Below are positions 1 to 64,000 of a stretch of 64,000 nt of DNA, piece by piece. Each line of letters starts with the position of its first letter. Position 1 is the first letter of the stretch. A program made the position numbers and the translations under genes. The notes beneath the pieces were generated by a model. The model was given only the letters and a program-made list of their open reading frames with translations. It was not told where the DNA came from and ran no database searches. The stretch comes from Planctomycetota bacterium (GTDB lineage: Bacteria; Planctomycetota; Phycisphaerae; Phycisphaerales; UBA5793), in contig CAUJHZ010000023.1 in NCBI GenBank assembly GCA_963205185.1, forward strand, positions 31,273 through 95,272, given 5' to 3'.

Positions 1-1951
1 CCTCGAGTCCGGGCAGAACATCCGCGATGAGCACCACGCCGTCGTTCGACCACGGCCGATCGTGCCACTCCAGCACCAGATCCAGGAGGTCTTCATCGTG
101 GCCGAAGCTCAGTGGCGTACCGAGCGTCAGCGGCACGCCGAACTGCTTCGGTCCTGGAGGGTTGGAAATGATGTGCGGCGGCAGATCGACTGCTCCCAGA
201 GACGTCCCGCTGTCGTGTTCGTCGTTGATATCTCGCCACCGGGTGTTGCCCGACGACGACCACGACTCGGTCATCTCATAGACGCGGATGACGCCGATGT
301 CGGTCTCGTCGGGCTCCGTCGATTCGCGCGAAAACCCGAAGGCGATCTGCGCCGCGACGATGTCATCCACGGACTTGCCCTGAGGCAGGAGCGATTCGAG
401 CCGACCGATGTCGAACTTGACGAGCACGCGGCATTCGCGCTCATCACTCCGCTGCGGGTGAAACGTGCCCAGCGCAAGAGTGGTGGTGCCGGTGTTGTCA
501 TCCTCGTCAATCCACATCACGTCGGCGACGGGCACGTCGATCTGCAGTTCCGACCGCGTGCTCATGGCGCACGGCCAGTAGTCCACGAGTTCATCTCGCA
601 TGGCGAGATACTGCTCTCGCTCACTCGAATTCATGCCGGAGCGGACGAGGTTGTCCAATTCGCCGGGGTCGGAATCGAGATCGTAGAACTCATCCGTCGA
701 AAGCGGCGCCAGCGCGGGTCCGCCGCCGCGCGCGATGAGTTTGTACTCGCCGTCGGTCAGTGCGACGCGAGACTGCGATGGGTCATCCGGGTGGCCGTCA
801 AACGCGACGCTCATCGTACGGGCCGCCCCGGTGCGCGAATAGCCGATCCGATCGGCGAAACTCCGGCTGTCGCGCGGCTCGTCGCCGCGGTTGCCCAGTG
901 AAGCGTCGGCGACGTCGGCAATCGTTTCAAAGAGGTCCGCGGCGCTGACGGGGCGATCCTCGGCGCGGCCGTCGTGCGAAACATCTTCACCGAACACGAA
1001 GAGCGGCACGCGCGTGCCCGGCTCATACAGGCTGCCCTTGGCCCGGTGGCCGTGCACAGACACCTGAGGCGGCGTGCCGTTGTCCCCCATGAAGAAAACA
1101 ACCGTGTTGCTGCTCTCGCGATAGCGGCCGCGGCTGTCCACGACCTCAAGCTCCTGAAGCAGCCGCAGCAGTTCCGTGTCGAGCGCTTCCACCACGGCGC
1201 GGTAGCGATTGCGGTCGGTATCGTCCTCGTAGTAGCGTTCACCGCTGGGCAGCAGCCGCTCATCGGTCCTCCACCAGTCCCTCGGCTCGCGCCCCGAGGC
1301 GTCCTCGCGCTGGTGCGCGTCGATCGACCAGAAGAACAGGGCGTATGGATCTTGTTGGTGCGGCCGATTCCGCACCGCATCCACCGCCTGATCTACCGAG
1401 AGGCTGATGTGCTCGTCTCCGACTTCGAGCGGGTCGTCGAGCAGGAGGGTGTCCTCATAGTCATAGAAAACGTCGAAACCCTGCTCTTCCGGCTGAATGC
1501 CGACGCCGTCGTCCCAGCCCAAGTGCCACTTATCAATCAGGATGGTGTGGTAATCCTCCGCCCGGAGGACTTCGGCAATCGTCCTTTCCTGCGGCCGTAA
1601 CGAGAGCGCCTGGCGAACGGGTGGCGTGGTGTCCGGCCAGATCACGCCGACAATGCCCGTGCGGAACGCCTCGCGGCCACTCATCAGCGCTGCCCGGGTC
1701 GGGGAGCAGTTGGGGTAGGAGCGGGCGTTGGTGAATGACCGCCCATTGGCCGCCCACTGGGCGAGGTTGGGAGTGTGGCAGTTGAGGGCGTTGTCCCAAT
1801 GCGCGCCCTCGATCGCTTCGGTCCCCACATCATCAACCAGGATGAAGATGATATTGGGCGGGTCGGCCAGTGCAGCGCCTGTCGTAAGCAACAGCGACGC
1901 CGCAACCGCGGCCTCGAAGCGGGAAAAAAGCGATGTCAGACCCCTCTTCAT
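1..1951 (-). CDS. Secreted sulfatase (formylglycine type), 3' end cut by window edge
   Basis: Predicted exported sulfatase that would hydrolyse sulfate esters, probably of polysaccharides. The ATG at 1951 is preceded by an AAAGGA ribosome site. Residues 1-29 form a signal peptide ending in ALA, followed by the strand NIIFILVDDVG with the metal-binding Asp pair. The motif CSPTR near residue 82 is the C-x-P-x-R signature whose Cys is converted to formylglycine. A KWHLG motif and an FFMGDNG motif of the catalytic domain follow. After about residue 455 a beta-rich segment (KFDIGRLESLLP, then WHDRPW) resembles DNRLRE-type surface domains. The frame is open to base 1, so the C-terminus is missing. 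The substrate cannot be deduced. The gene is divergent from clpB. Confidence 0.9.
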   Translation of the reverse strand, partial: MKRGLTSLFSRFEAAVAASLLLTTGAALADPPNIIFILVDDVGTEAIEGAHWDNALNCHTPNLAQWAANGRSFTNARSYPNCSPTRAALMSGREAFRTGIVGVIWPDTTPPVRQALSLRPQERTIAEVLRAEDYHTILIDKWHLGWDDGVGIQPEEQGFDVFYDYEDTLLLDDPLEVGDEHISLSVDQAVDAVRNRPHQQDPYALFFWSIDAHQREDASGREPRDWWRTDERLLPSGERYYEDDTDRNRYRAVVEALDTELLRLLQELEVVDSRGRYRESSNTVVFFMGDNGTPPQVSVHGHRAKGSLYEPGTRVPLFVFGEDVSHDGRAEDRPVSAADLFETIADVADASLGNRGDEPRDSRSFADRIGYSRTGAARTMSVAFDGHPDDPSQSRVALTDGEYKLIARGGGPALAPLSTDEFYDLDSDPGELDNLVRSGMNSSEREQYLAMRDELVDYWPCAMSTRSELQIDVPVADVMWIDEDDNTGTTTLALGTFHPQRSDERECRVLVKFDIGRLESLLPQGKSVDDIVAAQIAFGFSRESTEPDETDIGVIRVYEMTESWSSSGNTRWRDINDEHDSGTSLGAVDLPPHIISNPPGPKQFGVPLTLGTPLSFGHDEDLLDLVLEWHDRPWSNDGVVLIADVLPGLE

Positions 1952-2302
1952 CAAGTCCGTCCTTTCAATGCTTCACCACGATCCGCTGGCCGCTTACAGA
2001 CTCTCCCAAGCGGCAGGATACAGAATACGCGAGACCGGCGTTCGAGCGGCGAAGTTTTCATTTTCTATGTCTCTTTCTGCGTTAATTCTTGCCGGCCGGG
2101 TCGCCCAGTTGCCCGACTCTGCCTGTTTCGCCAGCCTGCCAGTTCGACAGACTTATCCGGCTGCTGCGTCCAATCCGCAGCCGGCGGACGGGAGAACCCC
2201 GTTGGCTCGCCGAAAAGCGGCCTTTACCCGACTTCCACCCGGCCCGGGACTTGCTTCAATCCTTGGGGCGACGTTGCCCAACGCGCATCAGGGAGTCGGA
2301 TA
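1952..2302. other. Intergenic region between divergent sulfatase and clpB
   Basis: These 351 bases separate two divergent genes and should hold both promoters. An AT-rich patch at about 2053-2090 stands out from the G+C-rich surroundings and is the best promoter candidate. I looked for a CIRCE (HrcA) inverted repeat and for a sigma-32-type promoter upstream of clpB and saw neither. No open frame with coding character was found. Confidence 0.5.
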
Positions 2303-4912
2303 ATGAGGATGGATCGATTTACCGTGCTGGCCCAGCAGGTCCTTGCCGATGCCCAGCAACTGGCGTCGAGCATGCAGCATGCGGAACTCCGCCCGCTGCA
2401 CCTGCTGGCGGCGATGCTCGAGACCGACGGCCAGAGCGGCCAGTCCATCGCCCACTCGATTGTCGAACGCACCGCGGCCGACCCCGACCGGATCGGGGAA
2501 ATCGCGCGCGGCGAGTTGCGGCGCCTGCCGACCGTCTCGGGCGCCCAGCCCTCCGCCGCCTCGGACACCATCGCCGTGCTCAACAAGGCCGACGCCGAAG
2601 CCAAGGCGCTGGGGGATTCCTACGTCTCCACCGAGCACCTGCTGCTGGCGCTGGCCGACGTCAAGTCCGACGCCAAGGAAGTGCTTTCCGTGAACGCCGT
2701 GAAGCGCGACGTCTTGCTCAAGGCCATCAAGGCGATGCGGCAGGCCTCCGGGGTGTCCAACGTTCACGACCCGGGCGCCGAGAGCCAGTACGAAGCGCTC
2801 AAGAAGTACGCCATCGACCTCAACGAGAAAGCCCAGGAAGGTAAACTCGACCCCGTCATCGGGCGCGACGAGGAGATCCGCCGCTGCATGCAGGTGCTCA
2901 GCCGGCGAACAAAGAACAACCCCGTCCTCATCGGCGAGCCGGGCGTGGGCAAGACGGCCATCGCCGAAGGCCTCGCCCAGCGCATCGTCAACGGTGACTG
3001 CCCGGCGTCGCTCAAGCAGTCGCGCATCGTCGCGCTCGACGTCGGCGCGCTTCTCGCCGGCGCCAAGTACCGCGGCGAGTTTGAAGAGCGGCTCAAGGCG
3101 GTCCTGCGCGAAGTCGCGGCGAGCAACGGCCAGATCATCCTGTTCATCGACGAACTGCACACCATCGTCGGCGCCGGCGCTGCCGAAGGCGCCGTCTCAG
3201 CCGGCAACATGCTCAAGCCCGCCCTGGCGCGCGGCGAACTCCGCTGTATCGGCGCGACGACCCTCGACGAGTACCGCAAGTACATCGAGAAGGACGCCGC
3301 CTTCGAGCGCCGCTTCCAGCCCGTGTTCGTCGGCGAGCCCAGTCTCGAAGACACCATCGCCATCCTGCGCGGCCTCAAGTCGCGCTACGAAGCGCATCAC
3401 GGCGTGCGCATCACCGATCCCGCCCTCATCTCCACCGCCACGCTCAGCCACCGCTATATCGCCGACCGCTTCCTGCCCGACAAGGCCATCGACCTGCTTG
3501 ACGAAGCTTCAGCCCGCCTGCGCATCGAGAACGACTCGATGCCCAGCGAACTCGATGAACTCCGCCGCGAGATCATGCGGCTCGAAATCGAGCGCGAAGC
3601 CCTCAAGCAGGAGTCCGACGAAGCCTCGCGCAAGCAACTGGACGCGGTGCAGAAGGAACTGGCCGAACTCAGCGAGAAGAGTTCATCGCTCTTCGCCCAG
3701 TGGGAGGCGCAGAAGAAGGAACTCGACACCGTCAAGGCGATGAAAGAGAAAATCGAGGCCAAGCACACCGAACTCGAGCAGGCCCAGCGCCTGGGCGATC
3801 TTGAGCGAGCGGCCCGCATCCAGTACGGCGAACTGCGCGACCTCGAGAAGAACGTCGAGGCCGCCGAAGCCGAGTTGCGCAAGCGCCAGGCGTCGGGCGC
3901 GATGATGGTGAGCGAAGAAGTCACGCCCGAACACATCGCCGAGATCGTGAGCAAGTGGACCGGCATTCCGGTCTCCAAACTCGTGCAGGGCGAGAAGGAA
4001 AAACTCGTTCACATGGAGGAATACCTTGGCCGCCGCATGGTTGGCCAGGACGAAGCCGTTCGCGCCGTGAGCGACGCCGTGCGCCGCAGCCGCGCTGGCC
4101 TTGGCGATCCGCGCCGGCCCATCGGCTCGTTCCTCTTCCTCGGCCCCACCGGCGTGGGCAAGACTGAACTGTGCAAGGTCCTCGCCGAGTATCTCTTCGA
4201 CACCGAAGATGCGATGGTGCGCATCGACATGAGCGAGTTCATGGAGAAGCACTCCGTGGCCCGGCTGATCGGCGCGCCGCCCGGGTACGTCGGCTACGAA
4301 GAGGGCGGCCGCCTCACCGAGGCCGTGCGCCGCCGGCCCTATTGCGTCATCCTGCTCGACGAGATCGAGAAGGCGCACCCCGACGTGTACAACGTGCTGC
4401 TGCAGGTGCTCGACGACGGCCGGCTGACCGACGGCCACGGCCGCACCGTGGACTTCAAGAACACCATCGTCGTGATGACGAGCAACATCGGCAGCCAGCA
4501 CCTGCAGGAACTCGCCTCGCGCCAGGCCCCCGAATGGGAGATCGAGGCCGCCGTCAAGGATGAACTCAAGCGGACGCTGCGGCCGGAACTGCTCAACCGC
4601 ATCGACGAGACGATCGTCTTCCATCAGCTCACCAGGGAAGAGATCAGAGAGATCGTGCACATCCAGGTCAACCTGCTCCGCAGGCGGCTTGCCGAGCGCG
4701 AGATCCACATTGACCTGACGGACGCGGCGATCGACGCGATTGCCGATCTCGGCTACGACCCGGTGTACGGCGCCCGCCCGCTCAAGCGCGTGATCCAGCA
4801 GCAGATCGAAAACGCCCTGGCGTCGCGCCTGCTCGCCGGCGAATTCGGCGCCGGCGACCAGGTCGAAATCGATTATCAGGGGCGGTCGTTCGTGTTCAAC
4901 AAGGCCGCATAG
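2303..4912 (+). CDS. clpB: ATP-dependent disaggregase ClpB
   Basis: Hsp104-family chaperone that extracts polypeptides from aggregates together with DnaK. The product is 869 residues, normal for ClpB. It has an N-terminal Clp repeat domain (about 1-145), a first AAA module with Walker A GEPGVGKT near residue 210, a long middle coiled coil (about 400-525) that distinguishes ClpB from ClpA/ClpC, and a second AAA module with Walker A GPTGVGKT near residue 613 and the pore segment GYVGYEEGG. The start at 2303 follows GGGAG with 7-nt spacing; an ATG two codons later is also possible. The frame is open well upstream (to 1775), but that stretch has no ClpB similarity and is not coding. It stands alone rather than in a heat-shock operon. 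Confidence 0.97.
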
Positions 4913-5023
4913 CGTGTCTTTTCGAGGGTTATGTCACCGGCTCTGACCCAACTGCGTTGGTATGCGCTGCGGCGAACGAGGCGCGGTTCATGAGTCTCGC
5001 GATGTGCAGCCGATACCGGTGCT

Positions 5024-6247
5024 ATGTCCACTGCTTCGCTCGCAGCCGTTCGCGCCTTCGATCCTGCTTTCCGGTGCTGGCGAATTGACGATGATTCCGC
5101 TTGCAGCGCGGTCATCGTGAGCCGCGCCAGCTTCGACGAGTCCAGGATCAACCCAGCCGACTGGCGCGATCGATTCCCGACGTACCTCCGCGACCTGCCC
5201 AACATCGGCCTCGTTGGCGCCAAGCGCATCAGCGCTGATCGCCGGCTCGTGTCGATGGGCGAGTTCATCATTCATCCCAAGGGTTGTCACAGCCTCGGGC
5301 AGGGCTTGTCTGCCGATGCCTTCCGATTTCCGGAAGAGGTCGATGCCATCGCAGGCGGCGTAGTCGCCATCGATCGCAAGACCTGGGATGAAATCGGCGG
5401 ACTCGATGAGTCGCTCGGCGAACTGGCGCTCGTCGACCTCTCACTGCGCGTCCGCCAACTCGGCAAGCGATGCCTCTGTGTGCCCGATGTGATCGTTACT
5501 GATACGACCCCGCTGCCCACTCAATCGGAATACGACGTCGAGTTCGAGAGGCGATGGGGCTTCGATCGCCGCAGCGCCGATCTGGACACCGTCCGGCAGC
5601 GCTACGCCGGCACTGGCCTGCTCTGGAATCAGCGGTGGTGGGGGGCGGCGCTTCCGTTTGAAAAGTACGACCAGCGCCCGGCCCTGCACTGGAAAAGTTA
5701 TGCCGAGGTCGAACCCTTCCGCCAGCGGGCGGACCACCTCGTGAAGATCATCCGCAGCCTCACCCCCGCCGGCCTGGCCATCGATCTCGGTTGCGGCGAC
5801 GGGCTGTCTGCGCACCTGCTCGCCAAGCAGGGCGTCGAAGTCATCGGCCTGGACCCCGAGTCCAGCGCCATCGAGCAGGCGCGCCAGGCCACGGCGGCGC
5901 AGACGTATCCCGGCGCTCGGCCGCGCTTCGAGCGGATCAGCGCCGGCCCGCTACCGCTGACTGATGCGGCGGCGCAGACGCTGTTCATGCTCGATGTCAT
6001 CGAGCACCTGCCCAATCCCACGGCCGTGCTGCGCGAGGCGGCGCGCCTCATCCAGCCCGGCGGGCACCTCATCGTCTCAACGCCCGCGTGGCAGTTCGGC
6101 GGCTGCTCCGATCCGACCTATCACGTGACGGAATACACCATGCCCGAACTCGAACGCCAGATCGAGGCGGTCACGGCTATGCGCATCGTCAACCGCGCAC
6201 AGATCACGGGCATCTATCGCGACATCATTGCGATTGCGCGCAAGTAA
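5024..6247 (+). CDS. Glycosyltransferase-2-like / SAM methyltransferase fusion
   Basis: A 407-residue two-domain protein. Residues about 1-180 resemble the C-terminal half of a GT-A (family 2) glycosyltransferase, with AGGVVAIDRKTWDEIGGLDE followed by an acidic acceptor region. The usual N-terminal nucleotide-sugar-binding half with its DxD is absent. Residues about 235-407 form a class I SAM-dependent methyltransferase with motif I AIDLGCGDG near residue 252, an acidic strand end (VIGLDPE) and the LDVIEHLPNP loop seen in UbiE/COQ5-like enzymes. This combination is common in surface-glycan biosynthesis, so a role in modifying a glycan or glycolipid is plausible. The donor and acceptor are unknown, and the glycosyltransferase half may be non-catalytic. 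Confidence 0.75.
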   Translation: MSTASLAAVRAFDPAFRCWRIDDDSACSAVIVSRASFDESRINPADWRDRFPTYLRDLPNIGLVGAKRISADRRLVSMGEFIIHPKGCHSLGQGLSADAFRFPEEVDAIAGGVVAIDRKTWDEIGGLDESLGELALVDLSLRVRQLGKRCLCVPDVIVTDTTPLPTQSEYDVEFERRWGFDRRSADLDTVRQRYAGTGLLWNQRWWGAALPFEKYDQRPALHWKSYAEVEPFRQRADHLVKIIRSLTPAGLAIDLGCGDGLSAHLLAKQGVEVIGLDPESSAIEQARQATAAQTYPGARPRFERISAGPLPLTDAAAQTLFMLDVIEHLPNPTAVLREAARLIQPGGHLIVSTPAWQFGGCSDPTYHVTEYTMPELERQIEAVTAMRIVNRAQITGIYRDIIAIARK

Positions 6248-6259
6248 TGCCTCGCCGGC

Positions 6260-7201
6260 TCAGCCATCCGCGGGCGGCGGCGTGTTGGGCTGCATCGGCT
6301 GCGCTTCGGCGGGCGGCACATCAGGCGGCGGCGACGTGGGGTCGTCATAGAGCACCCACGCCGAGTAACGCTTGAACGGCCGATTGGCCGCCATGGTCAC
6401 GACCGAGGTGAACGGATAGGGCGTGCCCGGCTTGGCGCCATCGACGCGCACGGTCGTCGTGCCGATCTGCGCGCCGGTTGCGTCGTAGAAGGCCAGCGCG
6501 ACGGAGAGGTTGCGTTCTTCGGTTCCTGCGTGGATGACGCTGCCCGAGACGGTCATCTCGTTGTAGAGAATTTCTTCATCGCGATCGACGTACCAGAAGT
6601 CGATGAGCGGGCTGTAGCGAATTTCTTCGCGCGTTTCGGTCCGGTACGAGTAGCCCATCTCGCCGACGAAAATCCGATCGCCCACGCGCGTGTAGCCCGC
6701 CCGCCGGAGCACGTCGATGCGCTTGGCCAGCACGGTGTCCTCTTCCGAGGTCGCGCCGCTGCGCTGGCGCAGGCGCTCTTCGCGCTCCTGCTGCTGGCGG
6801 AGTTTTTCCGCCTCGCGCCGGGCCTGGGCCTCGGCCGCCTGGCGGGCCCGCTCCTCGCGCTCGGCTTTTTCGCGGAAGAAGGTGTACTGCTCGTAGTTCT
6901 GGCCGTACTCCTCATGATCGTGAATGAAGTTCTGAAGTTCATCGCGCTGCTTTTCGATCCGGGCCGCGTCGAGTTTGACGCGCGCGACTTCGGCAGCGAG
7001 GCGCTGGTTTTCGGCGACGAGCCGCTGATTCTCCGCGGCGAGCTTGGCGTTGATGTCGATGAGTTCTTCAATCGCCCGCTTGGCGGTCACCTCGACGGGC
7101 GGCGGCGAGCCGGTCGGCTCCTGCGCGCCGGCAATGGCCGCGGCGATCAGCGCCCCTGCGGTCGTCAGCACCAGCATTCTCTTGAATCCCTGCAGCGTCA
7201 T
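6260..7201 (-). CDS. Exported coiled-coil protein with C-terminal beta domain
   Basis: Unrecognised 313-residue protein. An N-terminal signal peptide ends near residue 26 (IAGAQ). Residues about 40-150 are a long, charged coiled coil with the repeat AAENQRLVAENQRLAAEV and an Arg/Glu/Gln-rich stretch. The C-terminal part (about 175-290) looks like an FxLYD-type beta sandwich (ERNLSVALAFYDATGAQIG) that in other proteins carries extracytoplasmic interactions. The tail is Pro-rich. It converges on the glycosyltransferase/methyltransferase gene with 12 bases between the stops. It probably sits in the periplasm or envelope; no function can be assigned. Confidence 0.72.
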   Translation of the reverse strand: MTLQGFKRMLVLTTAGALIAAAIAGAQEPTGSPPPVEVTAKRAIEELIDINAKLAAENQRLVAENQRLAAEVARVKLDAARIEKQRDELQNFIHDHEEYGQNYEQYTFFREKAEREERARQAAEAQARREAEKLRQQQEREERLRQRSGATSEEDTVLAKRIDVLRRAGYTRVGDRIFVGEMGYSYRTETREEIRYSPLIDFWYVDRDEEILYNEMTVSGSVIHAGTEERNLSVALAFYDATGAQIGTTTVRVDGAKPGTPYPFTSVVTMAANRPFKRYSAWVLYDDPTSPPPDVPPAEAQPMQPNTPPPADG

Positions 7202-7354
7202 GGTCGTGCTCCTGGCTGTGCGCGTTCTCGCTCAAGGCGCATCCGGCCTTGTGGACGGGCCGGCCGCTCTCCAAAGACTAGACGAGTCAAATGGCGTGGA
7301 TATTCGGCTTTTTGCAGGCCGGCGGCGCTTTGGCCGCAAATGCGGACGTTGGCC

Positions 7355-7834
7355 TCAGCCGCCGCTCTCCTCGGGAGCTGGCTCAGCCGCGTCGGGGCCG
7401 GTCGGCGACGCCTCGGCGGGCGGGCCCATCTCCTGGTGCATGCGCGAACGCAGTTGCCGCGCCCGGTCGATCATCGCCGTCTCGTCGTCGTTCACCGGCA
7501 GCAGGGTGAAGTGCCAGTCGATCTGGCTCCTCAGCCGCACGGGCAGCAGGTCGGCCACCAGATCAGGGCCTGGCAGGTCATAAAGGGGCGGCGACGCCTC
7601 GGCCGGCCCCAGGTAGGGCTCGTAGCCGTCTTTGATTACCCGCACGTCATACGTGCCGTAGTGCAGAAACGCCGTCTCGCAGGGTGTGCGGCCGACCTCT
7701 TGGTCATTCACGTACACGAGCGCGCCTTGCGGATCGGAGGTGATGCGGATGGTGCGATCGACGCAGCCGGTGGCGAGAAGGGCCGTCAGGCCCATCGCGC
7801 CCGTTCGCATCAGACTCATCCACGCCGTCTGCAT
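7355..7834 (-). CDS. PEGA-domain lipoprotein
   Basis: Small 159-residue lipoprotein. I chose the ATG at 7834, which gives a hydrophobic leader and a lipobox ending ATGC (Cys24); an ATG five codons later also works. The long frame upstream of this start has no coding character. The mature part begins with a PEGA domain (IRITSDPQGALVYVNDQEVG), a short beta module usually found on extracytoplasmic proteins that bind the cell surface. The C-terminal tail is Ala/Pro/Glu-rich and likely disordered. It is transcribed leftward, after the M32 carboxypeptidase and before the coiled-coil protein, so these envelope genes may share transcripts. Confidence 0.8.
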   Translation of the reverse strand: MQTAWMSLMRTGAMGLTALLATGCVDRTIRITSDPQGALVYVNDQEVGRTPCETAFLHYGTYDVRVIKDGYEPYLGPAEASPPLYDLPGPDLVADLLPVRLRSQIDWHFTLLPVNDDETAMIDRARQLRSRMHQEMGPPAEASPTGPDAAEPAPEESGG

Positions 7835-7938
7835 CGCGCAATCATACTCCGCCGGTTGCCGGGCTGCGACTGGCGGCGTTGGGGCGCCGGTGGAACCTCG
7901 GCATAGCCACACGAAGGGCGAGGCCGTGCTACGCGCGA

Positions 7939-9450
7939 TCACGCCAGGCCGTAGAGCGGGCGCAGTTTGCCTTCGAGGTGCCGCATGAGCGGGTCGGCGC
8001 TGAGCGGCTTGCCGGTGATGCGCTGGCACAGTTCGCTCGCCGAGTAACGCCGGCCGTGCTGGTGGATGTTGTCCGTGAGCCACTGCCGCAGCGGCTCGAA
8101 TTCGCCTTCGCGGAACATCGCGTCGAGGTCGCCGAGTTGTTGCCGTGCGGCTTCGAAGAACTGGCACGCGTAGAGGTTGCCCAGCGTGTAGGTCGGGAAG
8201 TAGCCGATCAGGCCGAACGACCAGTGCACATCCTGCAGGCAGCCGTTGCTGTCCTTGTCCACTTCGATGCCGAGGTAGTCCTTGAACCGCTTGTTCCATT
8301 CGCGCGGCACGTCCCTGGTGCTCAGTTCGCCCTTGATCAGCGCCCGTTCGAGTTCGAAGCGCAGCATGATGTGCAGGTTGTAGGTTGCTTCATCCGCTTC
8401 GACGCGGATGTAACTGGGCTGCACGATGTTCTGAGCCGCGTAGATGGAATCCACCGTCTGGTTTTCCATGAGTTCGGGCATCAGGTTCTTCGCGTGGGGC
8501 AGGCACCATTCCCAGAACGCCCGGCTGCGGCCGACGAGATTCTCCCAGCCGCGCGACTGGCTCTCGTGAATGCCCAGGCTCACCGCGCTGCCGCACGGCG
8601 TGCCGAACGCCTCCTTGGGCAGGTTCTGCTCGTAGATGCCGTGGCCCGATTCGTGCATCGTCGAACTGAGCGCATCCATCACGTTGTTGTCGTGGAAGCG
8701 CGTGGTCATGCGGCAGTCGCCGGGGCCGAGCCCCGAGCAGAACGGATGAGCAGACACGTCGAGCCGGCCGTCTTCAAAACGGAACCCGATCCCCGCCGCG
8801 ACAAAGCGCACGAACGCCTCCTGCTGGGCGCGCGATACATCGGTGGTGTGGATGGTCTGGTCAGGCTGCACGCTGCTGTTGGCGATGTCGTGGATCAACG
8901 CCGTGAGGCGCGTGCGCAGCGGCGCGAAGATCTTCTCGATCTGCGCGGCGGTCGCGCCGGGTTCGTAGCCTTCGAGCAGCGCGTCATACGGCTCGCCGCC
9001 TTCGGGCCATCCGAAGTACTTGGCGCTCTTGCGCGTCAGGTCGATCATCTTCTCCAGGTGCGAGGCGAAGATCGAAAAGTCCGACTCCTTGCGCGCCTTC
9101 TGCCACGCCTGCTGCGCCAGCGAGCGCGAGCGGCTGAGTTCCTCGACGTGCTCTTTGGGCAGTTTGCGGGCGCGATCGAAGTCGCGTTTCCACTCGCGCA
9201 CGTTGGCGAACTCGACAGAGTCTTTGGGGATCTCTTCGCCGGCGCACTGCTCGAGCAGGTCACCGACTTCCTTGCTCGTGGCCCGCTCGTGGATGAGGCC
9301 CGAGAGCAGGGCGCACTGTTCGGAGCGCAGTTTGGCCCCGCCGCCGGGCATGAGCGTTTCCTGGTCCCAGTGCACGAGTTCATCGACGCTGCCAAGCAAG
9401 GCGGTCTGCCGCTGGAGGTTCACGAGTTTTTCGTAGGCTTTGCTGGCCAT
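7939..9450 (-). CDS. M32-family metallocarboxypeptidase (Taq type)
   Basis: Zinc carboxypeptidase of 503 residues that removes C-terminal amino acids from peptides; family members are cytosolic, and no signal peptide is present here. The N-terminus WDQETLMPGGG and the active-site helix HESGHGIYEQ (HExxH near residue 265) are hallmark M32 sequences. Further conserved stretches are HESQSRGWEN and FGLIGYFPTYTLGN. The length matches Thermus aquaticus and Pyrococcus family members. It lies between the TPR protein and the PEGA lipoprotein on the same strand; the 86-base gap upstream leaves room for its own promoter. Confidence 0.95.
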   Translation of the reverse strand: MASKAYEKLVNLQRQTALLGSVDELVHWDQETLMPGGGAKLRSEQCALLSGLIHERATSKEVGDLLEQCAGEEIPKDSVEFANVREWKRDFDRARKLPKEHVEELSRSRSLAQQAWQKARKESDFSIFASHLEKMIDLTRKSAKYFGWPEGGEPYDALLEGYEPGATAAQIEKIFAPLRTRLTALIHDIANSSVQPDQTIHTTDVSRAQQEAFVRFVAAGIGFRFEDGRLDVSAHPFCSGLGPGDCRMTTRFHDNNVMDALSSTMHESGHGIYEQNLPKEAFGTPCGSAVSLGIHESQSRGWENLVGRSRAFWEWCLPHAKNLMPELMENQTVDSIYAAQNIVQPSYIRVEADEATYNLHIMLRFELERALIKGELSTRDVPREWNKRFKDYLGIEVDKDSNGCLQDVHWSFGLIGYFPTYTLGNLYACQFFEAARQQLGDLDAMFREGEFEPLRQWLTDNIHQHGRRYSASELCQRITGKPLSADPLMRHLEGKLRPLYGLA

Positions 9451-9536
9451 GGCGCAGGTTTCTCCCGATCGAGGCGGCCTTGGGTCATGAGTTGTACAGA
9501 TCGGGATGATAGCCGTTGAGGCTGCGGCGCGCGGCC

Positions 9537-10589
9537 TCAGGGCCCGTCGTCGGCCGGGTCGCCGGCGGGCTCTGCCTCTGCCGGTTGGCTGCCCAGTTGC
9601 CTGGCCAGCGCTTCGACTTCGGGCGCCGCTGCATCCAGCCGCTGGGCAAACGCCAGCCAGGAAAGCGCACCGTCGTGATCGCCCGCGAGTTCGAAGAACC
9701 TCGCCGCGGCGACGGCGCTGCTCAGCGATTCAGGCCGGCGGTTCAGATACTCCACGTGCGTCTCGGCCGCCTTGCGCGGCATGAGCAGCATGCCCCAGCA
9801 CTGGCCGATCTCATCGACCACTTCCTGCTGGTAGCGCGCCTGTTCGGGCAGAGCCGAGAGCAGCGTGATCGCCGCTTCGGGTTTGCCGCGGCGGCGGAGG
9901 ATCTTCGCTTCGAGCACCTGCCATGTCGTGAACTGCGGCGCGAGTGTGCGCGCCTTGGCCAGGTGCTGCTCGGCGAGTTCGAGTTTGTTCTCGATGAACG
10001 CGATCTGCGCCAGCCCGCCCCACGCCTCGTGGATGTCCTTGTCGATGTCGATCACGTGCAGCAGTTCCGCCTGCGCCTTGGCGATCTCGTTCGTCTTGCG
10101 ATAGAGGCTGGCGAGATAGAGCGGCGCCTGCACATCCGTCGGCGCCAGCCGCCGCGCCTGCTGAAGATGGATGATCGCCTCGTCGATCCGGTCGAGTCGC
10201 GCCGCGATCAGCCCCGCGTTGAAGCGGATGTCGCGGCTGTCCACGCCGAGGTCGATGACCTTCGTGTAGATGGCGTACGCATCCGCCTGGCGGCCCTGGT
10301 GCAGGCGGACCTCGGCCAGCTGCTGCCAGACCTGCGGCTCATCGGGAAACTCCTTCGCGAGTTTTTCGAGGATCGTCGCCGCTTGCTCGTCGTGCTCGGT
10401 GTTGACGTACTGGGCCGCGGCTTCAAGCCCGGCCTGCAGCGCGGCGAGGCGCTGGGTCGTATTGGCTCCAGCCTGCTGAGGATCGTTGAGCACCGGCCGG
10501 CCGAGCAGCCACACGCCAAGACCCGAGCCCACGAGCAGCGCGACGGCGAGGACGGCGAGGGTGAAGATGGTGCGTCGATCAGAACTCAT
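9537..10589 (-). CDS. Membrane-anchored TPR protein
   Basis: A 350-residue protein with one N-terminal transmembrane segment (about 8-30, LAVLAVALLVGSGLGVWLLG) followed by tandem tetratricopeptide repeats covering about residues 50-330. Typical repeat elements are AWGGLAQIAFIENKLELAEQ and DEPQVWQQLAEVRLHQGR. The C-terminus is acidic and Ala/Pro-rich. TPR arrays bind partner proteins, so this is probably an inner-membrane-tethered scaffold facing the periplasm. It is divergent from valS, whose start lies 53 bases away. No specific partner is suggested. Confidence 0.85.
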   Translation of the reverse strand: MSSDRRTIFTLAVLAVALLVGSGLGVWLLGRPVLNDPQQAGANTTQRLAALQAGLEAAAQYVNTEHDEQAATILEKLAKEFPDEPQVWQQLAEVRLHQGRQADAYAIYTKVIDLGVDSRDIRFNAGLIAARLDRIDEAIIHLQQARRLAPTDVQAPLYLASLYRKTNEIAKAQAELLHVIDIDKDIHEAWGGLAQIAFIENKLELAEQHLAKARTLAPQFTTWQVLEAKILRRRGKPEAAITLLSALPEQARYQQEVVDEIGQCWGMLLMPRKAAETHVEYLNRRPESLSSAVAAARFFELAGDHDGALSWLAFAQRLDAAAPEVEALARQLGSQPAEAEPAGDPADDGP

Positions 10590-10642
10590 GCCAGCCTCTG
10601 ATTCATCGGCCGTTTTCGACCGCTCGGCTACAATCGGCTCTT

Positions 10643-13600
10643 ATGGGCGAATCTACGAGCAACCCGGGCGAACTGGCGAAATCCTATGACCCTGCAGTCG
10701 AAGAGCCCAAGGTTCGCGCCGCGTGGGATGCGGCGCAGCCCTCTCACGCCGAGCCCGCGGCCGATGCCGACGGCCCGCCGCCGTACTGCATCCTCATCCC
10801 GCCGCCCAACGTGACGGCCGCGCTGCACCTCGGCCACGCGCTCAATAACACGCTCCAGGACGTGCTCATCCGCTACCACCGCGCCCAGGGCCGGCCGACG
10901 CTGTGGATGCCCGGCACCGATCACGCCGGCATCGCCACCCAGGCCGTCATCGAAAAGCGCCTCTGGGAAGACCAGGGCAAGCGCCGCAAGGATCTCGATC
11001 CCGATCTCGATAAAGCGCGCGAGAAGTTCGTCGCCATCACTCAGGCGTGGAAGGACGAGTACGAAGCCACCATCATCCAGCAGCTCAAGATGATGGGCTG
11101 CTCGTGCGACTGGGAGCGCACGCGATTCACGATGGATGAGATGTGCGCGCGTGCCGTGCGTGAGGCGTTCTTTCGCCTGTTCAAGGATGGGCTGATCTAT
11201 CGCGGCAAGCGGCTGGTGAACTGGGACCCGGTGCTGCAGACCGCCGTTGCCGATGATGAGTGCTACGACGAGGAGATCGAGGGGCAGTTTTACTACCTGC
11301 GCTATCCGCTGATCCCGATTGACGAGCCGCGCCGGTCAGCAAGCGGGCATTTGCAGACGTACGAAGCCATGACGGGCGAGTCGTTCATCACCGTCGCCAC
11401 CACGCGCCCCGAAACCATGCTCGGCGACACGGGCGTGGCGGTGAACCCGCGAGACCCGCGCGCTGCGGCACTCAAAGGAAGATTCGTCCGACTTCCCCTC
11501 GTGGGACGCGAGATTCCCATCGTCATCGACGACTACGTCGTGCTGCCCGTGTCGATGGGCGGCGATGAGAAGGATCCCAAGGCACAGTTCGCCACCGGCT
11601 TTCTCAAGGTCACTCCCGCGCACGATCCCAACGACTGGGAAATCGGCCAGCGGCACAACCTCGAAGCCGTCAACATCTTCGCGCCCGATGCCTCGGTCTC
11701 CGACAAGCACGGCTGGAACGACGTCGGCGACGCCGGCTTCCTTGTCGGCCTCGACCGCTTCGAAGCGAGAAAGGCGATCGTCGGGCGATTCGAAGAGACG
11801 GGCGTGCTCGCCGAGCGCAAGCCGTATCGCCACAGCGTGTCGCACTCGGATCGCAGCAAAGCGATCATCGAGCCGTATCTGAGCGACCAGTGGTACGTGA
11901 AGGTGACGGATGACCGGATGCGCGGCGACGCGCTGCGCGCGATGACCAAATCACAACGATCATCCGAAGCGAGCCCGAAGCGTGAGCGAGGATTCGAGGA
12001 GCACACATCCACAACGAGCCCGAAGCCTGAGCGAGGATTCCCCACCGATCTCGCCTACCTCATCACCTGGACCTGCAAAGGCACGTGGCTGCACGGCGAT
12101 GAGCGCGGTTCCGTCGATGATGCGCACAACACGCCCGGCGCGCCGCTGGTGCCCGCTGATGAAAACCGCCAGGCAAAGGCCGCCGAGCGATTGACGGATC
12201 ACGCATTTCACATGAACGACGATGCACGCCAGATCATGTGTCGCACGATTGAAGAGGTGTGCGAGCATCGTGGCTGGATGCTGCTGGCTGTGAACGTGCG
12301 TTCAAACCACATTCACACGGTCGTCATCGCCGATGACAAGCCGGAACAGGTGATGAGTTCGTTCAAGGCGTACGGCACGCGCCGCCTTTGCGAGGCTGAC
12401 ATCATTGCTCGCGGCACAAAGCCTTGGACCGAGCACGGAAGCACGCGGTACGTCAAAGGCGAACCGTCTATTCTGGCAGCGTGTCAGTACGTGTTGCATG
12501 AACAAGGTGATAACCTCGCTGGTGCAGTGGGCGGAAGACTGCTCGGGCGAAGCCCGAGTGATGTCCTCGCTCACGCTTCGGGCTCGCTTCGGACGCCTTC
12601 CTGGCAAGGCCAACTTCACTTCCATCCCGACCGCTACGCGAAGACGTTTGAGAACTGGCACGAGAACATCCGCGACTGGTGCATCTCAAGGCAGTTGTGG
12701 TGGGGGCACCGGATCCCGGTTTGGGGCGGTTGTGGATTGAGTGCGGTGGCTCGTGAGTACGCGCCTGGAGAGGATCGGACAGCCGAGTTTGCGCTAATCG
12801 AGCGTTGGGAACGCGAGGGCCGCATCGCTGTCCATCGTGCTGATGTCACCGAGATTTATGGTGATGGAGAAGCGGAGCTGAACGATCGGTCACTCCATTA
12901 CTTTGTTTGTGTGCGTAATGCGGAAGCCGATGAAGAGGTTGTCGCACAACTCGAGCGTTGGGGCCTTAAACGCGACCCCGACGTCCTCGACACCTGGTTC
13001 TCCTCCGCGCTCTGGCCGCTTTCAACCATGGGCTGGCCCGACCCTGAGAGTTACGAGGAAACGCGCAGCAACGACGGCCAGCCCAACCTCCTCGATTACT
13101 TCAACCCCACCAGCGTCCTGTGCACGGCGCGCGAGATCATCACCCTCTGGGTCTCGCGCATGGTCATGTTCAATCTCTACTTCACGCAGGACACCGACAA
13201 GGGGCAGCGCCTGCCCTTCCGCGATGTGTTCATCCACGCGATGATCCAGGATGGGCAAGGCCGCAAGATGAGCAAGTCGCTGGGCAACGGCGTCGATCCG
13301 CGCGACATCATCCGCAGTAAGGGCGCCGACGCCATGCGCTTCACCCTCGTGCAGATGACCACGCAGACGCAGGATGTCCGCATGCCCGTCGAGTACGACG
13401 AGACCATCGGCGCCAACACGAGCCCGAAGTTCGAACTCGGCCGGCGTTTGTCCAACAAGATCTGGAATGCGACGCGCTTCGCGATCGGTATTCTCAGCTC
13501 ACCCGCCGATGCCTCCACTTCATCTGCTGAGCCGACCCGCCTCGTTGACCGCTGGATGCTCTCGCGTCTGGCCCGCACACTTGGCGAAGTTGAAAAGTCG

Positions 13601-14380
13601 ATCCACGATTACGACTTCAGCGTCTATGCCCAGCAGATGTACGACCTGTTCTGGCGCGACCTGTGCGACTGGTATCTCGAGGCGATCAAGCCCACGGTCC
13701 GCGAGGATGCGATCCAGCAGTGCGTGCTGCGGTCGGCCCTGGGCGCGGTGCACCGCATGTTCCACCCCATCATGCCGTTCGTGACTGAGTCGCTGCACGC
13801 GTCGATCGAGAGCCTGCCCGTCGAGCCGCTCAACGACGTCGAACTGCGGCCGAGCGATCTGGCGGCGACGGCGCCGTGGCCATGCGTGCCGTTGCTTTAT
13901 GTCGATGATTCTGTGGAAGCCCGGTTCGCGCGCGTGCAGGAACTGGTCACGATCATTCGCGAAGTGCGCAGCGTCCAGAAGGTGCACGACCGCCGGCAGA
14001 TCACGCTGCACGTCAGCGATGACGCGACGATGGACCTGATCGCACAGGCGGAGGGCGTCGTCGAGGCCCTCGCGGGCCTGGGCAGGGTCAGTCGCGACGC
14101 TGCAGGCGCCGGCGGGGGCGTGACGTTCCTGTTTGGCAACGTCGAGCATCACCTGACCGACCTGACCGACGCCATCGACATCTCCGCCGAGCGCGACCGC
14201 CTGACGCGGCAGAAGGCCGATCTTGAGAAAAAGATCAATGGGCTTCAGGGCCGGCTCGCCAATAAGGGCTACATCGAAAAGGCCCCGCCAAAACTCGTCG
14301 AGGAGACAAAGCAGCAATTGTCTGAAGCGCAGGCCGAGTTGGACAGTATCATCCAGTCGCTGGAGCGGCTTGGCTCCTGA
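10643..14380 (+). CDS. valS: Valyl-tRNA synthetase containing an in-frame transposase insert
   Basis: Class I synthetase that charges tRNA-Val with valine and edits threonyl mistakes. The HIGH-type motif LHLGH lies near residue 62, KMSKS near residue 875 in GRKMSKSLGN, and the C-terminal tRNA-binding coiled coil at about 1180-1240. The protein is 1245 residues, about 200-300 longer than usual for ValS. The excess is a segment at about residues 441-650 that is not synthetase: it is a HUH-type transposase domain bounded by inverted repeats (see the mobile element entry). Synthetase sequence stops after SDQWYVKVTDDRMRGDAL and resumes at FHPDRYAKTFENWHENIRDW, in frame. All other signature regions look intact, so the enzyme may be active. 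It is the only valS in the window. Confidence 0.95.
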   Translation: MGESTSNPGELAKSYDPAVEEPKVRAAWDAAQPSHAEPAADADGPPPYCILIPPPNVTAALHLGHALNNTLQDVLIRYHRAQGRPTLWMPGTDHAGIATQAVIEKRLWEDQGKRRKDLDPDLDKAREKFVAITQAWKDEYEATIIQQLKMMGCSCDWERTRFTMDEMCARAVREAFFRLFKDGLIYRGKRLVNWDPVLQTAVADDECYDEEIEGQFYYLRYPLIPIDEPRRSASGHLQTYEAMTGESFITVATTRPETMLGDTGVAVNPRDPRAAALKGRFVRLPLVGREIPIVIDDYVVLPVSMGGDEKDPKAQFATGFLKVTPAHDPNDWEIGQRHNLEAVNIFAPDASVSDKHGWNDVGDAGFLVGLDRFEARKAIVGRFEETGVLAERKPYRHSVSHSDRSKAIIEPYLSDQWYVKVTDDRMRGDALRAMTKSQRSSEASPKRERGFEEHTSTTSPKPERGFPTDLAYLITWTCKGTWLHGDERGSVDDAHNTPGAPLVPADENRQAKAAERLTDHAFHMNDDARQIMCRTIEEVCEHRGWMLLAVNVRSNHIHTVVIADDKPEQVMSSFKAYGTRRLCEADIIARGTKPWTEHGSTRYVKGEPSILAACQYVLHEQGDNLAGAVGGRLLGRSPSDVLAHASGSLRTPSWQGQLHFHPDRYAKTFENWHENIRDWCISRQLWWGHRIPVWGGCGLSAVAREYAPGEDRTAEFALIERWEREGRIAVHRADVTEIYGDGEAELNDRSLHYFVCVRNAEADEEVVAQLERWGLKRDPDVLDTWFSSALWPLSTMGWPDPESYEETRSNDGQPNLLDYFNPTSVLCTAREIITLWVSRMVMFNLYFTQDTDKGQRLPFRDVFIHAMIQDGQGRKMSKSLGNGVDPRDIIRSKGADAMRFTLVQMTTQTQDVRMPVEYDETIGANTSPKFELGRRLSNKIWNATRFAIGILSSPADASTSSAEPTRLVDRWMLSRLARTLGEVEKSIHDYDFSVYAQQMYDLFWRDLCDWYLEAIKPTVREDAIQQCVLRSALGAVHRMFHPIMPFVTESLHASIESLPVEPLNDVELRPSDLAATAPWPCVPLLYVDDSVEARFARVQELVTIIREVRSVQKVHDRRQITLHVSDDATMDLIAQAEGVVEALAGLGRVSRDAAGAGGGVTFLFGNVEHHLTDLTDAIDISAERDRLTRQKADLEKKINGLQGRLANKGYIEKAPPKLVEETKQQLSEAQAELDSIIQSLERLGS
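11963..11992 (+). repeat. REP copy, left end of the valS insert
   Basis: Thirty-base repeat running from TCCGAAGC to GCGAGGA. It is identical, as a reverse complement, to 12564-12593. In the valS frame it encodes part of SSEASPKRERGF. The 23-base core starts at 11970. Confidence 0.9.
12015..12037 (+). repeat. REP copy, internal direct repeat in the valS insert
   Basis: A 23-base direct copy of the left-end core with a single mismatch (at 12027), starting 45 bases downstream of the first core. The period of 15 codons keeps the frame and gives the peptide repeat ASPKRERGF / TSPKPERGF. Confidence 0.88.
12542..12558. repeat. Hairpin near the right end of the valS insert
   Basis: Perfect inverted repeat with 7-bp arms (CTCGGGC and GCCCGAG) around a 3-base loop. 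It lies just before the right-end REP copy, at the end of the transposase domain. Such hairpins are the structures recognised by HUH transposases in related systems; a role here is inference. Confidence 0.65.
12564..12593 (-). repeat. REP copy, right end of the valS insert (inverted)
   Basis: Exact reverse complement of 11963-11992 over 30 bases. With the left copy it defines the boundaries of the insert. Synthetase sequence resumes within about 20 codons downstream. Confidence 0.9.
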
Positions 14381-14393
14381 TCGGGGATCGGGC

Positions 14394-15464
14394 ATGGCAT
14401 TGGAATGGAATCGGTATCGAGGGCTCGCGCTGGGCGTCGCGCTGCTGAGCGCTGCCGTCGCCGGCGGCTGCACGAGCGGCCAGGCGGCGCGGCCCACGGT
14501 CCTCGCCTCGGCCGGCGAAGAAGACACCGGCGTGGAGACATGGGAGTTCGCCGGGATTCCGGGCACAATCACCCGCACGCCCAACTACCGCATCCACACC
14601 ACCGCCGAGAGCAACGAGATGGCGCTGCGATTTCCCGACTTCGTCGAAGCGGCGCTGCAGCACTACCGCACCGTCATCGTCGAACTTCCTGCCCCGGAAC
14701 GCCGGCTCGATTCATTCGTTTTCGCAAATCGCCAGCAATGGATCGCCTTCACCGAGCAACTCATGGGCGATCGATCCTCGCAATACGAGCAGATCCGCCG
14801 AGGCGGCTACTCGACGGGCGGGCGGGCGGTGTTCTGGGACATCGGCCTGTTCGACACCATGGCCATCGCCGCCCACGAGGGCTGGCACCAGTACACCCAG
14901 CGCACTTTTAAAGACTCGCTGCCGGTCTGGCTCGAGGAGGGTCTGGGCACGTTCATGGAGGGGCACCGCTGGCGCGGCCGTACGCCCGAATTCCTGCCAT
15001 GGTCGAATCCCGAGAGGTTCGACCAGTTGCGCCGGGCGTACTACCGCGATCAATTGACCCCACTGAGCGAACTGCTCAAGTCCCGGCCCGAGGACATGCT
15101 CGGCGGCCGCAACACCGACGTGCTCAACTATTACTCGCAGGTCTGGGCCCTCGTGCATTTCCTCAACGAAGGCGAGAAGGGCAAGTACAACGAACGGCTG
15201 CAGACGATGCTGCTCGACGCCAGCCGTGGCCAGGTCCGCCAGCGCGTGAGCGCCACCGTGCGAAAGCGCGCCAGGGCGGGCGAGCACGGCGTGAGCGAAG
15301 ACGGCAGCACGGCGCTCTTTGACGTCTACTTCAACGACGACCTCGCCGCCGCTGACCGCGAGTACCGCTCGTTTGTCGGCATGATCGTCGCCTCGGGCGC
15401 CCGCCAGCGGATGCTCCAGGGTCGCAGCCCGATCACCTCATCCGTCCGAAGCGACGGCCGATGA
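14394..15464 (+). CDS. DUF1570-like lipoprotein with HExxH metalloprotease motif
   Basis: A 356-residue predicted lipoprotein. The leader ends in the lipobox AGGC (Cys26). A gluzincin-like motif HEGWHQ (His161) lies in AIAAHEGWHQYTQRTF and is followed by LPVWLEEGLGTFMEG, whose Glu could be the third zinc ligand. This arrangement matches the DUF1570/peptidase MA-like proteins frequent in planctomycetes. A surface or periplasmic peptidase role is likely but unproven. The ATG is 13 bases after the valS stop, and the 3' end overlaps the phosphodiesterase start by 4 bases (ATGA), so it probably belongs to one transcript with its neighbours. Confidence 0.82.
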   Translation: MALEWNRYRGLALGVALLSAAVAGGCTSGQAARPTVLASAGEEDTGVETWEFAGIPGTITRTPNYRIHTTAESNEMALRFPDFVEAALQHYRTVIVELPAPERRLDSFVFANRQQWIAFTEQLMGDRSSQYEQIRRGGYSTGGRAVFWDIGLFDTMAIAAHEGWHQYTQRTFKDSLPVWLEEGLGTFMEGHRWRGRTPEFLPWSNPERFDQLRRAYYRDQLTPLSELLKSRPEDMLGGRNTDVLNYYSQVWALVHFLNEGEKGKYNERLQTMLLDASRGQVRQRVSATVRKRARAGEHGVSEDGSTALFDVYFNDDLAAADREYRSFVGMIVASGARQRMLQGRSPITSSVRSDGR

Positions 15465-15991
15465 ATGAGCACCGCTACGGCGCCGGGACGGTGCTGGGTC
15501 TGCTGACCGACAGCCACGGCCGGGCGGACACGACCCGGCTCGCCGTCGATTGCCTTCTCGATGCGGGCGCCGACGTGCTGATCCACCTTGGCGATGTGTG
15601 TGCCGACACCGTGCTCGATGCCCTGGCCGGGACGCCCGCCCACGTCGTGTTCGGAAACTGCGACTGGGACTGGCGGCGTCTGGGCGAGTATGGCGCTTCG
15701 CTGGGACTGCACATCGACCACCCGTGCGGCCGGCTCGTGGTGGGTGAACGAACGCTCACCTACGCCCACGGCGACGTGCCGGCCCACGAGCGCCTCGCCA
15801 TGGAGGCAGGCGATGACTACTTCCTCCACGGCCACACGCACGTTTTCCGCGATGAGCGGGTGGGCGCCACGCGGCTGATCAATCCAGGCGCACTTTTCCG
15901 CGCGCCGCGTTATACTGTGGTAAGGCTCGAGCCCTGCGCCGGCCGGCTTGACGTGATCCCCGTGCAAGCCCACGCCGCGCGCCACGGATGA
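15461..15991 (+). CDS. YfcE/MJ0936-type metallophosphoesterase
   Basis: A 176-residue calcineurin-like phosphodiesterase of the small YfcE/MJ0936 group, which hydrolyse phosphodiester model substrates in a metal-dependent manner. The metal-binding motifs run in order: LTDSHG (about 15-20), HLGDVC, FGNCDWD (the GNCD/GNH motif), AHGD and HGHTHV. The domain is complete. Its ATG overlaps the stop of the upstream lipoprotein gene (ATGA), which suggests translational coupling. The physiological substrate is unknown. Confidence 0.88.
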   Translation: MNEHRYGAGTVLGLLTDSHGRADTTRLAVDCLLDAGADVLIHLGDVCADTVLDALAGTPAHVVFGNCDWDWRRLGEYGASLGLHIDHPCGRLVVGERTLTYAHGDVPAHERLAMEAGDDYFLHGHTHVFRDERVGATRLINPGALFRAPRYTVVRLEPCAGRLDVIPVQAHAARHG

Positions 15992-16001
15992 AAGGCTGGC
16001 C

Positions 16002-16592
16002 GTGTCCAACGAACCTGAGACACCCGGGGCCGCTCAATCGCCGCGCGACGCCTATGGCCAGCGCCTGCGCGTCCGCACGGCCGAGGTCGAGCGCGACCTG
16101 CCGTCGATTGTGGCGCTCTTCGAGGCGGGCCTGGCCGGTGGCGACTGGATGGACAATGACACCGGCGCTGATGTGCACAACTTTCACGAGGCCTACTGCA
16201 ACGACGAGGGCCGCTCGTGCTTCTGGGTCGCCGAACTGGCGCTGCAGGAGCGGGCGCGGCGGGGCGAAGCGCTGATCATCGGTATGGTCGGCGTGCAGTG
16301 CGAGGACGCGAACACCGCGGTCATCCGCCGCCTGCGCGTCGAGCCGGCCCACCAGCGCCGGGGCGTGGGCACGCGCCTCATTGAGAACGCCGTCTCCTTC
16401 TGCCGCGAGAAGAACTACCTCAAAGTAGTGCTCGACGCCCGCGTCACCCACGAGCGGGCGATCGCCCTCTTTGAGCGATTCAGTTTCCAGTTGAACCGCA
16501 CCCGCACCGTGCGCGGCGAGCGGATTCTCGACTTCTACCTCGATCTCTACCGCGACCACGACCCCGACCACAACGGGCAGGGAAAGAAGTGA
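16002..16592 (+). CDS. GNAT-family N-acetyltransferase
   Basis: A 196-residue acetyltransferase-like protein starting with GTG at 16002, preceded by AAAGG at suitable spacing. The acetyl-CoA binding loop QRRGVGTRLIE (about residues 117-127) follows the strand IRRLRVEPAH, and the C-terminal HERAIALFERFSFQ is the usual GNAT motif B. Acetyl-CoA would be the donor; the amine acceptor is unknown. It follows the phosphodiesterase by 10 bases and probably shares its transcript. Confidence 0.88.
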   Translation: MSNEPETPGAAQSPRDAYGQRLRVRTAEVERDLPSIVALFEAGLAGGDWMDNDTGADVHNFHEAYCNDEGRSCFWVAELALQERARRGEALIIGMVGVQCEDANTAVIRRLRVEPAHQRRGVGTRLIENAVSFCREKNYLKVVLDARVTHERAIALFERFSFQLNRTRTVRGERILDFYLDLYRDHDPDHNGQGKK

Positions 16593-16699
16593 ACGCCGCG
16601 CGCGGCTTTGCGGATGAACTCCTGAATGACTGCAGCGATCGAGGCTGCTAAAAAGGAGCGGGCGCCGCTGCGCCGCAAACTCCATCGGGAGAGGATGCC

Positions 16700-17905
16700 A
16701 TGAACGCGAGTCTGGATCGATTCACCAAGCGCGCTGACGAAGTGCTCACCATGCTGCGCGACACGGGTCAATACAAGCATCTTCAGATGCTGGAAGGCCC
16801 GATGGACGCGGTCACGAAGATCAAGGGCTACGGCGAGTGTGCCGTATTCTGCTCGAACAACTACCTCGGCCTGGCGAACCATCCCGAGGTCGTCGCCGCC
16901 GGCGTCGAGGGGCTCAAGAAGTGGGGGGCCGGCACGGCGTCGGTCCGTTTCATCTGCGGCAGCTTCACGCCTCACGAGACACTCGAAACGACCATCGCGC
17001 GCTTCCTCGGCGTCGAGGCGGCCTACACCTTCGTCTCCTGCTGGAACGCCAACGAGGCCATCTTCCCCACGCTGTGCGAACCCGGCGATCTGATCATCTC
17101 CGATGAACTCAACCACGCCTCGATCATCGACTCCATCCGCCTCACCAGCGTCATCAAGAAGGGCGTGCTCAAAACCGTCTACAAGCACAACACCATCGAC
17201 GCCCTGCGCGAGACGCTGGCGGCGGCGAAGAAGAACCCGGAAGTGACCGGCGCTGTCTGGGTCGTCACCGACGGCGTGTTTTCGATGGAAGGCGACATCG
17301 CCGACCTCGCCGCGATGCGCACGGCCTGCGATGAGTTTGGCGCCATTCTCGTTGTGGATGATTCGCACGGGACCGGCGTGATGGGCCAGACCGGGCGCGG
17401 CACGCACGAGCACTGGGGCCTGCCGGGCAAAGCGATCGACTTCTACACCGGCACGCTGGGCAAGGCGCTGGGCGGCGCGGCGGGCGGCTACGTGGCCGGG
17501 ACCAAACGCGGTATCGAACTGCTCGTGCAGCGCGGCCGGCCCACGCTGTTTTCCAACGCCCTGCCCGTCTCGGTCGCCTGCAGCGCCAACAAGGCCATCG
17601 AAATCCTCGCGCGCGAACCCGAGCGGGTTGCCAAACTGCGCGAAAACGTGCAGTACGCGCGCAAGGGCATCAAGGCCGTGGGCTTTGATGTGCTCGACAG
17701 CCCCACGGCGATCTGCCCGATCATCGTCCACGACACCGCCAAGGCGATCGCCATGAGCAAGCGACTGCTCGAACTGGGCGTGTTCGTCATCGGTTTTGGC
17801 TATCCCGTCGTGCCGGAGGGGCACGCGCGGCTGCGCGTGCAGATCTCCGCCGCCCACGAACGCGAGCATCTCGACAAACTCATCGCGGCGCTGAAGAAGT
17901 TGTGA
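16700..17905 (+). CDS. kbl: Glycine C-acetyltransferase (2-amino-3-ketobutyrate CoA ligase)
   Basis: PLP-dependent alpha-oxoamine synthase of 401 residues. Kbl cleaves 2-amino-3-ketobutyrate with CoA to glycine and acetyl-CoA in threonine catabolism. The PLP lysine is Lys255 in TGTLGKALGGAAGGY; VVDDSHGTG is the cofactor-binding strand. SVRFICGS and the internal spacing match Kbl better than BioF or HemA. Serine palmitoyltransferase is a less likely alternative. Threonine dehydrogenase, the usual partner, is not in the window. The ATG follows GAGAGGA. The gene ends 9 bases before the stop of the convergent DUF5615 gene. Confidence 0.88.
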   Translation: MNASLDRFTKRADEVLTMLRDTGQYKHLQMLEGPMDAVTKIKGYGECAVFCSNNYLGLANHPEVVAAGVEGLKKWGAGTASVRFICGSFTPHETLETTIARFLGVEAAYTFVSCWNANEAIFPTLCEPGDLIISDELNHASIIDSIRLTSVIKKGVLKTVYKHNTIDALRETLAAAKKNPEVTGAVWVVTDGVFSMEGDIADLAAMRTACDEFGAILVVDDSHGTGVMGQTGRGTHEHWGLPGKAIDFYTGTLGKALGGAAGGYVAGTKRGIELLVQRGRPTLFSNALPVSVACSANKAIEILAREPERVAKLRENVQYARKGIKAVGFDVLDSPTAICPIIVHDTAKAIAMSKRLLELGVFVIGFGYPVVPEGHARLRVQISAAHEREHLDKLIAALKKL

Positions 17906-17914
17906 AGCTCTGGG

Positions 17915-18235
17915 TCAATCTGGGAACACAATTTGCATCATCTCGCCTGCGCGTGACGCTCGAAGCGCGTCTCGAACGATCTCTGTGTGCATTCTGATCT
18001 TCCTCCAACTTGTGGTGGGGAGAATGACCACGGCGAGGTCGGCATTCTTCAGATTCTGTTGATGCGGCATGTTTTGATCGGTGGTGAGCAGCACATCGAA
18101 TCGATGGGAAGCGGCGCGCAACAGACCACCATTCGTCAAAGTGCCCCAGCCCATCTCTGATGCCGTCGACACTTCGTGGCCAGCCAATTCGTGGCGCAGC
18201 GGAGCCGGGGTACCCTGGTCGAAGAGGATCTTCAT
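17915..18235 (-). CDS. DUF5615 PIN-like protein (putative toxin)
   Basis: A 106-residue protein beginning MKILFDQGTPAPLRHEL, the typical start of DUF5615 PIN-like (Mut7-C-related) proteins, with a central LLTTDQNMPHQQN segment carrying the second conserved Asp. PIN folds are commonly RNases. It follows a DUF433 gene by 36 bases on the same strand, the usual DUF433-DUF5615 pair proposed to be a type II toxin-antitoxin module. Activity here is inferred from family and pairing only. Confidence 0.85.
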   Translation of the reverse strand: MKILFDQGTPAPLRHELAGHEVSTASEMGWGTLTNGGLLRAASHRFDVLLTTDQNMPHQQNLKNADLAVVILPTTSWRKIRMHTEIVRDALRASRAGEMMQIVFPD

Positions 18236-18271
18236 CAGCCACAGGTTAGCAGGTGGATTCGAACAGGCGAA

Positions 18272-18490
18272 TCACGCCGCGCTGAGGCTCTGCTCCATGT
18301 ACTCAAGTACCTGGGCGACTTGATCGCGCGTTACGCCGGGAAACCACTCGACGAACTGGTCGATGCTGGCGCCATCCTCGAGGTTCTCAAACAGCGCTTT
18401 GACCGGCACGCGCGTTCCACGGAAGACCCATGCTCCGCTCACCCGCTGCGGGTCGCGCTCCACCGCCGGACACTTGCTCCATTCGAACAT
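18272..18490 (-). CDS. DUF433 protein (putative antitoxin)
   Basis: A 72-residue DUF433 protein with the recognisable SGAWVFRGTRVPVKALFENL and FPGVTRDQVAQVLEYMEQ segments of this winged-helix-like family. It precedes the DUF5615 gene and is the presumed antitoxin and DNA-binding autoregulator of the pair. No operator is obvious. Confidence 0.87.
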   Translation of the reverse strand: MFEWSKCPAVERDPQRVSGAWVFRGTRVPVKALFENLEDGASIDQFVEWFPGVTRDQVAQVLEYMEQSLSAA

Positions 18491-18510
18491 GCAGGATGAT
18501 ATCGCCCAAG

Positions 18511-18538
18511 CCGGGGCAAAGGCTCCGCGCCGCCCCGG
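18511..18538. repeat. Hairpin upstream of pyrB
   Basis: Inverted repeat with 7-bp arms CCGGGGC / GCCCCGG around a 14-base loop, 41 bases upstream of the pyrB start. No T-run follows, so it is not an ordinary terminator. It could be a leader structure of pyrB or an interspersed repeat. Confidence 0.45.
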
Positions 18539-18579
18539 ATCTCACCCGTCAGGGCACAAGCCTTCCTACACTTCCCGGC

Positions 18580-19536
18580 ATGAAACAGGCGACTGCGCCC
18601 GCTGCCCCGCCGGCCATATCCTGGACCCGCCGCCACCTGCTGTCGCTTGAAGGCGTCGCGGCCGGGGAGATGCAGCAGGTTTTCGCGACCGCCGAACGCT
18701 ACCTTCCGCTCGTGATGGAGCCGGGCCGCAAGTCCGACGACCTGCTCCACCGCTGCGTCGCCAATATCTTCTTCGAAGACTCCACCCGCACGCGCAACAG
18801 CTTCACCCGCGCCGCTCAACTGCTCTCGGCCGATGTCATCCAGGTCAGCGGCGAAGGTTCGAGCACCAGCAAAGGCGAGACCGAGATCGACACCGCGCGC
18901 AACATCGAAGCCATGGGCGTCGATGCCATCGTGGTGCGCCACTCGAGCGCGGGCGTACCTGTGAATATTGCCGACAACGTGGACTGCGGCGTGATTAACG
19001 CCGGCGACGGACGACACGAACACCCCACCCAGGGCCTGCTCGACATCTTCACCCTCCAGCGCCACTTCGGGCCCGACCTCTCCGGAAGGCGCATCGCCAT
19101 CGTCGGCGACATCATCAACTCGCGCGTGGTGCGGTCCAACATCTTCGGCCTGCGCACGCTCGGCGCGAAAGTGATCGTCGTGGGCCCGCCCGCGCTGGCG
19201 CCGGCGTCGCTGGGCACGCTGGGCGTCGAGGTGGCGCACGACTTCGAAGCCGTGCTGCCGCAGGTGGACGTGGTGATGATGCTGCGCGTGCAGTTCGAGC
19301 GCCTCGCCGGCCAGGCGTTCGCCTCCATCCAGGAATACCGCGACGGCTATGCCCTCACCGAGCGCCGCACGCGCCTGCTCCCCGAGCACGCCGTGGTCAT
19401 GCACCCCGGCCCGATCAATCGCGGCCTCGAACTCGACAGCGAGGTCGCCGACGGCCCGCGCTCGATCATCCTGCGCCAGGTGACGCACGGCGTGGCGATC
19501 CGCATGGCGGTGCTCAAACTCATCATCGCCGGCTGA
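18580..19536 (+). CDS. pyrB: Aspartate carbamoyltransferase catalytic subunit
   Basis: Condenses carbamoyl phosphate with aspartate to carbamoyl-aspartate in pyrimidine synthesis. The 318-residue length is normal. The carbamoyl-phosphate motif STRTRNSF lies at residues 68-75, GRHEHPTQGLLD binds both substrates, and MHPGPINRG is the C-terminal signature. The ATG at 18580 was chosen because it fits the family N-terminus; the frame is open further upstream without coding character. No pyrI or pyrC neighbour is present: a Nudix gene follows in the same direction and the toxin-antitoxin pair lies upstream on the other strand. Confidence 0.95.
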   Translation: MKQATAPAAPPAISWTRRHLLSLEGVAAGEMQQVFATAERYLPLVMEPGRKSDDLLHRCVANIFFEDSTRTRNSFTRAAQLLSADVIQVSGEGSSTSKGETEIDTARNIEAMGVDAIVVRHSSAGVPVNIADNVDCGVINAGDGRHEHPTQGLLDIFTLQRHFGPDLSGRRIAIVGDIINSRVVRSNIFGLRTLGAKVIVVGPPALAPASLGTLGVEVAHDFEAVLPQVDVVMMLRVQFERLAGQAFASIQEYRDGYALTERRTRLLPEHAVVMHPGPINRGLELDSEVADGPRSIILRQVTHGVAIRMAVLKLIIAG

Positions 19537-19653
19537 CGCCGCGCACGTCTTGCGCCTGAACATCGCGTCAGGCGCGACACTCGCACTCAACTCACACTTG
19601 CGAAGCGCCGAGGAAACACGGCCCCGGCATCATTCTCGGACTTCGGAGTGAAC

Positions 19654-20169
19654 ATGTCCCAGACCAGTCTCCAGATCGACGCTCCATCCAATCCGCGGCT
19701 GCGCAGCGATCGCAAGATCACCGCGTGCGCTGCCATCGTCCGCCACGACCACATCCTGCTCGTGCAGCAGGGGCGCGGGCCTTCGGCGGGTCGATGGACG
19801 CTGCCGGGCGGTCGACTGGACGCAGGAGAGACTCTTGCCGAAGCCGCGACGCGGGAGACGCTTGAAGAGACGGGGCTCAATGTCGGGATCGACGGCTTCG
19901 TCGGCGTCTATTCGTACTTCGGCAATTCGGGGCGCCAGCGAGCCCGCTTCTGTTTCAGCGCGTCGATCGCCGGCGGGCGGCCGCGCTTCGACGGCCGCGA
20001 GATCCGCGATCTCCGGTGGTTCCGCTTCGACCAGTTGCCGCTCGTGCACGAGGCGCTGCTCTGGAAGCCGCACGTGCTGCGCAAGATGCTCGGCGACATC
20101 CAGCGCGGCCAGCGCCTGCCGCTCGATTTGCTGCGCAATTTCGATCGTGCGCTGAGGTGCGCTGCCTGA
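19654..20169 (+). CDS. Nudix hydrolase
   Basis: A 171-residue Nudix-fold pyrophosphohydrolase. The complete Nudix box (G-x5-E-x7-REUxEExGU) runs from GGRLDAGETL to RETLEETGL at about residues 50-73. The substrate (NTP, NDP-sugar or other nucleoside diphosphate derivative) cannot be told. The ATG at 19654 is preceded by GGAG with 5-nt spacing, which is better than the in-frame GTG at 19648. It converges with the deoxyhypusine-synthase-like gene, with 18 bases between the stops. Confidence 0.9.
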   Translation: MSQTSLQIDAPSNPRLRSDRKITACAAIVRHDHILLVQQGRGPSAGRWTLPGGRLDAGETLAEAATRETLEETGLNVGIDGFVGVYSYFGNSGRQRARFCFSASIAGGRPRFDGREIRDLRWFRFDQLPLVHEALLWKPHVLRKMLGDIQRGQRLPLDLLRNFDRALRCAA

Positions 20170-20187
20170 TGCGAAGCCGCAAGCGGC

Positions 20188-21165
20188 TTACCACCCAAGT
20201 ACGTACGCAAAGATGAGCGGCGCGACGATGGTCGCGTCGGATTCGATGACGAACTTGGGCGTTTTCTCGGCGAGTTTGCCCCAGGTGATTTTTTCGTTGG
20301 GAACGGCGCCGCTGTACGAGCCGTAACTCGTGGTCGAATCGCTGATCTGGCAGAAGTAGCCCCAGAGCGGCACGCCGGTTCGCCCGAGGTCCTGGTGCAG
20401 CATCGGCACGACGCAGATGGGGAAATCGCCCGCGATGCCGCCGCCGATCTGGAAAAACCCGAGCGAGTGCTTGCCGGTCAGTTCGGTGTACCAGTTCGCC
20501 AGTTCGATCATGTAGTCGATGCCGCCGCGCATCGTCGTCGAATTCCTGATCTCGCCGGTGATGACGTGCGATGCGAAGATGTTGCCCAGCGTGGAGTCTT
20601 CCCAGCCGGGCACGAACACGGGCAGTTTCTTCTTCGCGGCGGCCAGCAGCCATGAATCCTTCGGGTCGATCTGGTAGTACTGCTCGAGTGCGCCGCTGAG
20701 CAGGACTTCGTAGAAGAATTCGTGCGGGAACATCCGCCGCCCGGCCTTGTCTGACTTGAGCCAGTGGTCGAGCACCGCGCCTTCGAGGCGACGGATCGCT
20801 TCCTCTTCCGGAATGCACGTGTCGGTCACGCGATTGAGGTGCCGCTCGAGAAGTTGCTGCTCGTCGGCGGGCGTGAGTTGCCGGTAGTGGGGGATGCGCA
20901 CGTAGTGCTCGTGCGCGACGAGGTTGAAGATGTCCTCCTCAAGATTCGCTCCCGTGCAGCAGATGCCGTGCACCTTGTCCTGGCGGATCATCTCCGCCAG
21001 CGACACGCCCAGTTCCGCCGTGCTCATCGCCCCCGCGAGCGTGATGAACATTTTGCCGCCGCCGTCGAGGTGCTTGCGGTACGCCTCGGCGGCATCGACG
21101 AGCGCTGCGGCGTTGAAGTGGCGGTAGTGCGTGCGGATGAAATCGCTGATCGGCGTGCTGCTCAT
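20188..21165 (-). CDS. Deoxyhypusine synthase-like protein
   Basis: A 325-residue member of the deoxyhypusine synthase family (NAD-dependent transfer of an aminobutyl group from spermidine). The NAD-binding stretch ITLAGAMSTAELG, the segment GGGIAGDFPICVVP and the C-terminal TWGKLAEKTPKF are visible; Lys in WGK corresponds in position to the lysine that forms the enzyme intermediate. Bacteria lack eIF5A, so bacterial homologues are thought to act in polyamine metabolism (homospermidine-type reactions) or on another acceptor. No polyamine genes are adjacent. The family call is firm; the reaction is open. Confidence 0.87.
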   Translation of the reverse strand: MSSTPISDFIRTHYRHFNAAALVDAAEAYRKHLDGGGKMFITLAGAMSTAELGVSLAEMIRQDKVHGICCTGANLEEDIFNLVAHEHYVRIPHYRQLTPADEQQLLERHLNRVTDTCIPEEEAIRRLEGAVLDHWLKSDKAGRRMFPHEFFYEVLLSGALEQYYQIDPKDSWLLAAAKKKLPVFVPGWEDSTLGNIFASHVITGEIRNSTTMRGGIDYMIELANWYTELTGKHSLGFFQIGGGIAGDFPICVVPMLHQDLGRTGVPLWGYFCQISDSTTSYGSYSGAVPNEKITWGKLAEKTPKFVIESDATIVAPLIFAYVLGW

Positions 21166-21268
21166 GCGAAAGGATATGTGCTCTCAACGCGCCTGGCGAA
21201 GCAAACCACCGCCGTTTCGCCGCGCCCCGAAGTCTCGGCGAAGGGAAGCGCTACTGCGCGACCGGCAC

Positions 21269-22411
21269 CTACTCCACCAGCGCCGCCTCAATCGTCAGAC
21301 CAGGTCCGAACGCGATCGCGACCATCGGCCGCGGCGCTTCGCGGCGCAACAGTTCATCGAGAATGAACAGAACCGTCGGCGAGGACATGTTGCCGAATCG
21401 CGCCAGCACCTCGCGCGAGGCCCGCAGCGCCGCGGGCGGCAGGTCCAGCGCTGCCGTGAAGGCGTCGAGAATGCGCGGCCCGCCGGGGTGCACCGCCCAC
21501 GATCCCACATCGTCGATCGCCAGGCCCCGCCGCGCCAGCCACTGCTCCATCCACGGCCGGGTGGACTCGCGAATCCGCCCCGGCACATCGAGCGACAGGC
21601 GCATCTCAAAGCCGTGATCGCCGATGCTCCACGACATGCATTCGCGCGAATCCGGCGCGACGACGGAGGCGAAGTCGGCAAGCGCCAGCGGCGACCACGT
21701 CGGGCGTGAAGCGTGGTTGGACACCACCGCCGCCGCGGCGCCGTCGGCAAAGAGCGCGTTGGCCAGCAGGTGATCGCCATCGCCCCGATACTGGAAGTGC
21801 ACGCTGCACAGTTCGACGCACACCACCAGCGCGGCCGCATCCTCCTGGGCCCGGCAGGCATCGCCCGCCAGGCGCAGCGCGTTGATCGCGGCGTGGCAGC
21901 CCATGAAGCCGATGTTCGTGCGCTTGACGCCGCGCGGCAGGTCGAGTTCATCGATCAGGGCAATGTCCACTCCGGGCGCCTGCATCCCGGTGCACGAGAC
22001 GGTGAGCAGGTGCGTGATGCGCGATGCATCGCACCCGGCCTGCGCCAGCGCGTTGTCCGCGGCCTGCGCCGCCAGGCGGCTTGCCCAGAGGTTGTAGACC
22101 GCCAGGCGCTGAGCCGTGCTCGGGCCGAGGTCATCGTCGTGCAGTCGCGGCGGAAAGAAGGGCACGACGGGCTCGTCCGTGTGGATCGCAGCGCGGCCGT
22201 TGCGGGCACCACGCACGCTTGGCGCCGGGGCCGAGTCTGCGGCTACGACGAACTGGCGCCGGTCCACTCCGCTGTGCTCGAAAAGACGCCGCAGCCGATC
22301 TGCTTCTTCGGCCGTCGCGGCGCAACACTGTTCGGCCAGGCGCAGGGCTTCGGCCTGATCGAGGCCGCCCGGCGGCGTAGCCAGCCCGATACCGGTCACC
22401 CGCGGCGTCAT
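21269..22411 (-). CDS. Type III polyketide synthase (chalcone/stilbene synthase family)
   Basis: A 380-residue homodimeric-type ketosynthase that extends an acyl-CoA starter with malonyl-CoA and cyclises the product. The catalytic triad is complete: Cys172 in NIGFMGCHAAIN, His308 in WAVHPGGP and Asn341 in RFGNMSSPTV. The ATG at 22411 overlaps the stop of the FAD oxidoreductase gene by 4 bases (ATGA), so translation is probably coupled. Upstream open frame has no family similarity. With a flavoenzyme and a methyltransferase in the same operon it resembles the srsABC-type logic for phenolic lipids (alkylresorcinols or alkylquinones). Starter unit and product are not predictable from sequence. 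Confidence 0.93.
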   Translation of the reverse strand: MTPRVTGIGLATPPGGLDQAEALRLAEQCCAATAEEADRLRRLFEHSGVDRRQFVVAADSAPAPSVRGARNGRAAIHTDEPVVPFFPPRLHDDDLGPSTAQRLAVYNLWASRLAAQAADNALAQAGCDASRITHLLTVSCTGMQAPGVDIALIDELDLPRGVKRTNIGFMGCHAAINALRLAGDACRAQEDAAALVVCVELCSVHFQYRGDGDHLLANALFADGAAAAVVSNHASRPTWSPLALADFASVVAPDSRECMSWSIGDHGFEMRLSLDVPGRIRESTRPWMEQWLARRGLAIDDVGSWAVHPGGPRILDAFTAALDLPPAALRASREVLARFGNMSSPTVLFILDELLRREAPRPMVAIAFGPGLTIEAALVE

Positions 22412-23628
22412 GCGCTGCCTCGCGCCGGCGCCGCGCCGCTCATGATGACCGAAGTCGGACCGTGCACAAGGTTGACCACGAATCGCGACAGTTGCGGCCA
22501 CGCGCGGCCGAGTCTCATGCAGCCGGACTGCAGCAGACCGTGACGGAGGGCTTCGGCGATGACCCGGCATCGCCGCTGCCGCGCGGCAATGAACGCTGCG
22601 TGCGATCGCGTCCATTGCGTCTCCATCGCCGTACACCACGGCACGGCATCGCGCTTGAGAAAATCCACAGCGAGTGCGGCCGCAGCCCGCGCGCTCCCGA
22701 CCGCCCACGCGATGCCCTCGCCGGTGAATGGCTCGACGAACCCGGCCGCATCACCGATCGCCAGCACGCGCTGCCCGGCGATGCGCTGCGGCCGCCTGGT
22801 CAATTCCGGTGCGCCCAGCCATCGTGCTGAGGCGAGATCAGCCGGAGGCGCCTGCGCGCATTCTTCGAACACTTCCGCAGCCGCTGCCCCCAATCCGAGC
22901 GTGCGGACGCGCGGCGGGTCGAGCGCCCCGGCCACCGCGATGCGCCCGTCTTCGATGCGAGCCAGCCCCACGTACCCGTGCGCGCCCACCATCATCCGCA
23001 CGGCGCCTGCTGGAAGATCGATTTCGGTTCCCGCGACAATGGTCGCCGCACCCAGCCGCGAGCGGCGCCACGGGCGGTCGAGGGGGCGCGCTCTGCCCGG
23101 GCCGCTGTCGAAGGAAAACCCAAGTCCGCCCGCGGCGATCACGAGTCTCGCCTTCGCGTGGAAATTGCTTCCCTCCGCTTTGAGCCGCACATGGCGGTAC
23201 AGGTCATCCGGGGCGGTGACGCTTGCGAGACAGCGCGGCAGGAAGGCCGCGCCCGCGAGTATTGCCTCCTCGACCAAAGCCGCGTCAAACCGCCGCCGCG
23301 ACAGCACCCGCCCCGGCGGCAGAGGCACTTCGAGCGCCTGCCCCGCCGAACGGAGATCGAAGCGATCCATCGGTGCGGCGCCATGGTGATCCAGCAGGTG
23401 CGCCAGATCGAGCCTGGCCAGTGCGGCGATGGCGGATGCAGCTACGCAGCACCCGCACGTCTTCTCGCGGGGAAACACCGCCCGATCGACGAGCAGCACT
23501 TCAAACCCCGCGCGGGCGAGCAGTATCGCCGCCACGCTCCCCGCGGGACCGGCGCCGATGACGATCGCATCCCACGGCGACCGGGCCGCGTCGCCTGCCG
23601 CGATGGTACAGTGGAGCGCGCCGGGCAT
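22408..23628 (-). CDS. FAD-dependent oxidoreductase, geranylgeranyl reductase/hydroxylase family
   Basis: A 406-residue flavoprotein with the Rossmann FAD motif VIGAGPAGSVAA at about residues 20-31, the segment FPREKTCGCCVA typical of the geranylgeranyl-reductase-like group, and the second FAD motif VLAIGDAAGFVEPFTGEG. It could be a monooxygenase acting on the aromatic polyketide or a prenyl reductase. Its ATG at 23628 shares one base with the upstream methyltransferase stop (TGATG), and its stop overlaps the polyketide synthase start by 4 bases. The longer open frame upstream is a shadow of the methyltransferase gene. Confidence 0.88.
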   Translation of the reverse strand: MPGALHCTIAAGDAARSPWDAIVIGAGPAGSVAAILLARAGFEVLLVDRAVFPREKTCGCCVAASAIAALARLDLAHLLDHHGAAPMDRFDLRSAGQALEVPLPPGRVLSRRRFDAALVEEAILAGAAFLPRCLASVTAPDDLYRHVRLKAEGSNFHAKARLVIAAGGLGFSFDSGPGRARPLDRPWRRSRLGAATIVAGTEIDLPAGAVRMMVGAHGYVGLARIEDGRIAVAGALDPPRVRTLGLGAAAAEVFEECAQAPPADLASARWLGAPELTRRPQRIAGQRVLAIGDAAGFVEPFTGEGIAWAVGSARAAAALAVDFLKRDAVPWCTAMETQWTRSHAAFIAARQRRCRVIAEALRHGLLQSGCMRLGRAWPQLSRFVVNLVHGPTSVIMSGAAPARGSA

Positions 23629-24356
23629 CACGCCACGACCTTGTTGCAGGTGAGCAGAAAGCGGAACGGCCAGGCGCGCTGCACCTGCGCGCGGTTCCAC
23701 CCGGCCTGCCGGGCGAGTTGGGTCGCTTCGTTTATGGTGAACGCCGCGCGCACCGAGCGCGGCCCGTCGGCGTGCACGACCGGCGAGCGCGTGAGCGCAT
23801 GCGCAGCAATCTGCGTGAGCCACAGGCCGCGCGAGCATCGTCGCAGATCGCTGACGACGACCAGCCGCAGCGCCGCCGCGTGCATCATCTCGAGCAGTTG
23901 AATCGCCTGCGCCTCGTCGAGGTGATGCAGGAAAAGCGAGCACATGACGACGTCGAACTCGCCCGTCGGCCACGGATCTCGAAACACATCGCAGCGGCGA
24001 AAGTCGATGGTCTCGCCGACCGCGTCGGCTCGCTTGCGGCCGTGCGCGATCGCGTGCGCGTTGACATCGACAGCGGTGAACTGGACGTCGAGATCGACGC
24101 TCGCGGCCCGCTCGGTCAGCGCCAGCGGCAGATCGCCGGCGCCGGTGGCGATGTCGAGTACGCGGCAGGTCTTCCCGGGCATGCTTCTTGCGACCTCGCA
24201 GATCGCCGGCCAGACGATCCGCGCGCTGCCGGACCAGCGGTTGAGTCGCGCCAGCGCCTTGAGCGCCCGCTCGTGCAGCGATGGATCGAGGCCCGGCTGG
24301 TCCATCCACTCCGGCTCGCGATGTCGCTGTCGCAGATTGGGCGCGAGCGTGCTCAC
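23628..24356 (-). CDS. Class I SAM-dependent methyltransferase of the polyketide operon
   Basis: A 242-residue methyltransferase with motif I RVLDIATGAGDLP, an acidic residue ending the second strand (FTAVDVNAH) and the post-motif FDVVMCSLFLHHLDE. The GTG at 24356 was chosen because the segment RQRHREPEWMDQPGLD after it looks conserved; ATG 24305 is the alternative. It is the first gene of the leftward methyltransferase - FAD enzyme - type III polyketide synthase set, which overlaps at each junction. A role in O- or C-methylation of the polyketide product is the natural inference. Confidence 0.85.
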   Translation of the reverse strand: MSTLAPNLRQRHREPEWMDQPGLDPSLHERALKALARLNRWSGSARIVWPAICEVARSMPGKTCRVLDIATGAGDLPLALTERAASVDLDVQFTAVDVNAHAIAHGRKRADAVGETIDFRRCDVFRDPWPTGEFDVVMCSLFLHHLDEAQAIQLLEMMHAAALRLVVVSDLRRCSRGLWLTQIAAHALTRSPVVHADGPRSVRAAFTINEATQLARQAGWNRAQVQRAWPFRFLLTCNKVVA

Positions 24357-24407
24357 ACCCGATGGTAGGTGAACGGCGACGCGGCGCTCGCGGGCTACGA
24401 TTCGCCG

Positions 24408-25346
24408 ATGGTTTCTGCGGCACCAGCCACCTCGCTCACTGATTCCCCAGGTCCGGCCGCGTCGCTCAAGGCGCTGGCGGCAGACATCAAACTCAGCCAT
24501 AGTCTTTTTGCCCTGCCCTTCGCGCTTCTCGCCGCCTTCATGGTCAGGCCCAGTGACGGCGCGTGGTCCCGCTTTGCCGGGCAGATGGCCCTGATTGTCG
24601 TCTGCATGGTCAGCGCCCGCACGTTCGCCATGCTCGCCAACCGCATCATCGACCGCGACATCGATGCGCTCAACCCGCGCACCAGCGGGCGGGCCCTGCC
24701 CAGCGGCCGCGTCGCCCTGCGGCACGCGCGCATGGCCCTGCTCTGGGCGGCGGGAATCTTCATCGTCTGCTGCATCGCGTTCGGCTTTGTCTTCGACAAC
24801 TGGTGGCCGACGGTGCTGTCAATCCCCGTGCTCGCGTGGATCGGCTCGTACGGCTGGCTCAAGCGCTGGACGTGGATGTGCCACGCGTTTCTTGGTTCAT
24901 CGCTGGCGATTTCGCCGCTCGCTGCCGCGCTCGCCATTGAGCCGTCCGCTCTCGCGGCGCAACCGGCGCTGTGGCTGCTCAGCCTCAACGTGCTCTGCTG
25001 GGTGGCGGGCTTTGATGTGGTCTACGCCCTGCAGGATGTGCAGATCGATCGGCAGCAGCGGCTCCACAGCATGCCCAGCCGCCTCGGCGTCGGCCCGGCG
25101 CTCTGGATCAGCCGGCTGCTGCACGCAATCAGCGCCGGTTCGCTTATCTCGATCGTCATCATCGACGCCCGCTTCGGCGCGCTCTTCGCCACTGGCGTGG
25201 GCGTGGTCATCGTGCTGCTCATGGTCGAGCATGCCGTTACGGCGGGCGGAGCGACGGGCCGCATCCAACTGGCGTTCTTCACCCTCAACGGCGTGATCAG
25301 TTGCCTCCTTGGCGCCTTGGGAATTGCCAGCGTGGTGATGCACTGA
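24408..25346 (+). CDS. UbiA-family prenyltransferase
   Basis: A 312-residue integral membrane prenyltransferase with about eight hydrophobic segments. The two Asp-rich prenyl-diphosphate sites are present: NRIIDRDID near residue 78 and DVQIDRQQRLHSMPSRLG in the second half. The opening KLSHSLFALPFALLAAFM matches the 4-hydroxybenzoate/MqnP-like branch, so it may prenylate a quinone precursor. It starts 51 bases from the divergent polyketide operon and could share its regulation, or prenylate its product. A GTG at 24369 is an alternative start. The stop lies 19 bases before the hydrolase gene. Confidence 0.92.
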   Translation: MVSAAPATSLTDSPGPAASLKALAADIKLSHSLFALPFALLAAFMVRPSDGAWSRFAGQMALIVVCMVSARTFAMLANRIIDRDIDALNPRTSGRALPSGRVALRHARMALLWAAGIFIVCCIAFGFVFDNWWPTVLSIPVLAWIGSYGWLKRWTWMCHAFLGSSLAISPLAAALAIEPSALAAQPALWLLSLNVLCWVAGFDVVYALQDVQIDRQQRLHSMPSRLGVGPALWISRLLHAISAGSLISIVIIDARFGALFATGVGVVIVLLMVEHAVTAGGATGRIQLAFFTLNGVISCLLGALGIASVVMH

Positions 25347-25365
25347 CGCACGCCTATCCTGCAAC

Positions 25366-26232
25366 ATGCCCGCAATAAGCGACTGGACGATCCCCGGCTG
25401 GCGCGGCCTGCCGATCTACGGCAACACGCACATCCCCGACGTGGACCTTGCCCGCGGCGTGGTGCTGCTCGTGCACGGTTTCATGGGATATAAGGATTAC
25501 GGCCTGTTCCCCTTCGTCGCCGATCAGTTCGCACAGGCCGGATTCATCGCGCACCGCTTCAATCTCACGACCTCGGGCATCACGAATAACTTTTCCACAT
25601 TCGAGCGGCCCGACCTGTTCGAACTCGGCACGTGGAACAACAACGTCATTGACATCGACGCCGTCATCGACGCCGTACACGGCGGCGAGTTGGAGGGAGG
25701 CGGGCGGCCGCTTGTCCTCATGGGCCACAGCCGCGGCGGCGTGGGCGTGCTGCTCGCGGCCGGGCGGCGCTATCTTGAGCACCGCCAGCCGCTGCCGGCG
25801 GCGGTCATCTCCGCCTCGGCGCCGAGCCGGCCGTGGCGCTTCGCCCAGTCGCAGAAGCGAGAGATTCTCGAGCGCGGCTATCTGGCCGTCAAGAGCGGCC
25901 GCACCGGCCAGGACCTGCGCGTCGGCCGGGCGTTCCTGGATGAGCAGGAGGCCGATCCGGCGGGGCACGACATCGCGCGCCACGTCCGGGCCATCGAATG
26001 CCCCGTGCTGATCGTCCATGGCACGGCCGATCCCACCGTGCCGCCGCGCGATGCCTCGGAGATCGCGGCGATGGCGGATGAAGCAGTCGAGCATCGGCTG
26101 GAGCTGATCGATGGCGGCGATCACGTGTTCAACACCCCAAATCCTTTCCCAATAAGGGGTGAGCCCTCTCCGCAGTTGCGCGACTTTTTCACGACGGTCC
26201 TGGCCTTTTGCGATGACGCATTATCGTCGTAG
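25366..26232 (+). CDS. Alpha/beta hydrolase
   Basis: A 288-residue serine hydrolase. The oxyanion region VLLVHGFMGYKD and the nucleophile elbow GHSRGG (Ser near residue 121) are clear; the acid is the Asp in VHGTADPTVP and the histidine that in GGDHVFNTP. No signal peptide is visible, so it is probably cytoplasmic. It resembles dienelactone-hydrolase/BAAT-like acyl hydrolases, but the substrate is unknown. It follows the UbiA gene closely on the same strand and may be co-transcribed. Confidence 0.9.
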   Translation: MPAISDWTIPGWRGLPIYGNTHIPDVDLARGVVLLVHGFMGYKDYGLFPFVADQFAQAGFIAHRFNLTTSGITNNFSTFERPDLFELGTWNNNVIDIDAVIDAVHGGELEGGGRPLVLMGHSRGGVGVLLAAGRRYLEHRQPLPAAVISASAPSRPWRFAQSQKREILERGYLAVKSGRTGQDLRVGRAFLDEQEADPAGHDIARHVRAIECPVLIVHGTADPTVPPRDASEIAAMADEAVEHRLELIDGGDHVFNTPNPFPIRGEPSPQLRDFFTTVLAFCDDALSS

Positions 26233-26322
26233 CCAGCTGCGTTGAAGGCGAAAGCCGCTCTCCTACACTTGTCCCGGTTCGGGGTCCGCGAGACGGCCGG
26301 ACCAGGGAGTTCGCTGACGACG

Positions 26323-27258
26323 ATGAAGTTGCCCAAACGATCGTTCACCAGCGATTTCAAGGTGTTCTTCCTGCGTGGGCTGGCGATCCTGCTCCCGTCG
26401 GTCCTCACCATCTGGATCGTCGTCTACGCCTATCAGTTCGTCAGCACCCGCATCGCCGAGCCGATCAACTCGGTCACGCGCCTGGCGGTCATCAAGACCA
26501 CGCCGTTAATCATTCGCGGCCCGGCGGATGATGCGGAGTGGGCGGCGGCGCACTATCCCGAGTGGTACAACGTCACGCCGGAGGAGATCCAGGCGGAGAT
26601 CGACCGCCGCAACGTGCAGAAATTGCCCCGGATCGAGGGTGATGCGCTCAAGGCCGAAATCCGCCGCAACGACCTCAAGACCTGGTGGGACCAGCACATC
26701 TGGCTCAACGCCATCGGCCTGATCGTCGCCGTGCTGCTGTTTTATCTCGCCGGCCGCATTTTCGGCGGTTTTGTCGGCCGGCGCATCGCCGCGCGGCTGG
26801 AGCGCATCGTCGCCAGCGTGCCCATCTTCAAGCAGGTTTACCCCTACGTCAAGCAACTCGTCGATTTCATGCTCGGCGAGACGAAGGTCGAGTTCAACCG
26901 GGTCGTCGTCGTCGAATACCCGCGCAAAGGCATCTGGTCGCTCGGCTTTCTGACGGGGCCCGCGATGACCGACATGGCTCGGATGGCCCAGACCGAGCCG
27001 ACCGAACTCGTGACGGTGTTCATCCCCAGTTCACCCACGCCGTTCACCGGCTACACAATCACCCTTCCCCGCCGCGAGGTGTACGAACTGAACATCACGG
27101 TGGAGGAAGCGCTGCGATTCACCGTCAGCGGCGGAGTGCTCATCCCCGACCGCCAGGCGCTCGCGGCGGCGCAGACGGGGCAGGGAGCAGGCGCACCGGC
27201 GGAAGCCAAGCCTGCCAAGGCAAGGGCCCAGACGCCTGATCAGGGCAGCAGGCCATGA
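26323..27258 (+). CDS. DUF502 membrane protein
   Basis: A 312-residue DUF502 protein. Transmembrane segments lie at about 17-40 (FLRGLAILLPSVLTIWIVVY) and about 130-160 (AIGLIVAVLLFYLAGRIFGG). The family core IFKQVYPYVKQLVDFM and PSSPTPFTGY follows. The segment between the helices is longer and more charged than in most DUF502 proteins. The tail is Ala/Pro/Lys-rich. I chose the ATG at 26323; an in-frame TTG lies at 26242. Function of the family is not established. Confidence 0.88.
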   Translation: MKLPKRSFTSDFKVFFLRGLAILLPSVLTIWIVVYAYQFVSTRIAEPINSVTRLAVIKTTPLIIRGPADDAEWAAAHYPEWYNVTPEEIQAEIDRRNVQKLPRIEGDALKAEIRRNDLKTWWDQHIWLNAIGLIVAVLLFYLAGRIFGGFVGRRIAARLERIVASVPIFKQVYPYVKQLVDFMLGETKVEFNRVVVVEYPRKGIWSLGFLTGPAMTDMARMAQTEPTELVTVFIPSSPTPFTGYTITLPRREVYELNITVEEALRFTVSGGVLIPDRQALAAAQTGQGAGAPAEAKPAKARAQTPDQGSRP

Positions 27259-27325
27259 GCGGGCTCAGAAAGCAGAGACTCAACCGTGTTGACAAACCCG
27301 CCAATTCGGTGCTAAGGATTCAGAC

Positions 27326-27628
27326 ATGCAGATCACAGTGACGGGAAAACATCTCGACGTCAGCGCCGCCATGGAGGACTACGCCTCCAAAAAGTGCGAC
27401 CGGCTCACCCGCTTTTACGACCGCATCCAGCAGGTGGACGTGGTGATCGATAAGCCCGGCCGCGAGTTCGAAATCGAAGTCATCGCCCGCGTGGACCGGC
27501 ATGATCCATTCATCGGACGCGAGCACGGCGCGGACTATCATGCCTGCATGGACTCCGTCGTCGATAAGTTGAGCCGCCAACTCGCGGAGTACAAGGAGAT
27601 GACGCGGAACCGCAAGCATCCGGGCTGA
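27326..27628 (+). CDS. hpf: Ribosome hibernation promoting factor, short form
   Basis: A 100-residue HPF/YfiA protein that binds the 30S decoding region and inactivates ribosomes during slow growth. The N-terminus MQITVTGKHLDVSAAMEDY and the basic patch DKLSRQLAEYKEMTRNRKH are typical. It lacks the C-terminal dimerisation domain of long HPF. An AAGGA site is 7 bases before the ATG. The gene precedes ptsN by 33 bases; hpf beside ptsN also occurs in the rpoN region of many Gram-negative bacteria, but rpoN is not seen here. Confidence 0.93.
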   Translation: MQITVTGKHLDVSAAMEDYASKKCDRLTRFYDRIQQVDVVIDKPGREFEIEVIARVDRHDPFIGREHGADYHACMDSVVDKLSRQLAEYKEMTRNRKHPG

Positions 27629-27661
27629 TGCGCCAGGCCGGGAACCGGGGTACAATCGCCA

Positions 27662-28135
27662 ATGAAACTGCACGAGATCATGGTCGAGTCGGCTCTGGTG
27701 CCGTCTCTCGCAGCGGTCACCCGCGACGAGGTGGTGGCGGAGTTGGTGGATGCGCTGCTGGCCGCCGGCGTCGTTGAGAAAGGCCACCGGGACGAACTCA
27801 TCGAGGCCATCCTCGAGCGCGAACGCCGCGGCTCGACGGGATTCGGCAAGGGCGTGGCCGTCCCCCACGTGAAGCATGCGTCGGTCAAGCGCATGGCGGC
27901 CACGATCGGCGTGAGCAGCAAGGGCGTCGATTTCAACGCCCTCGACCGCCAGCCAGTCTACTCCGTGGTGCTCCTGCTGAGCCCGAGCGATCAGCCCGAG
28001 GATCACCTCCGGGCCATGGAGATCATCTTCCAGAACCTCAGCCAGGATACGTTCCGCCGATTCCTGCGCCAGGTCTCGAGTGTGGACGACATCATCACCC
28101 TGATTCGCGAAGCGGACAATCAGCAACTGGGCTGA
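27662..28135 (+). CDS. ptsN: PTS EIIA-like regulator (PtsN/fructose type)
   Basis: A 157-residue single-domain EIIA of the fructose/nitrogen type. The phosphorylatable histidine is His69 in GVAVPHVKH. The segment ERERRGSTGFGKGVAVPH is the family signature. With HPr encoded next to it and no sugar permease in view, it probably takes part in a regulatory phosphorelay rather than sugar transport. EI is not in the window. Confidence 0.9.
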   Translation: MKLHEIMVESALVPSLAAVTRDEVVAELVDALLAAGVVEKGHRDELIEAILERERRGSTGFGKGVAVPHVKHASVKRMAATIGVSSKGVDFNALDRQPVYSVVLLLSPSDQPEDHLRAMEIIFQNLSQDTFRRFLRQVSSVDDIITLIREADNQQLG

Positions 28136-28233
28136 GCGGTCGCCGTTTCAGATCATGAGCATCGCACTTCATCCCAAGCGGCCCGGCCCACACACGCCGG
28201 CTGACCAGCAACGTCCTGCGGAGGTTTCGGCGC

Positions 28234-28506
28234 TTGTCCAACGCCACGGCCAAAGTGATCATCCGCAACCGGCTCGGCCTCCACGCCCGGCCGGCGATGT
28301 CCTTTGTCGAAACCGCCAGCAACTTCAAGTCTGACGTCTGCGTTCGCCGCGACGCCCAGAAGGTCGATGGCAAGTCGATCATGCAGATGATGATGCTCGC
28401 CGCCACCAAGGGCACCGAGCTGACCATCGAAGTGAGCGGCGAAGACTGCCAGCAGGCGCTGCAGGCGCTCATCGAACTCGTCGATCGGGGCTTTGACGAA
28501 GAGTGA
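28234..28506 (+). CDS. ptsH: Phosphocarrier protein HPr
   Basis: A 90-residue HPr, phosphorylated by EI on His17 in LGLHARPAM. Ser48 in GKSIMQMMMLAA matches the regulatory serine phosphorylated by HPr kinase in organisms that have it. The start is TTG at 28234, 11 bases after GGAGG; no in-frame ATG or GTG fits the family length. It lies 98 bases downstream of ptsN on the same strand and converges with a methyltransferase gene. Confidence 0.92.
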   Translation: MSNATAKVIIRNRLGLHARPAMSFVETASNFKSDVCVRRDAQKVDGKSIMQMMMLAATKGTELTIEVSGEDCQQALQALIELVDRGFDEE

Positions 28507-28529
28507 TCCGGCGCGCGGCGATTGCTTCC

Positions 28530-29246
28530 TCACCGCTCGAATATGTAAAAGCCAAAACCCATCGTCGTGCGGCCCCAGCGCTGGTACGCCGCATTCCACT
28601 TCCGCCAGTGCGCCGCCCTGATGATCGCGGCCTCGTCGTCGGGCGCTTCGGCCAGCCGCCTCTCAGCGGCGCACAAGAACCCGCCTTCGAACGCGTCCCA
28701 CTCCTGCGTGGAACTGGTCTCCGCGTGAATGAACTTGAGGCCGGCCGCGCGGCCCGTGGCGATGTTCTCCTCATGGCTGAGCAACTCACGCGCTTCGATC
28801 CCCGTGGCGTCCAGATAGGCCTGCGGCGGAGGATGCCGCCAGTAGCCCAGACCGATCAGAATGCGCCCGCGCTCGCGGATGAGTGATCGCATCTGCCCGA
28901 ACGCGGCCGGCAGCGCCTCAGGCAGATGGCCAAACGCGTGTGCAGCGCCGACGCAAATCACTGCATCGCATTCCGATTCAAGAGCGACGTCTTCGAATCT
29001 GGCGCCATGCCAGATAAGCTGACCGCGAGAAGACGTCCGCGCGCGGGCGATGGCGATTTCCACCGGGTCGGGATCGAGTCCCGTGCCGACCGCGGCGTGC
29101 GTCTCGGCCAGCATCGCGAGCATTTCTCCGCGCCCGCACCCGATGTCGAGCACGCGTCCGCCTTGGGGGATCTGGAGTCGGTCCAGCAGGCCGGCAACGC
29201 GCTCCGCCGTTGCCGGAGCGTTGAAGAGCATTCCATCGACACCCAT
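28530..29246 (-). CDS. Class I SAM-dependent methyltransferase
   Basis: A 238-residue methyltransferase with motif I RVLDIGCGRGEML (about 31-43), the acidic strand end GTGLDPDP, and a central CVGAAHAFGHLPEAL. The C-terminal half carries a Trp-rich acceptor region (AAHWRKWNAAYQRWG). The substrate is unknown. It follows murA by 37 bases on the same strand and may be co-transcribed with it. Confidence 0.87.
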   Translation of the reverse strand: MGVDGMLFNAPATAERVAGLLDRLQIPQGGRVLDIGCGRGEMLAMLAETHAAVGTGLDPDPVEIAIARARTSSRGQLIWHGARFEDVALESECDAVICVGAAHAFGHLPEALPAAFGQMRSLIRERGRILIGLGYWRHPPPQAYLDATGIEARELLSHEENIATGRAAGLKFIHAETSSTQEWDAFEGGFLCAAERRLAEAPDDEAAIIRAAHWRKWNAAYQRWGRTTMGFGFYIFER

Positions 29247-29283
29247 GGAGCAAGCGTATCACGGCATGGGCCGCAGATCTGAC

Positions 29284-30612
29284 TCAGCCCGCAGCGCCCG
29301 TGGCGTGGGCCGCGTCGCTGGGCACCTGGTCTTCGGGAACGCGCTCGATACTCGCGCCAAGAGCCCGAAGACGTTCTTCCATGCGCTGGTAGCCGCGATC
29401 GAGGTGATAGACGCGGTAGATGACCGTGCGGCCGCGCGCGGCAAGGCCGGCAAGAACCAGCGACGCCGAAGCGCGCAGGTCGCTCGCCATCACCGGCGCC
29501 CCGATGAGCTGCGGCACACCTGAAACCACCACGGTCGAACCCTGCCGGTGCAGGCTCGCACCCATGCGGCTCAACTCTGCCACATGCAGGAAGCGCTGCT
29601 CGTAGATGCGCTCGGTCACGATGCTGTTGCCGTCGGCGAGGCAGAGCAGCGCCATCGTCTGCGCCTGGAGATCGGTCGGGAAGCCCGGATGAGGCTGAGT
29701 GGTCACCTGCACGGGGTTCAGCCGCCGGTTCGTCTCGACCACGACGCTGCAGCGGCTCGCCGGCTGGCCAGGGTCCAGGCGCGTCACCGACACGCCGATC
29801 TCTTCGAGTCGGTCGAGGACGGCGAGCAGCGAGTCGAGCGGGCAGTTGTCGATCGTCACCTGGCCGTTGGTGATGGCCGAAGCGATCATGTAGGTTCCCG
29901 CTTCGATGCGGTCGGGCATGATGCGCATCTCGGCAGGTCCGAGTTCATCGACGCCGTGGATCGTGATGCGCGGCGTGCCGGCGCCTTCGATGCGCGCGCC
30001 CATAGCGCGCAGCGTGTCCGCGAGGTTGACAATCTCCGGCTCGCACGCGGCGCACTCGATAATGGTTGTGCCTTTGGCCAGCGTCGCGGCGGACATGACG
30101 TTGGCGGTTCCGAGAACCGTCGAGCCCGCCGGCCCGCCGAGGAAGATCGTTGCGCCGGTGAGTTCGTCGGCGGTGGCGACGATGTCGCCGCCTTCGAGGT
30201 GGATCTCGGCGCCGAGCGCTCGCAGGCCGCGCAGATGCAGATCGACGGGCCGGTCGCCGATGGCGCAGCCGCCCGGCATTGAGACTCGGACCTTCTTGCG
30301 CCGGGCCAGAAGCGGTCCGAGAATGCAGATGCTCGCCCGCATGGTGCGGACGATCTCGTATCGGGCGTGGCTTGCGGTCTCGTCGATAACGTGCAGCCGG
30401 GTGAGGTTGCCGTCCTGCTGGACGTCGCAGCCGAGTTCGGCGAGCAAACCCCGCATGTTGCTCAGGTCGCGCAGATCGGGCACATCGCGCAGCGTGAGCG
30501 GCTGATCAGTGAGCAGTGCCGCAGCCATGATCGGCAGGGCCGCGTTCTTGGACCCGCTGACCGTCAGTCGCCCCTTGAGGCGTCGTCCGCCTTCGATGAC
30601 AAAGGTATCCAT
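29284..30612 (-). CDS. murA: UDP-N-acetylglucosamine 1-carboxyvinyltransferase
   Basis: First committed enzyme of peptidoglycan synthesis, adding enolpyruvate to UDP-GlcNAc. It is 442 residues, slightly longer than usual through a C-terminal tail. The start SGSKNAALPIMAAAL contains the conserved Lys-Asn pair. The active-site loop GGCAIGDRP keeps the cysteine (Cys116) that fosfomycin alkylates, so the enzyme is of the fosfomycin-sensitive type. The ATG at 30612 fits the family; the frame extends 20 codons further without support. Its presence supports a peptidoglycan wall in this lineage. Confidence 0.96.
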   Translation of the reverse strand: MDTFVIEGGRRLKGRLTVSGSKNAALPIMAAALLTDQPLTLRDVPDLRDLSNMRGLLAELGCDVQQDGNLTRLHVIDETASHARYEIVRTMRASICILGPLLARRKKVRVSMPGGCAIGDRPVDLHLRGLRALGAEIHLEGGDIVATADELTGATIFLGGPAGSTVLGTANVMSAATLAKGTTIIECAACEPEIVNLADTLRAMGARIEGAGTPRITIHGVDELGPAEMRIMPDRIEAGTYMIASAITNGQVTIDNCPLDSLLAVLDRLEEIGVSVTRLDPGQPASRCSVVVETNRRLNPVQVTTQPHPGFPTDLQAQTMALLCLADGNSIVTERIYEQRFLHVAELSRMGASLHRQGSTVVVSGVPQLIGAPVMASDLRASASLVLAGLAARGRTVIYRVYHLDRGYQRMEERLRALGASIERVPEDQVPSDAAHATGAAG

Positions 30613-30869
30613 AATCGCCCCGCTCACTTCGCCTGGCTGTGCACATCCTATCGCGCCCGGCCGCCATTGCATCGTCCGTGCGGGCTCGCCGGCTGCAGGA
30701 ATCGCGGAAACTTTCGCCAGGCCGCACAGGCGTTACGGCTTCACGTCATTCGCCGGCTTTCTGATCTTCACTCCCGACAAGGCCCGGCAATGAATTGTAC
30801 ATTGGAGGGTGTTGGATTGAGAAGGCCTTGTCAAAGCCTTGCAGTCTGATCTGTTGATGGAAGGAAGCA

Positions 30870-31742
30870 ATGATGAAACGCAACCAAGCCTTGTTCGCGA
30901 TCGTGGGAATGGGCCTTCTCGCGCCAACGGGCGCACTGCTGGCTCAGGAGGCTCCTCCGGACACGCTCGAACTGTCGGGCGTCGTCCGCGACTTTATTGA
31001 GCGCACCAAGAACGGCGGCCACCCCGACTTCGAAGCGGTGCCCGCCGGCGGCTACGGCCACTACATGGGCAACATCTCGTCCATGCTCGACGAGGAGCGC
31101 AAGCCGGTCTTCGTCGGCGGCGGCCACAAGGTGCTCAGCCAGTGGCGCAACTCAGCGGGCCAGGCCATTCTGCCCGCGCTCTACGACCACTCGATGGGCG
31201 ACACCGCAGGCAGTCTGAGTTCGACCGTAGACAAGGGCGGCATCACCTCCGCCGAGTCGTTTGCGCAGTGGTACCGCGACGTGCCGGGCCTCAACCTCAG
31301 CCAGCCCATCACCGTCACCCTGACCAAGTCGGGCGGCACCGAAGAGATGCCCATCTACACCTACCAGAACAACTCGTTCTTCCCGCTCGACCACCAGTTG
31401 TACGGCAACTCGGGCGGCTCGCCGGACCACAACTTCCACTTCACCATGGAGCTGCGCACGAAGTTCACCTACAAGGAAGGCGCCGGCCAGGTCTTCTCCT
31501 TCTACGGCGACGACGACGTGTGGGTGTTCATCAACGGTGAACTCGTCATTGACATCGGCGGCGTGCACGGCAAGGTCAACCAGGTGGTCGAACTCGACCG
31601 CCTCGACCTGACCGACGGCCAGCTCTGCACGCTGGACTTCTTCTTCGCCGAACGTCACCGCACCGAGTCCAACTTCCGGATCGATACGACCCTCCAACTC
31701 GAATCGGACACCATGCCGACCGTCAGCGCTCTGTACGACTGA
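30870..31742 (+). CDS. Secreted fibro-slime domain protein
   Basis: A 290-residue exported protein with a signal peptide of about 25 residues. Almost the entire mature part is one fibro-slime (PA14-like) domain: LSGVVRDFIERTKNGGHPDFE at the start, FSFYGDDDVWVFINGELVID in the middle, and FFAERHRTESNFRI at the end, all diagnostic. The acidic DDD cluster probably binds calcium. Fibro-slime domains occur on secreted adhesion or cellulose-associated proteins. No C-terminal sorting signal is seen. It stands alone, followed by a strong terminator. The ATG is preceded by GGAAGG. Confidence 0.92.
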   Translation: MMKRNQALFAIVGMGLLAPTGALLAQEAPPDTLELSGVVRDFIERTKNGGHPDFEAVPAGGYGHYMGNISSMLDEERKPVFVGGGHKVLSQWRNSAGQAILPALYDHSMGDTAGSLSSTVDKGGITSAESFAQWYRDVPGLNLSQPITVTLTKSGGTEEMPIYTYQNNSFFPLDHQLYGNSGGSPDHNFHFTMELRTKFTYKEGAGQVFSFYGDDDVWVFINGELVIDIGGVHGKVNQVVELDRLDLTDGQLCTLDFFFAERHRTESNFRIDTTLQLESDTMPTVSALYD

Positions 31743-31799
31743 TGCACAGCGATCGCGGCCTGTCCATGCGGGCCCGGTTGTTGGAGGATCGACACACGC

Positions 31800-31835
31800 G
31801 GCGCCCCGACAGTGTTCGGGGCGCCGTTCGTTTTT
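31800..31835 (+). terminator. Intrinsic terminator after the fibro-slime gene
   Basis: A 10-bp G+C-rich stem (GGCGCCCCGA pairing with TCGGGGCGCC) with a short loop, followed by a T-rich run at 31827-31835. It lies 58 bases after the fibro-slime stop and just before the end of the convergent cysK gene. Confidence 0.85.
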
Positions 31836-31843
31836 CGACGCGG

Positions 31844-32821
31844 CTATGGCCGCTGATCGGTTTCGCCGGCGAACAGCGGCGTGCTCAGATAGCGCTCGCC
31901 GAAACTGCATGCAATCGTGACGATCTTCCTGCCGCGATACTCCGGACGCGCCGCGACGCGCAGCGCCGCGCAAACGTTGGCCCCCGTGCTGATGCCGCCC
32001 AGGATCCCCTCGTGCCGCGCCAGCCGCCGGCTCCACTCGAACGCCTCGTCATTGGTCACGGTAACCGTCTCGTTGAGCAGCGTCGTGTCGAGGTTGCGCG
32101 GGATGAATCCGGCCCCGATGCCCTGGATCTTGTGCAGACCCGGCTTGCCGCCCGAAATCACCGGCGAGTCCGCGGGCTCCACGGCGATCGACTTGAAATC
32201 AGCATGGTGACGGCGGATGAATCGCGTCACGCCGGTGATCGTGCCGCCCGTTCCCACGCCGGCGACAATCGCGTCGATGTCGCGCCCCGAATCCTCCCAG
32301 ATCTCCGGCCCGGTCGTCGCCTCGTGGATCGCCGGGTTGGCGGGATTGTCGAACTGCTGGGGCATGAACGCATTGGAATCGGCGGCGACAAGTTCGCGGG
32401 CCCGCTCGATGGCCCCGCCCATGCCCTGGGTCGCCGGCGTGAGCACGATCGTCGCACCCAGATGCCGCAGCATCGCGCGGCGTTCGAGGCTCATCGACTC
32501 GGGCATCGTCAGCGTCAGCTGGTAGCCGCGCGCCGCGCAGACGAACGCCAGCGCGATGCCCGTGTTGCCGCTCGTGGGCTCGATGATGTGGGTCTGGGCG
32601 TTGATTCGCCCGTCACGCTCGCCGGCTTCGATCATCGCCAGGCCGATGCGGTCTTTGACGCTCGCCAGCGGGTTGAGGAACTCGAGTTTGAGATACACCG
32701 ACGCGCCGCCCTCGGGCGACAGCCGTTTGAGGCGAATCATCGGCGTGTTGCCGATCACGCCCAGGATCGAGTCATAGGCCTGCTCGCGCAGCACGCTGAA
32801 GCGATCGACGGCGCTGGTCAT
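31844..32821 (-). CDS. cysK: Cysteine synthase A (O-acetylserine sulfhydrylase)
   Basis: PLP enzyme making cysteine from O-acetylserine and sulfide. The PLP lysine is Lys56 in NPLASVKDRIG; EPTSGNTGI binds the substrate carboxylate and GVGTGGTITG the PLP phosphate. The 325-residue length and the lack of a C-terminal CBS domain favour CysK over cystathionine beta-synthase. No cysE is adjacent. It converges on the fibro-slime gene. Confidence 0.95.
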   Translation of the reverse strand: MTSAVDRFSVLREQAYDSILGVIGNTPMIRLKRLSPEGGASVYLKLEFLNPLASVKDRIGLAMIEAGERDGRINAQTHIIEPTSGNTGIALAFVCAARGYQLTLTMPESMSLERRAMLRHLGATIVLTPATQGMGGAIERARELVAADSNAFMPQQFDNPANPAIHEATTGPEIWEDSGRDIDAIVAGVGTGGTITGVTRFIRRHHADFKSIAVEPADSPVISGGKPGLHKIQGIGAGFIPRNLDTTLLNETVTVTNDEAFEWSRRLARHEGILGGISTGANVCAALRVAARPEYRGRKIVTIACSFGERYLSTPLFAGETDQRP

Positions 32822-32931
32822 TTCGGTTCCTTTGCAGGTTCGGGCAAAGCGGAACGGTACACCGGCGACGGTGCGTGTGCCATCGACCGCTGGCAGGCGG
32901 CGATCGAGGTGGGAGGCGGCTGGAATGTGAA

Positions 32932-34983
32932 TCAGAACCCGCTCTTGAGCGCGCTGAGCAGCGTGGCGATGATCACGGCTGCATCGAGAACCGGCCCACG
33001 CGCTTGCGCATAGGCGAGGTCGTATTCCACGTGGTCATGGATCGGCGCGTTGCGATGCGGGCTGATCTGCCACAGACCGGTGACGCCGGCGGGAACGAGA
33101 AGGCGCTGGCGCTGGTGGGGCGTGTAGCGCGAGCAGATGAAGGGCATTTCGGGCCGCGGGCCGACCAGACGCATGTCGCCCCGCAGCACGTTGATGAGCT
33201 GAGGCAGCTCGTCAATGCTCAATTTGCGGATGATGCGGCCGACACGGGTGACGCGGGCGTCCGCGCTGGTTGTCGGGCTCTCGCCGTAGCGTGGCGCATC
33301 GACGCGCATGGAGCGGAACTTGTAGAGCGTGAAGCGCCGGCCGCTCTGGCCGAGGCGCCGCTGGCGGAAGAAAATCGGCCCGCGGTCTTCGAGCCGGATC
33401 GCCGCCGCAACGGCGAGGCAAAGCGGTGCAAAGAAGAGGATGCCCAGCAGCGCGGCCAGGCGGTGCACGGCGTCCTGCAGGAAGTCAGCGATGTGCGGGA
33501 TCCGCCGCGGTCGAATGGTCTCGTCGAGGTGCCGCAGCAGGAGGCAGTCGCCTGCGAAGATGAGATCTTCGTAGCTCTGCAATCCCAGCAGCGAGGTGCG
33601 CGCCGTGCGGGCGAGGATCAGGCAGGTGTGTCCCGCCTTGAGTTCCGCCATGACTTCGCTGCGCAGGTGCTTGGAGTTGAGTCCGATGCGCGATCGCCGC
33701 GCCCGCCGCCGGCCGAACAGATCTTCGCAATTGAGGAAGATGAACTGAGCCTTGCGGTAGTCTTCATGCCGGCCGAAGACGACGACTTCGGGCAGTTCCT
33801 CCGCGTCGATGTTGCGGCGCCAGAAGGCGACCTGGAGCATGAGCAGCGCGCTCGTCGCCGCGACCGAACCGAAGACCACCCACGCGCTGATTCCAAACAG
33901 CCACGCCACCAGCAGGCTCACGAGCAGCATGCGCACGGCAATCCAGATCGTGTCGGCAATGGGTTCGGACATGCACCGCATCGACCAGCCGCGAAGCATG
34001 CGGCCCTGAGTCACCACGCCGGTCCACAGGATGACCGAGCCGATGAGCAGGCTGGCGGTCATGATGACGCGGTTGGGCGAATCCGTGAGCAGCGGCAGCA
34101 GATAGGGCAGGTGGCCCAGCAGAATGAGGATCAACGCCAGGCGCGAGCGGCGGAAGAAGGCCTTCTGCTCGCGGTGCACGCTGGCCAGCAGCAGGGGGAT
34201 CGTCAGCAGCAGCGGCAGAAGCAGGGCGGGGCTGTTGAATACCGCGCCCGAGAGCACCTCATCGCGCACGACGGCGATGCGGATGACCAGCAGGCTCAAC
34301 CCGAGATTGAGCATCATCGTGCCGTAGTCGCCGACGTAGGCCTTGGAACTGGGTCGCGAATAGATGAAGAACCACAGGCTCAGACCGCATAGAGACAAGG
34401 CGAACACCACGCCCGCCGGGTCGCCAAGCAGGCCCGTGCCCATGCTCAGGTTGAGGATGATCGCAGCACACGACGAGAGGAGAAAGACGACCAGCGAAGC
34501 CAGGCCGTCGAGGAAGTTGATCACCACCAGCAGGTTGAGCAGCCCGACGATAAGCAGCACCGTGCACAGGCCGTCGATGACGGGATACTCCCCCGCGGTC
34601 ACAGGCAGGTGCACACCGACGAGGGCGATCATCGACGCGAGCACGAACTGCACCGTGACCTTCACCGCCCGCCGGGCCACGAAGCGCTCGCCCGTGAGCC
34701 CGAAGCCGATGGCCAGGCTGATGACGGCGAGCATGATCGCGTCGGCGCGGGTGAACGTGTCCGCCCAGCCGACGACCATGATCGCCCCGCCGAGCAGGCA
34801 CAGCACGAGGAACATGAGTGCAGGATGCAGCGGACGGCGCCAGCCGCGCGGCGCCTGCCACTTGATGATCAGGCGCCCGGCAAGCGGACAGAGCAGACAC
34901 GCGGCAGCCGCCACCGCAGCGGAAAGTTGAATCGACCCAAAGCCTGACAAGGCTATCTCTCCCGAACCCGCGCTACGGTGCAC
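32932..34983 (-). CDS. Two-module polyprenyl-phosphate sugar transferase
   Basis: A 683-residue membrane protein. Residues about 15-330 form a polytopic WecA/MraY-like (GT4) region: VVINFLDGLASL and AYVGDYGTMMLNLGLSL align with its catalytic loops, but the Asp-Asp metal site is replaced by the sequence GFGLTGERF, so this half may be inactive. Residues about 485-683 are a PglC/WcaJ-type initiating sugar transferase with FRQRRLGQSGRRFTLYKFRS, RKLSIDELPQLINVLRGDM and LVGPRPEMP. The product would start an exopolysaccharide or O-antigen repeat on undecaprenyl phosphate. The start shown is GTG; a TTG at 34950 has a better ribosome site (GGGAGAG). Confidence 0.88.
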   Translation of the reverse strand: MHRSAGSGEIALSGFGSIQLSAAVAAAACLLCPLAGRLIIKWQAPRGWRRPLHPALMFLVLCLLGGAIMVVGWADTFTRADAIMLAVISLAIGFGLTGERFVARRAVKVTVQFVLASMIALVGVHLPVTAGEYPVIDGLCTVLLIVGLLNLLVVINFLDGLASLVVFLLSSCAAIILNLSMGTGLLGDPAGVVFALSLCGLSLWFFIYSRPSSKAYVGDYGTMMLNLGLSLLVIRIAVVRDEVLSGAVFNSPALLLPLLLTIPLLLASVHREQKAFFRRSRLALILILLGHLPYLLPLLTDSPNRVIMTASLLIGSVILWTGVVTQGRMLRGWSMRCMSEPIADTIWIAVRMLLVSLLVAWLFGISAWVVFGSVAATSALLMLQVAFWRRNIDAEELPEVVVFGRHEDYRKAQFIFLNCEDLFGRRRARRSRIGLNSKHLRSEVMAELKAGHTCLILARTARTSLLGLQSYEDLIFAGDCLLLRHLDETIRPRRIPHIADFLQDAVHRLAALLGILFFAPLCLAVAAAIRLEDRGPIFFRQRRLGQSGRRFTLYKFRSMRVDAPRYGESPTTSADARVTRVGRIIRKLSIDELPQLINVLRGDMRLVGPRPEMPFICSRYTPHQRQRLLVPAGVTGLWQISPHRNAPIHDHVEYDLAYAQARGPVLDAAVIIATLLSALKSGF

Positions 34984-35409
34984 CCGGTCGCTCGCGAATG
35001 TGTGCGTTGGCCTGAATCGGCTCTTGGCAGATGCGAACGGGCGGTAAGAAACGAGGACCGCCGAAGCGCGAGAAAATCCCCTCCGGCAACATTATGCCCC
35101 GAGATTGGCGAAATGAAAGTGGGTTTCGCCGGATTTAGCAAAATCTGCGCCTCATTCCCGATTCGGAAGCGAATGCGAGGGCTTGGCCTGATGCGGCCGC
35201 CCGGTCGCACCGGGCCGGCCCGTCTCCCCCGAACGCTCCCCCATGCCGCCGCCGCCCGAACCGACTCTCGGAATCGAGGACGAACTCGGCCGGCGGCGCT
35301 ATCCTATTCGAATGCCCTTCGAATGCGGTTTCACCCGGTTTTGGAAAGCCGGGCCGCTCCAGTTCGGGGCAACTCTGTTGTTTTTGCATATCGCAGAAGT
35401 GGTAACTCC
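34984..35409 (+). promoter_or_regulatory. Long leader/intergenic region upstream of rpsA
   Basis: These 426 bases lie between the divergent sugar transferase and rpsA genes. The rpsA frame is open through much of it but shows no S1 similarity. A direct repeat TTCGAATGC occurs at 35307-35315 and 35318-35326, eleven bases (one helical turn) apart, about 85 bases before the rpsA start. S1 genes are autoregulated through their leader in E. coli, so a structured leader is plausible. No confident promoter could be marked. Confidence 0.45.
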
Positions 35410-37179
<1,770 letters not shown>

Positions 37180-37206
37180 ATCGCGTCGCCATTTTCGCGT
37201 TCCACA

Positions 37207-37235
37207 GAGGCCCACGTTCGATGAACGTGGGCCTC
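37207..37235 (+). terminator. Terminator hairpin after rpsA
   Basis: Perfect 13-bp stem (arms 37207-37219 and 37223-37235) with a 3-base loop, 28 bases after the rpsA stop. Only two T residues follow directly, so termination may depend on the stem or be partly Rho-assisted. Confidence 0.65.
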
Positions 37236-37278
37236 TTCACGCGCGCAACGTGAGCCGCCGCCACACTACAATCGCCGC

Positions 37279-38046
37279 ATGCTCGAATACTACCGCTTCC
37301 ACGCCGATCTGCCGCACCCGCGTCCCGCCAAGCCCGCGTACGTCAAGCGCGGCAAGGGCAGCGGCTGGCCGGAGCACTGCCCGCCGATTCGCGCCGCCAA
37401 CGCCTTCGGCTGGGATGTCATCAACCCATTCACCATGACTTTTCTGCGCGACAAGGAAGGCAACTGGGACATCGAAGAAGCCGTCGAAGTCGAATCCGAC
37501 GTCGAATTCGACGATGGCGTCACGCCGCATCCCCAGCTCAACGCGTGGTTCTGGGAGCGTTCCCAGCAGCGGCCGCACGTCATCACCGACGAGGTGTACG
37601 CGCAGATCCGCCACCAAGTGAAGGTCAGCACGTTCCTGTACCTGCGCACCGAGGCCGATGAGATGCTGCTCATCAAAGCGGCGCCTGCGACGCACGCCAT
37701 CTCGCCGCCGCGCGCGTGGTCGGTCATCGAGGCGATCATCGAGTGCGACTGGTACTACCCGGCCCATCCGTGGCACGGCGTGATCGAGCTGCCGCGCATC
37801 GAAGATTCGCCGATCGACCGCGTGGTGATCGATGAGGGCGAGCCGCTGTTTCGGCTCATCCCGATTGCGCGGGCGGACTACGCCGCCGCCGAGATGTCGG
37901 GCGAGGACTTCGGCGTCATGTTCGCCGAGGGCCAGCGCTGGCTCAGCGCCCACGGCCGCGAACCTGAGTCAGGCGAAGTGAAGATTACCGGTGAGTTCGC
38001 CCGCCAGCAGAAGGTTTCAAAGTTCGAAGTGCAGCCGGCGGAGTGA
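37279..38046 (+). CDS. DUF6065 family protein
   Basis: A 255-residue protein of a family I recognise as DUF6065. The N-terminal MLEYYRFHADLPHPRPAKPA and CPPIRAANAFGWDV are conserved features, as are the aromatic-rich WSVIEAIIECDWYYPAHP and the FRLIPIARADY segment near the C-terminus. There is no signal peptide or membrane segment. The function is unknown. It lies alone between the rpsA terminator and a convergent sodC. Confidence 0.75.
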   Translation: MLEYYRFHADLPHPRPAKPAYVKRGKGSGWPEHCPPIRAANAFGWDVINPFTMTFLRDKEGNWDIEEAVEVESDVEFDDGVTPHPQLNAWFWERSQQRPHVITDEVYAQIRHQVKVSTFLYLRTEADEMLLIKAAPATHAISPPRAWSVIEAIIECDWYYPAHPWHGVIELPRIEDSPIDRVVIDEGEPLFRLIPIARADYAAAEMSGEDFGVMFAEGQRWLSAHGREPESGEVKITGEFARQQKVSKFEVQPAE

Positions 38047-38072
38047 AGCATGGCGCCTTCGCCGGGCGCAAA

Positions 38073-38095
38073 GCCCCGGCTCTCCGAGCCGGGGC
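38073..38095. terminator. Bidirectional hairpin between DUF6065 gene and sodC
   Basis: Perfect 10-bp stem (GCCCCGGCTC / GAGCCGGGGC) with loop TCC, centred between two convergent genes. The adjacent sequence, G+C-rich with no T-run, reads like an interspersed repeat rather than a dedicated terminator, but the position suits termination from both sides. Confidence 0.55.
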
Positions 38096-38112
38096 AGACT
38101 GCCGCGCTCAAC

Positions 38113-38691
38113 TCACTTGTCCGGCTGGGCGATGCCGATGGTCGCGACGCCGATGCGGCCGCCGGCGTTGCCCGTCGGTTGGCCGCCGTCGTCGGGGTTG
38201 GCGTGGATGATCACCGCCCGGCCGAGCACGCCGTGCTCGCCTGCGACCGAGAGGCCTTTGATCACCGCGTCGTAGGTGGCCTTGCCGTTGGCGTCGGCTT
38301 CGAGATTGCCCATGTCGCCGGCGTGATGCCGCTCGCCCGCGCCGGGCAGGGCGTGGTGGTTCGTATTCGCGGGGTCGAAGTGCCCGCCGGTGCACAGTGC
38401 ATCGCTCGAGCCGCAATAGCCGTACTGGTGGATATGGAAGCCGTGCCTGGAGTTGGGCGTCAGGCCGGTGATCTCGGCGTGCACGCGCACGCCGCCGCTG
38501 ACGTCCTCAAAAGTCACCGTGCCTGCGACCTTGCTGCCTTCCGTCGGCTGCACTGCCGCGGTGGCGCGGTGGATGCCCATCCACGCGCGGCTCTGCTCCA
38601 TCTCATGATCGTCGTACGAGCACCCGGTCAGTCCCGCTGAAGCACCGAGTGCGATCGCCGTCGTCAGTACGAAGAGTTGCTGCCTGCGCAT
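38113..38691 (-). CDS. sodC: Cu/Zn superoxide dismutase lipoprotein
   Basis: A 192-residue periplasmic superoxide dismutase converting superoxide to peroxide and oxygen. The leader ends in lipobox LTGC (Cys24), so it is membrane-anchored. Metal ligands are visible in HGFHIHQYG (copper), GGHFDPANTNHH and GERHHAGDMGN (bridging and zinc), and VIIHANPDD. A disulfide cysteine lies in the CTGGHFDP context. The end GNAGGRIGVATI is the family signature. It gives protection from extracellular superoxide. Confidence 0.95.
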   Translation of the reverse strand: MRRQQLFVLTTAIALGASAGLTGCSYDDHEMEQSRAWMGIHRATAAVQPTEGSKVAGTVTFEDVSGGVRVHAEITGLTPNSRHGFHIHQYGYCGSSDALCTGGHFDPANTNHHALPGAGERHHAGDMGNLEADANGKATYDAVIKGLSVAGEHGVLGRAVIIHANPDDGGQPTGNAGGRIGVATIGIAQPDK

Positions 38692-38796
38692 TGCTTTCCC
38701 CTGTCGGTTTGGTCAAACTTGCCACGTTTCAATGGCAACTCTAGACCATTTCGCGGGGATGGGCCGTAAGAGATCGGACTACTGAATACGGCTGGC

Positions 38797-39645
38797 TTAC
38801 TTCAGCGGCTCGGGCTCGCTTGAGGTCGGCTCGGAAGTCGGTGCTGCTTCAGGCGTGCCTTCGCTTCCGGCGCCCGTGTAGGTCGAGGGCACGAGGAAGA
38901 TCTCGACGCGCCGGTTCGCCCGTGCGCCGCCTGCCGCCGGATTGGCCACCACCGGGCGGAACTCGCCCCAGCCCGCGACGCTGCAGCGGCCCGCCGCGAC
39001 GCCGGCGCCGACGATCGCATCGCGCACGCTGATGGCGCGGTGGACCGACAGGTGCACGTTGGTCGGGTGCTTGGCGCGCGTGCCCACGTTGCGGATGGGT
39101 ACGTTGTCGGTGTGCCCGACGATGCGGACTTCGTAAGACGAGGCGGAGGCGCCCTTGAGCACATCAGCCAGTTGCCGCAGCGAACTCTGCGCTTCGCCCT
39201 TGAGATCGGCGCTGCCCAGATCAAAGGTGAGATCGCTGGTCAGCTGCACCATGCCTCGCTTGGGGTCGTAGATCATGAGTTCCGGATGAGCCGCCGCGAG
39301 TTGGCGCAGGGCCTCATCAAGTTCGGGCGGCAGCATGACCGGGTCGATGCTGTTGAGCCGCTCTTCGAGGTCGGAGTACATCGCCATGGCCGACTGCAGT
39401 TGCGACGCGGCTTCCGCCCGGCGGCGTTCGGCCTCGAGGGCGCTGGCGTCGGCCTGCTTGACCTGCTGGCGCAGCGCCTGCGTCGTCGAATCGAGCGACT
39501 GGACGTTCTGCTCGAGTTCGGCAATCCGCGCCGCCTGCACGCGGTTGGCGTTGCGCAGGTCATCCACGGTGCCCTGGGTGCAGCCGGTCAGGCTCGAAGC
39601 GCCGATCAATGCAGCCAGGCTCAGCGTCGCAGTGAGAAACCTCAT
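38797..39645 (-). CDS. OmpA-family lipoprotein with coiled coil
   Basis: A 282-residue outer-membrane lipoprotein. The ATG at 39645, behind AGGAAGGA, gives a leader ending in lipobox LTGC (Cys22). Residues about 30-85 form a coiled coil similar to that of Lpp-like spacers. The C-terminal OmpA domain (about 130-250) has VRIVGHTDNVP and NRRVEIFLVPS, the peptidoglycan (diaminopimelate) binding core. The tail is Glu/Pro/Thr-rich. It should tie the outer membrane to the wall. Upstream open frame is a shadow of the divergent amidohydrolase gene. Confidence 0.9.
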   Translation of the reverse strand: MRFLTATLSLAALIGASSLTGCTQGTVDDLRNANRVQAARIAELEQNVQSLDSTTQALRQQVKQADASALEAERRRAEAASQLQSAMAMYSDLEERLNSIDPVMLPPELDEALRQLAAAHPELMIYDPKRGMVQLTSDLTFDLGSADLKGEAQSSLRQLADVLKGASASSYEVRIVGHTDNVPIRNVGTRAKHPTNVHLSVHRAISVRDAIVGAGVAAGRCSVAGWGEFRPVVANPAAGGARANRRVEIFLVPSTYTGAGSEGTPEAAPTSEPTSSEPEPLK

Positions 39646-39771
39646 GCTGGTCCATCCTTCCTCGTGAGGGGCATCAGCGGCAGCGAATGCGTCGCCGCGA
39701 CCGCGATGGAGTGTATCGTACGGGGGTCTGGCGAGAAACTCTCCCGCGCCGCCCTGCATCGGCCAAATCGC

Positions 39772-41010
39772 ATGTCCAGCGTCAAAAACGACCTCTACAT
39801 CCTCGCCGGAGCCATTCAGGACGCCACCGGCCCGCCGGCCCGCCCCGGCGCCATCCACTGGCGCAGGGGGCAGATCATCGCCTCCGGCTCTCCCGAGGCG
39901 GTCCCGTGCCCGGGCGGGGCAATCGTCATCGAGCGGCCCAGCCACCTGATCCTGCCTGGCCTGGTCAATGCGCACGCTCATCTGGATCTCACCAGCATCG
40001 GTCCGATCCCGTACGAGGGCGACTTCATCGAGTGGATCGAGATGGTCATGCAAAGGCGGCCGAGCGGACGCGAGGCGATTGAGGCATCGGTGCGGCTTGG
40101 AATCGAGAGGAGTCTCGCCGGGGGGACGGCGATCATCGGCGACATTGCCGGCGTAGGTTCGACCGTGCCTGTGGAGATGCTCCGCGCCGACGGCCGGCTC
40201 CTCGGCGTGAGTTTCGTCGAGTTCTTCGGCCTCGGCAGCCGCCAGCAGCAGGCGATCGAAGCCATGGAGCGACTTTGCGCCGCACATCCCTTCGATTCTG
40301 ACGAGCGGGTCCAACTCAGCCTCCAGCCCCACGCGCCCTACAGCGCGGGGCCGGAGGTCTACCGGGCCGCGGCGCGGCTGTGCGCGGCGCGCGGCGTGGC
40401 GCCGGCTACACACCTGGCCGAAACGCAAGCCGAAATCGAGTTTGCCCGCCGCGCCACGGGTCCGTTTGCCGAATTCCTTAGACGGATCGGCAAGTGGGAT
40501 GGCTCAATCGAGCCCCTCGGCGCTCATCCCATCGAAGCGCTGTGGCAGATCTTCAAGGAGCCGGCTCACTGGCTCGTCGCGCACGTCAACTACGCCGACA
40601 ACGTGCAGATGGCCCGACTGGCGCTGACCGGCTCGACTGTTGCGCATTGCCCGCGCGCCACGGCGTATTTCGGCCACGAACCGCACCACTATCAGGAAGC
40701 GCTTGCCAATCGCATGCCCTTCGCGCTGGGGACCGACTCCATCATCAACCTCGATCGAGCCGACCGAATATCGATCCTCGATGAGATGGCGCTGCTGCAT
40801 TGCCGCGATCGACTTGGCCCGAACGTGCTGCTCGAAATCGCGACGGTCGGCGGCGCCCGCGCCCTGGGGCTCGACCATCGGCTCGTCACGCTCGATGCGG
40901 GGCCGTGCGCGGGGCTCATCGGTGTCGAGTTCGACCCGAACGACCCGGCCGATGCGCTCGTACAGGTGCTCCACGATCCCGGGCCGATCGAGTGGGTGGC
41001 GCGGGCGTGA
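39772..41010 (+). CDS. Amidohydrolase (TRZ/ATZ/SsnA-like deaminase superfamily)
   Basis: A 412-residue metal-dependent hydrolase of the AtzA/SsnA/aminodeoxyfutalosine deaminase superfamily. Metal ligands: NAHAHLDLT (HxH), LQPHAPYSAGP, THLAETQAE and GTDSIINLD (Asp). The composite beta domain is formed by both termini. The likely reaction is deamination or dechlorination of a heterocycle such as a purine-like or guanine-type substrate. Aminodeoxyfutalosine deaminase of the futalosine menaquinone pathway is one candidate, but sequence alone does not decide. It lies divergent from the OmpA-like gene and 118 bases before resB. Confidence 0.85.
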   Translation: MSSVKNDLYILAGAIQDATGPPARPGAIHWRRGQIIASGSPEAVPCPGGAIVIERPSHLILPGLVNAHAHLDLTSIGPIPYEGDFIEWIEMVMQRRPSGREAIEASVRLGIERSLAGGTAIIGDIAGVGSTVPVEMLRADGRLLGVSFVEFFGLGSRQQQAIEAMERLCAAHPFDSDERVQLSLQPHAPYSAGPEVYRAAARLCAARGVAPATHLAETQAEIEFARRATGPFAEFLRRIGKWDGSIEPLGAHPIEALWQIFKEPAHWLVAHVNYADNVQMARLALTGSTVAHCPRATAYFGHEPHHYQEALANRMPFALGTDSIINLDRADRISILDEMALLHCRDRLGPNVLLEIATVGGARALGLDHRLVTLDAGPCAGLIGVEFDPNDPADALVQVLHDPGPIEWVARA

Positions 41011-41128
41011 TGACTGGCTGGGGTGGAGCCCCAATCACGGTCTTTTTGCGCCCTGATGTCCCCGGGCGCGCACTATAGTCCTGAACCCGTCGCCCAACCG
41101 CGGCGAAACCTCCGGTGGATCCAGTTCA

Positions 41129-43567
41129 ATGAGCGCAAAGTGGCGGCGAGTCAAATCATGGGACCAGCAGCACCTCACCGGCGCGCTGACCCCCGTGCGG
41201 TGGATTCTCACCGCCTTCAGTTCCATCACCCTCGCGGTCATCCTGCTCGTGTGCATCGCGCTCTACGGCTCGCTGGCGAGCATCCCCATCGGCCTGTGGG
41301 CGATGATCCCCACCAAACTCTTCGAACTCTTCACGCTGCTGCTGTTCGTCGTCATCGCCGTCGGCGGCACGCAGTGGTGCCTCGGCCTGCTCATCGGGCC
41401 CGGCCTGAGCCGCGAGTGGAAGTTTGCTCTGCGCTTCGTCATCGGCCTGGGCGTGGCGCTGGCGGCGTTCGAACTCTGGTACGTCACTCTGTGGCCGCTC
41501 ATCCGCTACGAGCCCGCCGTCGCGGCCACCGGCCATGCGGCCAGCGGCGTGCGCTTCTTTGCCGACTTCGTCGAGAAGTACCGCGGCACAATGCTCCGCC
41601 AGTTGCCCTCCTGGGAGATGAGCGAGATCGAGTTCTACGCGTGGTGGCCGTTCAAACTCGTGCTCATCACCTTTGTTCTCAACATGGTGATTGCGACCAT
41701 CCGCCGCATCGAGTTCACGTTCCTCAACATCGGCGTGCTCACCGTGCACACGGGTATCGTGCTCATCGCCCTGGGCAGCATCTTCTACGAGCGCGGCAAG
41801 GTCGAGGGCGACATCCGGCTCGTGCGCAACAGCCCGCCCAAGAGCGTCTTCTATGACGCGATCGTCCCGGCCGTGTACGCGTGGAGGCAGGGTGATGCGC
41901 GGCTCTTCGTGCACCCCCTCAAGGGCCTGGCCCGCTACAACGACGCCCCGGCAGGATCAGAATACGCGCCCGACGTCGCCATGCACGCGCAGGAGCACTT
42001 CGGCGAACTCTTCCCGCCCTCGCTGGAGATCAATGTCGTCGGCGTGATTCCGTACGGTGTGCAGCATCCGACCTGGGTGAACGGCGGCGGCGCCATCAAC
42101 CCGTCGCTCGACGTGCACCTCGAACTCGAGGGCAATGACGGCCGAAACTTCAACTGGAACCAGCGCCTCATCGGCGGCATGCCGCAGAGCCGCGCCGCGG
42201 GCGCGGCCCACCTGCCCGGGCTCACCATCGAGCATCTCGTTGAGCCGTCCGCCAAGCGACTGGCCGATCTCGCCACGCCTTTCCCCGGCGAGGGCGACCA
42301 CGCGATCATCGTGCGATTGCCGGCCTCTGAGTTCGAGCAGGCCTACGTCATCCGCCCGGGCCAGCACATCGACGTCGGCGACACGGGCTGGAAGATCGAC
42401 ATTCAGCAGATGCAGGCGCCCAACGAGGGGCTCGCGCTGGTCTCGGCAGGGTACCGCGGCGCTTCGTCGGCGCGGCTCAATGTCCTGCTCACCGCCCCCG
42501 ACGGCCGCACGTTTACCCGCAGCGTGCTGCATCAGTATCCCGAACTCTCGCAGGACTTCCTGCCCGGCGCCGCGGGCCAGCAGCCCAGGCGCGTGCCGCC
42601 CGATCCCGCCATCGAACTGGTCTATCTCGATGCGAGCCAGACCTATCTCTGGGTCGCGCAGGCGGACCCTGCCAAGCCGGACTATCGCGTCATCGAGCGC
42701 GTGCCCGGCGGGCAGGTGCAGGAGTTTGCGGTGTCTGACGGCGATTCGATCGTCGGCGAACTCGAAGGCACGAAGATGCGATTCAGGTTCGACGACTTCT
42801 GGGCCGGCACGACGCAGCGCCTCGACGTCATCTCCGTGCCCGCCGAGGAGCAGGACCGCAGTGCGCGCGGCACGTACTTCCATGCCTTTCTTGATGTCGA
42901 GATTTCGGTGCGCCGCGCCGACGGCACCAAGACGACGATGCAGCGCTGGCTGCCGTTCAACCAGTACCTCGATTCGGACTACGAGTTCCTGCGCATCGAG
43001 CGCGTGGACGTGCCGGAAGTGGGGCTGGTGAATCTCGCGTTCGGCCGGCTTCGCCGCGCGCTGCCGGGCTTTGCCCTGGCGCTCAAGGACTTTGCGATGG
43101 TGCCCTACCCCGGCACCGAAACGCCGCGCGATTACATCTCAACGGTGCAGGTCTACTCCGGGCCCGACGACCGGCAGGGCGCAGAGCACATCACCAAGCT
43201 GAATCACCCGTACATTTACCGCCGGCCGTTCGAATGGAATGACGAGCGCAACTTCGCCGCCAACAGCCTGGCGTGGGTGGGCAATCTCGTGGTGCCCGAG
43301 CAGTATAAATTCAGCCAGGCGGGCTGGGACCCGGTGAACCTGCGCTTCACCGTGCTCGGCGTGGGCAACAACCCGGGCATTTACGTGATCGCGCTGGGGG
43401 CCATTCTCATCGGCGTGGGCATCCCCTGGGCGTTCTACATCAAACCCGCGCTGAACCGCCGGCGCAAGAGAATCATCCAAGAGCAGCTCGACAAGGGGCA
43501 ATACGCCCGACCCGCGCGCCCAAGCGCCGCACAGCCTTCTGAAGAACTGGTGGGAGCCAACGCATGA
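41129..43567 (+). CDS. resB: ResB-like cytochrome c biogenesis protein with enlarged periplasmic domain
   Basis: An 812-residue membrane protein of the ResB/Ccs1 type, which with CcsA delivers haem to apocytochrome c (system II). Five hydrophobic segments occupy about residues 27-215, a very long periplasmic domain covers about 225-745, and a final helix (YVIALGAILIGVGIPWAFYI) lies near 760. Planctomycete ResB proteins often have this extended form. The C-terminal 35 residues are basic and cytosolic. The stop overlaps the ccsA start by 4 bases (ATGA), so the pair is coupled. Confidence 0.85.
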   Translation: MSAKWRRVKSWDQQHLTGALTPVRWILTAFSSITLAVILLVCIALYGSLASIPIGLWAMIPTKLFELFTLLLFVVIAVGGTQWCLGLLIGPGLSREWKFALRFVIGLGVALAAFELWYVTLWPLIRYEPAVAATGHAASGVRFFADFVEKYRGTMLRQLPSWEMSEIEFYAWWPFKLVLITFVLNMVIATIRRIEFTFLNIGVLTVHTGIVLIALGSIFYERGKVEGDIRLVRNSPPKSVFYDAIVPAVYAWRQGDARLFVHPLKGLARYNDAPAGSEYAPDVAMHAQEHFGELFPPSLEINVVGVIPYGVQHPTWVNGGGAINPSLDVHLELEGNDGRNFNWNQRLIGGMPQSRAAGAAHLPGLTIEHLVEPSAKRLADLATPFPGEGDHAIIVRLPASEFEQAYVIRPGQHIDVGDTGWKIDIQQMQAPNEGLALVSAGYRGASSARLNVLLTAPDGRTFTRSVLHQYPELSQDFLPGAAGQQPRRVPPDPAIELVYLDASQTYLWVAQADPAKPDYRVIERVPGGQVQEFAVSDGDSIVGELEGTKMRFRFDDFWAGTTQRLDVISVPAEEQDRSARGTYFHAFLDVEISVRRADGTKTTMQRWLPFNQYLDSDYEFLRIERVDVPEVGLVNLAFGRLRRALPGFALALKDFAMVPYPGTETPRDYISTVQVYSGPDDRQGAEHITKLNHPYIYRRPFEWNDERNFAANSLAWVGNLVVPEQYKFSQAGWDPVNLRFTVLGVGNNPGIYVIALGAILIGVGIPWAFYIKPALNRRRKRIIQEQLDKGQYARPARPSAAQPSEELVGANA

Positions 43568-45408
43568 CCATCACCTCTACCCCGGCCCGGATCGTCGCCG
43601 CCTTCGCAGCCGCAGCCTCGCTGCTCTTCGCGTCCGCGAGCGCGGTCGCACAAGATGACGCGGCTCCCGACCCGCACGCGGGGCTGAGCAGCCAGGAGCA
43701 AGGCGCCGCGGCAGCGCCGCAGCGCGGCCCGGCGGGCAACGCGCACCCGACCGAGATGTTCAACGCCGCGCTGAGCAACCCGCTCGCCGCGTCGCCGCAG
43801 CGCTTCGAGTCCGACGCCAGCCCGGCGCAGAAGTACGACTTTGCGCGCAGCCTTGACCTCGCGCCCCTGGCGGGCCTGGCGGTGATGCACAACAGTCGCG
43901 TGGCGATTCTCGACACCGTCGCCCGCGACACGGTTCAGGAAATCACCGGCCACAGTTATTATCACGACGTCGTTCAGAGCAGCGGTGACTCCTCGCCGCG
44001 CAAACTCAAGTACGATGCGCTGTTCACCTATCTCGATCTGATGGCCGACCAGCCGTATTACCTCGACAAGGCGATCATCAGCGTCGAATACCTGCCGATG
44101 CGCCGCGGCATCGTCGAAGCCCAGTTTCCCAGGGATCCCGGCACGCAGGAGCGGTGGATGAAGGCCACGCGCCTTTCGCCCAAGATCATCATCGACCAGG
44201 CCGAACTCATCAACGGCCCCTTCCGCGCCGATCTGACCTTCGCACGCGGCATGTCGCAGCTGCTCACCTCGTTCAGCCGCTTCCGCGACCCGCACGCGAC
44301 GCTCCTGCTCATCGCCCCGGCCAGGGAAGGCGGCGACTGGATGCACGTTTCGCGCAACGCCGAACTGAATGCGAAGTTCGTCCAACTCGGCAATGCCTGG
44401 CGGGCTCGCGATGCGCAGAAGGTCAACACCATCGTGCGCGACATTGCCGCGGCCGTACCGGCCATCAACGCCGGGCACTATCCGCCCGCCTGGCGCGGCC
44501 AGCTCGAGCGCCTCTACAACGGCGGGGACAACTTTATCTTCGGTTACACGTTCTACTTCCTCGCGCTGGTCGCGCTGCTCATCGCCTTCGGCACCGGCCG
44601 CATCACCATTCAGCGGATCGGCGTGGGGCTGCTGCTGGCCGGCCTGGCCATTCACCTCACCGGATTTGTCATCCGCTGGGTGCTGGCCGAGCGCATTCCC
44701 ATCCAGAATCAGTTCGAGTCCATGTGGGGCCTGAGCCTGGGCGCGTGTCTCTTCGCGACGATCACCATGTTCGTGCGCAAGCAGCCGATCTTCGGCGTCG
44801 CCGCGGCCGGCGTCGGCTTCCTCGCGCTCATGGCCGCAACGCTCAAGGGCATCCCCGGGGCCGACATCGGCCGCGAGGCGGCGATTCTCAACACGAGTTA
44901 CATCCTCTTCTACCACGTGAACATCGTGCTGTTCAGTTACGGCATGGTCGCGCTGGGGTTCATCGTCAGCATCGTCTATCTGCTCGTGCACTACTTGGCC
45001 GGCCGCAGCGCCGCCACCGTGCAACTCGCCGCAGCCGGGGTCGGCACGGTCACCGTCAGCGCCGGCGGCGGCGGGCCGGGCGCCAACGTCGGCCGCCAGC
45101 GGCTGCTCAGCGATCTCGACCACGCCCAGATGGTCATTCTTCAGCTCGCGTTCTGGATCCTCGGCGTGGGCATCCTGCTCGGCGCGTGGTGGGCCGATCA
45201 CAGCTGGGGCCGCTGGTGGGCCTTCGACCCCAAGGAAACCTGGGCCCTCATCACGTGGATTGTCTATCTCATCGTCATCCACGTGCGCTTCGTCGCGCCC
45301 AACCGCGGCCTGACCACGGCGTGGCTGAGCATCGTCGGCTTCTTCATCATGCTCTGGACCTACTTCGGCGTGAACCTGCTCCTGCCCGGGCTGCACGCGT
45401 ACGCCTGA
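43564..45408 (+). CDS. ccsA: Cytochrome c assembly protein CcsA/ResC
   Basis: A 614-residue haem-handling protein. A signal peptide and a roughly 310-residue extracytoplasmic N-terminal part (with FARSLDLAPLAGLAVMHNSR) precede eight or so transmembrane helices (about 325-610). The haem-binding Trp-rich motif is WGRWWAFDPKETWALITW near residue 550; in most CcsA proteins a W-D pair occupies the WAFD position. Histidines that could ligate haem are in IHLTGFVIRW, YHVNIVLFSYG and VIHVRF. It is coupled to resB by ATGA. Confidence 0.92.
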   Translation: MTITSTPARIVAAFAAAASLLFASASAVAQDDAAPDPHAGLSSQEQGAAAAPQRGPAGNAHPTEMFNAALSNPLAASPQRFESDASPAQKYDFARSLDLAPLAGLAVMHNSRVAILDTVARDTVQEITGHSYYHDVVQSSGDSSPRKLKYDALFTYLDLMADQPYYLDKAIISVEYLPMRRGIVEAQFPRDPGTQERWMKATRLSPKIIIDQAELINGPFRADLTFARGMSQLLTSFSRFRDPHATLLLIAPAREGGDWMHVSRNAELNAKFVQLGNAWRARDAQKVNTIVRDIAAAVPAINAGHYPPAWRGQLERLYNGGDNFIFGYTFYFLALVALLIAFGTGRITIQRIGVGLLLAGLAIHLTGFVIRWVLAERIPIQNQFESMWGLSLGACLFATITMFVRKQPIFGVAAAGVGFLALMAATLKGIPGADIGREAAILNTSYILFYHVNIVLFSYGMVALGFIVSIVYLLVHYLAGRSAATVQLAAAGVGTVTVSAGGGGPGANVGRQRLLSDLDHAQMVILQLAFWILGVGILLGAWWADHSWGRWWAFDPKETWALITWIVYLIVIHVRFVAPNRGLTTAWLSIVGFFIMLWTYFGVNLLLPGLHAYA

Positions 45409-45521
45409 TCGCCCTGCGGGACAGACGGGTGAGAAAGCGTCCGGCGTCGCCGCCCCGCGCCAGAGCCGTGCTCGGCGGGGATATACTGCGCGGTTCCTCC
45501 ATTGCCATCGGGAGCCGACGC

Positions 45522-45779
45522 ATGTCAACCGTTCCGGGTGCGGACAAGAAGATCATCGCGGGCATTCTGGGCATCCTTCTGGGCGCGCTGGGGATCCACA
45601 AGTTCATCCTCGGCTACACCACCGAGGGCATCATCATGCTGCTGGTCACGGTGCTGACCTGCGGCATCGGCGGGGCCATCATGAGCATCATCGGGCTCAT
45701 TGAAGGCATCCTCTATCTCGTCAAGTCCGACGAGGAGTTCGTGGCCACCTACATCCACAATAAGCGCGCCTGGTTCTAG
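45522..45779 (+). CDS. TM2-domain membrane protein
   Basis: An 85-residue protein with two transmembrane segments joined by a short turn. The TM2 signature IAGILGILLGALGIHKFILG is complete. The C-terminus is charged. The role of bacterial TM2 proteins is not established. The ATG at 45522 follows GGGAG. It stands alone between ccsA and the SIMPL gene. Confidence 0.9.
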   Translation: MSTVPGADKKIIAGILGILLGALGIHKFILGYTTEGIIMLLVTVLTCGIGGAIMSIIGLIEGILYLVKSDEEFVATYIHNKRAWF

Positions 45780-45889
45780 CCATCTCCCACGTCCGCGGTT
45801 ATCAATTGCGGCTTCCACGCGCTTTGCGTCGATAGATGCATGTTTCCCCATCTCATCTCTTCCCTTCACGCCGCACGCAGGAGCCGGCC

Positions 45890-46633
45890 ATGTCATCGTC
45901 GCGCCTCAACCTGTTCTGGCTCATTATCTTCGGCCTCACGCTGCCCGTCAGCGTCGTCATCTCCACTCAACTCGCGCGGCGGAGTTTCGAGCGCGTGCGA
46001 ATCCGCGGGCAGACGATCACCGTCAAGGGATACGCCGAGCGCGACATCACCTCCGACCTCGCCACGTGGTCGGCGCGCCTGGTCAGCCGCGAGCCGGATC
46101 TCGCCGCGGCCTACGCGCGACTCGAGCGGGACCGGGCGAGACTCATCGCCTACCTCGAATCGAAAGGCTTCAGCGCCGCCGGCGTCACCCTGGCGCCGGT
46201 CGAGATCGACACGCTCCATGTGCGCGACGAGCGAGGCAATCTGACCAACACCATCGAGTCGTATGTCCTGACGCAGCGGCTCTCGATCGAATCGTCCAGC
46301 GTCGAGACGGTGGCGGAAGCGGCGCGCGATGCCAGCGCGCTCATCGGCCAAGGCGTCGAACTCCAGGCCAACGCCCCGCAGTACCTCTACACGAAGCTCG
46401 ACGAGCTGAAACTCGAACTGCTCGCTGAGGCTACCGCCAACGGGCACGATCGGGCCGAGCGCCTCGTGTCGGGCAGCAGCAATCGCGTCGGCGCGCTGCG
46501 CGGCGCCAGCCAGGGGGTGTTCCAGATTACGCCCGCCTACTCGACCGAGGTGAGTTCCACAGGCATGAACGACACGGAGAGTCTGCGCAAAGTCACCAAG
46601 GCCGTCGTGACGCTCGAGTATGCCATCGACTGA
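45890..46633 (+). CDS. SIMPL-domain protein
   Basis: A 247-residue protein with an N-terminal transmembrane anchor (about 9-30) and a periplasmic SIMPL/DUF541 domain. The ITVKGYAERDITSDLATWSA stretch and the C-terminal KAVVTLEYAID are typical. The ATG at 45890 follows AGGAG; the earlier ATG at 45836 would give an Arg/Pro-rich extension without support. Family members include envelope stress proteins of unclear biochemistry. The stop overlaps an open frame leading to moxR, 65 bases downstream. Confidence 0.88.
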   Translation: MSSSRLNLFWLIIFGLTLPVSVVISTQLARRSFERVRIRGQTITVKGYAERDITSDLATWSARLVSREPDLAAAYARLERDRARLIAYLESKGFSAAGVTLAPVEIDTLHVRDERGNLTNTIESYVLTQRLSIESSSVETVAEAARDASALIGQGVELQANAPQYLYTKLDELKLELLAEATANGHDRAERLVSGSSNRVGALRGASQGVFQITPAYSTEVSSTGMNDTESLRKVTKAVVTLEYAID

Positions 46634-46698
46634 TGAGGCCCGCGCGGCCCCGGCTGGTCCGCTGTCCGCCTATCATCGCCCACACGAGGAGGATTCGC

Positions 46699-47718
<1,020 letters not shown>

Positions 47719-47750
47719 CGCAATTGTTCAGCACTGAAGGTGCGACCCAT

Positions 47751-47767
47751 GACAGCCCGGGGCTGTC
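47751..47767. terminator. Hairpin between convergent moxR and CNNM genes
   Basis: Inverted repeat with 8-bp arms (GACAGCCC / GGGCTGTC) around a single G, in the 47-base gap between two convergent genes and touching the stop codon of the leftward gene. It could serve both directions. No strong T-run is present. Confidence 0.5.
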
Positions 47768-48797
47768 ACTCGCCTTCCTCTTCGGCCATCAATGGTTCGA
47801 CGAGGCCGCGCAGGGTGATGATGCCGCGCGGCGCTTCGGGGCTGCCGACCACGCCCATCACGGCTCCGATCTTGCGCAGCGTCGCGATCGCCGCGCGCGC
47901 ATCCATCGATTCGCCGACAAAGGGCGCTGGCCGGCACACCTGGCCCGCGGTCGCGCCCTCCCCGGCGGCGATCAGGTCGATGACGTCGATCACGCCGATC
48001 ACCTTGCCGCGATCGACCACCGGATAGCGCGCATAGCCCAGCGTCGAGTGCCGCCGACGCAGACTCGCAATTGTCTCCTCGGCGCCGAGCACCTGCACGC
48101 GCTTCCACGGCACCATGCGGCTGCCGGCGGTGATCTGCCGCAGCGACAGGGCGCGGTCCACGATGTCCGTCTGCCGCGCCGAGAGCGTGCCGTGTCCCAC
48201 CCCTTCTTCGATGAGGGCCGCGATGCGGGCCCGCGCGCTGAGCACGGCCCCGGTCATGCTGCCGCCCACGAGATGCGAGAGCCACTTGCCCGTGCTCTGA
48301 AAAAACCACAGGATGCCCGTCCACGAGTAGATGCGGCGAACGAACCGCAGCACCGGCGCCAGCGGATAGGCCACGACGTCGGCGCGGGCCCGGCCGATCT
48401 CCTTGGGAATCGTCTCGCCGAAGATGAACAGCACCGGCGTGAGCAGCAGCGCCTGCGCGATGATCGACGTCGCGTCGCCCCAGCGCAGCCCGGCGGTCAA
48501 GATGGCGGTGATGGCGAACGAGACGACGAAGTTGCAGATGTTATTGGAAATGAGCAGCGTGGAGATCGTGCGCTGCGCATCGGAGATTTCGCCGCGCAGC
48601 GTGATCGCGGCCCGCTCGCCGCGGCTCTGTCGGACGATGAGGCGCAGCCGGCTCATGGAGTAGATCGCGGTCTCGAAGCCGGAGAATAACGCCGAGCCGA
48701 GCAGGCCCAGCGCGAACAGCGCCACATGCGCGAGCCACCACCACCACTCGGGAGGCGGCGCGGCCGCGGGAGCCGAGGCGATCGTAACGAGGCTCAT
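47766..48797 (-). CDS. CNNM/HlyC-CorC-type membrane protein (second of pair)
   Basis: A 343-residue protein with an N-terminal DUF21/CNNM membrane domain of about four helices (ALFSGFETAIYSMSRLR; SNNICNFVVSFAITAIL; PVLFIFGETIPKEIGR), then a pair of CBS-like repeats (YARYPVVDRGKVIGVIDVIDL). The C-terminal CorC/HlyC domain present in many homologues is missing. CNNM proteins are implicated in magnesium/sodium transport. The ATG at 48797 overlaps the stop of the upstream paralogue by 4 bases (ATGA). Confidence 0.88.
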   Translation of the reverse strand: MSLVTIASAPAAAPPPEWWWWLAHVALFALGLLGSALFSGFETAIYSMSRLRLIVRQSRGERAAITLRGEISDAQRTISTLLISNNICNFVVSFAITAILTAGLRWGDATSIIAQALLLTPVLFIFGETIPKEIGRARADVVAYPLAPVLRFVRRIYSWTGILWFFQSTGKWLSHLVGGSMTGAVLSARARIAALIEEGVGHGTLSARQTDIVDRALSLRQITAGSRMVPWKRVQVLGAEETIASLRRRHSTLGYARYPVVDRGKVIGVIDVIDLIAAGEGATAGQVCRPAPFVGESMDARAAIATLRKIGAVMGVVGSPEAPRGIITLRGLVEPLMAEEEGE

Positions 48798-50059
48798 TGC
48801 ACTGGCTCCACCTCGATCGAAACGGCCCGCGAGCGGCGCACGGCGCGCACCATGAGCCGGTACGCGCCGACCACCGCCGAGTCGCCCACCTTGGGCACCC
48901 GCTGCAGTTCCTGCGAGACGAGCCCGGCGACGGTGGAGACGCGCGGCGACTCGATGTCGATCGTGAACGCGTCGGCGAAATCGTGAATGTTCAGATCGCC
49001 GTCGATGATCCACCGGCCCAGGCCCACGAGCATCACCAGGTGCTGGTCAGACGCATGCTCGGCGGCCCGGCCGTACAACTCGCTCATCACGTCGTCGAGC
49101 GTCACCATCCCCGTCGTCTGGCCGAACTCATCGACCACCAGGGCCAGGCGCGTCTGCGTGGCGCGGAAGTGCTCGAGCAGGCGGTCGAGGGTCGCCAGTT
49201 CGGGAATGAACGTCGGCGGCTCCATGGCGCTGCGCACCGTGAGCGATTCATCCAGCAGAAATCGCCGCAGATTGAGCACGCCGACGATCGTATCGAGGCT
49301 GCCTTCGAAGATCGGCACGCGCGGCAGGCGCGACTGGCGGACCTCGTCGAGCAGTTGCGTTCGGTCCACGTCAACCGGAAACGCGCCCATGCGCACGCGC
49401 GGCGTCATGATGTCGCGCGTCGTCTGCCGGCTGAGGCGCACAATGTCGCTGAGCAGTTCGTACTCATCGCGGTCGATGACGTGCGCATCGCGCGAGATCT
49501 CCAGCAGCGAGTCGAGTTCATCGTGGCTGATGGCCGCGAGGCGGCCGGGAGTGACGCCGAGGCGGACGAGCGGCTCGATGATGAAGCGGCTCAACGGCAG
49601 GCGCACGGGCGCCAGGAACCCGTGCAGGGCGAGCAACGGCACGGCCGTCCAGCGGACCCACAGCCGGCTGTGCGCGGCGGCGAGGAGTTTGGGCAGCACC
49701 TCGCCAAAGAGAATGATCGCCGCGAGCATGACGACCGAGGCGATCACCGCCTCCGCCTGGCCTGCCGTCGTGTCGTCGATGCGCAGCAGCAGCACCGAGG
49801 AGACGACGAAGTAGATGACGTTGACGGTCATGTTGCCCAGCAGCAGCGTGATGAGCAGCATGCGCGGGTTGGCCAGCAAGGCTGCAGCCGCGCGGGAGAC
49901 GGCGTCGGTCTGCTCCGCGAGGTCGCGGCGCTCGTGGGCCCGCAGCCCGAACAGGGCCGTCTCGGTTCCGCTGAACGCGGCGCTGAGCACGGCCGCGATG
50001 GGCAGGATGAGCAGCAGTGGAATGTCAGCCGAGCCCCATGGGAACATGGCGCGGATCAT
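48794..50059 (-). CDS. CNNM/HlyC-CorC-type membrane protein (first of pair)
   Basis: A 421-residue paralogue of the following gene. It has a CNNM membrane domain (SAAFSGTETALFGLRAHERR; ILFGEVLPKLLAAAHS), a CBS pair (TRDIMTPRVRMGAFPVDVD) and a complete C-terminal CorC/HlyC domain (GLVSQELQRVPKVGDSAVV). The complete and truncated members are translationally coupled, which suggests a heterodimer for divalent cation handling; that is inference. The upstream end lies about 75 bases from a small leftward gene. Confidence 0.9.
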   Translation of the reverse strand: MIRAMFPWGSADIPLLLILPIAAVLSAAFSGTETALFGLRAHERRDLAEQTDAVSRAAAALLANPRMLLITLLLGNMTVNVIYFVVSSVLLLRIDDTTAGQAEAVIASVVMLAAIILFGEVLPKLLAAAHSRLWVRWTAVPLLALHGFLAPVRLPLSRFIIEPLVRLGVTPGRLAAISHDELDSLLEISRDAHVIDRDEYELLSDIVRLSRQTTRDIMTPRVRMGAFPVDVDRTQLLDEVRQSRLPRVPIFEGSLDTIVGVLNLRRFLLDESLTVRSAMEPPTFIPELATLDRLLEHFRATQTRLALVVDEFGQTTGMVTLDDVMSELYGRAAEHASDQHLVMLVGLGRWIIDGDLNIHDFADAFTIDIESPRVSTVAGLVSQELQRVPKVGDSAVVGAYRLMVRAVRRSRAVSIEVEPVQ

Positions 50060-50135
50060 AGGGCGGCCCGGTTCGCCGCGGCGCGACCGCTCGGCGGATC
50101 GGAACGCGTCGCGGCAGCCGAGGCGATGCGAGTCG

Positions 50136-50390
50136 TCAATCCGCCTTTACGTTCCGCGATTGGAGGTCATACCACCCCTGCATCGGGTCGTAGACGAACT
50201 TGAGTTGCCGCTTGGTGAACTGTTCGTACCAGTCTTCCCAGTCCATCAGATCGAGTTCTTCTGGCGGGGCAAAAGTGCCGCCGCCGATGCGGATGCGCGT
50301 CTTGTCTCCGGCCACGTGTCCGGGCCAGTATCCGTTGGCTTCGCACCACATGCGGATCGCGTGAAGGCTCGTGGTTTCGTAGTTCGTCAT
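50136..50390 (-). CDS. Small hypothetical protein
   Basis: An 84-residue protein not recognised. It is acidic and aromatic-rich (YWPGHVAGD; LMDWEDWYEQFTKRQLKFVY), with no signal peptide or membrane segment, and codon use resembles its neighbours. No clear ribosome site precedes the ATG. It lies between the CNNM pair and the large TPR/quinoprotein-like gene, all leftward. Confidence 0.6.
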   Translation of the reverse strand: MTNYETTSLHAIRMWCEANGYWPGHVAGDKTRIRIGGGTFAPPEELDLMDWEDWYEQFTKRQLKFVYDPMQGWYDLQSRNVKAD

Positions 50391-50486
50391 GTCGCGGCAA
50401 GTGTAGCCCGGAGAGTCGCAAAGTGGTCCGCTCGGGCGGCCGGACGCCGGCCATCTTCAACTGGCGTGGCGAGCATCCGGCCGGCG

Positions 50487-53400
50487 CTAGGGAATTGACT
50501 CCACCGGCGCGGGCATGAACACGATGTCGCGCCCCGCATCCACCACGACCAGCCCGTCGAGCGTCTGGATGCCGTTGGGACCGGGCAGTTCCGTTCGGTC
50601 GTCGAGTTCGTACGGCTGATCGATACGGCGGCCGGTGAGATCGAGCGTGTGCATCTCGACCGAGCGCGGCAGGCCGCGCGCGGCATTGTCCACCGTGACC
50701 ACGACCATGAGGCGATCAGTGGCGCACGCGACGCCTTGCACCGTGGCGTTTACGCGGCCCGAACCGGCCATGAGGCCGGAGATTGAACCATCGCTTTCGA
50801 TCACGTACACGCCGTTGTGCGTCTTGAGCACGAAGCGGTCCATGTGGCGGACGATGCGCGGATCGGATTCGCCGCTTTCGATCGGGGCGATCATCGGCTG
50901 GGCGGTAATGGCAGCAGTCTCGAGGTCGATGCTCACGGCCTGGCCGTCGCCGCGGAACACAAGCAGGCTCGAGCCCGTCAGTCCCGCCCACTTCGGATCG
51001 GCCAGCGATTCATCGCTGATGGCCCAGCGCTGCTGGCGCCGAAGCGAGTCGAAGCAGAAGATCCGCCCCTGCGTTGCATAGATCACCTCGCCGCGCGGAC
51101 TGAGCACGGCAAAGTCGAGCGGCACGAAGCGGTCCGTTTCGATGTCGATGATCGTCGCGCCCGTCTGCGGCCGCAGCAGCAGGACGTGATTGGAATCGAC
51201 TTCGCGCCGGCCGCGCCGCCCGCCGCTCTGCGTCGCCCCGGCCACGAGCAGCAGCGAGTCGGAGGCGCTCACGGACTTGACCGCGTCGATACCCGCCGTA
51301 ATGGCCCAGCGAACCTCGCCCGTGCGCCGATCGAGGCATCCGACGCGCCCGGTCTCTTCGGCGAGGATGAGGGAATCGGCAGTCACGGCGGGAAACAGCC
51401 TGCCGCTGGGGCGTGATGCGTCGGTGCGCTCGAACCACCCGTCAAAATCGCCCGAGCGCCACAGCGTGCGCTTCTGGTCCATGTCGTACGCTTCGACGAC
51501 GCGATCGCCGCGGCTGGCGAGCACGCCCAGCAGCGCGATGGGGCCATCCACCGCGAGCAGTTCCTTGGTCGGCGAATCGAGAATCTCGATGAACTGCGCG
51601 CGGTTGGTCGAGTCGTAACCGATGAGATTCCGGTTGTCGCGCACGAGCGCATACTGCGATGACGGCGAACCGACCGCCGGAGTAAGCAGCGTCTGGCCTT
51701 CCTTGATGTCGGCGAGTTGTCCGAGGGGGCCGATCACCGCGAGGCGCTCGTCGGGGCTGCGCAGGGATTCAAATCGCTGCCGCCATTCGTCGATCGAGAG
51801 CGGCCTGCCTTCGACGAGCGGCACGGTCGCCGCCGCGTCGCTGCGCTCCACGGCGCGGAGCAGTTGCATGCCCTCGAACCACTGGCCGGTCGCTTCGTAC
51901 ATCTGCAGCAGTTCGGAGCGGACCCGGCCCAGCGCCGGCTGCATCGGCTGGAGACTCAGCGCAAAACGCAGCGCGGCCTCGGCCGCATCCGTGCGCCCCT
52001 CCAGCCGCAACTGCTGCGAAGCGGCGATGCAGGCGCTCGAGGCGACGTCGGCCAGCGGATAGCGCCGCGCCACCCGGAGCAGTTCATCGGCGCTGCCCTG
52101 CGACTGGGCGGACTGGAACTCGCGCTGCGCCGTGTCCTCATACGGCCGGTACAGGTCGCGATGGCCGTCGGCGACGACCGCCGTCAACCGGAATCGCGCC
52201 ACGTCGCCGGCGCGGCGCGTCGAGCCCTGCTCGGTCCATGGCTCGTCGATGAGCGCCGGAGTCGTCAGCACTGCCTCATATGAATCGATCGCCGCGGCCG
52301 CGTCCCCTGCCTGGGCCAGGCTCCCCGCGTGGCTGAGCAGAAACGCCAGGCGCTGCTGAGGCGTCGCGGCCAGCAGCTCGAGCCGGTAGTAGATCGCGTC
52401 GGACAGTTCATCTGGCAGCACTGAGTGCGGGGCCATGTCGAGCAGACCCGCGAAGAGGCGCTGCTGGGCCGTGCTGTTGATCTCACTGAGCGGGTCGGCG
52501 TTGATGATGTCGATGGCGCGGTCGATCGAAGTCATCAGCGTCTCGAGCCGGCGATGCTGAAACGCCAGCCGCGCCAGGCTGATCGCCGGGTTCGGATCAT
52601 GCGGGTTGGCTTCGAGCCGCGCCCGCAGGTGTGGCTCGCCGATCTCGTACGGGATGAATGATTCGAGTCGCTCAGCCGACGCCAGCAGGACCTCGCCGCC
52701 CACCATCACCGGCACCGCGAGTTGATTGATCTCGACGGACTCAAGTTCTTTGCCGCCGCCATCGAAGATGCGCAGCCGCTGATTCGTCGGCACGAGCACG
52801 CGGCCGGGCCCCGTCGTCACCCGGCCGTTGATGAACTCATCCGGGCGCAGCGGGATCCAGTTCCCCGCGGGGTGATCGAGGCCGTCCAGGGCGATGCGCA
52901 TGATGGACTGGCCGGGGAGCGGAGGGCCGATCGCCAGCAATGCATCGTCGCCTTGAGCGAGGTAGAGCGGATCGCCCCAGGACGTGGCGGCATGGAACGA
53001 TCGCTGCGCGCCGGTGAGCGGATCGAGAACGACGATGCCGCGCCGGCTGGGCGTAAAGCCGACGACGCCGATGGGCGTCATGAGCATGGTGTCGTACGTG
53101 CTCGGCGGCGTGAGGTCGCCGCGCATCCGCGCGCCGAATGGTTCGTGGACGCGCAGCCAGCGCACCAGCCCGCTTCGCGCGTCGATCGCCGTCATCGCGC
53201 CCAGCGGCGTGGAGAAGTAGACGGTGCCGTCGGCGAGCAGGGGGCGCGTCGAAGGCAGCACGGCGTAGTACCCGAAGATCGCGGAACTCGCCAGGTGCTG
53301 GTGCCACACGCGCCGTCCGGTCGCCAGCTCCACCGCCGCCAGATAATCCGACGCCAGTCGCAGCGTCTGCTTGCGCACAGTCACAATCACGAGGCCGTCG

Positions 53401-54638
53401 TGCACGATCGGTATGCCGATGAACGAAGCGCCGGTCAACTCGCCGCTGATGCCGCCGGGCGTCGTCGTCCACAACCGCTCGCCGGTGTTGGCGTCGTGGC
53501 AGACGACCAGGGTCTGCAGATCGGGGTCGCTCGCCGGACGCATCACGATCGCCACGACGCGATCCTTGTCCACCGCCGCGATGGTCGGATCGTTCTGAAT
53601 CGAGGTGGAATCGAGCATGCTCGGGAAGCGACCATCGTCGGACGATGCCGTCAGACCGTAATCCGCCTCCCAGCGCTCGCGTCCGTCGAAGCGGTCGAGC
53701 GCGGTGAGCGTGACGCCGTTGTGAATGAAGACAAAGTCACTGGTGACGGTGGGGATGATGGAAAGCAGCCGCGCCGTCTCCTCGTCGCTGCGCTGCGCGG
53801 GCTCGGGAATGCCGCCGCGCCGCGTGCGCACCGGGTTCGAGCGGAAGTTCTCGAGGTCATGGCGCCAGGTCGGCGACTTGCCCATCTGCGCCAGCGTGGC
53901 GCGATCCAGCGCTGCCGAACTCTCCGCGTCGCTGGGCGGCGGCTGCTCGAACGTCCCCCCGATCTGGTCGGCCAGATCACGCAGGCGCTTGGATTCTGTC
54001 CGATCCGCGATGGCCTCGATCGCCTGCGAAATCAGACCCGGCCGGCCGCCGTAGACGCCCGTAAGCACCGACAGCATGCCCCACCGGCTTTGTGCCTCGC
54101 CCGCAAGCCGAGGGTGCTGGCGGCACTCCGTCAGCACGTCGGCGGCAAAGTCGAACCTCGCCCGCACCATCATCGACTCGGCGATGTCCAGCGCGGCGGT
54201 CAGCCCCGCCGGCGTGAGGAAGCGGCTGATGAAAACCTCATCCGCCCGGCCTTCTTCAAGCAATCGATGCGCGACCGGCTCGTTGACCTCCACGTACGCT
54301 GCGAGCAGCTCCGGCTGGCCAAGGAGCACTTCCTGGACCCCCTGACGGACCGAAACGAACGCGTTTTCCTGCTCGGCGGCCTTGAGAAGGCGATAGGGGA
54401 ACTGGTCCAGCAGGCGCTGGTATAAACGGAGGGCCTCGGCGGTGTTGCCGATCCGCACCTGGTCCTGGGCCTGATCGAACCACTGGCTCGCTTCGGGCGA
54501 GTCATCGATGAACACGGGCGTCGGCGCCACCACCTGGCCGGCGGCAAGGGAGCAGCAGAAGCCGATGATCGCAAGAATCAGGGTGAAACCGGGCGTTTTT
54601 CGTTTGCAAAGACGGTGATCGGACGTAGGCTTGAGCAT
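50487..54638 (-). CDS. Giant exported TPR / PQQ-like beta-propeller protein
   Basis: A 1383-residue exported protein with an N-terminal signal peptide (about 1-35). Residues about 45-230 are helical TPR-like repeats (AEALRLYQRLLDQFPYRLL). Two PQQ-like (BamB/quinoprotein) beta-propeller regions follow, at about 300-660 and about 990-1370, separated by a second helical region. Propeller blades show GRRVWHQHLASSAIFGYYAV and GEVRWAITAGIDAVKS type repeats. Such proteins usually serve as envelope scaffolds; PQQ-binding residues are not evident. It may be an assembly or surface-layer factor. An alternate reading is two fused BamB-like proteins. Confidence 0.85.
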   Translation of the reverse strand: MLKPTSDHRLCKRKTPGFTLILAIIGFCCSLAAGQVVAPTPVFIDDSPEASQWFDQAQDQVRIGNTAEALRLYQRLLDQFPYRLLKAAEQENAFVSVRQGVQEVLLGQPELLAAYVEVNEPVAHRLLEEGRADEVFISRFLTPAGLTAALDIAESMMVRARFDFAADVLTECRQHPRLAGEAQSRWGMLSVLTGVYGGRPGLISQAIEAIADRTESKRLRDLADQIGGTFEQPPPSDAESSAALDRATLAQMGKSPTWRHDLENFRSNPVRTRRGGIPEPAQRSDEETARLLSIIPTVTSDFVFIHNGVTLTALDRFDGRERWEADYGLTASSDDGRFPSMLDSTSIQNDPTIAAVDKDRVVAIVMRPASDPDLQTLVVCHDANTGERLWTTTPGGISGELTGASFIGIPIVHDGLVIVTVRKQTLRLASDYLAAVELATGRRVWHQHLASSAIFGYYAVLPSTRPLLADGTVYFSTPLGAMTAIDARSGLVRWLRVHEPFGARMRGDLTPPSTYDTMLMTPIGVVGFTPSRRGIVVLDPLTGAQRSFHAATSWGDPLYLAQGDDALLAIGPPLPGQSIMRIALDGLDHPAGNWIPLRPDEFINGRVTTGPGRVLVPTNQRLRIFDGGGKELESVEINQLAVPVMVGGEVLLASAERLESFIPYEIGEPHLRARLEANPHDPNPAISLARLAFQHRRLETLMTSIDRAIDIINADPLSEINSTAQQRLFAGLLDMAPHSVLPDELSDAIYYRLELLAATPQQRLAFLLSHAGSLAQAGDAAAAIDSYEAVLTTPALIDEPWTEQGSTRRAGDVARFRLTAVVADGHRDLYRPYEDTAQREFQSAQSQGSADELLRVARRYPLADVASSACIAASQQLRLEGRTDAAEAALRFALSLQPMQPALGRVRSELLQMYEATGQWFEGMQLLRAVERSDAAATVPLVEGRPLSIDEWRQRFESLRSPDERLAVIGPLGQLADIKEGQTLLTPAVGSPSSQYALVRDNRNLIGYDSTNRAQFIEILDSPTKELLAVDGPIALLGVLASRGDRVVEAYDMDQKRTLWRSGDFDGWFERTDASRPSGRLFPAVTADSLILAEETGRVGCLDRRTGEVRWAITAGIDAVKSVSASDSLLLVAGATQSGGRRGRREVDSNHVLLLRPQTGATIIDIETDRFVPLDFAVLSPRGEVIYATQGRIFCFDSLRRQQRWAISDESLADPKWAGLTGSSLLVFRGDGQAVSIDLETAAITAQPMIAPIESGESDPRIVRHMDRFVLKTHNGVYVIESDGSISGLMAGSGRVNATVQGVACATDRLMVVVTVDNAARGLPRSVEMHTLDLTGRRIDQPYELDDRTELPGPNGIQTLDGLVVVDAGRDIVFMPAPVESIP

Positions 54639-54658
54639 CGGATTCCTGGCGGTGAAAG

Positions 54659-54689
54659 ACTATACCGATCGGGGGGAACGGGGCGTCAC
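54659..54689 (-). promoter_or_regulatory. Candidate promoter for the giant TPR/PQQ-like gene
   Basis: On the minus strand, a -10-like TATAGT (54664-54659) lies 21 bases before the start codon, and GTGACG (54689-54684) lies 19 bases further upstream as a weak -35. An AGGAA ribosome site sits between the -10 and the ATG. The spacing is slightly long and the -35 match is partial. Confidence 0.35.
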
Positions 54690-54770
54690 GCGGCAGCGAA
54701 ATTCCATCTTTCAGGATGAAGTTTTGTCGAGTCGATCCGACAGACAGACAATGTCGGAGAGGGCGAATCA

Positions 54771-55232
54771 GTGCTGGAGCGATACATCGAATCGCGGTTC
54801 AAGCTGGATGTGACCTCTCCGGTCGCGCAGGCCCGCTGCCGGCGGGTGTGCCTGCTGGTCATCCTCATCGCCGTGCTCAGCCTGGGCGACCTGCTCGTCA
54901 CCTGGACGTTCCTCAATTCATTCGGCATGCAGGAAGTCAACCCCTTCGCCGCGTTCATCATCCGCCAGCAGAATCCCTTCGCGCTGGTCCTCTTCAAAGT
55001 CGGCTCGATCTCGGCCTGCATCTCCACAATCCTCGTCGTGCGGCACCGCCGGCAGGGTGAAGTCGCCGCGTGGATCGCCGCGAGCATCCTCATCATCCTC
55101 ACCGTACGCTGGGCCGCGTACACCCGGGAAATGGGTGCCTTCAACAACACGGTCACCATCGGCGAGGCCCAGCAGAGCGAGCAGTGGCTGCTGTTCCACA
55201 ATCGACGGGTCGTCTCCACGCCGCTACCCTAG
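54771..55232 (+). CDS. DUF5658-like membrane protein
   Basis: A 153-residue protein starting with GTG at 54771, after GGAGAGG. Three or so transmembrane segments are visible; the first carries LSLGDLLVTWTFLNSFGMQE, which with VNPFAAFII resembles DUF5658 proteins. The family function is unknown. It precedes the WHy lipoprotein gene by 6 bases and is divergent from the giant TPR/PQQ-like gene. Confidence 0.68.
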   Translation: MLERYIESRFKLDVTSPVAQARCRRVCLLVILIAVLSLGDLLVTWTFLNSFGMQEVNPFAAFIIRQQNPFALVLFKVGSISACISTILVVRHRRQGEVAAWIAASILIILTVRWAAYTREMGAFNNTVTIGEAQQSEQWLLFHNRRVVSTPLP

Positions 55233-55238
55233 CGGTGC

Positions 55239-55733
55239 ATGATTTCAGGCCATTCATTTCGCGTCACCGGTGCGTCTGTTCTTGCGCTGCTGGCTCTGCT
55301 TGCCGCGGGCTGCGACACGACCAAAGCGCCCACCATCGATCTGGTCGGCGCCCGCGTCGTCGAGCAGCGGCCTGAGGCGTCGCTGGTCGAACTCACGCTT
55401 GAACTGACCAACGACAATCCCGACCCCGTCCCGCTCGTCGAATTCCATTACTCGGCCTCCCTCGACGGGCAGCGCATCATCGAGACTCGCCGCGCGGCCC
55501 AAGCCACGCTGCGCCGTCTGGGCACGCAGAGCATCGTCCTGCCGGTAGTCATTCCCGCCAGCGCGGCCGGCGGGCCGCTTGCCGGCGTGCACGCCCTGGT
55601 CGTTTCGGGCCGGCTGTCGTACATCGCGCCCGGCCAGCTCGGCGAGGTGCTCTTTGACACCGGCGTGCGCGTGCCCAAGGTTTCCTTTACGGAATCTGTG
55701 CAGGTTGAGTTCGGCAGTACGGATGGCTCGTAA
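55239..55733 (+). CDS. WHy/LEA14-like lipoprotein
   Basis: A 164-residue lipoprotein with lipobox LAAGC (Cys25). The mature domain is an LEA14/WHy-like beta sandwich (VELTLELTNDNPDPVPLVEF, the NPN-type signature). Such domains occur in desiccation- and stress-related proteins and as small envelope modules. It overlaps the next gene by 11 bases, so the two are translationally linked. Confidence 0.75.
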   Translation: MISGHSFRVTGASVLALLALLAAGCDTTKAPTIDLVGARVVEQRPEASLVELTLELTNDNPDPVPLVEFHYSASLDGQRIIETRRAAQATLRRLGTQSIVLPVVIPASAAGGPLAGVHALVVSGRLSYIAPGQLGEVLFDTGVRVPKVSFTESVQVEFGSTDGS

Positions 55734-56535
55734 GGCCGCCCGCGCAGCCAAGGTGCGCTCCGAGATCGGCCAGCCGCGGTCGCTCTACGACTGCCCGCAG
55801 TGGTACGACATCGTGCATGAGGCGGGCACCGCCGCCGAAGTCACTCAGCTGCAGCGCATCAACAAGAAGTACGGCACCGGCGGGAGGCGCTGGCTCGAGC
55901 CGGCGTGCGGCACCGGCCGCTTTCTGCGCGTCCTCGCAAACCGCGGCTGCCAGGCCGTCGGCTACGACGCCAGCCCGATCATGCTCGACTACGCCCGACG
56001 GCGCCTGCGCGCCCGCGGACTGAACGCGCAGTTGTGCCCGGGTGACATGGCGACCTTCGTGCGGCCGCGCACGTTTGACATCGCGTTCAATCTCATCAAC
56101 ACCTTCCGGCATCTTCTCGACCCGCTCGAGGCGCTTGCTCATCTGAACTGCATCGCCCGCTCGCTCAAGCGCGGCGGCGTGTACGTTCTGGGCATCGATC
56201 TGGTCGATTACGACGATCCGCAGCCGGGCGAAGAGGTGTGGGTCGCGCGGCGGGGCCGGTGCAAGGTGCGCCACGTCATGTTCAGCATCCCGCCCGAACG
56301 CCGGCGCCGCCGGGAGCGCATCATCAACCACCTCATCGTGGACACGCCTTCGGGACGATCCACTTACGAGTCCCATTACGACCTGCTCTCGTACAACCTG
56401 GCGGAGTGGCTCTACCTTCTCGAAGAGAGCGAACTGAATTGTATTGCCGCATACGACTTTGACTGGCAGCCGATCGACATCACCGGCTACACGCGCGACG
56501 TGAATCTCATACTCGCGCGAAAGTCCTCGCGCTGA
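55723..56535 (+). CDS. Class I SAM-dependent methyltransferase
   Basis: A 270-residue methyltransferase starting at ATG 55723, inside the end of the WHy gene. Motif I is RWLEPACGTGRFLRVLA (about 58-74), and the acidic strand end is GYDASP. The N-terminus (about 20-45, LYDCPQWYDIVHEAG) and the C-terminal RDVNLILARK are as in SAM enzymes of the UbiE-like group. The acceptor is unknown. The gene converges on a large TPR gene. Confidence 0.85.
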   Translation: MARKAARAAKVRSEIGQPRSLYDCPQWYDIVHEAGTAAEVTQLQRINKKYGTGGRRWLEPACGTGRFLRVLANRGCQAVGYDASPIMLDYARRRLRARGLNAQLCPGDMATFVRPRTFDIAFNLINTFRHLLDPLEALAHLNCIARSLKRGGVYVLGIDLVDYDDPQPGEEVWVARRGRCKVRHVMFSIPPERRRRRERIINHLIVDTPSGRSTYESHYDLLSYNLAEWLYLLEESELNCIAAYDFDWQPIDITGYTRDVNLILARKSSR

Positions 56536-56585
56536 CGACAAGCCGCGACAAAGCCTCGGCGCCGTCGCGGATTGCTCTGACCTTC

Positions 56586-59204
56586 TCACGGCGCATGACG
56601 GTCTTCCAGCACCGCAAACTCCTTGCGGAAGCGCGAGCCGCCGAGCTGGCTGTCGATGAGCCGCAGCCGCTGGATGCGCGGGTAGATGCGTTCGAGATTC
56701 CGCCCGGCCCGGTCGAAGATCTGCAGAATGCGCAGTTCGGCGAGCCAGAAGTTCGCATCGCGCCGCTCCGCCGACGCCGCCGCAATCCTCTGAAAGCCCG
56801 GCAGCGCCTCGGCCGGCCGATCGAGCGCAAAGAGACACTCCGATCGTCCGAGCATCGCTTCCGCCGAGTGCTCACGCCAGACCAGCACCTGCTCGTAGAC
56901 GCCCAGCGCCTGTTCGCAGTCGCCCGCCAGCCGCAGCGCCTCGGCCTGGCACAGGCCCGCCGCCGCCCACGACTCGCTTGCATGATCGAGCAGCCCGGCG
57001 ATCGACCAGCCGAGACTGGAGATCGGCACAATCCGCTCGCGAGCCATGATTGCTGCAGCCTGTTCATCGCCCGCGTCGAGCAGCCGCCGCGCCTCGGCCA
57101 GGCGCTGGTTGCCGATGCGGGTGATGATGCTCAGAGCCCGCTGGGGTGAGCGCTGCGCCAGTTCCTTCAGGTCTTCTTCGATCTGTTCGGGCCGCTGCAG
57201 CGCTTCGAGCACCGAAATGCGCGTGTCAATGATTTCCGCTGCGAGCGTGTTATCGATGCCCTCACCTTCTTCGAGTCTTTCGAGGCGCTGGAGCGCCGCA
57301 TCGTGCTCGCCCAGATCGCGCTGGGCCTGCGCAGCGCGCACCGCCGCGGCGATGCGGTAATAGCGCAGGTCCTGACGCCGCGATTCGCTCAAAGCCGCTC
57401 CGGCCAGCGCCGAATCGAGCAGGCGCACCACGCGATCGGCGCCGGCGATCATCTCGCGCAGCAGGACCGCGCGCTCGGCGCCGGCGCTTGCCTGGGCTTC
57501 GTTCCACTTCATCTGCACGGCCTGGAACGCGGCGTCGAGGTACAGATCCGACTCCGACGCAACAAGGCTGAAGTTGTGGCCCGCCCGGTCGTAGCGCTGC
57601 TGGCGCGAAAGCAGCAGGCCTCGCTCGTACGCCCATCGGTCAAACAGGCTCGCCTGCGGAAAGCGCTCGACGACCAGCGCCAGCGCTTCATCGTAAAGCG
57701 CCTGCAGTTCGGGCAAGTCGGGCTGATCGAGTACCGCCGCGGAGAGCAGGGCCGCCGCCTGCTCGGCCGATTGCTGGGCCCGCGGACTAAGCGGGAAGCG
57801 CGAGGCGGCGTCCATGAGCAGCCGCGCCGCCTCCTTTGACTCGCCGCGCGCCGCGTGCGCGGTGGCCAGCGCCAGCATGATGCGCGGGGCAACCTGCGGA
57901 TCATTGCCGTGCCGTGCGAGCAGCGACTCGAGCAGCTCCACCGCTTCGCTCTGTCGCTGGGGATCACCGGCCATGCGCTCGGCCTGCGCCAGCGCCATCT
58001 CGGGAGGCAGCTCCGAGAGCGGAATCGAGTCAGGCAGAATCGACCGCCAGCGGCCCGCGACCACTTCCTGCCGCTGCGCCGCGTTGAGCGGCAGCAGGTC
58101 ATTGTCCAGATAAGCGCGGTACACGCGCACGGCTTCATCCACCTGCCGCCGCGCCGCCTCGCCCGTGGTGTCGTGCAGGTCGATGCGCCCGGCGTCGGCG
58201 GTTAATCCCCGCACCGCATCAAAAAACCGCTGATCGCAGATGAGCAGAAAGGTAAACGGGTCGCGCCGAATCTCAACCGACGCGGCGAGCTTGTCCAGCG
58301 CCGCCGCTGCCGCTGCGGTTCCCTCAGAGCGGCGCAGCAATTCGACCATGCCCAATCGTGCCCGCAGCAGCGCGACTGCATCCGCGCCGCTGCCGCCCAG
58401 CAACGTGTCAAAGTGCATTCGCGCTTCGTCGAAGCGACCGAGCCGCGCGAGGCTCATGGCCGCCATCGACCGGCCGCGACTGAGCCACGGTTCGGTGAGT
58501 TCGCCCAGCAGCGGCGTGAGGGTATCAGCCACGAGTTGCCACTGATCCTGCTCCGCGCCGGCTTTGGCCAGCGCGCTGTAGTAGGCCGCCGCGGCGTTGA
58601 GAAACGGCAGCCGCTGCCGCTGCTCGACCTGCAGCAGATACCGATGGCGCTGCTGCATCGCCGCGCTGCCTGCAAACTCCGGGTCCTCCTCGAGATCGAG
58701 AATCTCGTCCGAAAGTCCCACCGTGGCGTCATCCACAAGGCGCAGCGCCTCATCGGCCGCAGCGCGCATCTGCTCCCACTGCGCCTCGCTGGCGATGCCG
58801 AACTCGATGGTGAGATCGAGCGCGCTGAGCGAGGTCTTGAGAAAGAGCAGGTTGAACGCAAGATCCGCCTGCCACAGCGGCAGCCGCGCATCGCTGGGGT
58901 GCGCATCGATGAGTTTCCGCCGTGCGTCGATGAGGCGCTCGACGGTCGCGCCCCGCGCCTCGCCGCTCAACTCCGGATCCGCCAGCGCCGCCTGCAGGTG
59001 CGCGATCTCGATCAGCTCGGGCAGTGCCGCGTCGCCGGCGCTGCTGGATTCGAGCACGTAGTCAAGCAGGTCGTCCAGGCCGTATTCCGCCAGCCCTTTG
59101 AGAAACTGGTCCTGGTCGAGTTGCTCATCAAGACTCTGCCCCCACGCCCCCCGGCACACCGAGAGCGCGAGCAGGACGAGAATGAGCCGGCAGTGCACTT
59201 TCAT
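56586..59204 (-). CDS. Large exported TPR protein
   Basis: An 872-residue exported protein with a signal peptide of about 22 residues (ending WGQ). The rest is almost wholly alpha-helical with degenerate TPR-like repeats, for example AEALPGFQRIAAASAERRDA and LRLAGDCEQALGVYEQVLVW near the C-terminus. It has no catalytic motif. It is the last gene of a leftward run with radA and two phosphatase genes (46 bases upstream). A scaffold role in the envelope is likely. Confidence 0.83.
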   Translation of the reverse strand: MKVHCRLILVLLALSVCRGAWGQSLDEQLDQDQFLKGLAEYGLDDLLDYVLESSSAGDAALPELIEIAHLQAALADPELSGEARGATVERLIDARRKLIDAHPSDARLPLWQADLAFNLLFLKTSLSALDLTIEFGIASEAQWEQMRAAADEALRLVDDATVGLSDEILDLEEDPEFAGSAAMQQRHRYLLQVEQRQRLPFLNAAAAYYSALAKAGAEQDQWQLVADTLTPLLGELTEPWLSRGRSMAAMSLARLGRFDEARMHFDTLLGGSGADAVALLRARLGMVELLRRSEGTAAAAAALDKLAASVEIRRDPFTFLLICDQRFFDAVRGLTADAGRIDLHDTTGEAARRQVDEAVRVYRAYLDNDLLPLNAAQRQEVVAGRWRSILPDSIPLSELPPEMALAQAERMAGDPQRQSEAVELLESLLARHGNDPQVAPRIMLALATAHAARGESKEAARLLMDAASRFPLSPRAQQSAEQAAALLSAAVLDQPDLPELQALYDEALALVVERFPQASLFDRWAYERGLLLSRQQRYDRAGHNFSLVASESDLYLDAAFQAVQMKWNEAQASAGAERAVLLREMIAGADRVVRLLDSALAGAALSESRRQDLRYYRIAAAVRAAQAQRDLGEHDAALQRLERLEEGEGIDNTLAAEIIDTRISVLEALQRPEQIEEDLKELAQRSPQRALSIITRIGNQRLAEARRLLDAGDEQAAAIMARERIVPISSLGWSIAGLLDHASESWAAAGLCQAEALRLAGDCEQALGVYEQVLVWREHSAEAMLGRSECLFALDRPAEALPGFQRIAAASAERRDANFWLAELRILQIFDRAGRNLERIYPRIQRLRLIDSQLGGSRFRKEFAVLEDRHAP

Positions 59205-59250
59205 GATTCGAACACCGGAAACGTCTGTGCGCAGCCCATTGTAGGAACGG

Positions 59251-60705
59251 TCATGCTGGCATCATCGCGCCGACTGCGACCGCAGTGCTTCCCTCGCCGT
59301 ACGCCGCCGGCGCCCGCCGCACGGTGGTGATGAGCACATCATCGCGCGTCGCCCCGTCGCGGTACCGGCCGACGGCCTGCGGCAGCAGGTCGCTCAGATC
59401 CAGATGCATGTCCGGCCGCCACCTTTCAACAACCTGCCGAACGCCCGTCACGCCGAACTGCCGGCCGCGTTCATCCACCGCCTCGGTTGCGCCGTCGGTG
59501 TAGATGACCACGAGTTCATCCTCATCCATCCGCGCCGTCTGCATCTCCGGCTCGAACGCCTCGTCGGGTGCGGCGCCGAGCATGAACGTCGTGGACTCGA
59601 GCGCCTCGAGCGAGCCGTCGCGCCGGCGGATGAAAGCAGGGGGGTGGCCCGCGTTGACCCACTCCATCGCGCCCTCGGGGCTGATGCGAAGGACAAACGC
59701 CGTCGCGAAGATACCGTGGCGGAACATGACGAGATGAAAGTAGCGGTTCAGCGCCCGCGCCACGTCGCCCGGCGAGGCGTTGGGATTCTCGCCGTAATAC
59801 CGCTGCACCTCGCCATCGACGCGATTGACCGTCAGCGCCGCCGGGATGCCGTGGCCGGTTACGTCGATGAGCGCTGCGTGCAGCCAGCCGCGCTCGTCGA
59901 GGTGCGCGTGCAGAAAGTCGCCGCCCACCTGGCGCATGGGTTCGTAGGAATAGTTGAACTGGATCGGCCCGCCGCACACCGGCCGCGGGAAGCGCACCTC
60001 GTGAATCTTCCTTGCGTCGATGAGATCGCGCCGCGAGCGCCTGAACTGCCGGCGCAATTGCGTGATCTCCACGGCGTGGCGCAGCCGGCTGATGCGCCAC
60101 CAGCAGAGCATGAGCCCGGCGGCGTTGATCGACGGCGAGATGAACACCCCCGTCGCCACGTGCAGCACCGACAGCCGCTCGACCAGCGCCGTGATGATGA
60201 TCCACGCGGGATAGAGCACGAGCAGCGGCTTGATGCCCTGCCCCGGAGTCCAGGGCAGCAGCGCGCACGCAAAAAAGTGCGAGATCGCAATGCCCACGAT
60301 CGGCCAGGCCATCGCGCCCATGCTCATCGACGTGTCGGCCATGGCGATCTGCTCGCCCACCGCCGCGCCGATCGAGCACAGCCCCGTCAGCACGAGCACC
60401 CAGTACGCCAGGCGCAGCACGCCGGCGCCGGAGGTGATGACCGACCGCACCAGCACCAGCGCCACGCCCAGCGTCGCCAGCCGCGCGGCCGCCAGCGACA
60501 CGAGAATCGGGCTCTCCAGCCAGCGCACCGGCGGCTCCGCGCCCGTCGTGGGCAGCCACGTCTGGATCGCCAGCGCCATCCCATACTGCACCACCACCAG
60601 GCCAAGCCACAGCGACACGAGCCACGAGAAGCGCAGCCGCAGCAGCCGCGCAATCTCGCTTTCGAAGGTCGATGCCGACATGACGGGTGGCGCGATCGCT
60701 TTCAT
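59251..60705 (-). CDS. Membrane SpoIIE/PP2C-type phosphatase (second of pair)
   Basis: A 484-residue protein with about six transmembrane helices (about 30-210) and a C-terminal PP2C-like SpoIIE/RsbU domain (about 245-465). Metal-binding motifs are complete: VGGDFLHAHLD, LIDVTGHGIPAAL, NAGHPPAFIRR, VIYTDGATEA and RDDVLITTV. Such enzymes dephosphorylate anti-anti-sigma (SpoIIAA/RsbV-like) proteins in response to signals. The start codon overlaps the stop of its paralogue by 4 bases (ATGA). Confidence 0.9.
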   Translation of the reverse strand: MKAIAPPVMSASTFESEIARLLRLRFSWLVSLWLGLVVVQYGMALAIQTWLPTTGAEPPVRWLESPILVSLAAARLATLGVALVLVRSVITSGAGVLRLAYWVLVLTGLCSIGAAVGEQIAMADTSMSMGAMAWPIVGIAISHFFACALLPWTPGQGIKPLLVLYPAWIIITALVERLSVLHVATGVFISPSINAAGLMLCWWRISRLRHAVEITQLRRQFRRSRRDLIDARKIHEVRFPRPVCGGPIQFNYSYEPMRQVGGDFLHAHLDERGWLHAALIDVTGHGIPAALTVNRVDGEVQRYYGENPNASPGDVARALNRYFHLVMFRHGIFATAFVLRISPEGAMEWVNAGHPPAFIRRRDGSLEALESTTFMLGAAPDEAFEPEMQTARMDEDELVVIYTDGATEAVDERGRQFGVTGVRQVVERWRPDMHLDLSDLLPQAVGRYRDGATRDDVLITTVRRAPAAYGEGSTAVAVGAMMPA

Positions 60706-62171
60706 GTCGCCGCCTCGACGGTTGCCGCACTTGCTTCGCGCGATGCGCTCGCCTCGCGCGAAAAGAAGAACCGGCTCGTGCGCAGCGACGTGCGCGACGC
60801 CGGAGCCGGGCCGACGCTCACCGCCACAATCAGCACATCCTCATCCGGCTCGCCGTGCCAGCCGCGAAAGGTGTTGAGCTGCCGCAGAAACGCCTCGGGC
60901 CAGTGCAGCGCATCCTCCACGCGCGTGGTGCGCACGATCGCTTCGACCCCGCCGTAACCCAGCCACTGGCCCTTGCGGTTGCGCCATTCGCACGCGCCGT
61001 CGGAGTGGGCGATGAGCGCATCATCGCGCTCCATGGCCTCGATGCGCTCCTCGCATTCGTCGCACAGACAATCAGAAGCGCCCAGCGGCCAGGTCGTCGA
61101 AATGAGTTTCGTCACCGAGCCATTTCCATGCCGAATAAACGCCGGCGCATGCCCCGCGCCGCACCAGCGCACCGCGCCGCTGGTCTCAAAGCGCATGGCA
61201 AAGCCCGTCGCGAACACGCCGTGCGGCGCCAGCGTCAGGTGCGCGTAGCGGTCCAGCGCCGCGATGACCTCGCGCGGCCGCAGGTACGCCGACTCGGCAA
61301 AGAGCCGTTCGATCTCGCCGTGCAGCCGGTGCACCGTCAGCGCCGCCGCGATCCCGTCGCCCGCCACGTCGAGCAGAATCAGATTCAGCGAGCCATCCGG
61401 CGATTCGTGCGCCGCCAGCAGATCGCCCCCGATGCCCAGCCGCGGCGCATCGCGAAACGCAAATCGGATCGGCCCGCTCGTGCGCGGCCGGGGGAAGATC
61501 GCCTCGTGCATCTTGCGCGCATCGAACAGTTCGCGGTGAAACTCCTCATAATGCTGCCGCAGCGAGTCCGACTCGACGCGCCGCCCGATCGCCCGCGTCC
61601 GGATCCAGCACTCCAGCAAGCCAGCCGGCACGACCATCGCTCCGGCCAGCACATCCATTGCCAGCAGCCCGATGCCGAACTCCACCCGCGCCAGGCCCAG
61701 TTGCGCCAGCACCCACACCAGCCACACCGCCGCGCCCGGCAGCAGCGCCTGTCGCGGCGTCCACGGCAGGATCAGGCACGCCAGCAGATAGCCCACGGCC
61801 ACGCGCAGCAGCCCCACGCCGCCTTCGCCCCTGGCCAGGTGAAACACCACGCTCGCAATCGCCGCGTTGAGCACGACCATCCACAGCGACAGGCGCAGCA
61901 ACTCATCGCGGCGCACCGCCGGCGCCTCGTGCCGCCGCCACATCGCCCCGATCACCACCAGTTGCAGCCCGTGGGCCCCGATCTGGGCCCCGAAGCGCCA
62001 CCACTGCCCCCACCAGTCCGCCAGGTCGGCGATGAGCAGGATGATGAGGATCCCCGACCACACGGCGCACAGCAGCCGAAACCGCCGCCGCATCAGCGCC
62101 GCCAGTTCCGCCTGGTACGCCTCCCCGAATTCCTGCTCGATCATTGCCACGGCTGGGTGCTCCGGGCTCAT
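60702..62171 (-). CDS. Membrane SpoIIE/PP2C-type phosphatase-like protein (first of pair), divergent active site
   Basis: A 489-residue paralogue of the next gene with about six N-terminal helices and a C-terminal SpoIIE-like domain. Motifs deviate: the His of the VTGHG position is Asp here (LLDVAGDGIAAAL), VIYTDGATE reads IAHSDGACE, and the terminal pair is ED in DEDVLIVAV. An insert carries CLCDECEERIEAM, a CxCxxC cluster absent from the paralogue. It may be a regulatory or redox-responsive partner rather than an active phosphatase. It starts one base after the radA stop and overlaps the following phosphatase by 4 bases. Confidence 0.85.
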   Translation of the reverse strand: MSPEHPAVAMIEQEFGEAYQAELAALMRRRFRLLCAVWSGILIILLIADLADWWGQWWRFGAQIGAHGLQLVVIGAMWRRHEAPAVRRDELLRLSLWMVVLNAAIASVVFHLARGEGGVGLLRVAVGYLLACLILPWTPRQALLPGAAVWLVWVLAQLGLARVEFGIGLLAMDVLAGAMVVPAGLLECWIRTRAIGRRVESDSLRQHYEEFHRELFDARKMHEAIFPRPRTSGPIRFAFRDAPRLGIGGDLLAAHESPDGSLNLILLDVAGDGIAAALTVHRLHGEIERLFAESAYLRPREVIAALDRYAHLTLAPHGVFATGFAMRFETSGAVRWCGAGHAPAFIRHGNGSVTKLISTTWPLGASDCLCDECEERIEAMERDDALIAHSDGACEWRNRKGQWLGYGGVEAIVRTTRVEDALHWPEAFLRQLNTFRGWHGEPDEDVLIVAVSVGPAPASRTSLRTSRFFFSREASASREASAATVEAAT

Positions 62172-62172
62172 T

Positions 62173-63657
62173 CTAACGCCAGGACTCCAACGCGCTGCTT
62201 ACGGATCGGATCGGCACGATTTCAATCGATCTCGCGCCCTTGCCCTTTGCCAGCCCCTTGTCCGCCGCGGCCCCGGCCGGCACCAGCGCTCGCCTGAAGC
62301 CCAGCCGCGCCGCCTCGCGCAAACGCTGCTCGATCTGGCTCACCCGCCTCACCTCGCCGCTCAGGCCCACCTCGCCCAGCGCGATCGTCGCCGCCGCCCC
62401 CGCCTTGCGCAGGTGGCTGCCGGCGATGGCCAGCGCCAGGCCCAGGTCCGCCGCCGGCTCGGCCACTTTCATCCCGCCCACCACGCTTGCAAACACATCC
62501 TGGTCGGCCAATCGCAGCCCCGCGTGCTGCTCGAGCACGGCGAGGATCATGCTCAGGCGGTTCGCATCCAGCCCCGACACGCGCCGCTTGGCCGCGCCGA
62601 GGATGCCGCTGGCTGTCAGCGCCTGCACCTCCACCATGAAACACCGGCTGCCCTGCATCGCCGGCACGATCACGCAGCCCGGCTTGCCCGCGCCGCTGCC
62701 CGCCTCGCTGCTCAGCACGCCCGATGGATCGACCACCTCGGCCAGGCCGAACTCGCCCATCTCGAACAAACCAATCTCCAAGGTCGTCCCGAAGCGGTTC
62801 TTCACGCCGCGCACGATGCGGTGCGCGTGGTAGCGGTCGCCTTCAAAGTACAGAACCGCATCGACGAGATGTTCGAGCAGCCGCGGCCCGGCGACCTGGC
62901 CGTCCTTGGTCACGTGGCCGACGAGCACGATCGCCATCTGCGTCGATTTCGCCAGGTAGACCAGCTCCATGCAGCAGCGGCGCAGTTGCGTCATCGAGCC
63001 CGGCGAGGCGTCCAGCGATGCGTTGTAAATCATCTGCACCGAGTCGATGACGAGCACCGCGGGCCTGACCTTGCTTGCCTGGGCGAAGATGCGCGCGAGA
63101 TTCGTATCCGCCAGCACGTACAGATCCGCGGGACTGGTGGAACGGGCGTCCCCGGTGGAACGGGCGTCCCCGGTGGAGCGGGCGTCCCGCCCGTTATCCT
63201 CCACCCGCTGCGCCCGCATCTGGATCTGCTGGCTGCTCTCCTCGCTGGTGACGTAGAGCACGGTTCGTCCCGTCGCGGCCAGCCGCGCCGCCGCCTGCAG
63301 CAGCAGCGTCGATTTGCCGATGCCCGGCTCGCCGCCGATGAGGACCGTCGAGCCCGGCACCAGCCCGCCGCCGAGTACCCGGTCGAACTCGCCAATGCCC
63401 GTGGCCAGCCGCGGCACATCGAGCGGCTCTATCTCATCCAGCCGCACCGCCTCGGGGTTCGCGGCCGCGCTCTCGCCCTCGGCCGCCCACGCCTCGGCCA
63501 GGCCGCGCTGCGGGTCCTTCTTCTCCGACCCCCCGGCCGCGCTGGGCGTGAACTCCTCGAGCGAATCCCACGCCCCGCATTCGCTGCACTTGCCGGCCCA
63601 CTTGGGCGACACCGAGCCGCACTGGTTGCACACAAACGATCGCCGGACCTTGGCCAT
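62173..63657 (-). CDS. radA: DNA repair protein RadA (Sms)
   Basis: A branch-migration helicase-like protein in recombination. It is 494 residues; an N-terminal C4 zinc finger (CNQCGSVSPKWAGKCSECG) at about 10-29, a RecA-like ATPase with Walker A GGEPGIGKSTLLLQ at about 115-128, the RadA-specific KNRFG motif, and a C-terminal Lon-protease-like domain are present. The protein contains an insert of about 20 residues, with the repeated unit DARSTG, in the ATPase domain. The ATG at 63657 gives the family N-terminus. It is followed one base later by two phosphatase genes. Confidence 0.95.
   Translation of the reverse strand: MAKVRRSFVCNQCGSVSPKWAGKCSECGAWDSLEEFTPSAAGGSEKKDPQRGLAEAWAAEGESAAANPEAVRLDEIEPLDVPRLATGIGEFDRVLGGGLVPGSTVLIGGEPGIGKSTLLLQAAARLAATGRTVLYVTSEESSQQIQMRAQRVEDNGRDARSTGDARSTGDARSTSPADLYVLADTNLARIFAQASKVRPAVLVIDSVQMIYNASLDASPGSMTQLRRCCMELVYLAKSTQMAIVLVGHVTKDGQVAGPRLLEHLVDAVLYFEGDRYHAHRIVRGVKNRFGTTLEIGLFEMGEFGLAEVVDPSGVLSSEAGSGAGKPGCVIVPAMQGSRCFMVEVQALTASGILGAAKRRVSGLDANRLSMILAVLEQHAGLRLADQDVFASVVGGMKVAEPAADLGLALAIAGSHLRKAGAAATIALGEVGLSGEVRRVSQIEQRLREAARLGFRRALVPAGAAADKGLAKGKGARSIEIVPIRSVSSALESWR
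63136..63189. repeat. In-frame 18-nt tandem repeat within radA
   Basis: Three tandem 18-base units (63136-63153, 63154-63171 and 63172-63189) of GGTGGAACGGGCGTCCCC type; the third has two changes. In the radA frame they encode DARSTG units, part of an insert between RAQRVEDNGR and SPADLYVLAD, a place where RadA proteins normally have only a short loop. The third unit can pair with the following bases to make a hairpin (CGGGCG/CGCCCG). Confidence 0.9.
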
Positions 63658-63691
63658 GGCGAGACTGTAGCCGAACTCTCGCATCGGGTGC

Positions 63692-63720
63692 CATGCTTCA
63701 TCGGCTCTGCGTGAAGCATG
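63692..63720. repeat. Inverted repeat upstream of radA
   Basis: Perfect inverted repeat CATGCTTCA (63692-63700) / TGAAGCATG (63712-63720) with an 11-base loop, 35 bases upstream of the radA start. It could be an operator, a transcribed hairpin or part of a repeat; no regulator is assigned. Confidence 0.55.
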
Positions 63721-63763
63721 CCGAGCGAGTTCCGGGATGCGACACCACCACACGCCGGTCAAC

Positions 63764-63820
63764 CGAGCCCGAAGCGCAAGCAAGGAATTGCATTAACGAG
63801 CCGCACGCGTCAGCACGCGG
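63764..63820. repeat. REP-like interspersed repeat at the right edge
   Basis: A 23-base copy (63764-63786) of the REP core seen in the valS insert, with three mismatches, followed after 10 bases by a second unit (63797-63820) starting CGAGCCGC. Both read in the same direction as the left-end core in valS. The arrangement resembles intergenic repeats I know from planctomycete genomes. Confidence 0.75.
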
Positions 63821-63881
63821 TGTTGGGCGCCCGGCGCGCATCTGTGAATGCGGCAATCCCGCGTAGCGACTGTCTTTGAAG

Positions 63882-64000
63882 TCAAGTGTTTATTGAAGGA
63901 TTCCATGGCTGGTTGTCTCGGATCATGACGTTGATGGTGGTGAGGAGTTTGCGGGTGACGGCGATGAGGGCGGCCTTCTTGGGCTTGCCCAGTGCGAGGA
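63882..64000 (-). CDS. IS110-family transposase, C-terminal end only
   Basis: The minus strand from 64000 to the TGA at 63882 reads as about 38 codons that match the C-terminus of IS110-family transposases: ALGKPKKAALIAVTRKLL and then NVMIRDNQPW. The rest of the gene lies outside the window. IS110 elements use DEDD/Ser-Tyr-type recombination guided by a bridge RNA encoded in a non-coding end. The element's end must lie within 63658-63881 or at the repeat there; no clear boundary was identified. Confidence 0.82.
   Translation of the reverse strand, partial: LALGKPKKAALIAVTRKLLTTINVMIRDNQPWNPSINT

Follow-up and report, generated by a model that had tools for sequence, protein, structure and literature searches.

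An in-frame RAYT transposase domain in the valyl-tRNA synthetase gene of a planctomycetal genome and its counterparts in other enzyme genes

The valS gene is normally essential, valyl-tRNA synthetase (ValRS) being needed for protein synthesis. In the window, as we call the whole 64,000-nucleotide stretch of Planctomycetota DNA analysed here, this gene carries a transposase domain in frame. Is it still a working synthetase gene, how could the domain have come to lie there, and does the arrangement occur elsewhere?

The valS open reading frame (10643–14380, + strand) covers 1245 codons without a single internal stop, as the initial annotation had stated, and encodes 1245 aa. Pfam recognized in the product tRNA-synt_1 split in two stretches, Anticodon_1, Val_tRNA-synt_C, and Y1_Tnp at residues 524–590. 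The NCBIfam valS equivalog scored 933.9 bits (cutoff 704), likewise in two stretches. The HIGH-type motif HLGHA (residues 62–66; 10826–10840, +) and the KMSKS motif (residues 875–879; 13265–13279, +) of ValRS were present. The gene lies in the middle of its contig (C23, 41915–45649 of 95272), with no contig edge near. The earlier statement that the window holds no second valS extends to the source genome (97.4% complete), where none was found; the remaining matches of this search were two free RAYTs and a class I synthetase paralogue with 27–28% identity (locus C74). The single copy and the open frames support the suggestion that the insert is tolerated.

The initial annotation had described residues 441–650 as a HUH transposase of the RAYT type. 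A RAYT domain is indeed there, with narrower limits: the domain proper spans residues 469–628 (12047–12526, +), according to Pfam, domain mapping and the AlphaFold2 fold, within a REP-bounded cassette at 11963–12593. A motif scan confirmed the proposed HUH motif His-Ile-His (residues 556–558; 12308–12316, +) and the candidate catalytic Tyr616, in YVLHEQ (12488–12490, +). The REP boundaries had been overlooked. The left REP, or terminal repeat, of 30 nt (11963–11992, +) is read in frame as SEASPKRERG, has a CCGA foot, and is perfectly complementary (30/30 nt, 100%) to its inverted copy, the right REP (12564–12593, −). A second left REP (12008–12037, +) is 87% complementary to the right arm, and an extra palindrome, CTCGGGCGAAGCCCGAG, adjoins the right REP (12542–12558, no strand assigned). 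The CCGA foot was found in TCCGAAGCG. With up to two mismatches, the REP motif occurred 17 times in the source genome, three of them within the valS cassette; the reversed control gave 0. The RAYT has no Met near the domain start and no stop of its own, and in this it departs from the free-standing gene typical of RAYT/TnpA_REP. The insert domain is homologous to the RAYT family, in an arrangement unlike the usual one.

An AlphaFold2 model of 12038–12565 (pLDDT 85.8) had the fold of IS200/IS605 transposases and TnpA_REP; comparing the RAYT with the PDB by sequence alone gave no match of value. The model of the whole protein matched synthetase folds, with a mean pLDDT of 67.7 and both linkers below 50. 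Domain orientation is not firm in this model, and thus we draw no inference from it on active-site blocking. Mapping of the insertion point, which had been proposed earlier, placed it between residues 363 and 376 of Thermus ValRS (1gax), in the loop joining the editing domain to the catalytic core.

A DNA-level survey found a RAYT in this loop in 8 of the 37 genomes with a readable loop, source genome included; G002 (split contigs), G021 (fragment), G009 and G038 were left out of the count. All eight loops were stop-free as far as the contigs extend, and they held two distinct RAYT classes. Within one genus, the loop carried a class A RAYT (the window), a class B RAYT (G001), another class A RAYT (G004) or none (G003).

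The same arrangement, a RAYT within a host protein, was seen in hundreds of proteins, a recurrence also overlooked by the initial annotation; a protein search gave 434 matches, 120 of which are listed. The class-wide search covered 298 genomes. Of its 105 class-B matches, 75 lay in frame within a host gene (4 of these C-terminal in ThiE, and some truncated at contig ends); all of the 25 with the highest scores were inside or fused to genes. For class A the number was at least 28 of 140, with up to 44 loci examined, long open frames first, and the remainder judged by frame length alone. The host genes were ValS, IleS, LeuS, AlaS, PurH, DinG, GcvP, Ham1 and restriction enzymes, with further inserts in DUF1156 proteins and ThiE. 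MAGs named Prosthecobacter debontii (L372, L341) showed inserts in AlaS or RecG. Each host gene had few, fixed insertion sites. The main loop of ValS held 120 of 140 inserts (24 class A, 96 class B), and a second site held 13. IleS had two sites (8 and 7 of 15), while 12 of 16 AlaS inserts and 17 of 18 PurH inserts (5 class A, 12 class B) shared one site each.

Class-B RAYTs counted as standing alone numbered 29, a figure that may be slightly high because it includes L217 and L222. For L217 there was a Pol-beta match slightly below the cutoff; in L222, 3′ of the RAYT, a DUF1156-type match was in frame but weak. In ten free class-B RAYTs with an extended N-terminal region, no host family scored above its cutoff. 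Around 42 loci taken as free, a search for antisense or broken host pieces found none except at L218 and L219, which turned out to be contig-cut ValS. Apart from L222, we read the other matches near those loci as coming from N-terminal RAYT sequence left unmasked in the references.

The embedded domains looked constrained. Every one of the 210 class-B domains in the groups listed had the HxH motif, and 208 had the Tyr. The dN/dS of unsaturated same-host RAYT pairs was 0.09–0.33, low values that may partly predate insertion. Counting Met as start, with GTG and TTG left out, 24 of 216 internal RAYTs had a start codon within 20 residues before the domain, versus 27 of 40 free ones. REP-like inverted flanks (score ≥16, the 10 shuffles of each listed embedded RAYT reaching at most 14) were found in IleS (7/7), LeuS (6/7), PurH (8/11), Ham1 (3/3), GcvP (2/2) and ValS (10/21). 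The ValS pairs were all at the main loop (10/10); outside it, the pair was seen in 0 of 11 inserts, and it was absent from four of five DUF1156 inserts, the test being weak in both groups, where the RAYT type is longer than the domain model. Free RAYTs carry such pairs too (17/39), so the REP pair is not peculiar to embedded ones.

RAYT descent partly followed the host gene. On the RAYT tree, host labels required 41 changes versus 130.4 when shuffled (0/200 shuffles as low) and 14 IleS RAYTs formed one group, a grouping that close relatives and the manner of collecting the set may have exaggerated. ValS identity reached 80% or more in 34 pairs; in 22 of these the RAYTs were less than 65% identical, compared with five when the C-terminal 150 aa of ValS were taken instead. 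RAYT and ValS identity correlated weakly (Spearman 0.27; Mantel 0/500), and the near flanks co-varied with the RAYTs (partial 0.288, 0/300), so that some of the pattern reflects vertical descent or ordinary recombination. Only 11 of 3655 pairs had a RAYT identity at least 0.10 above that of ValS. Fixed sites, patchy presence and gene-specific lineages, all traits of homing elements, were thus found for the embedded RAYTs.

Inteins with homing endonucleases likewise place a nuclease domain at fixed sites in conserved essential genes, with patchy presence and gene-specific lineages. They use a LAGLIDADG-type enzyme, the RAYT being a HUH single-stranded DNA nuclease. Unlike them, the valS insert is without a splicing domain and is predicted to remain part of the mature protein. 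IStrons, which combine an intron with IS605, also put an IS200/IS605-type element inside genes, but the valS cassette is without intron RNA and its coding frame is used.

With RAYT/TnpA_REP and REPtrons, the window shares the HUH motif, the Tyr, the IS200-type fold and REP pairs beside the gene. From motifs compared by eye with the text of PMC6006769, the closest class appears to be class 3 TnpA_Y1 for class A, that of the window, and class B appears class 2-like: class 3 has NH.H, Y----Q and a CnGA foot, and the window NHIH, YVLHEQ and CCGA. In contrast to these systems, the valS RAYT is not a free gene: translation would pass through it as part of an essential enzyme. Embedded RAYTs and their REPs recur at homologous positions across many genomes, while that paper describes REPtrons as showing no apparent mobility as units. 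Intragenic REPs and Rickettsia palindromic elements similarly place palindromic mobile DNA in frame in protein genes, tRNA synthetases included; the stretches encoded by those REPs measure 20–30, at most 43–82, amino acids, and the available part of the source mentions no transposase gene within a host gene (PMC3733652), such as the valS cassette holds. The initial annotation knew of no described case. Our search of open-licence papers, as far as their text was available, agrees, finding no report of RAYTs in frame inside essential genes, but the case is not a lone one, with ValS, IleS, LeuS, AlaS, PurH and others as hosts.

Our preferred and probable reading is that the valS RAYT cassette, predicted to be an internal domain of a working ValRS, is a homing-like passenger without splicing, for which essential genes likely serve as both refuge and promoter. 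Recurrence at the same few spots in basic enzymes suggests that RAYTs likely shelter in genes that are indispensable to the cell; among the options of the initial annotation, the evidence favours that of a REP/RAYT strategy inside essential genes. Translation of a fused ValRS-RAYT is a prediction: a single polypeptide would be made and would charge tRNA-Val, its RAYT domain remaining an active single-strand nuclease that acts on its own REPs. New alleles could be reached by cutting or pairing at loop REPs, followed by recombination through the conserved host flanks. Insertions out of frame or bearing stops would be lost with their host, leaving only stop-free, in-frame cassettes. More tentatively, RAYT lineages in loops of ValRS, IleRS, LeuRS, AlaRS and PurH might form a class of non-splicing homing genes: each would be a permanent enzyme domain, would cut REP scars in RAYT-free alleles through its HUH nuclease and would be copied in by repair, the element being protected by host essentiality and the frame.

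Recombination without homing could produce this, with REPtrons landing at random, only tolerant loops surviving, RAYT loops being swapped between relatives as conserved ValS flanks recombine homologously, and the nuclease idle in the spread. The distinct RAYT classes at the same sites are what tolerant loops would give, and the co-variation of near flanks with RAYT identity (partial 0.288) fits as well. We nevertheless find it rather unlikely, because a dead passenger would not keep a nearly invariant HxH and Tyr and a low dN/dS inside hosts, and because, in the 298 genomes, each of the 25 closest class-B relatives lies inside a gene or is fused to one. Purifying selection on the RAYTs would also suit a domesticated domain serving the host enzymes, for example in nucleic-acid binding or regulation, as the initial annotation had considered for ValS, and inserts at the second ValS site (families f9, f15 and f23), where no REP pair was seen, could be fixed. 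This seems improbable since the insert is patchy within one genus, comes from different RAYT classes sharing one site, turns over between near-identical ValS, and has relatives in unrelated hosts, restriction enzymes included.

That valS is an assembly or binning artefact, or a pseudogene next to a true valS elsewhere, is very improbable and already largely refuted. Many source genomes are MAGs, and the ValS records P0003 and P0012 stop early, inside or past the RAYT, which we read as frameshifts. Against this, the window gene is mid-contig and the sole valS found, RAYT-bearing ValS also occurs in the single-contig genomes G032 and G270 and in the named RAS1 record, and in the complete copies read the frame is open along the whole ORF. 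Among 12 genomes tested whose ValS contains a RAYT, 11 showed a single ValS locus (E up to 1e-30), the exception being a fragmented MAG (G037) with a second, RAYT-free valS piece. An intein or a self-splicing, IStron-like intron leaving an intact ValRS would account for mobile-element content in a conserved essential gene, and is the least probable reading of all. Pfam found no Hint, intein or other splicing domain in the valS product, and we rejected intein identity. Rfam gave no match at E up to 1 over 10400–14600, and a group I/II intron or IStron was likewise rejected; a spliced intron, moreover, needs no open frame through both REPs. The earlier phrase "intein-like without splicing motifs" is therefore apt as an analogy, with no intein or intron family behind it.

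A non-splicing passenger of this kind would give a transposase a new place and way of life, within the reading frame of indispensable genes. It bears on three questions: what maintains RAYTs as single-copy genes, by what route REPs enter coding regions, and how proteins acquire inserted domains. RAYTs are cited in PMC6006769 as mostly vertical below the genus level, with transfer and loss inferred at larger scale; their turnover at fixed sites makes the idea of stable, mostly vertical genes testable. For annotation, the family census in the same source left out "a few unexpectedly long proteins", which it took for fused genes or errors of annotation, and such a filter would hide embedded RAYTs.

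The open reading frame reported for the valS fusion was confirmed: the ORF at 10643–14380 (+ strand) runs over 1245 codons without an internal stop, and the catalytic residues proposed in the initial annotation, HIH at 556–558 and Tyr616, were found at these positions. The class I synthetase core of the product was split by Pfam into two stretches around a Y1_Tnp match (524–590), with anticodon-binding and valyl C-terminal domains also present. NCBIfam recognized the valS equivalog, scored in two stretches, and both synthetase motifs, HLGHA and KMSKS, were retained. The insertion point was mapped by alignment between residues 363 and 376 of the Thermus ValRS, beyond the editing domain, in what we call the main loop. 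The absence of a second valS, noted before for the window, extended to its own genome (4.55 Mb, 97.4% complete), where none was found.

By homology, the inserted element is classed as a REP-associated tyrosine transposase (RAYT). RAYTs, REPtrons and REPs within genes are already known. The literature searched contained no description of essential genes that carry a RAYT in frame; automatic database names include “alanyl-tRNA synthetase/REP element-mobilizing transposase RayT”. RAYTs are characterized as free genes, a feature which the window arrangement lacks, and it is therefore filed as a variant of the usual RAYT.

An inverted pair of REP-like sequences flanked 10/10 ValS main-loop inserts, as well as inserts in IleS (7/7), LeuS (6/7), PurH (8/11), Ham1 (3/3), GcvP (2/2) and DUF1156 (1/5). 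Around free RAYTs it was found in 17 of 39 cases. ValS inserts outside the main loop gave 0/11. Negatives for the longer RAYT type are weak, because the left flank tested may still lie within the RAYT. A REP copy with two mismatches lies close to the window end, at 63762–63785 (C23:95034).

Matches to the fusion were found in all 41 genomes searched (the window’s own and 40 relatives). Of the 37 with a readable loop, eight carried a RAYT, in each case with the frame open over the part covered by contigs: class A, the window type, in the window, G004, G013, G032 and G037, and class B in G001, G005 and G031. Within the window’s genus, the loop held class A, class B, a different class A or no RAYT. 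In the congener G003, whose loop has no RAYT, an interrupted REP appears, judged by eye, to lie at the same place. In the valS of G018 (L070), the same loop had a different insert of ~70 residues, with no RAYT seen in it. The fragmented MAG G037 had RAYT-bearing and RAYT-free valS pieces (contigs C460, C84 and C558), from either mixed strains or two copies.

Among 5.8 billion proteins, three queries gave 22, 434 and 23 matches with RAYTs inside long proteins, including the queries themselves and overlaps; 120 of the 434 were among the matches listed. In 109 of 110 ValS-like fusions the RAYT was in the main loop by loose position limits, these fusions being among 162 proteins retrieved. Across 298 genomes from the class, 105 matches came from the class-B query, which also picks up the more distant, longer RAYT type. 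Of these, 75 lay in frame within a host gene, 29 stood alone (counting L217 and L222, though with weak signs of a host) and one, at a contig end (L282), could be placed in neither group. The class-A query had 140 matches in these genomes, at least 28 of them embedded. In total, 269 of 315 classified RAYT domains were hosted, under 20 labels (ValS 140, DUF1156 30, PurH 18, AlaS 16, IleS 15, LeuS 13, DinG 8, and others), in a non-random sample, since protein searches could return long proteins only. Restriction-modification enzymes of the PglX/Eco57I, MmeI and Type ISP kinds were repeated hosts (P0016–P0019, P0154, L146, L177, L275–L277, L281). A ThiD2-ThiE protein with a C-terminal RAYT fusion occurred in four genomes (L150, L151, L160, L161), forming one RAYT clade.

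A wider scan, with one genome per species, gave at least 80 loci. Among the matches listed, hosted long ORFs were found in Planctomycetota and Verrucomicrobiota, the latter with AlaS (6 loci), RecG (5), PriA (2), MetH and ThrS as hosts. Also among the matches listed were DUF1156 or restriction-enzyme hosts in MAGs labelled Deltaproteobacteria or just “bacterium” (L298, L328, L338, L342), and loci from Cyanobacteria, Acidobacteria and Chloroflexi with ORFs of ~150–330 residues.

Insertions clustered at a few sites in each gene. The ValS main loop had 120 of 140, followed by a second site directly before TVATTRPETML (13), a third (3) and single cases (4). The counts per site were 8 and 7 in IleS; 7, 3, 2 and 1 in LeuS; 12, 3 and 1 in AlaS; and 14, 10, 3 and three singles in DUF1156. 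One position took 17/18 insertions in PurH and 7/8 in DinG. Both RAYT classes occupied the same ValS and PurH loops, and site choice therefore belongs to the host gene rather than to a single founding insertion. The RAYT type at the second ValS site (L165–L178 except L169, L170, L172 and L177; families f9, f15, f23 and others) had an extra N-terminal part and was negative in the REP pair test; this insert is possibly older and fixed. The Phycisphaerae bacterium RAS1 record (G107, linked through its ValS P0010) had RAYTs in ValS (third site), IleS, PurH and GcvP. Two RAYTs at two sites of one synthetase were seen in P0002, L261 (AlaS) and P0024 (IleS).

Host labels clustered on a FastTree tree of 264 RAYT domains, built from few columns, with 41 changes versus 130.4 when shuffled. 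IleS (14), PglX (6) and ThiE (4) formed single groups with support of 97–98, and well-supported branches forced at least five changes of the ValS label. Among 86 class-B ValS proteins, RAYT and ValS identities correlated weakly (0.27), and the closest ValS relative was also the closest RAYT relative in 17. Where ValS pairs were ≥80% identical, the RAYTs were <65% identical in 22/34, versus 5/34 for the last 150 ValS residues (e.g., P0140/P0104, ValS 93% and RAYT 59%). RAYT identity exceeded ValS identity by ≥0.10 in 11 of 3655 pairs. The RAYTs are thus gene-specific lineages, yet replaced at the site.

Class-B domains retained HxH in 210/210 and Tyr in 208/210 (domains in printed groups; 215 in all). 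The 58 class-A domains had the first His in 57, the second in 58 and Tyr in 51; six PglX copies carried an additional insert ahead of Tyr, as read in P0017–P0019. Between embedded RAYTs of the same host gene, third codon positions were the most divergent, and dN/dS was 0.09–0.33 in unsaturated pairs, many pairs being saturated and without a ratio. Free RAYTs were similar (0.09–0.51), and part of the measured selection may be older than the insertion.

The open frame, REP pair, recurrence, conservation and turnover were observed directly. The RAYT is predicted to be translated as a ValRS domain, and its nuclease would act on REPs, an activity demonstrated in vitro for other TnpA_REP, as described in PMC8266576. 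Spread would proceed via cutting or pairing at REP scars, then recombination through the host flanks. Near flanks varied together with the RAYT (partial 0.288), which is compatible with recombination, whether or not the nuclease is involved. The insertions left alive by a host needing the gene would be those in frame and free of stops.
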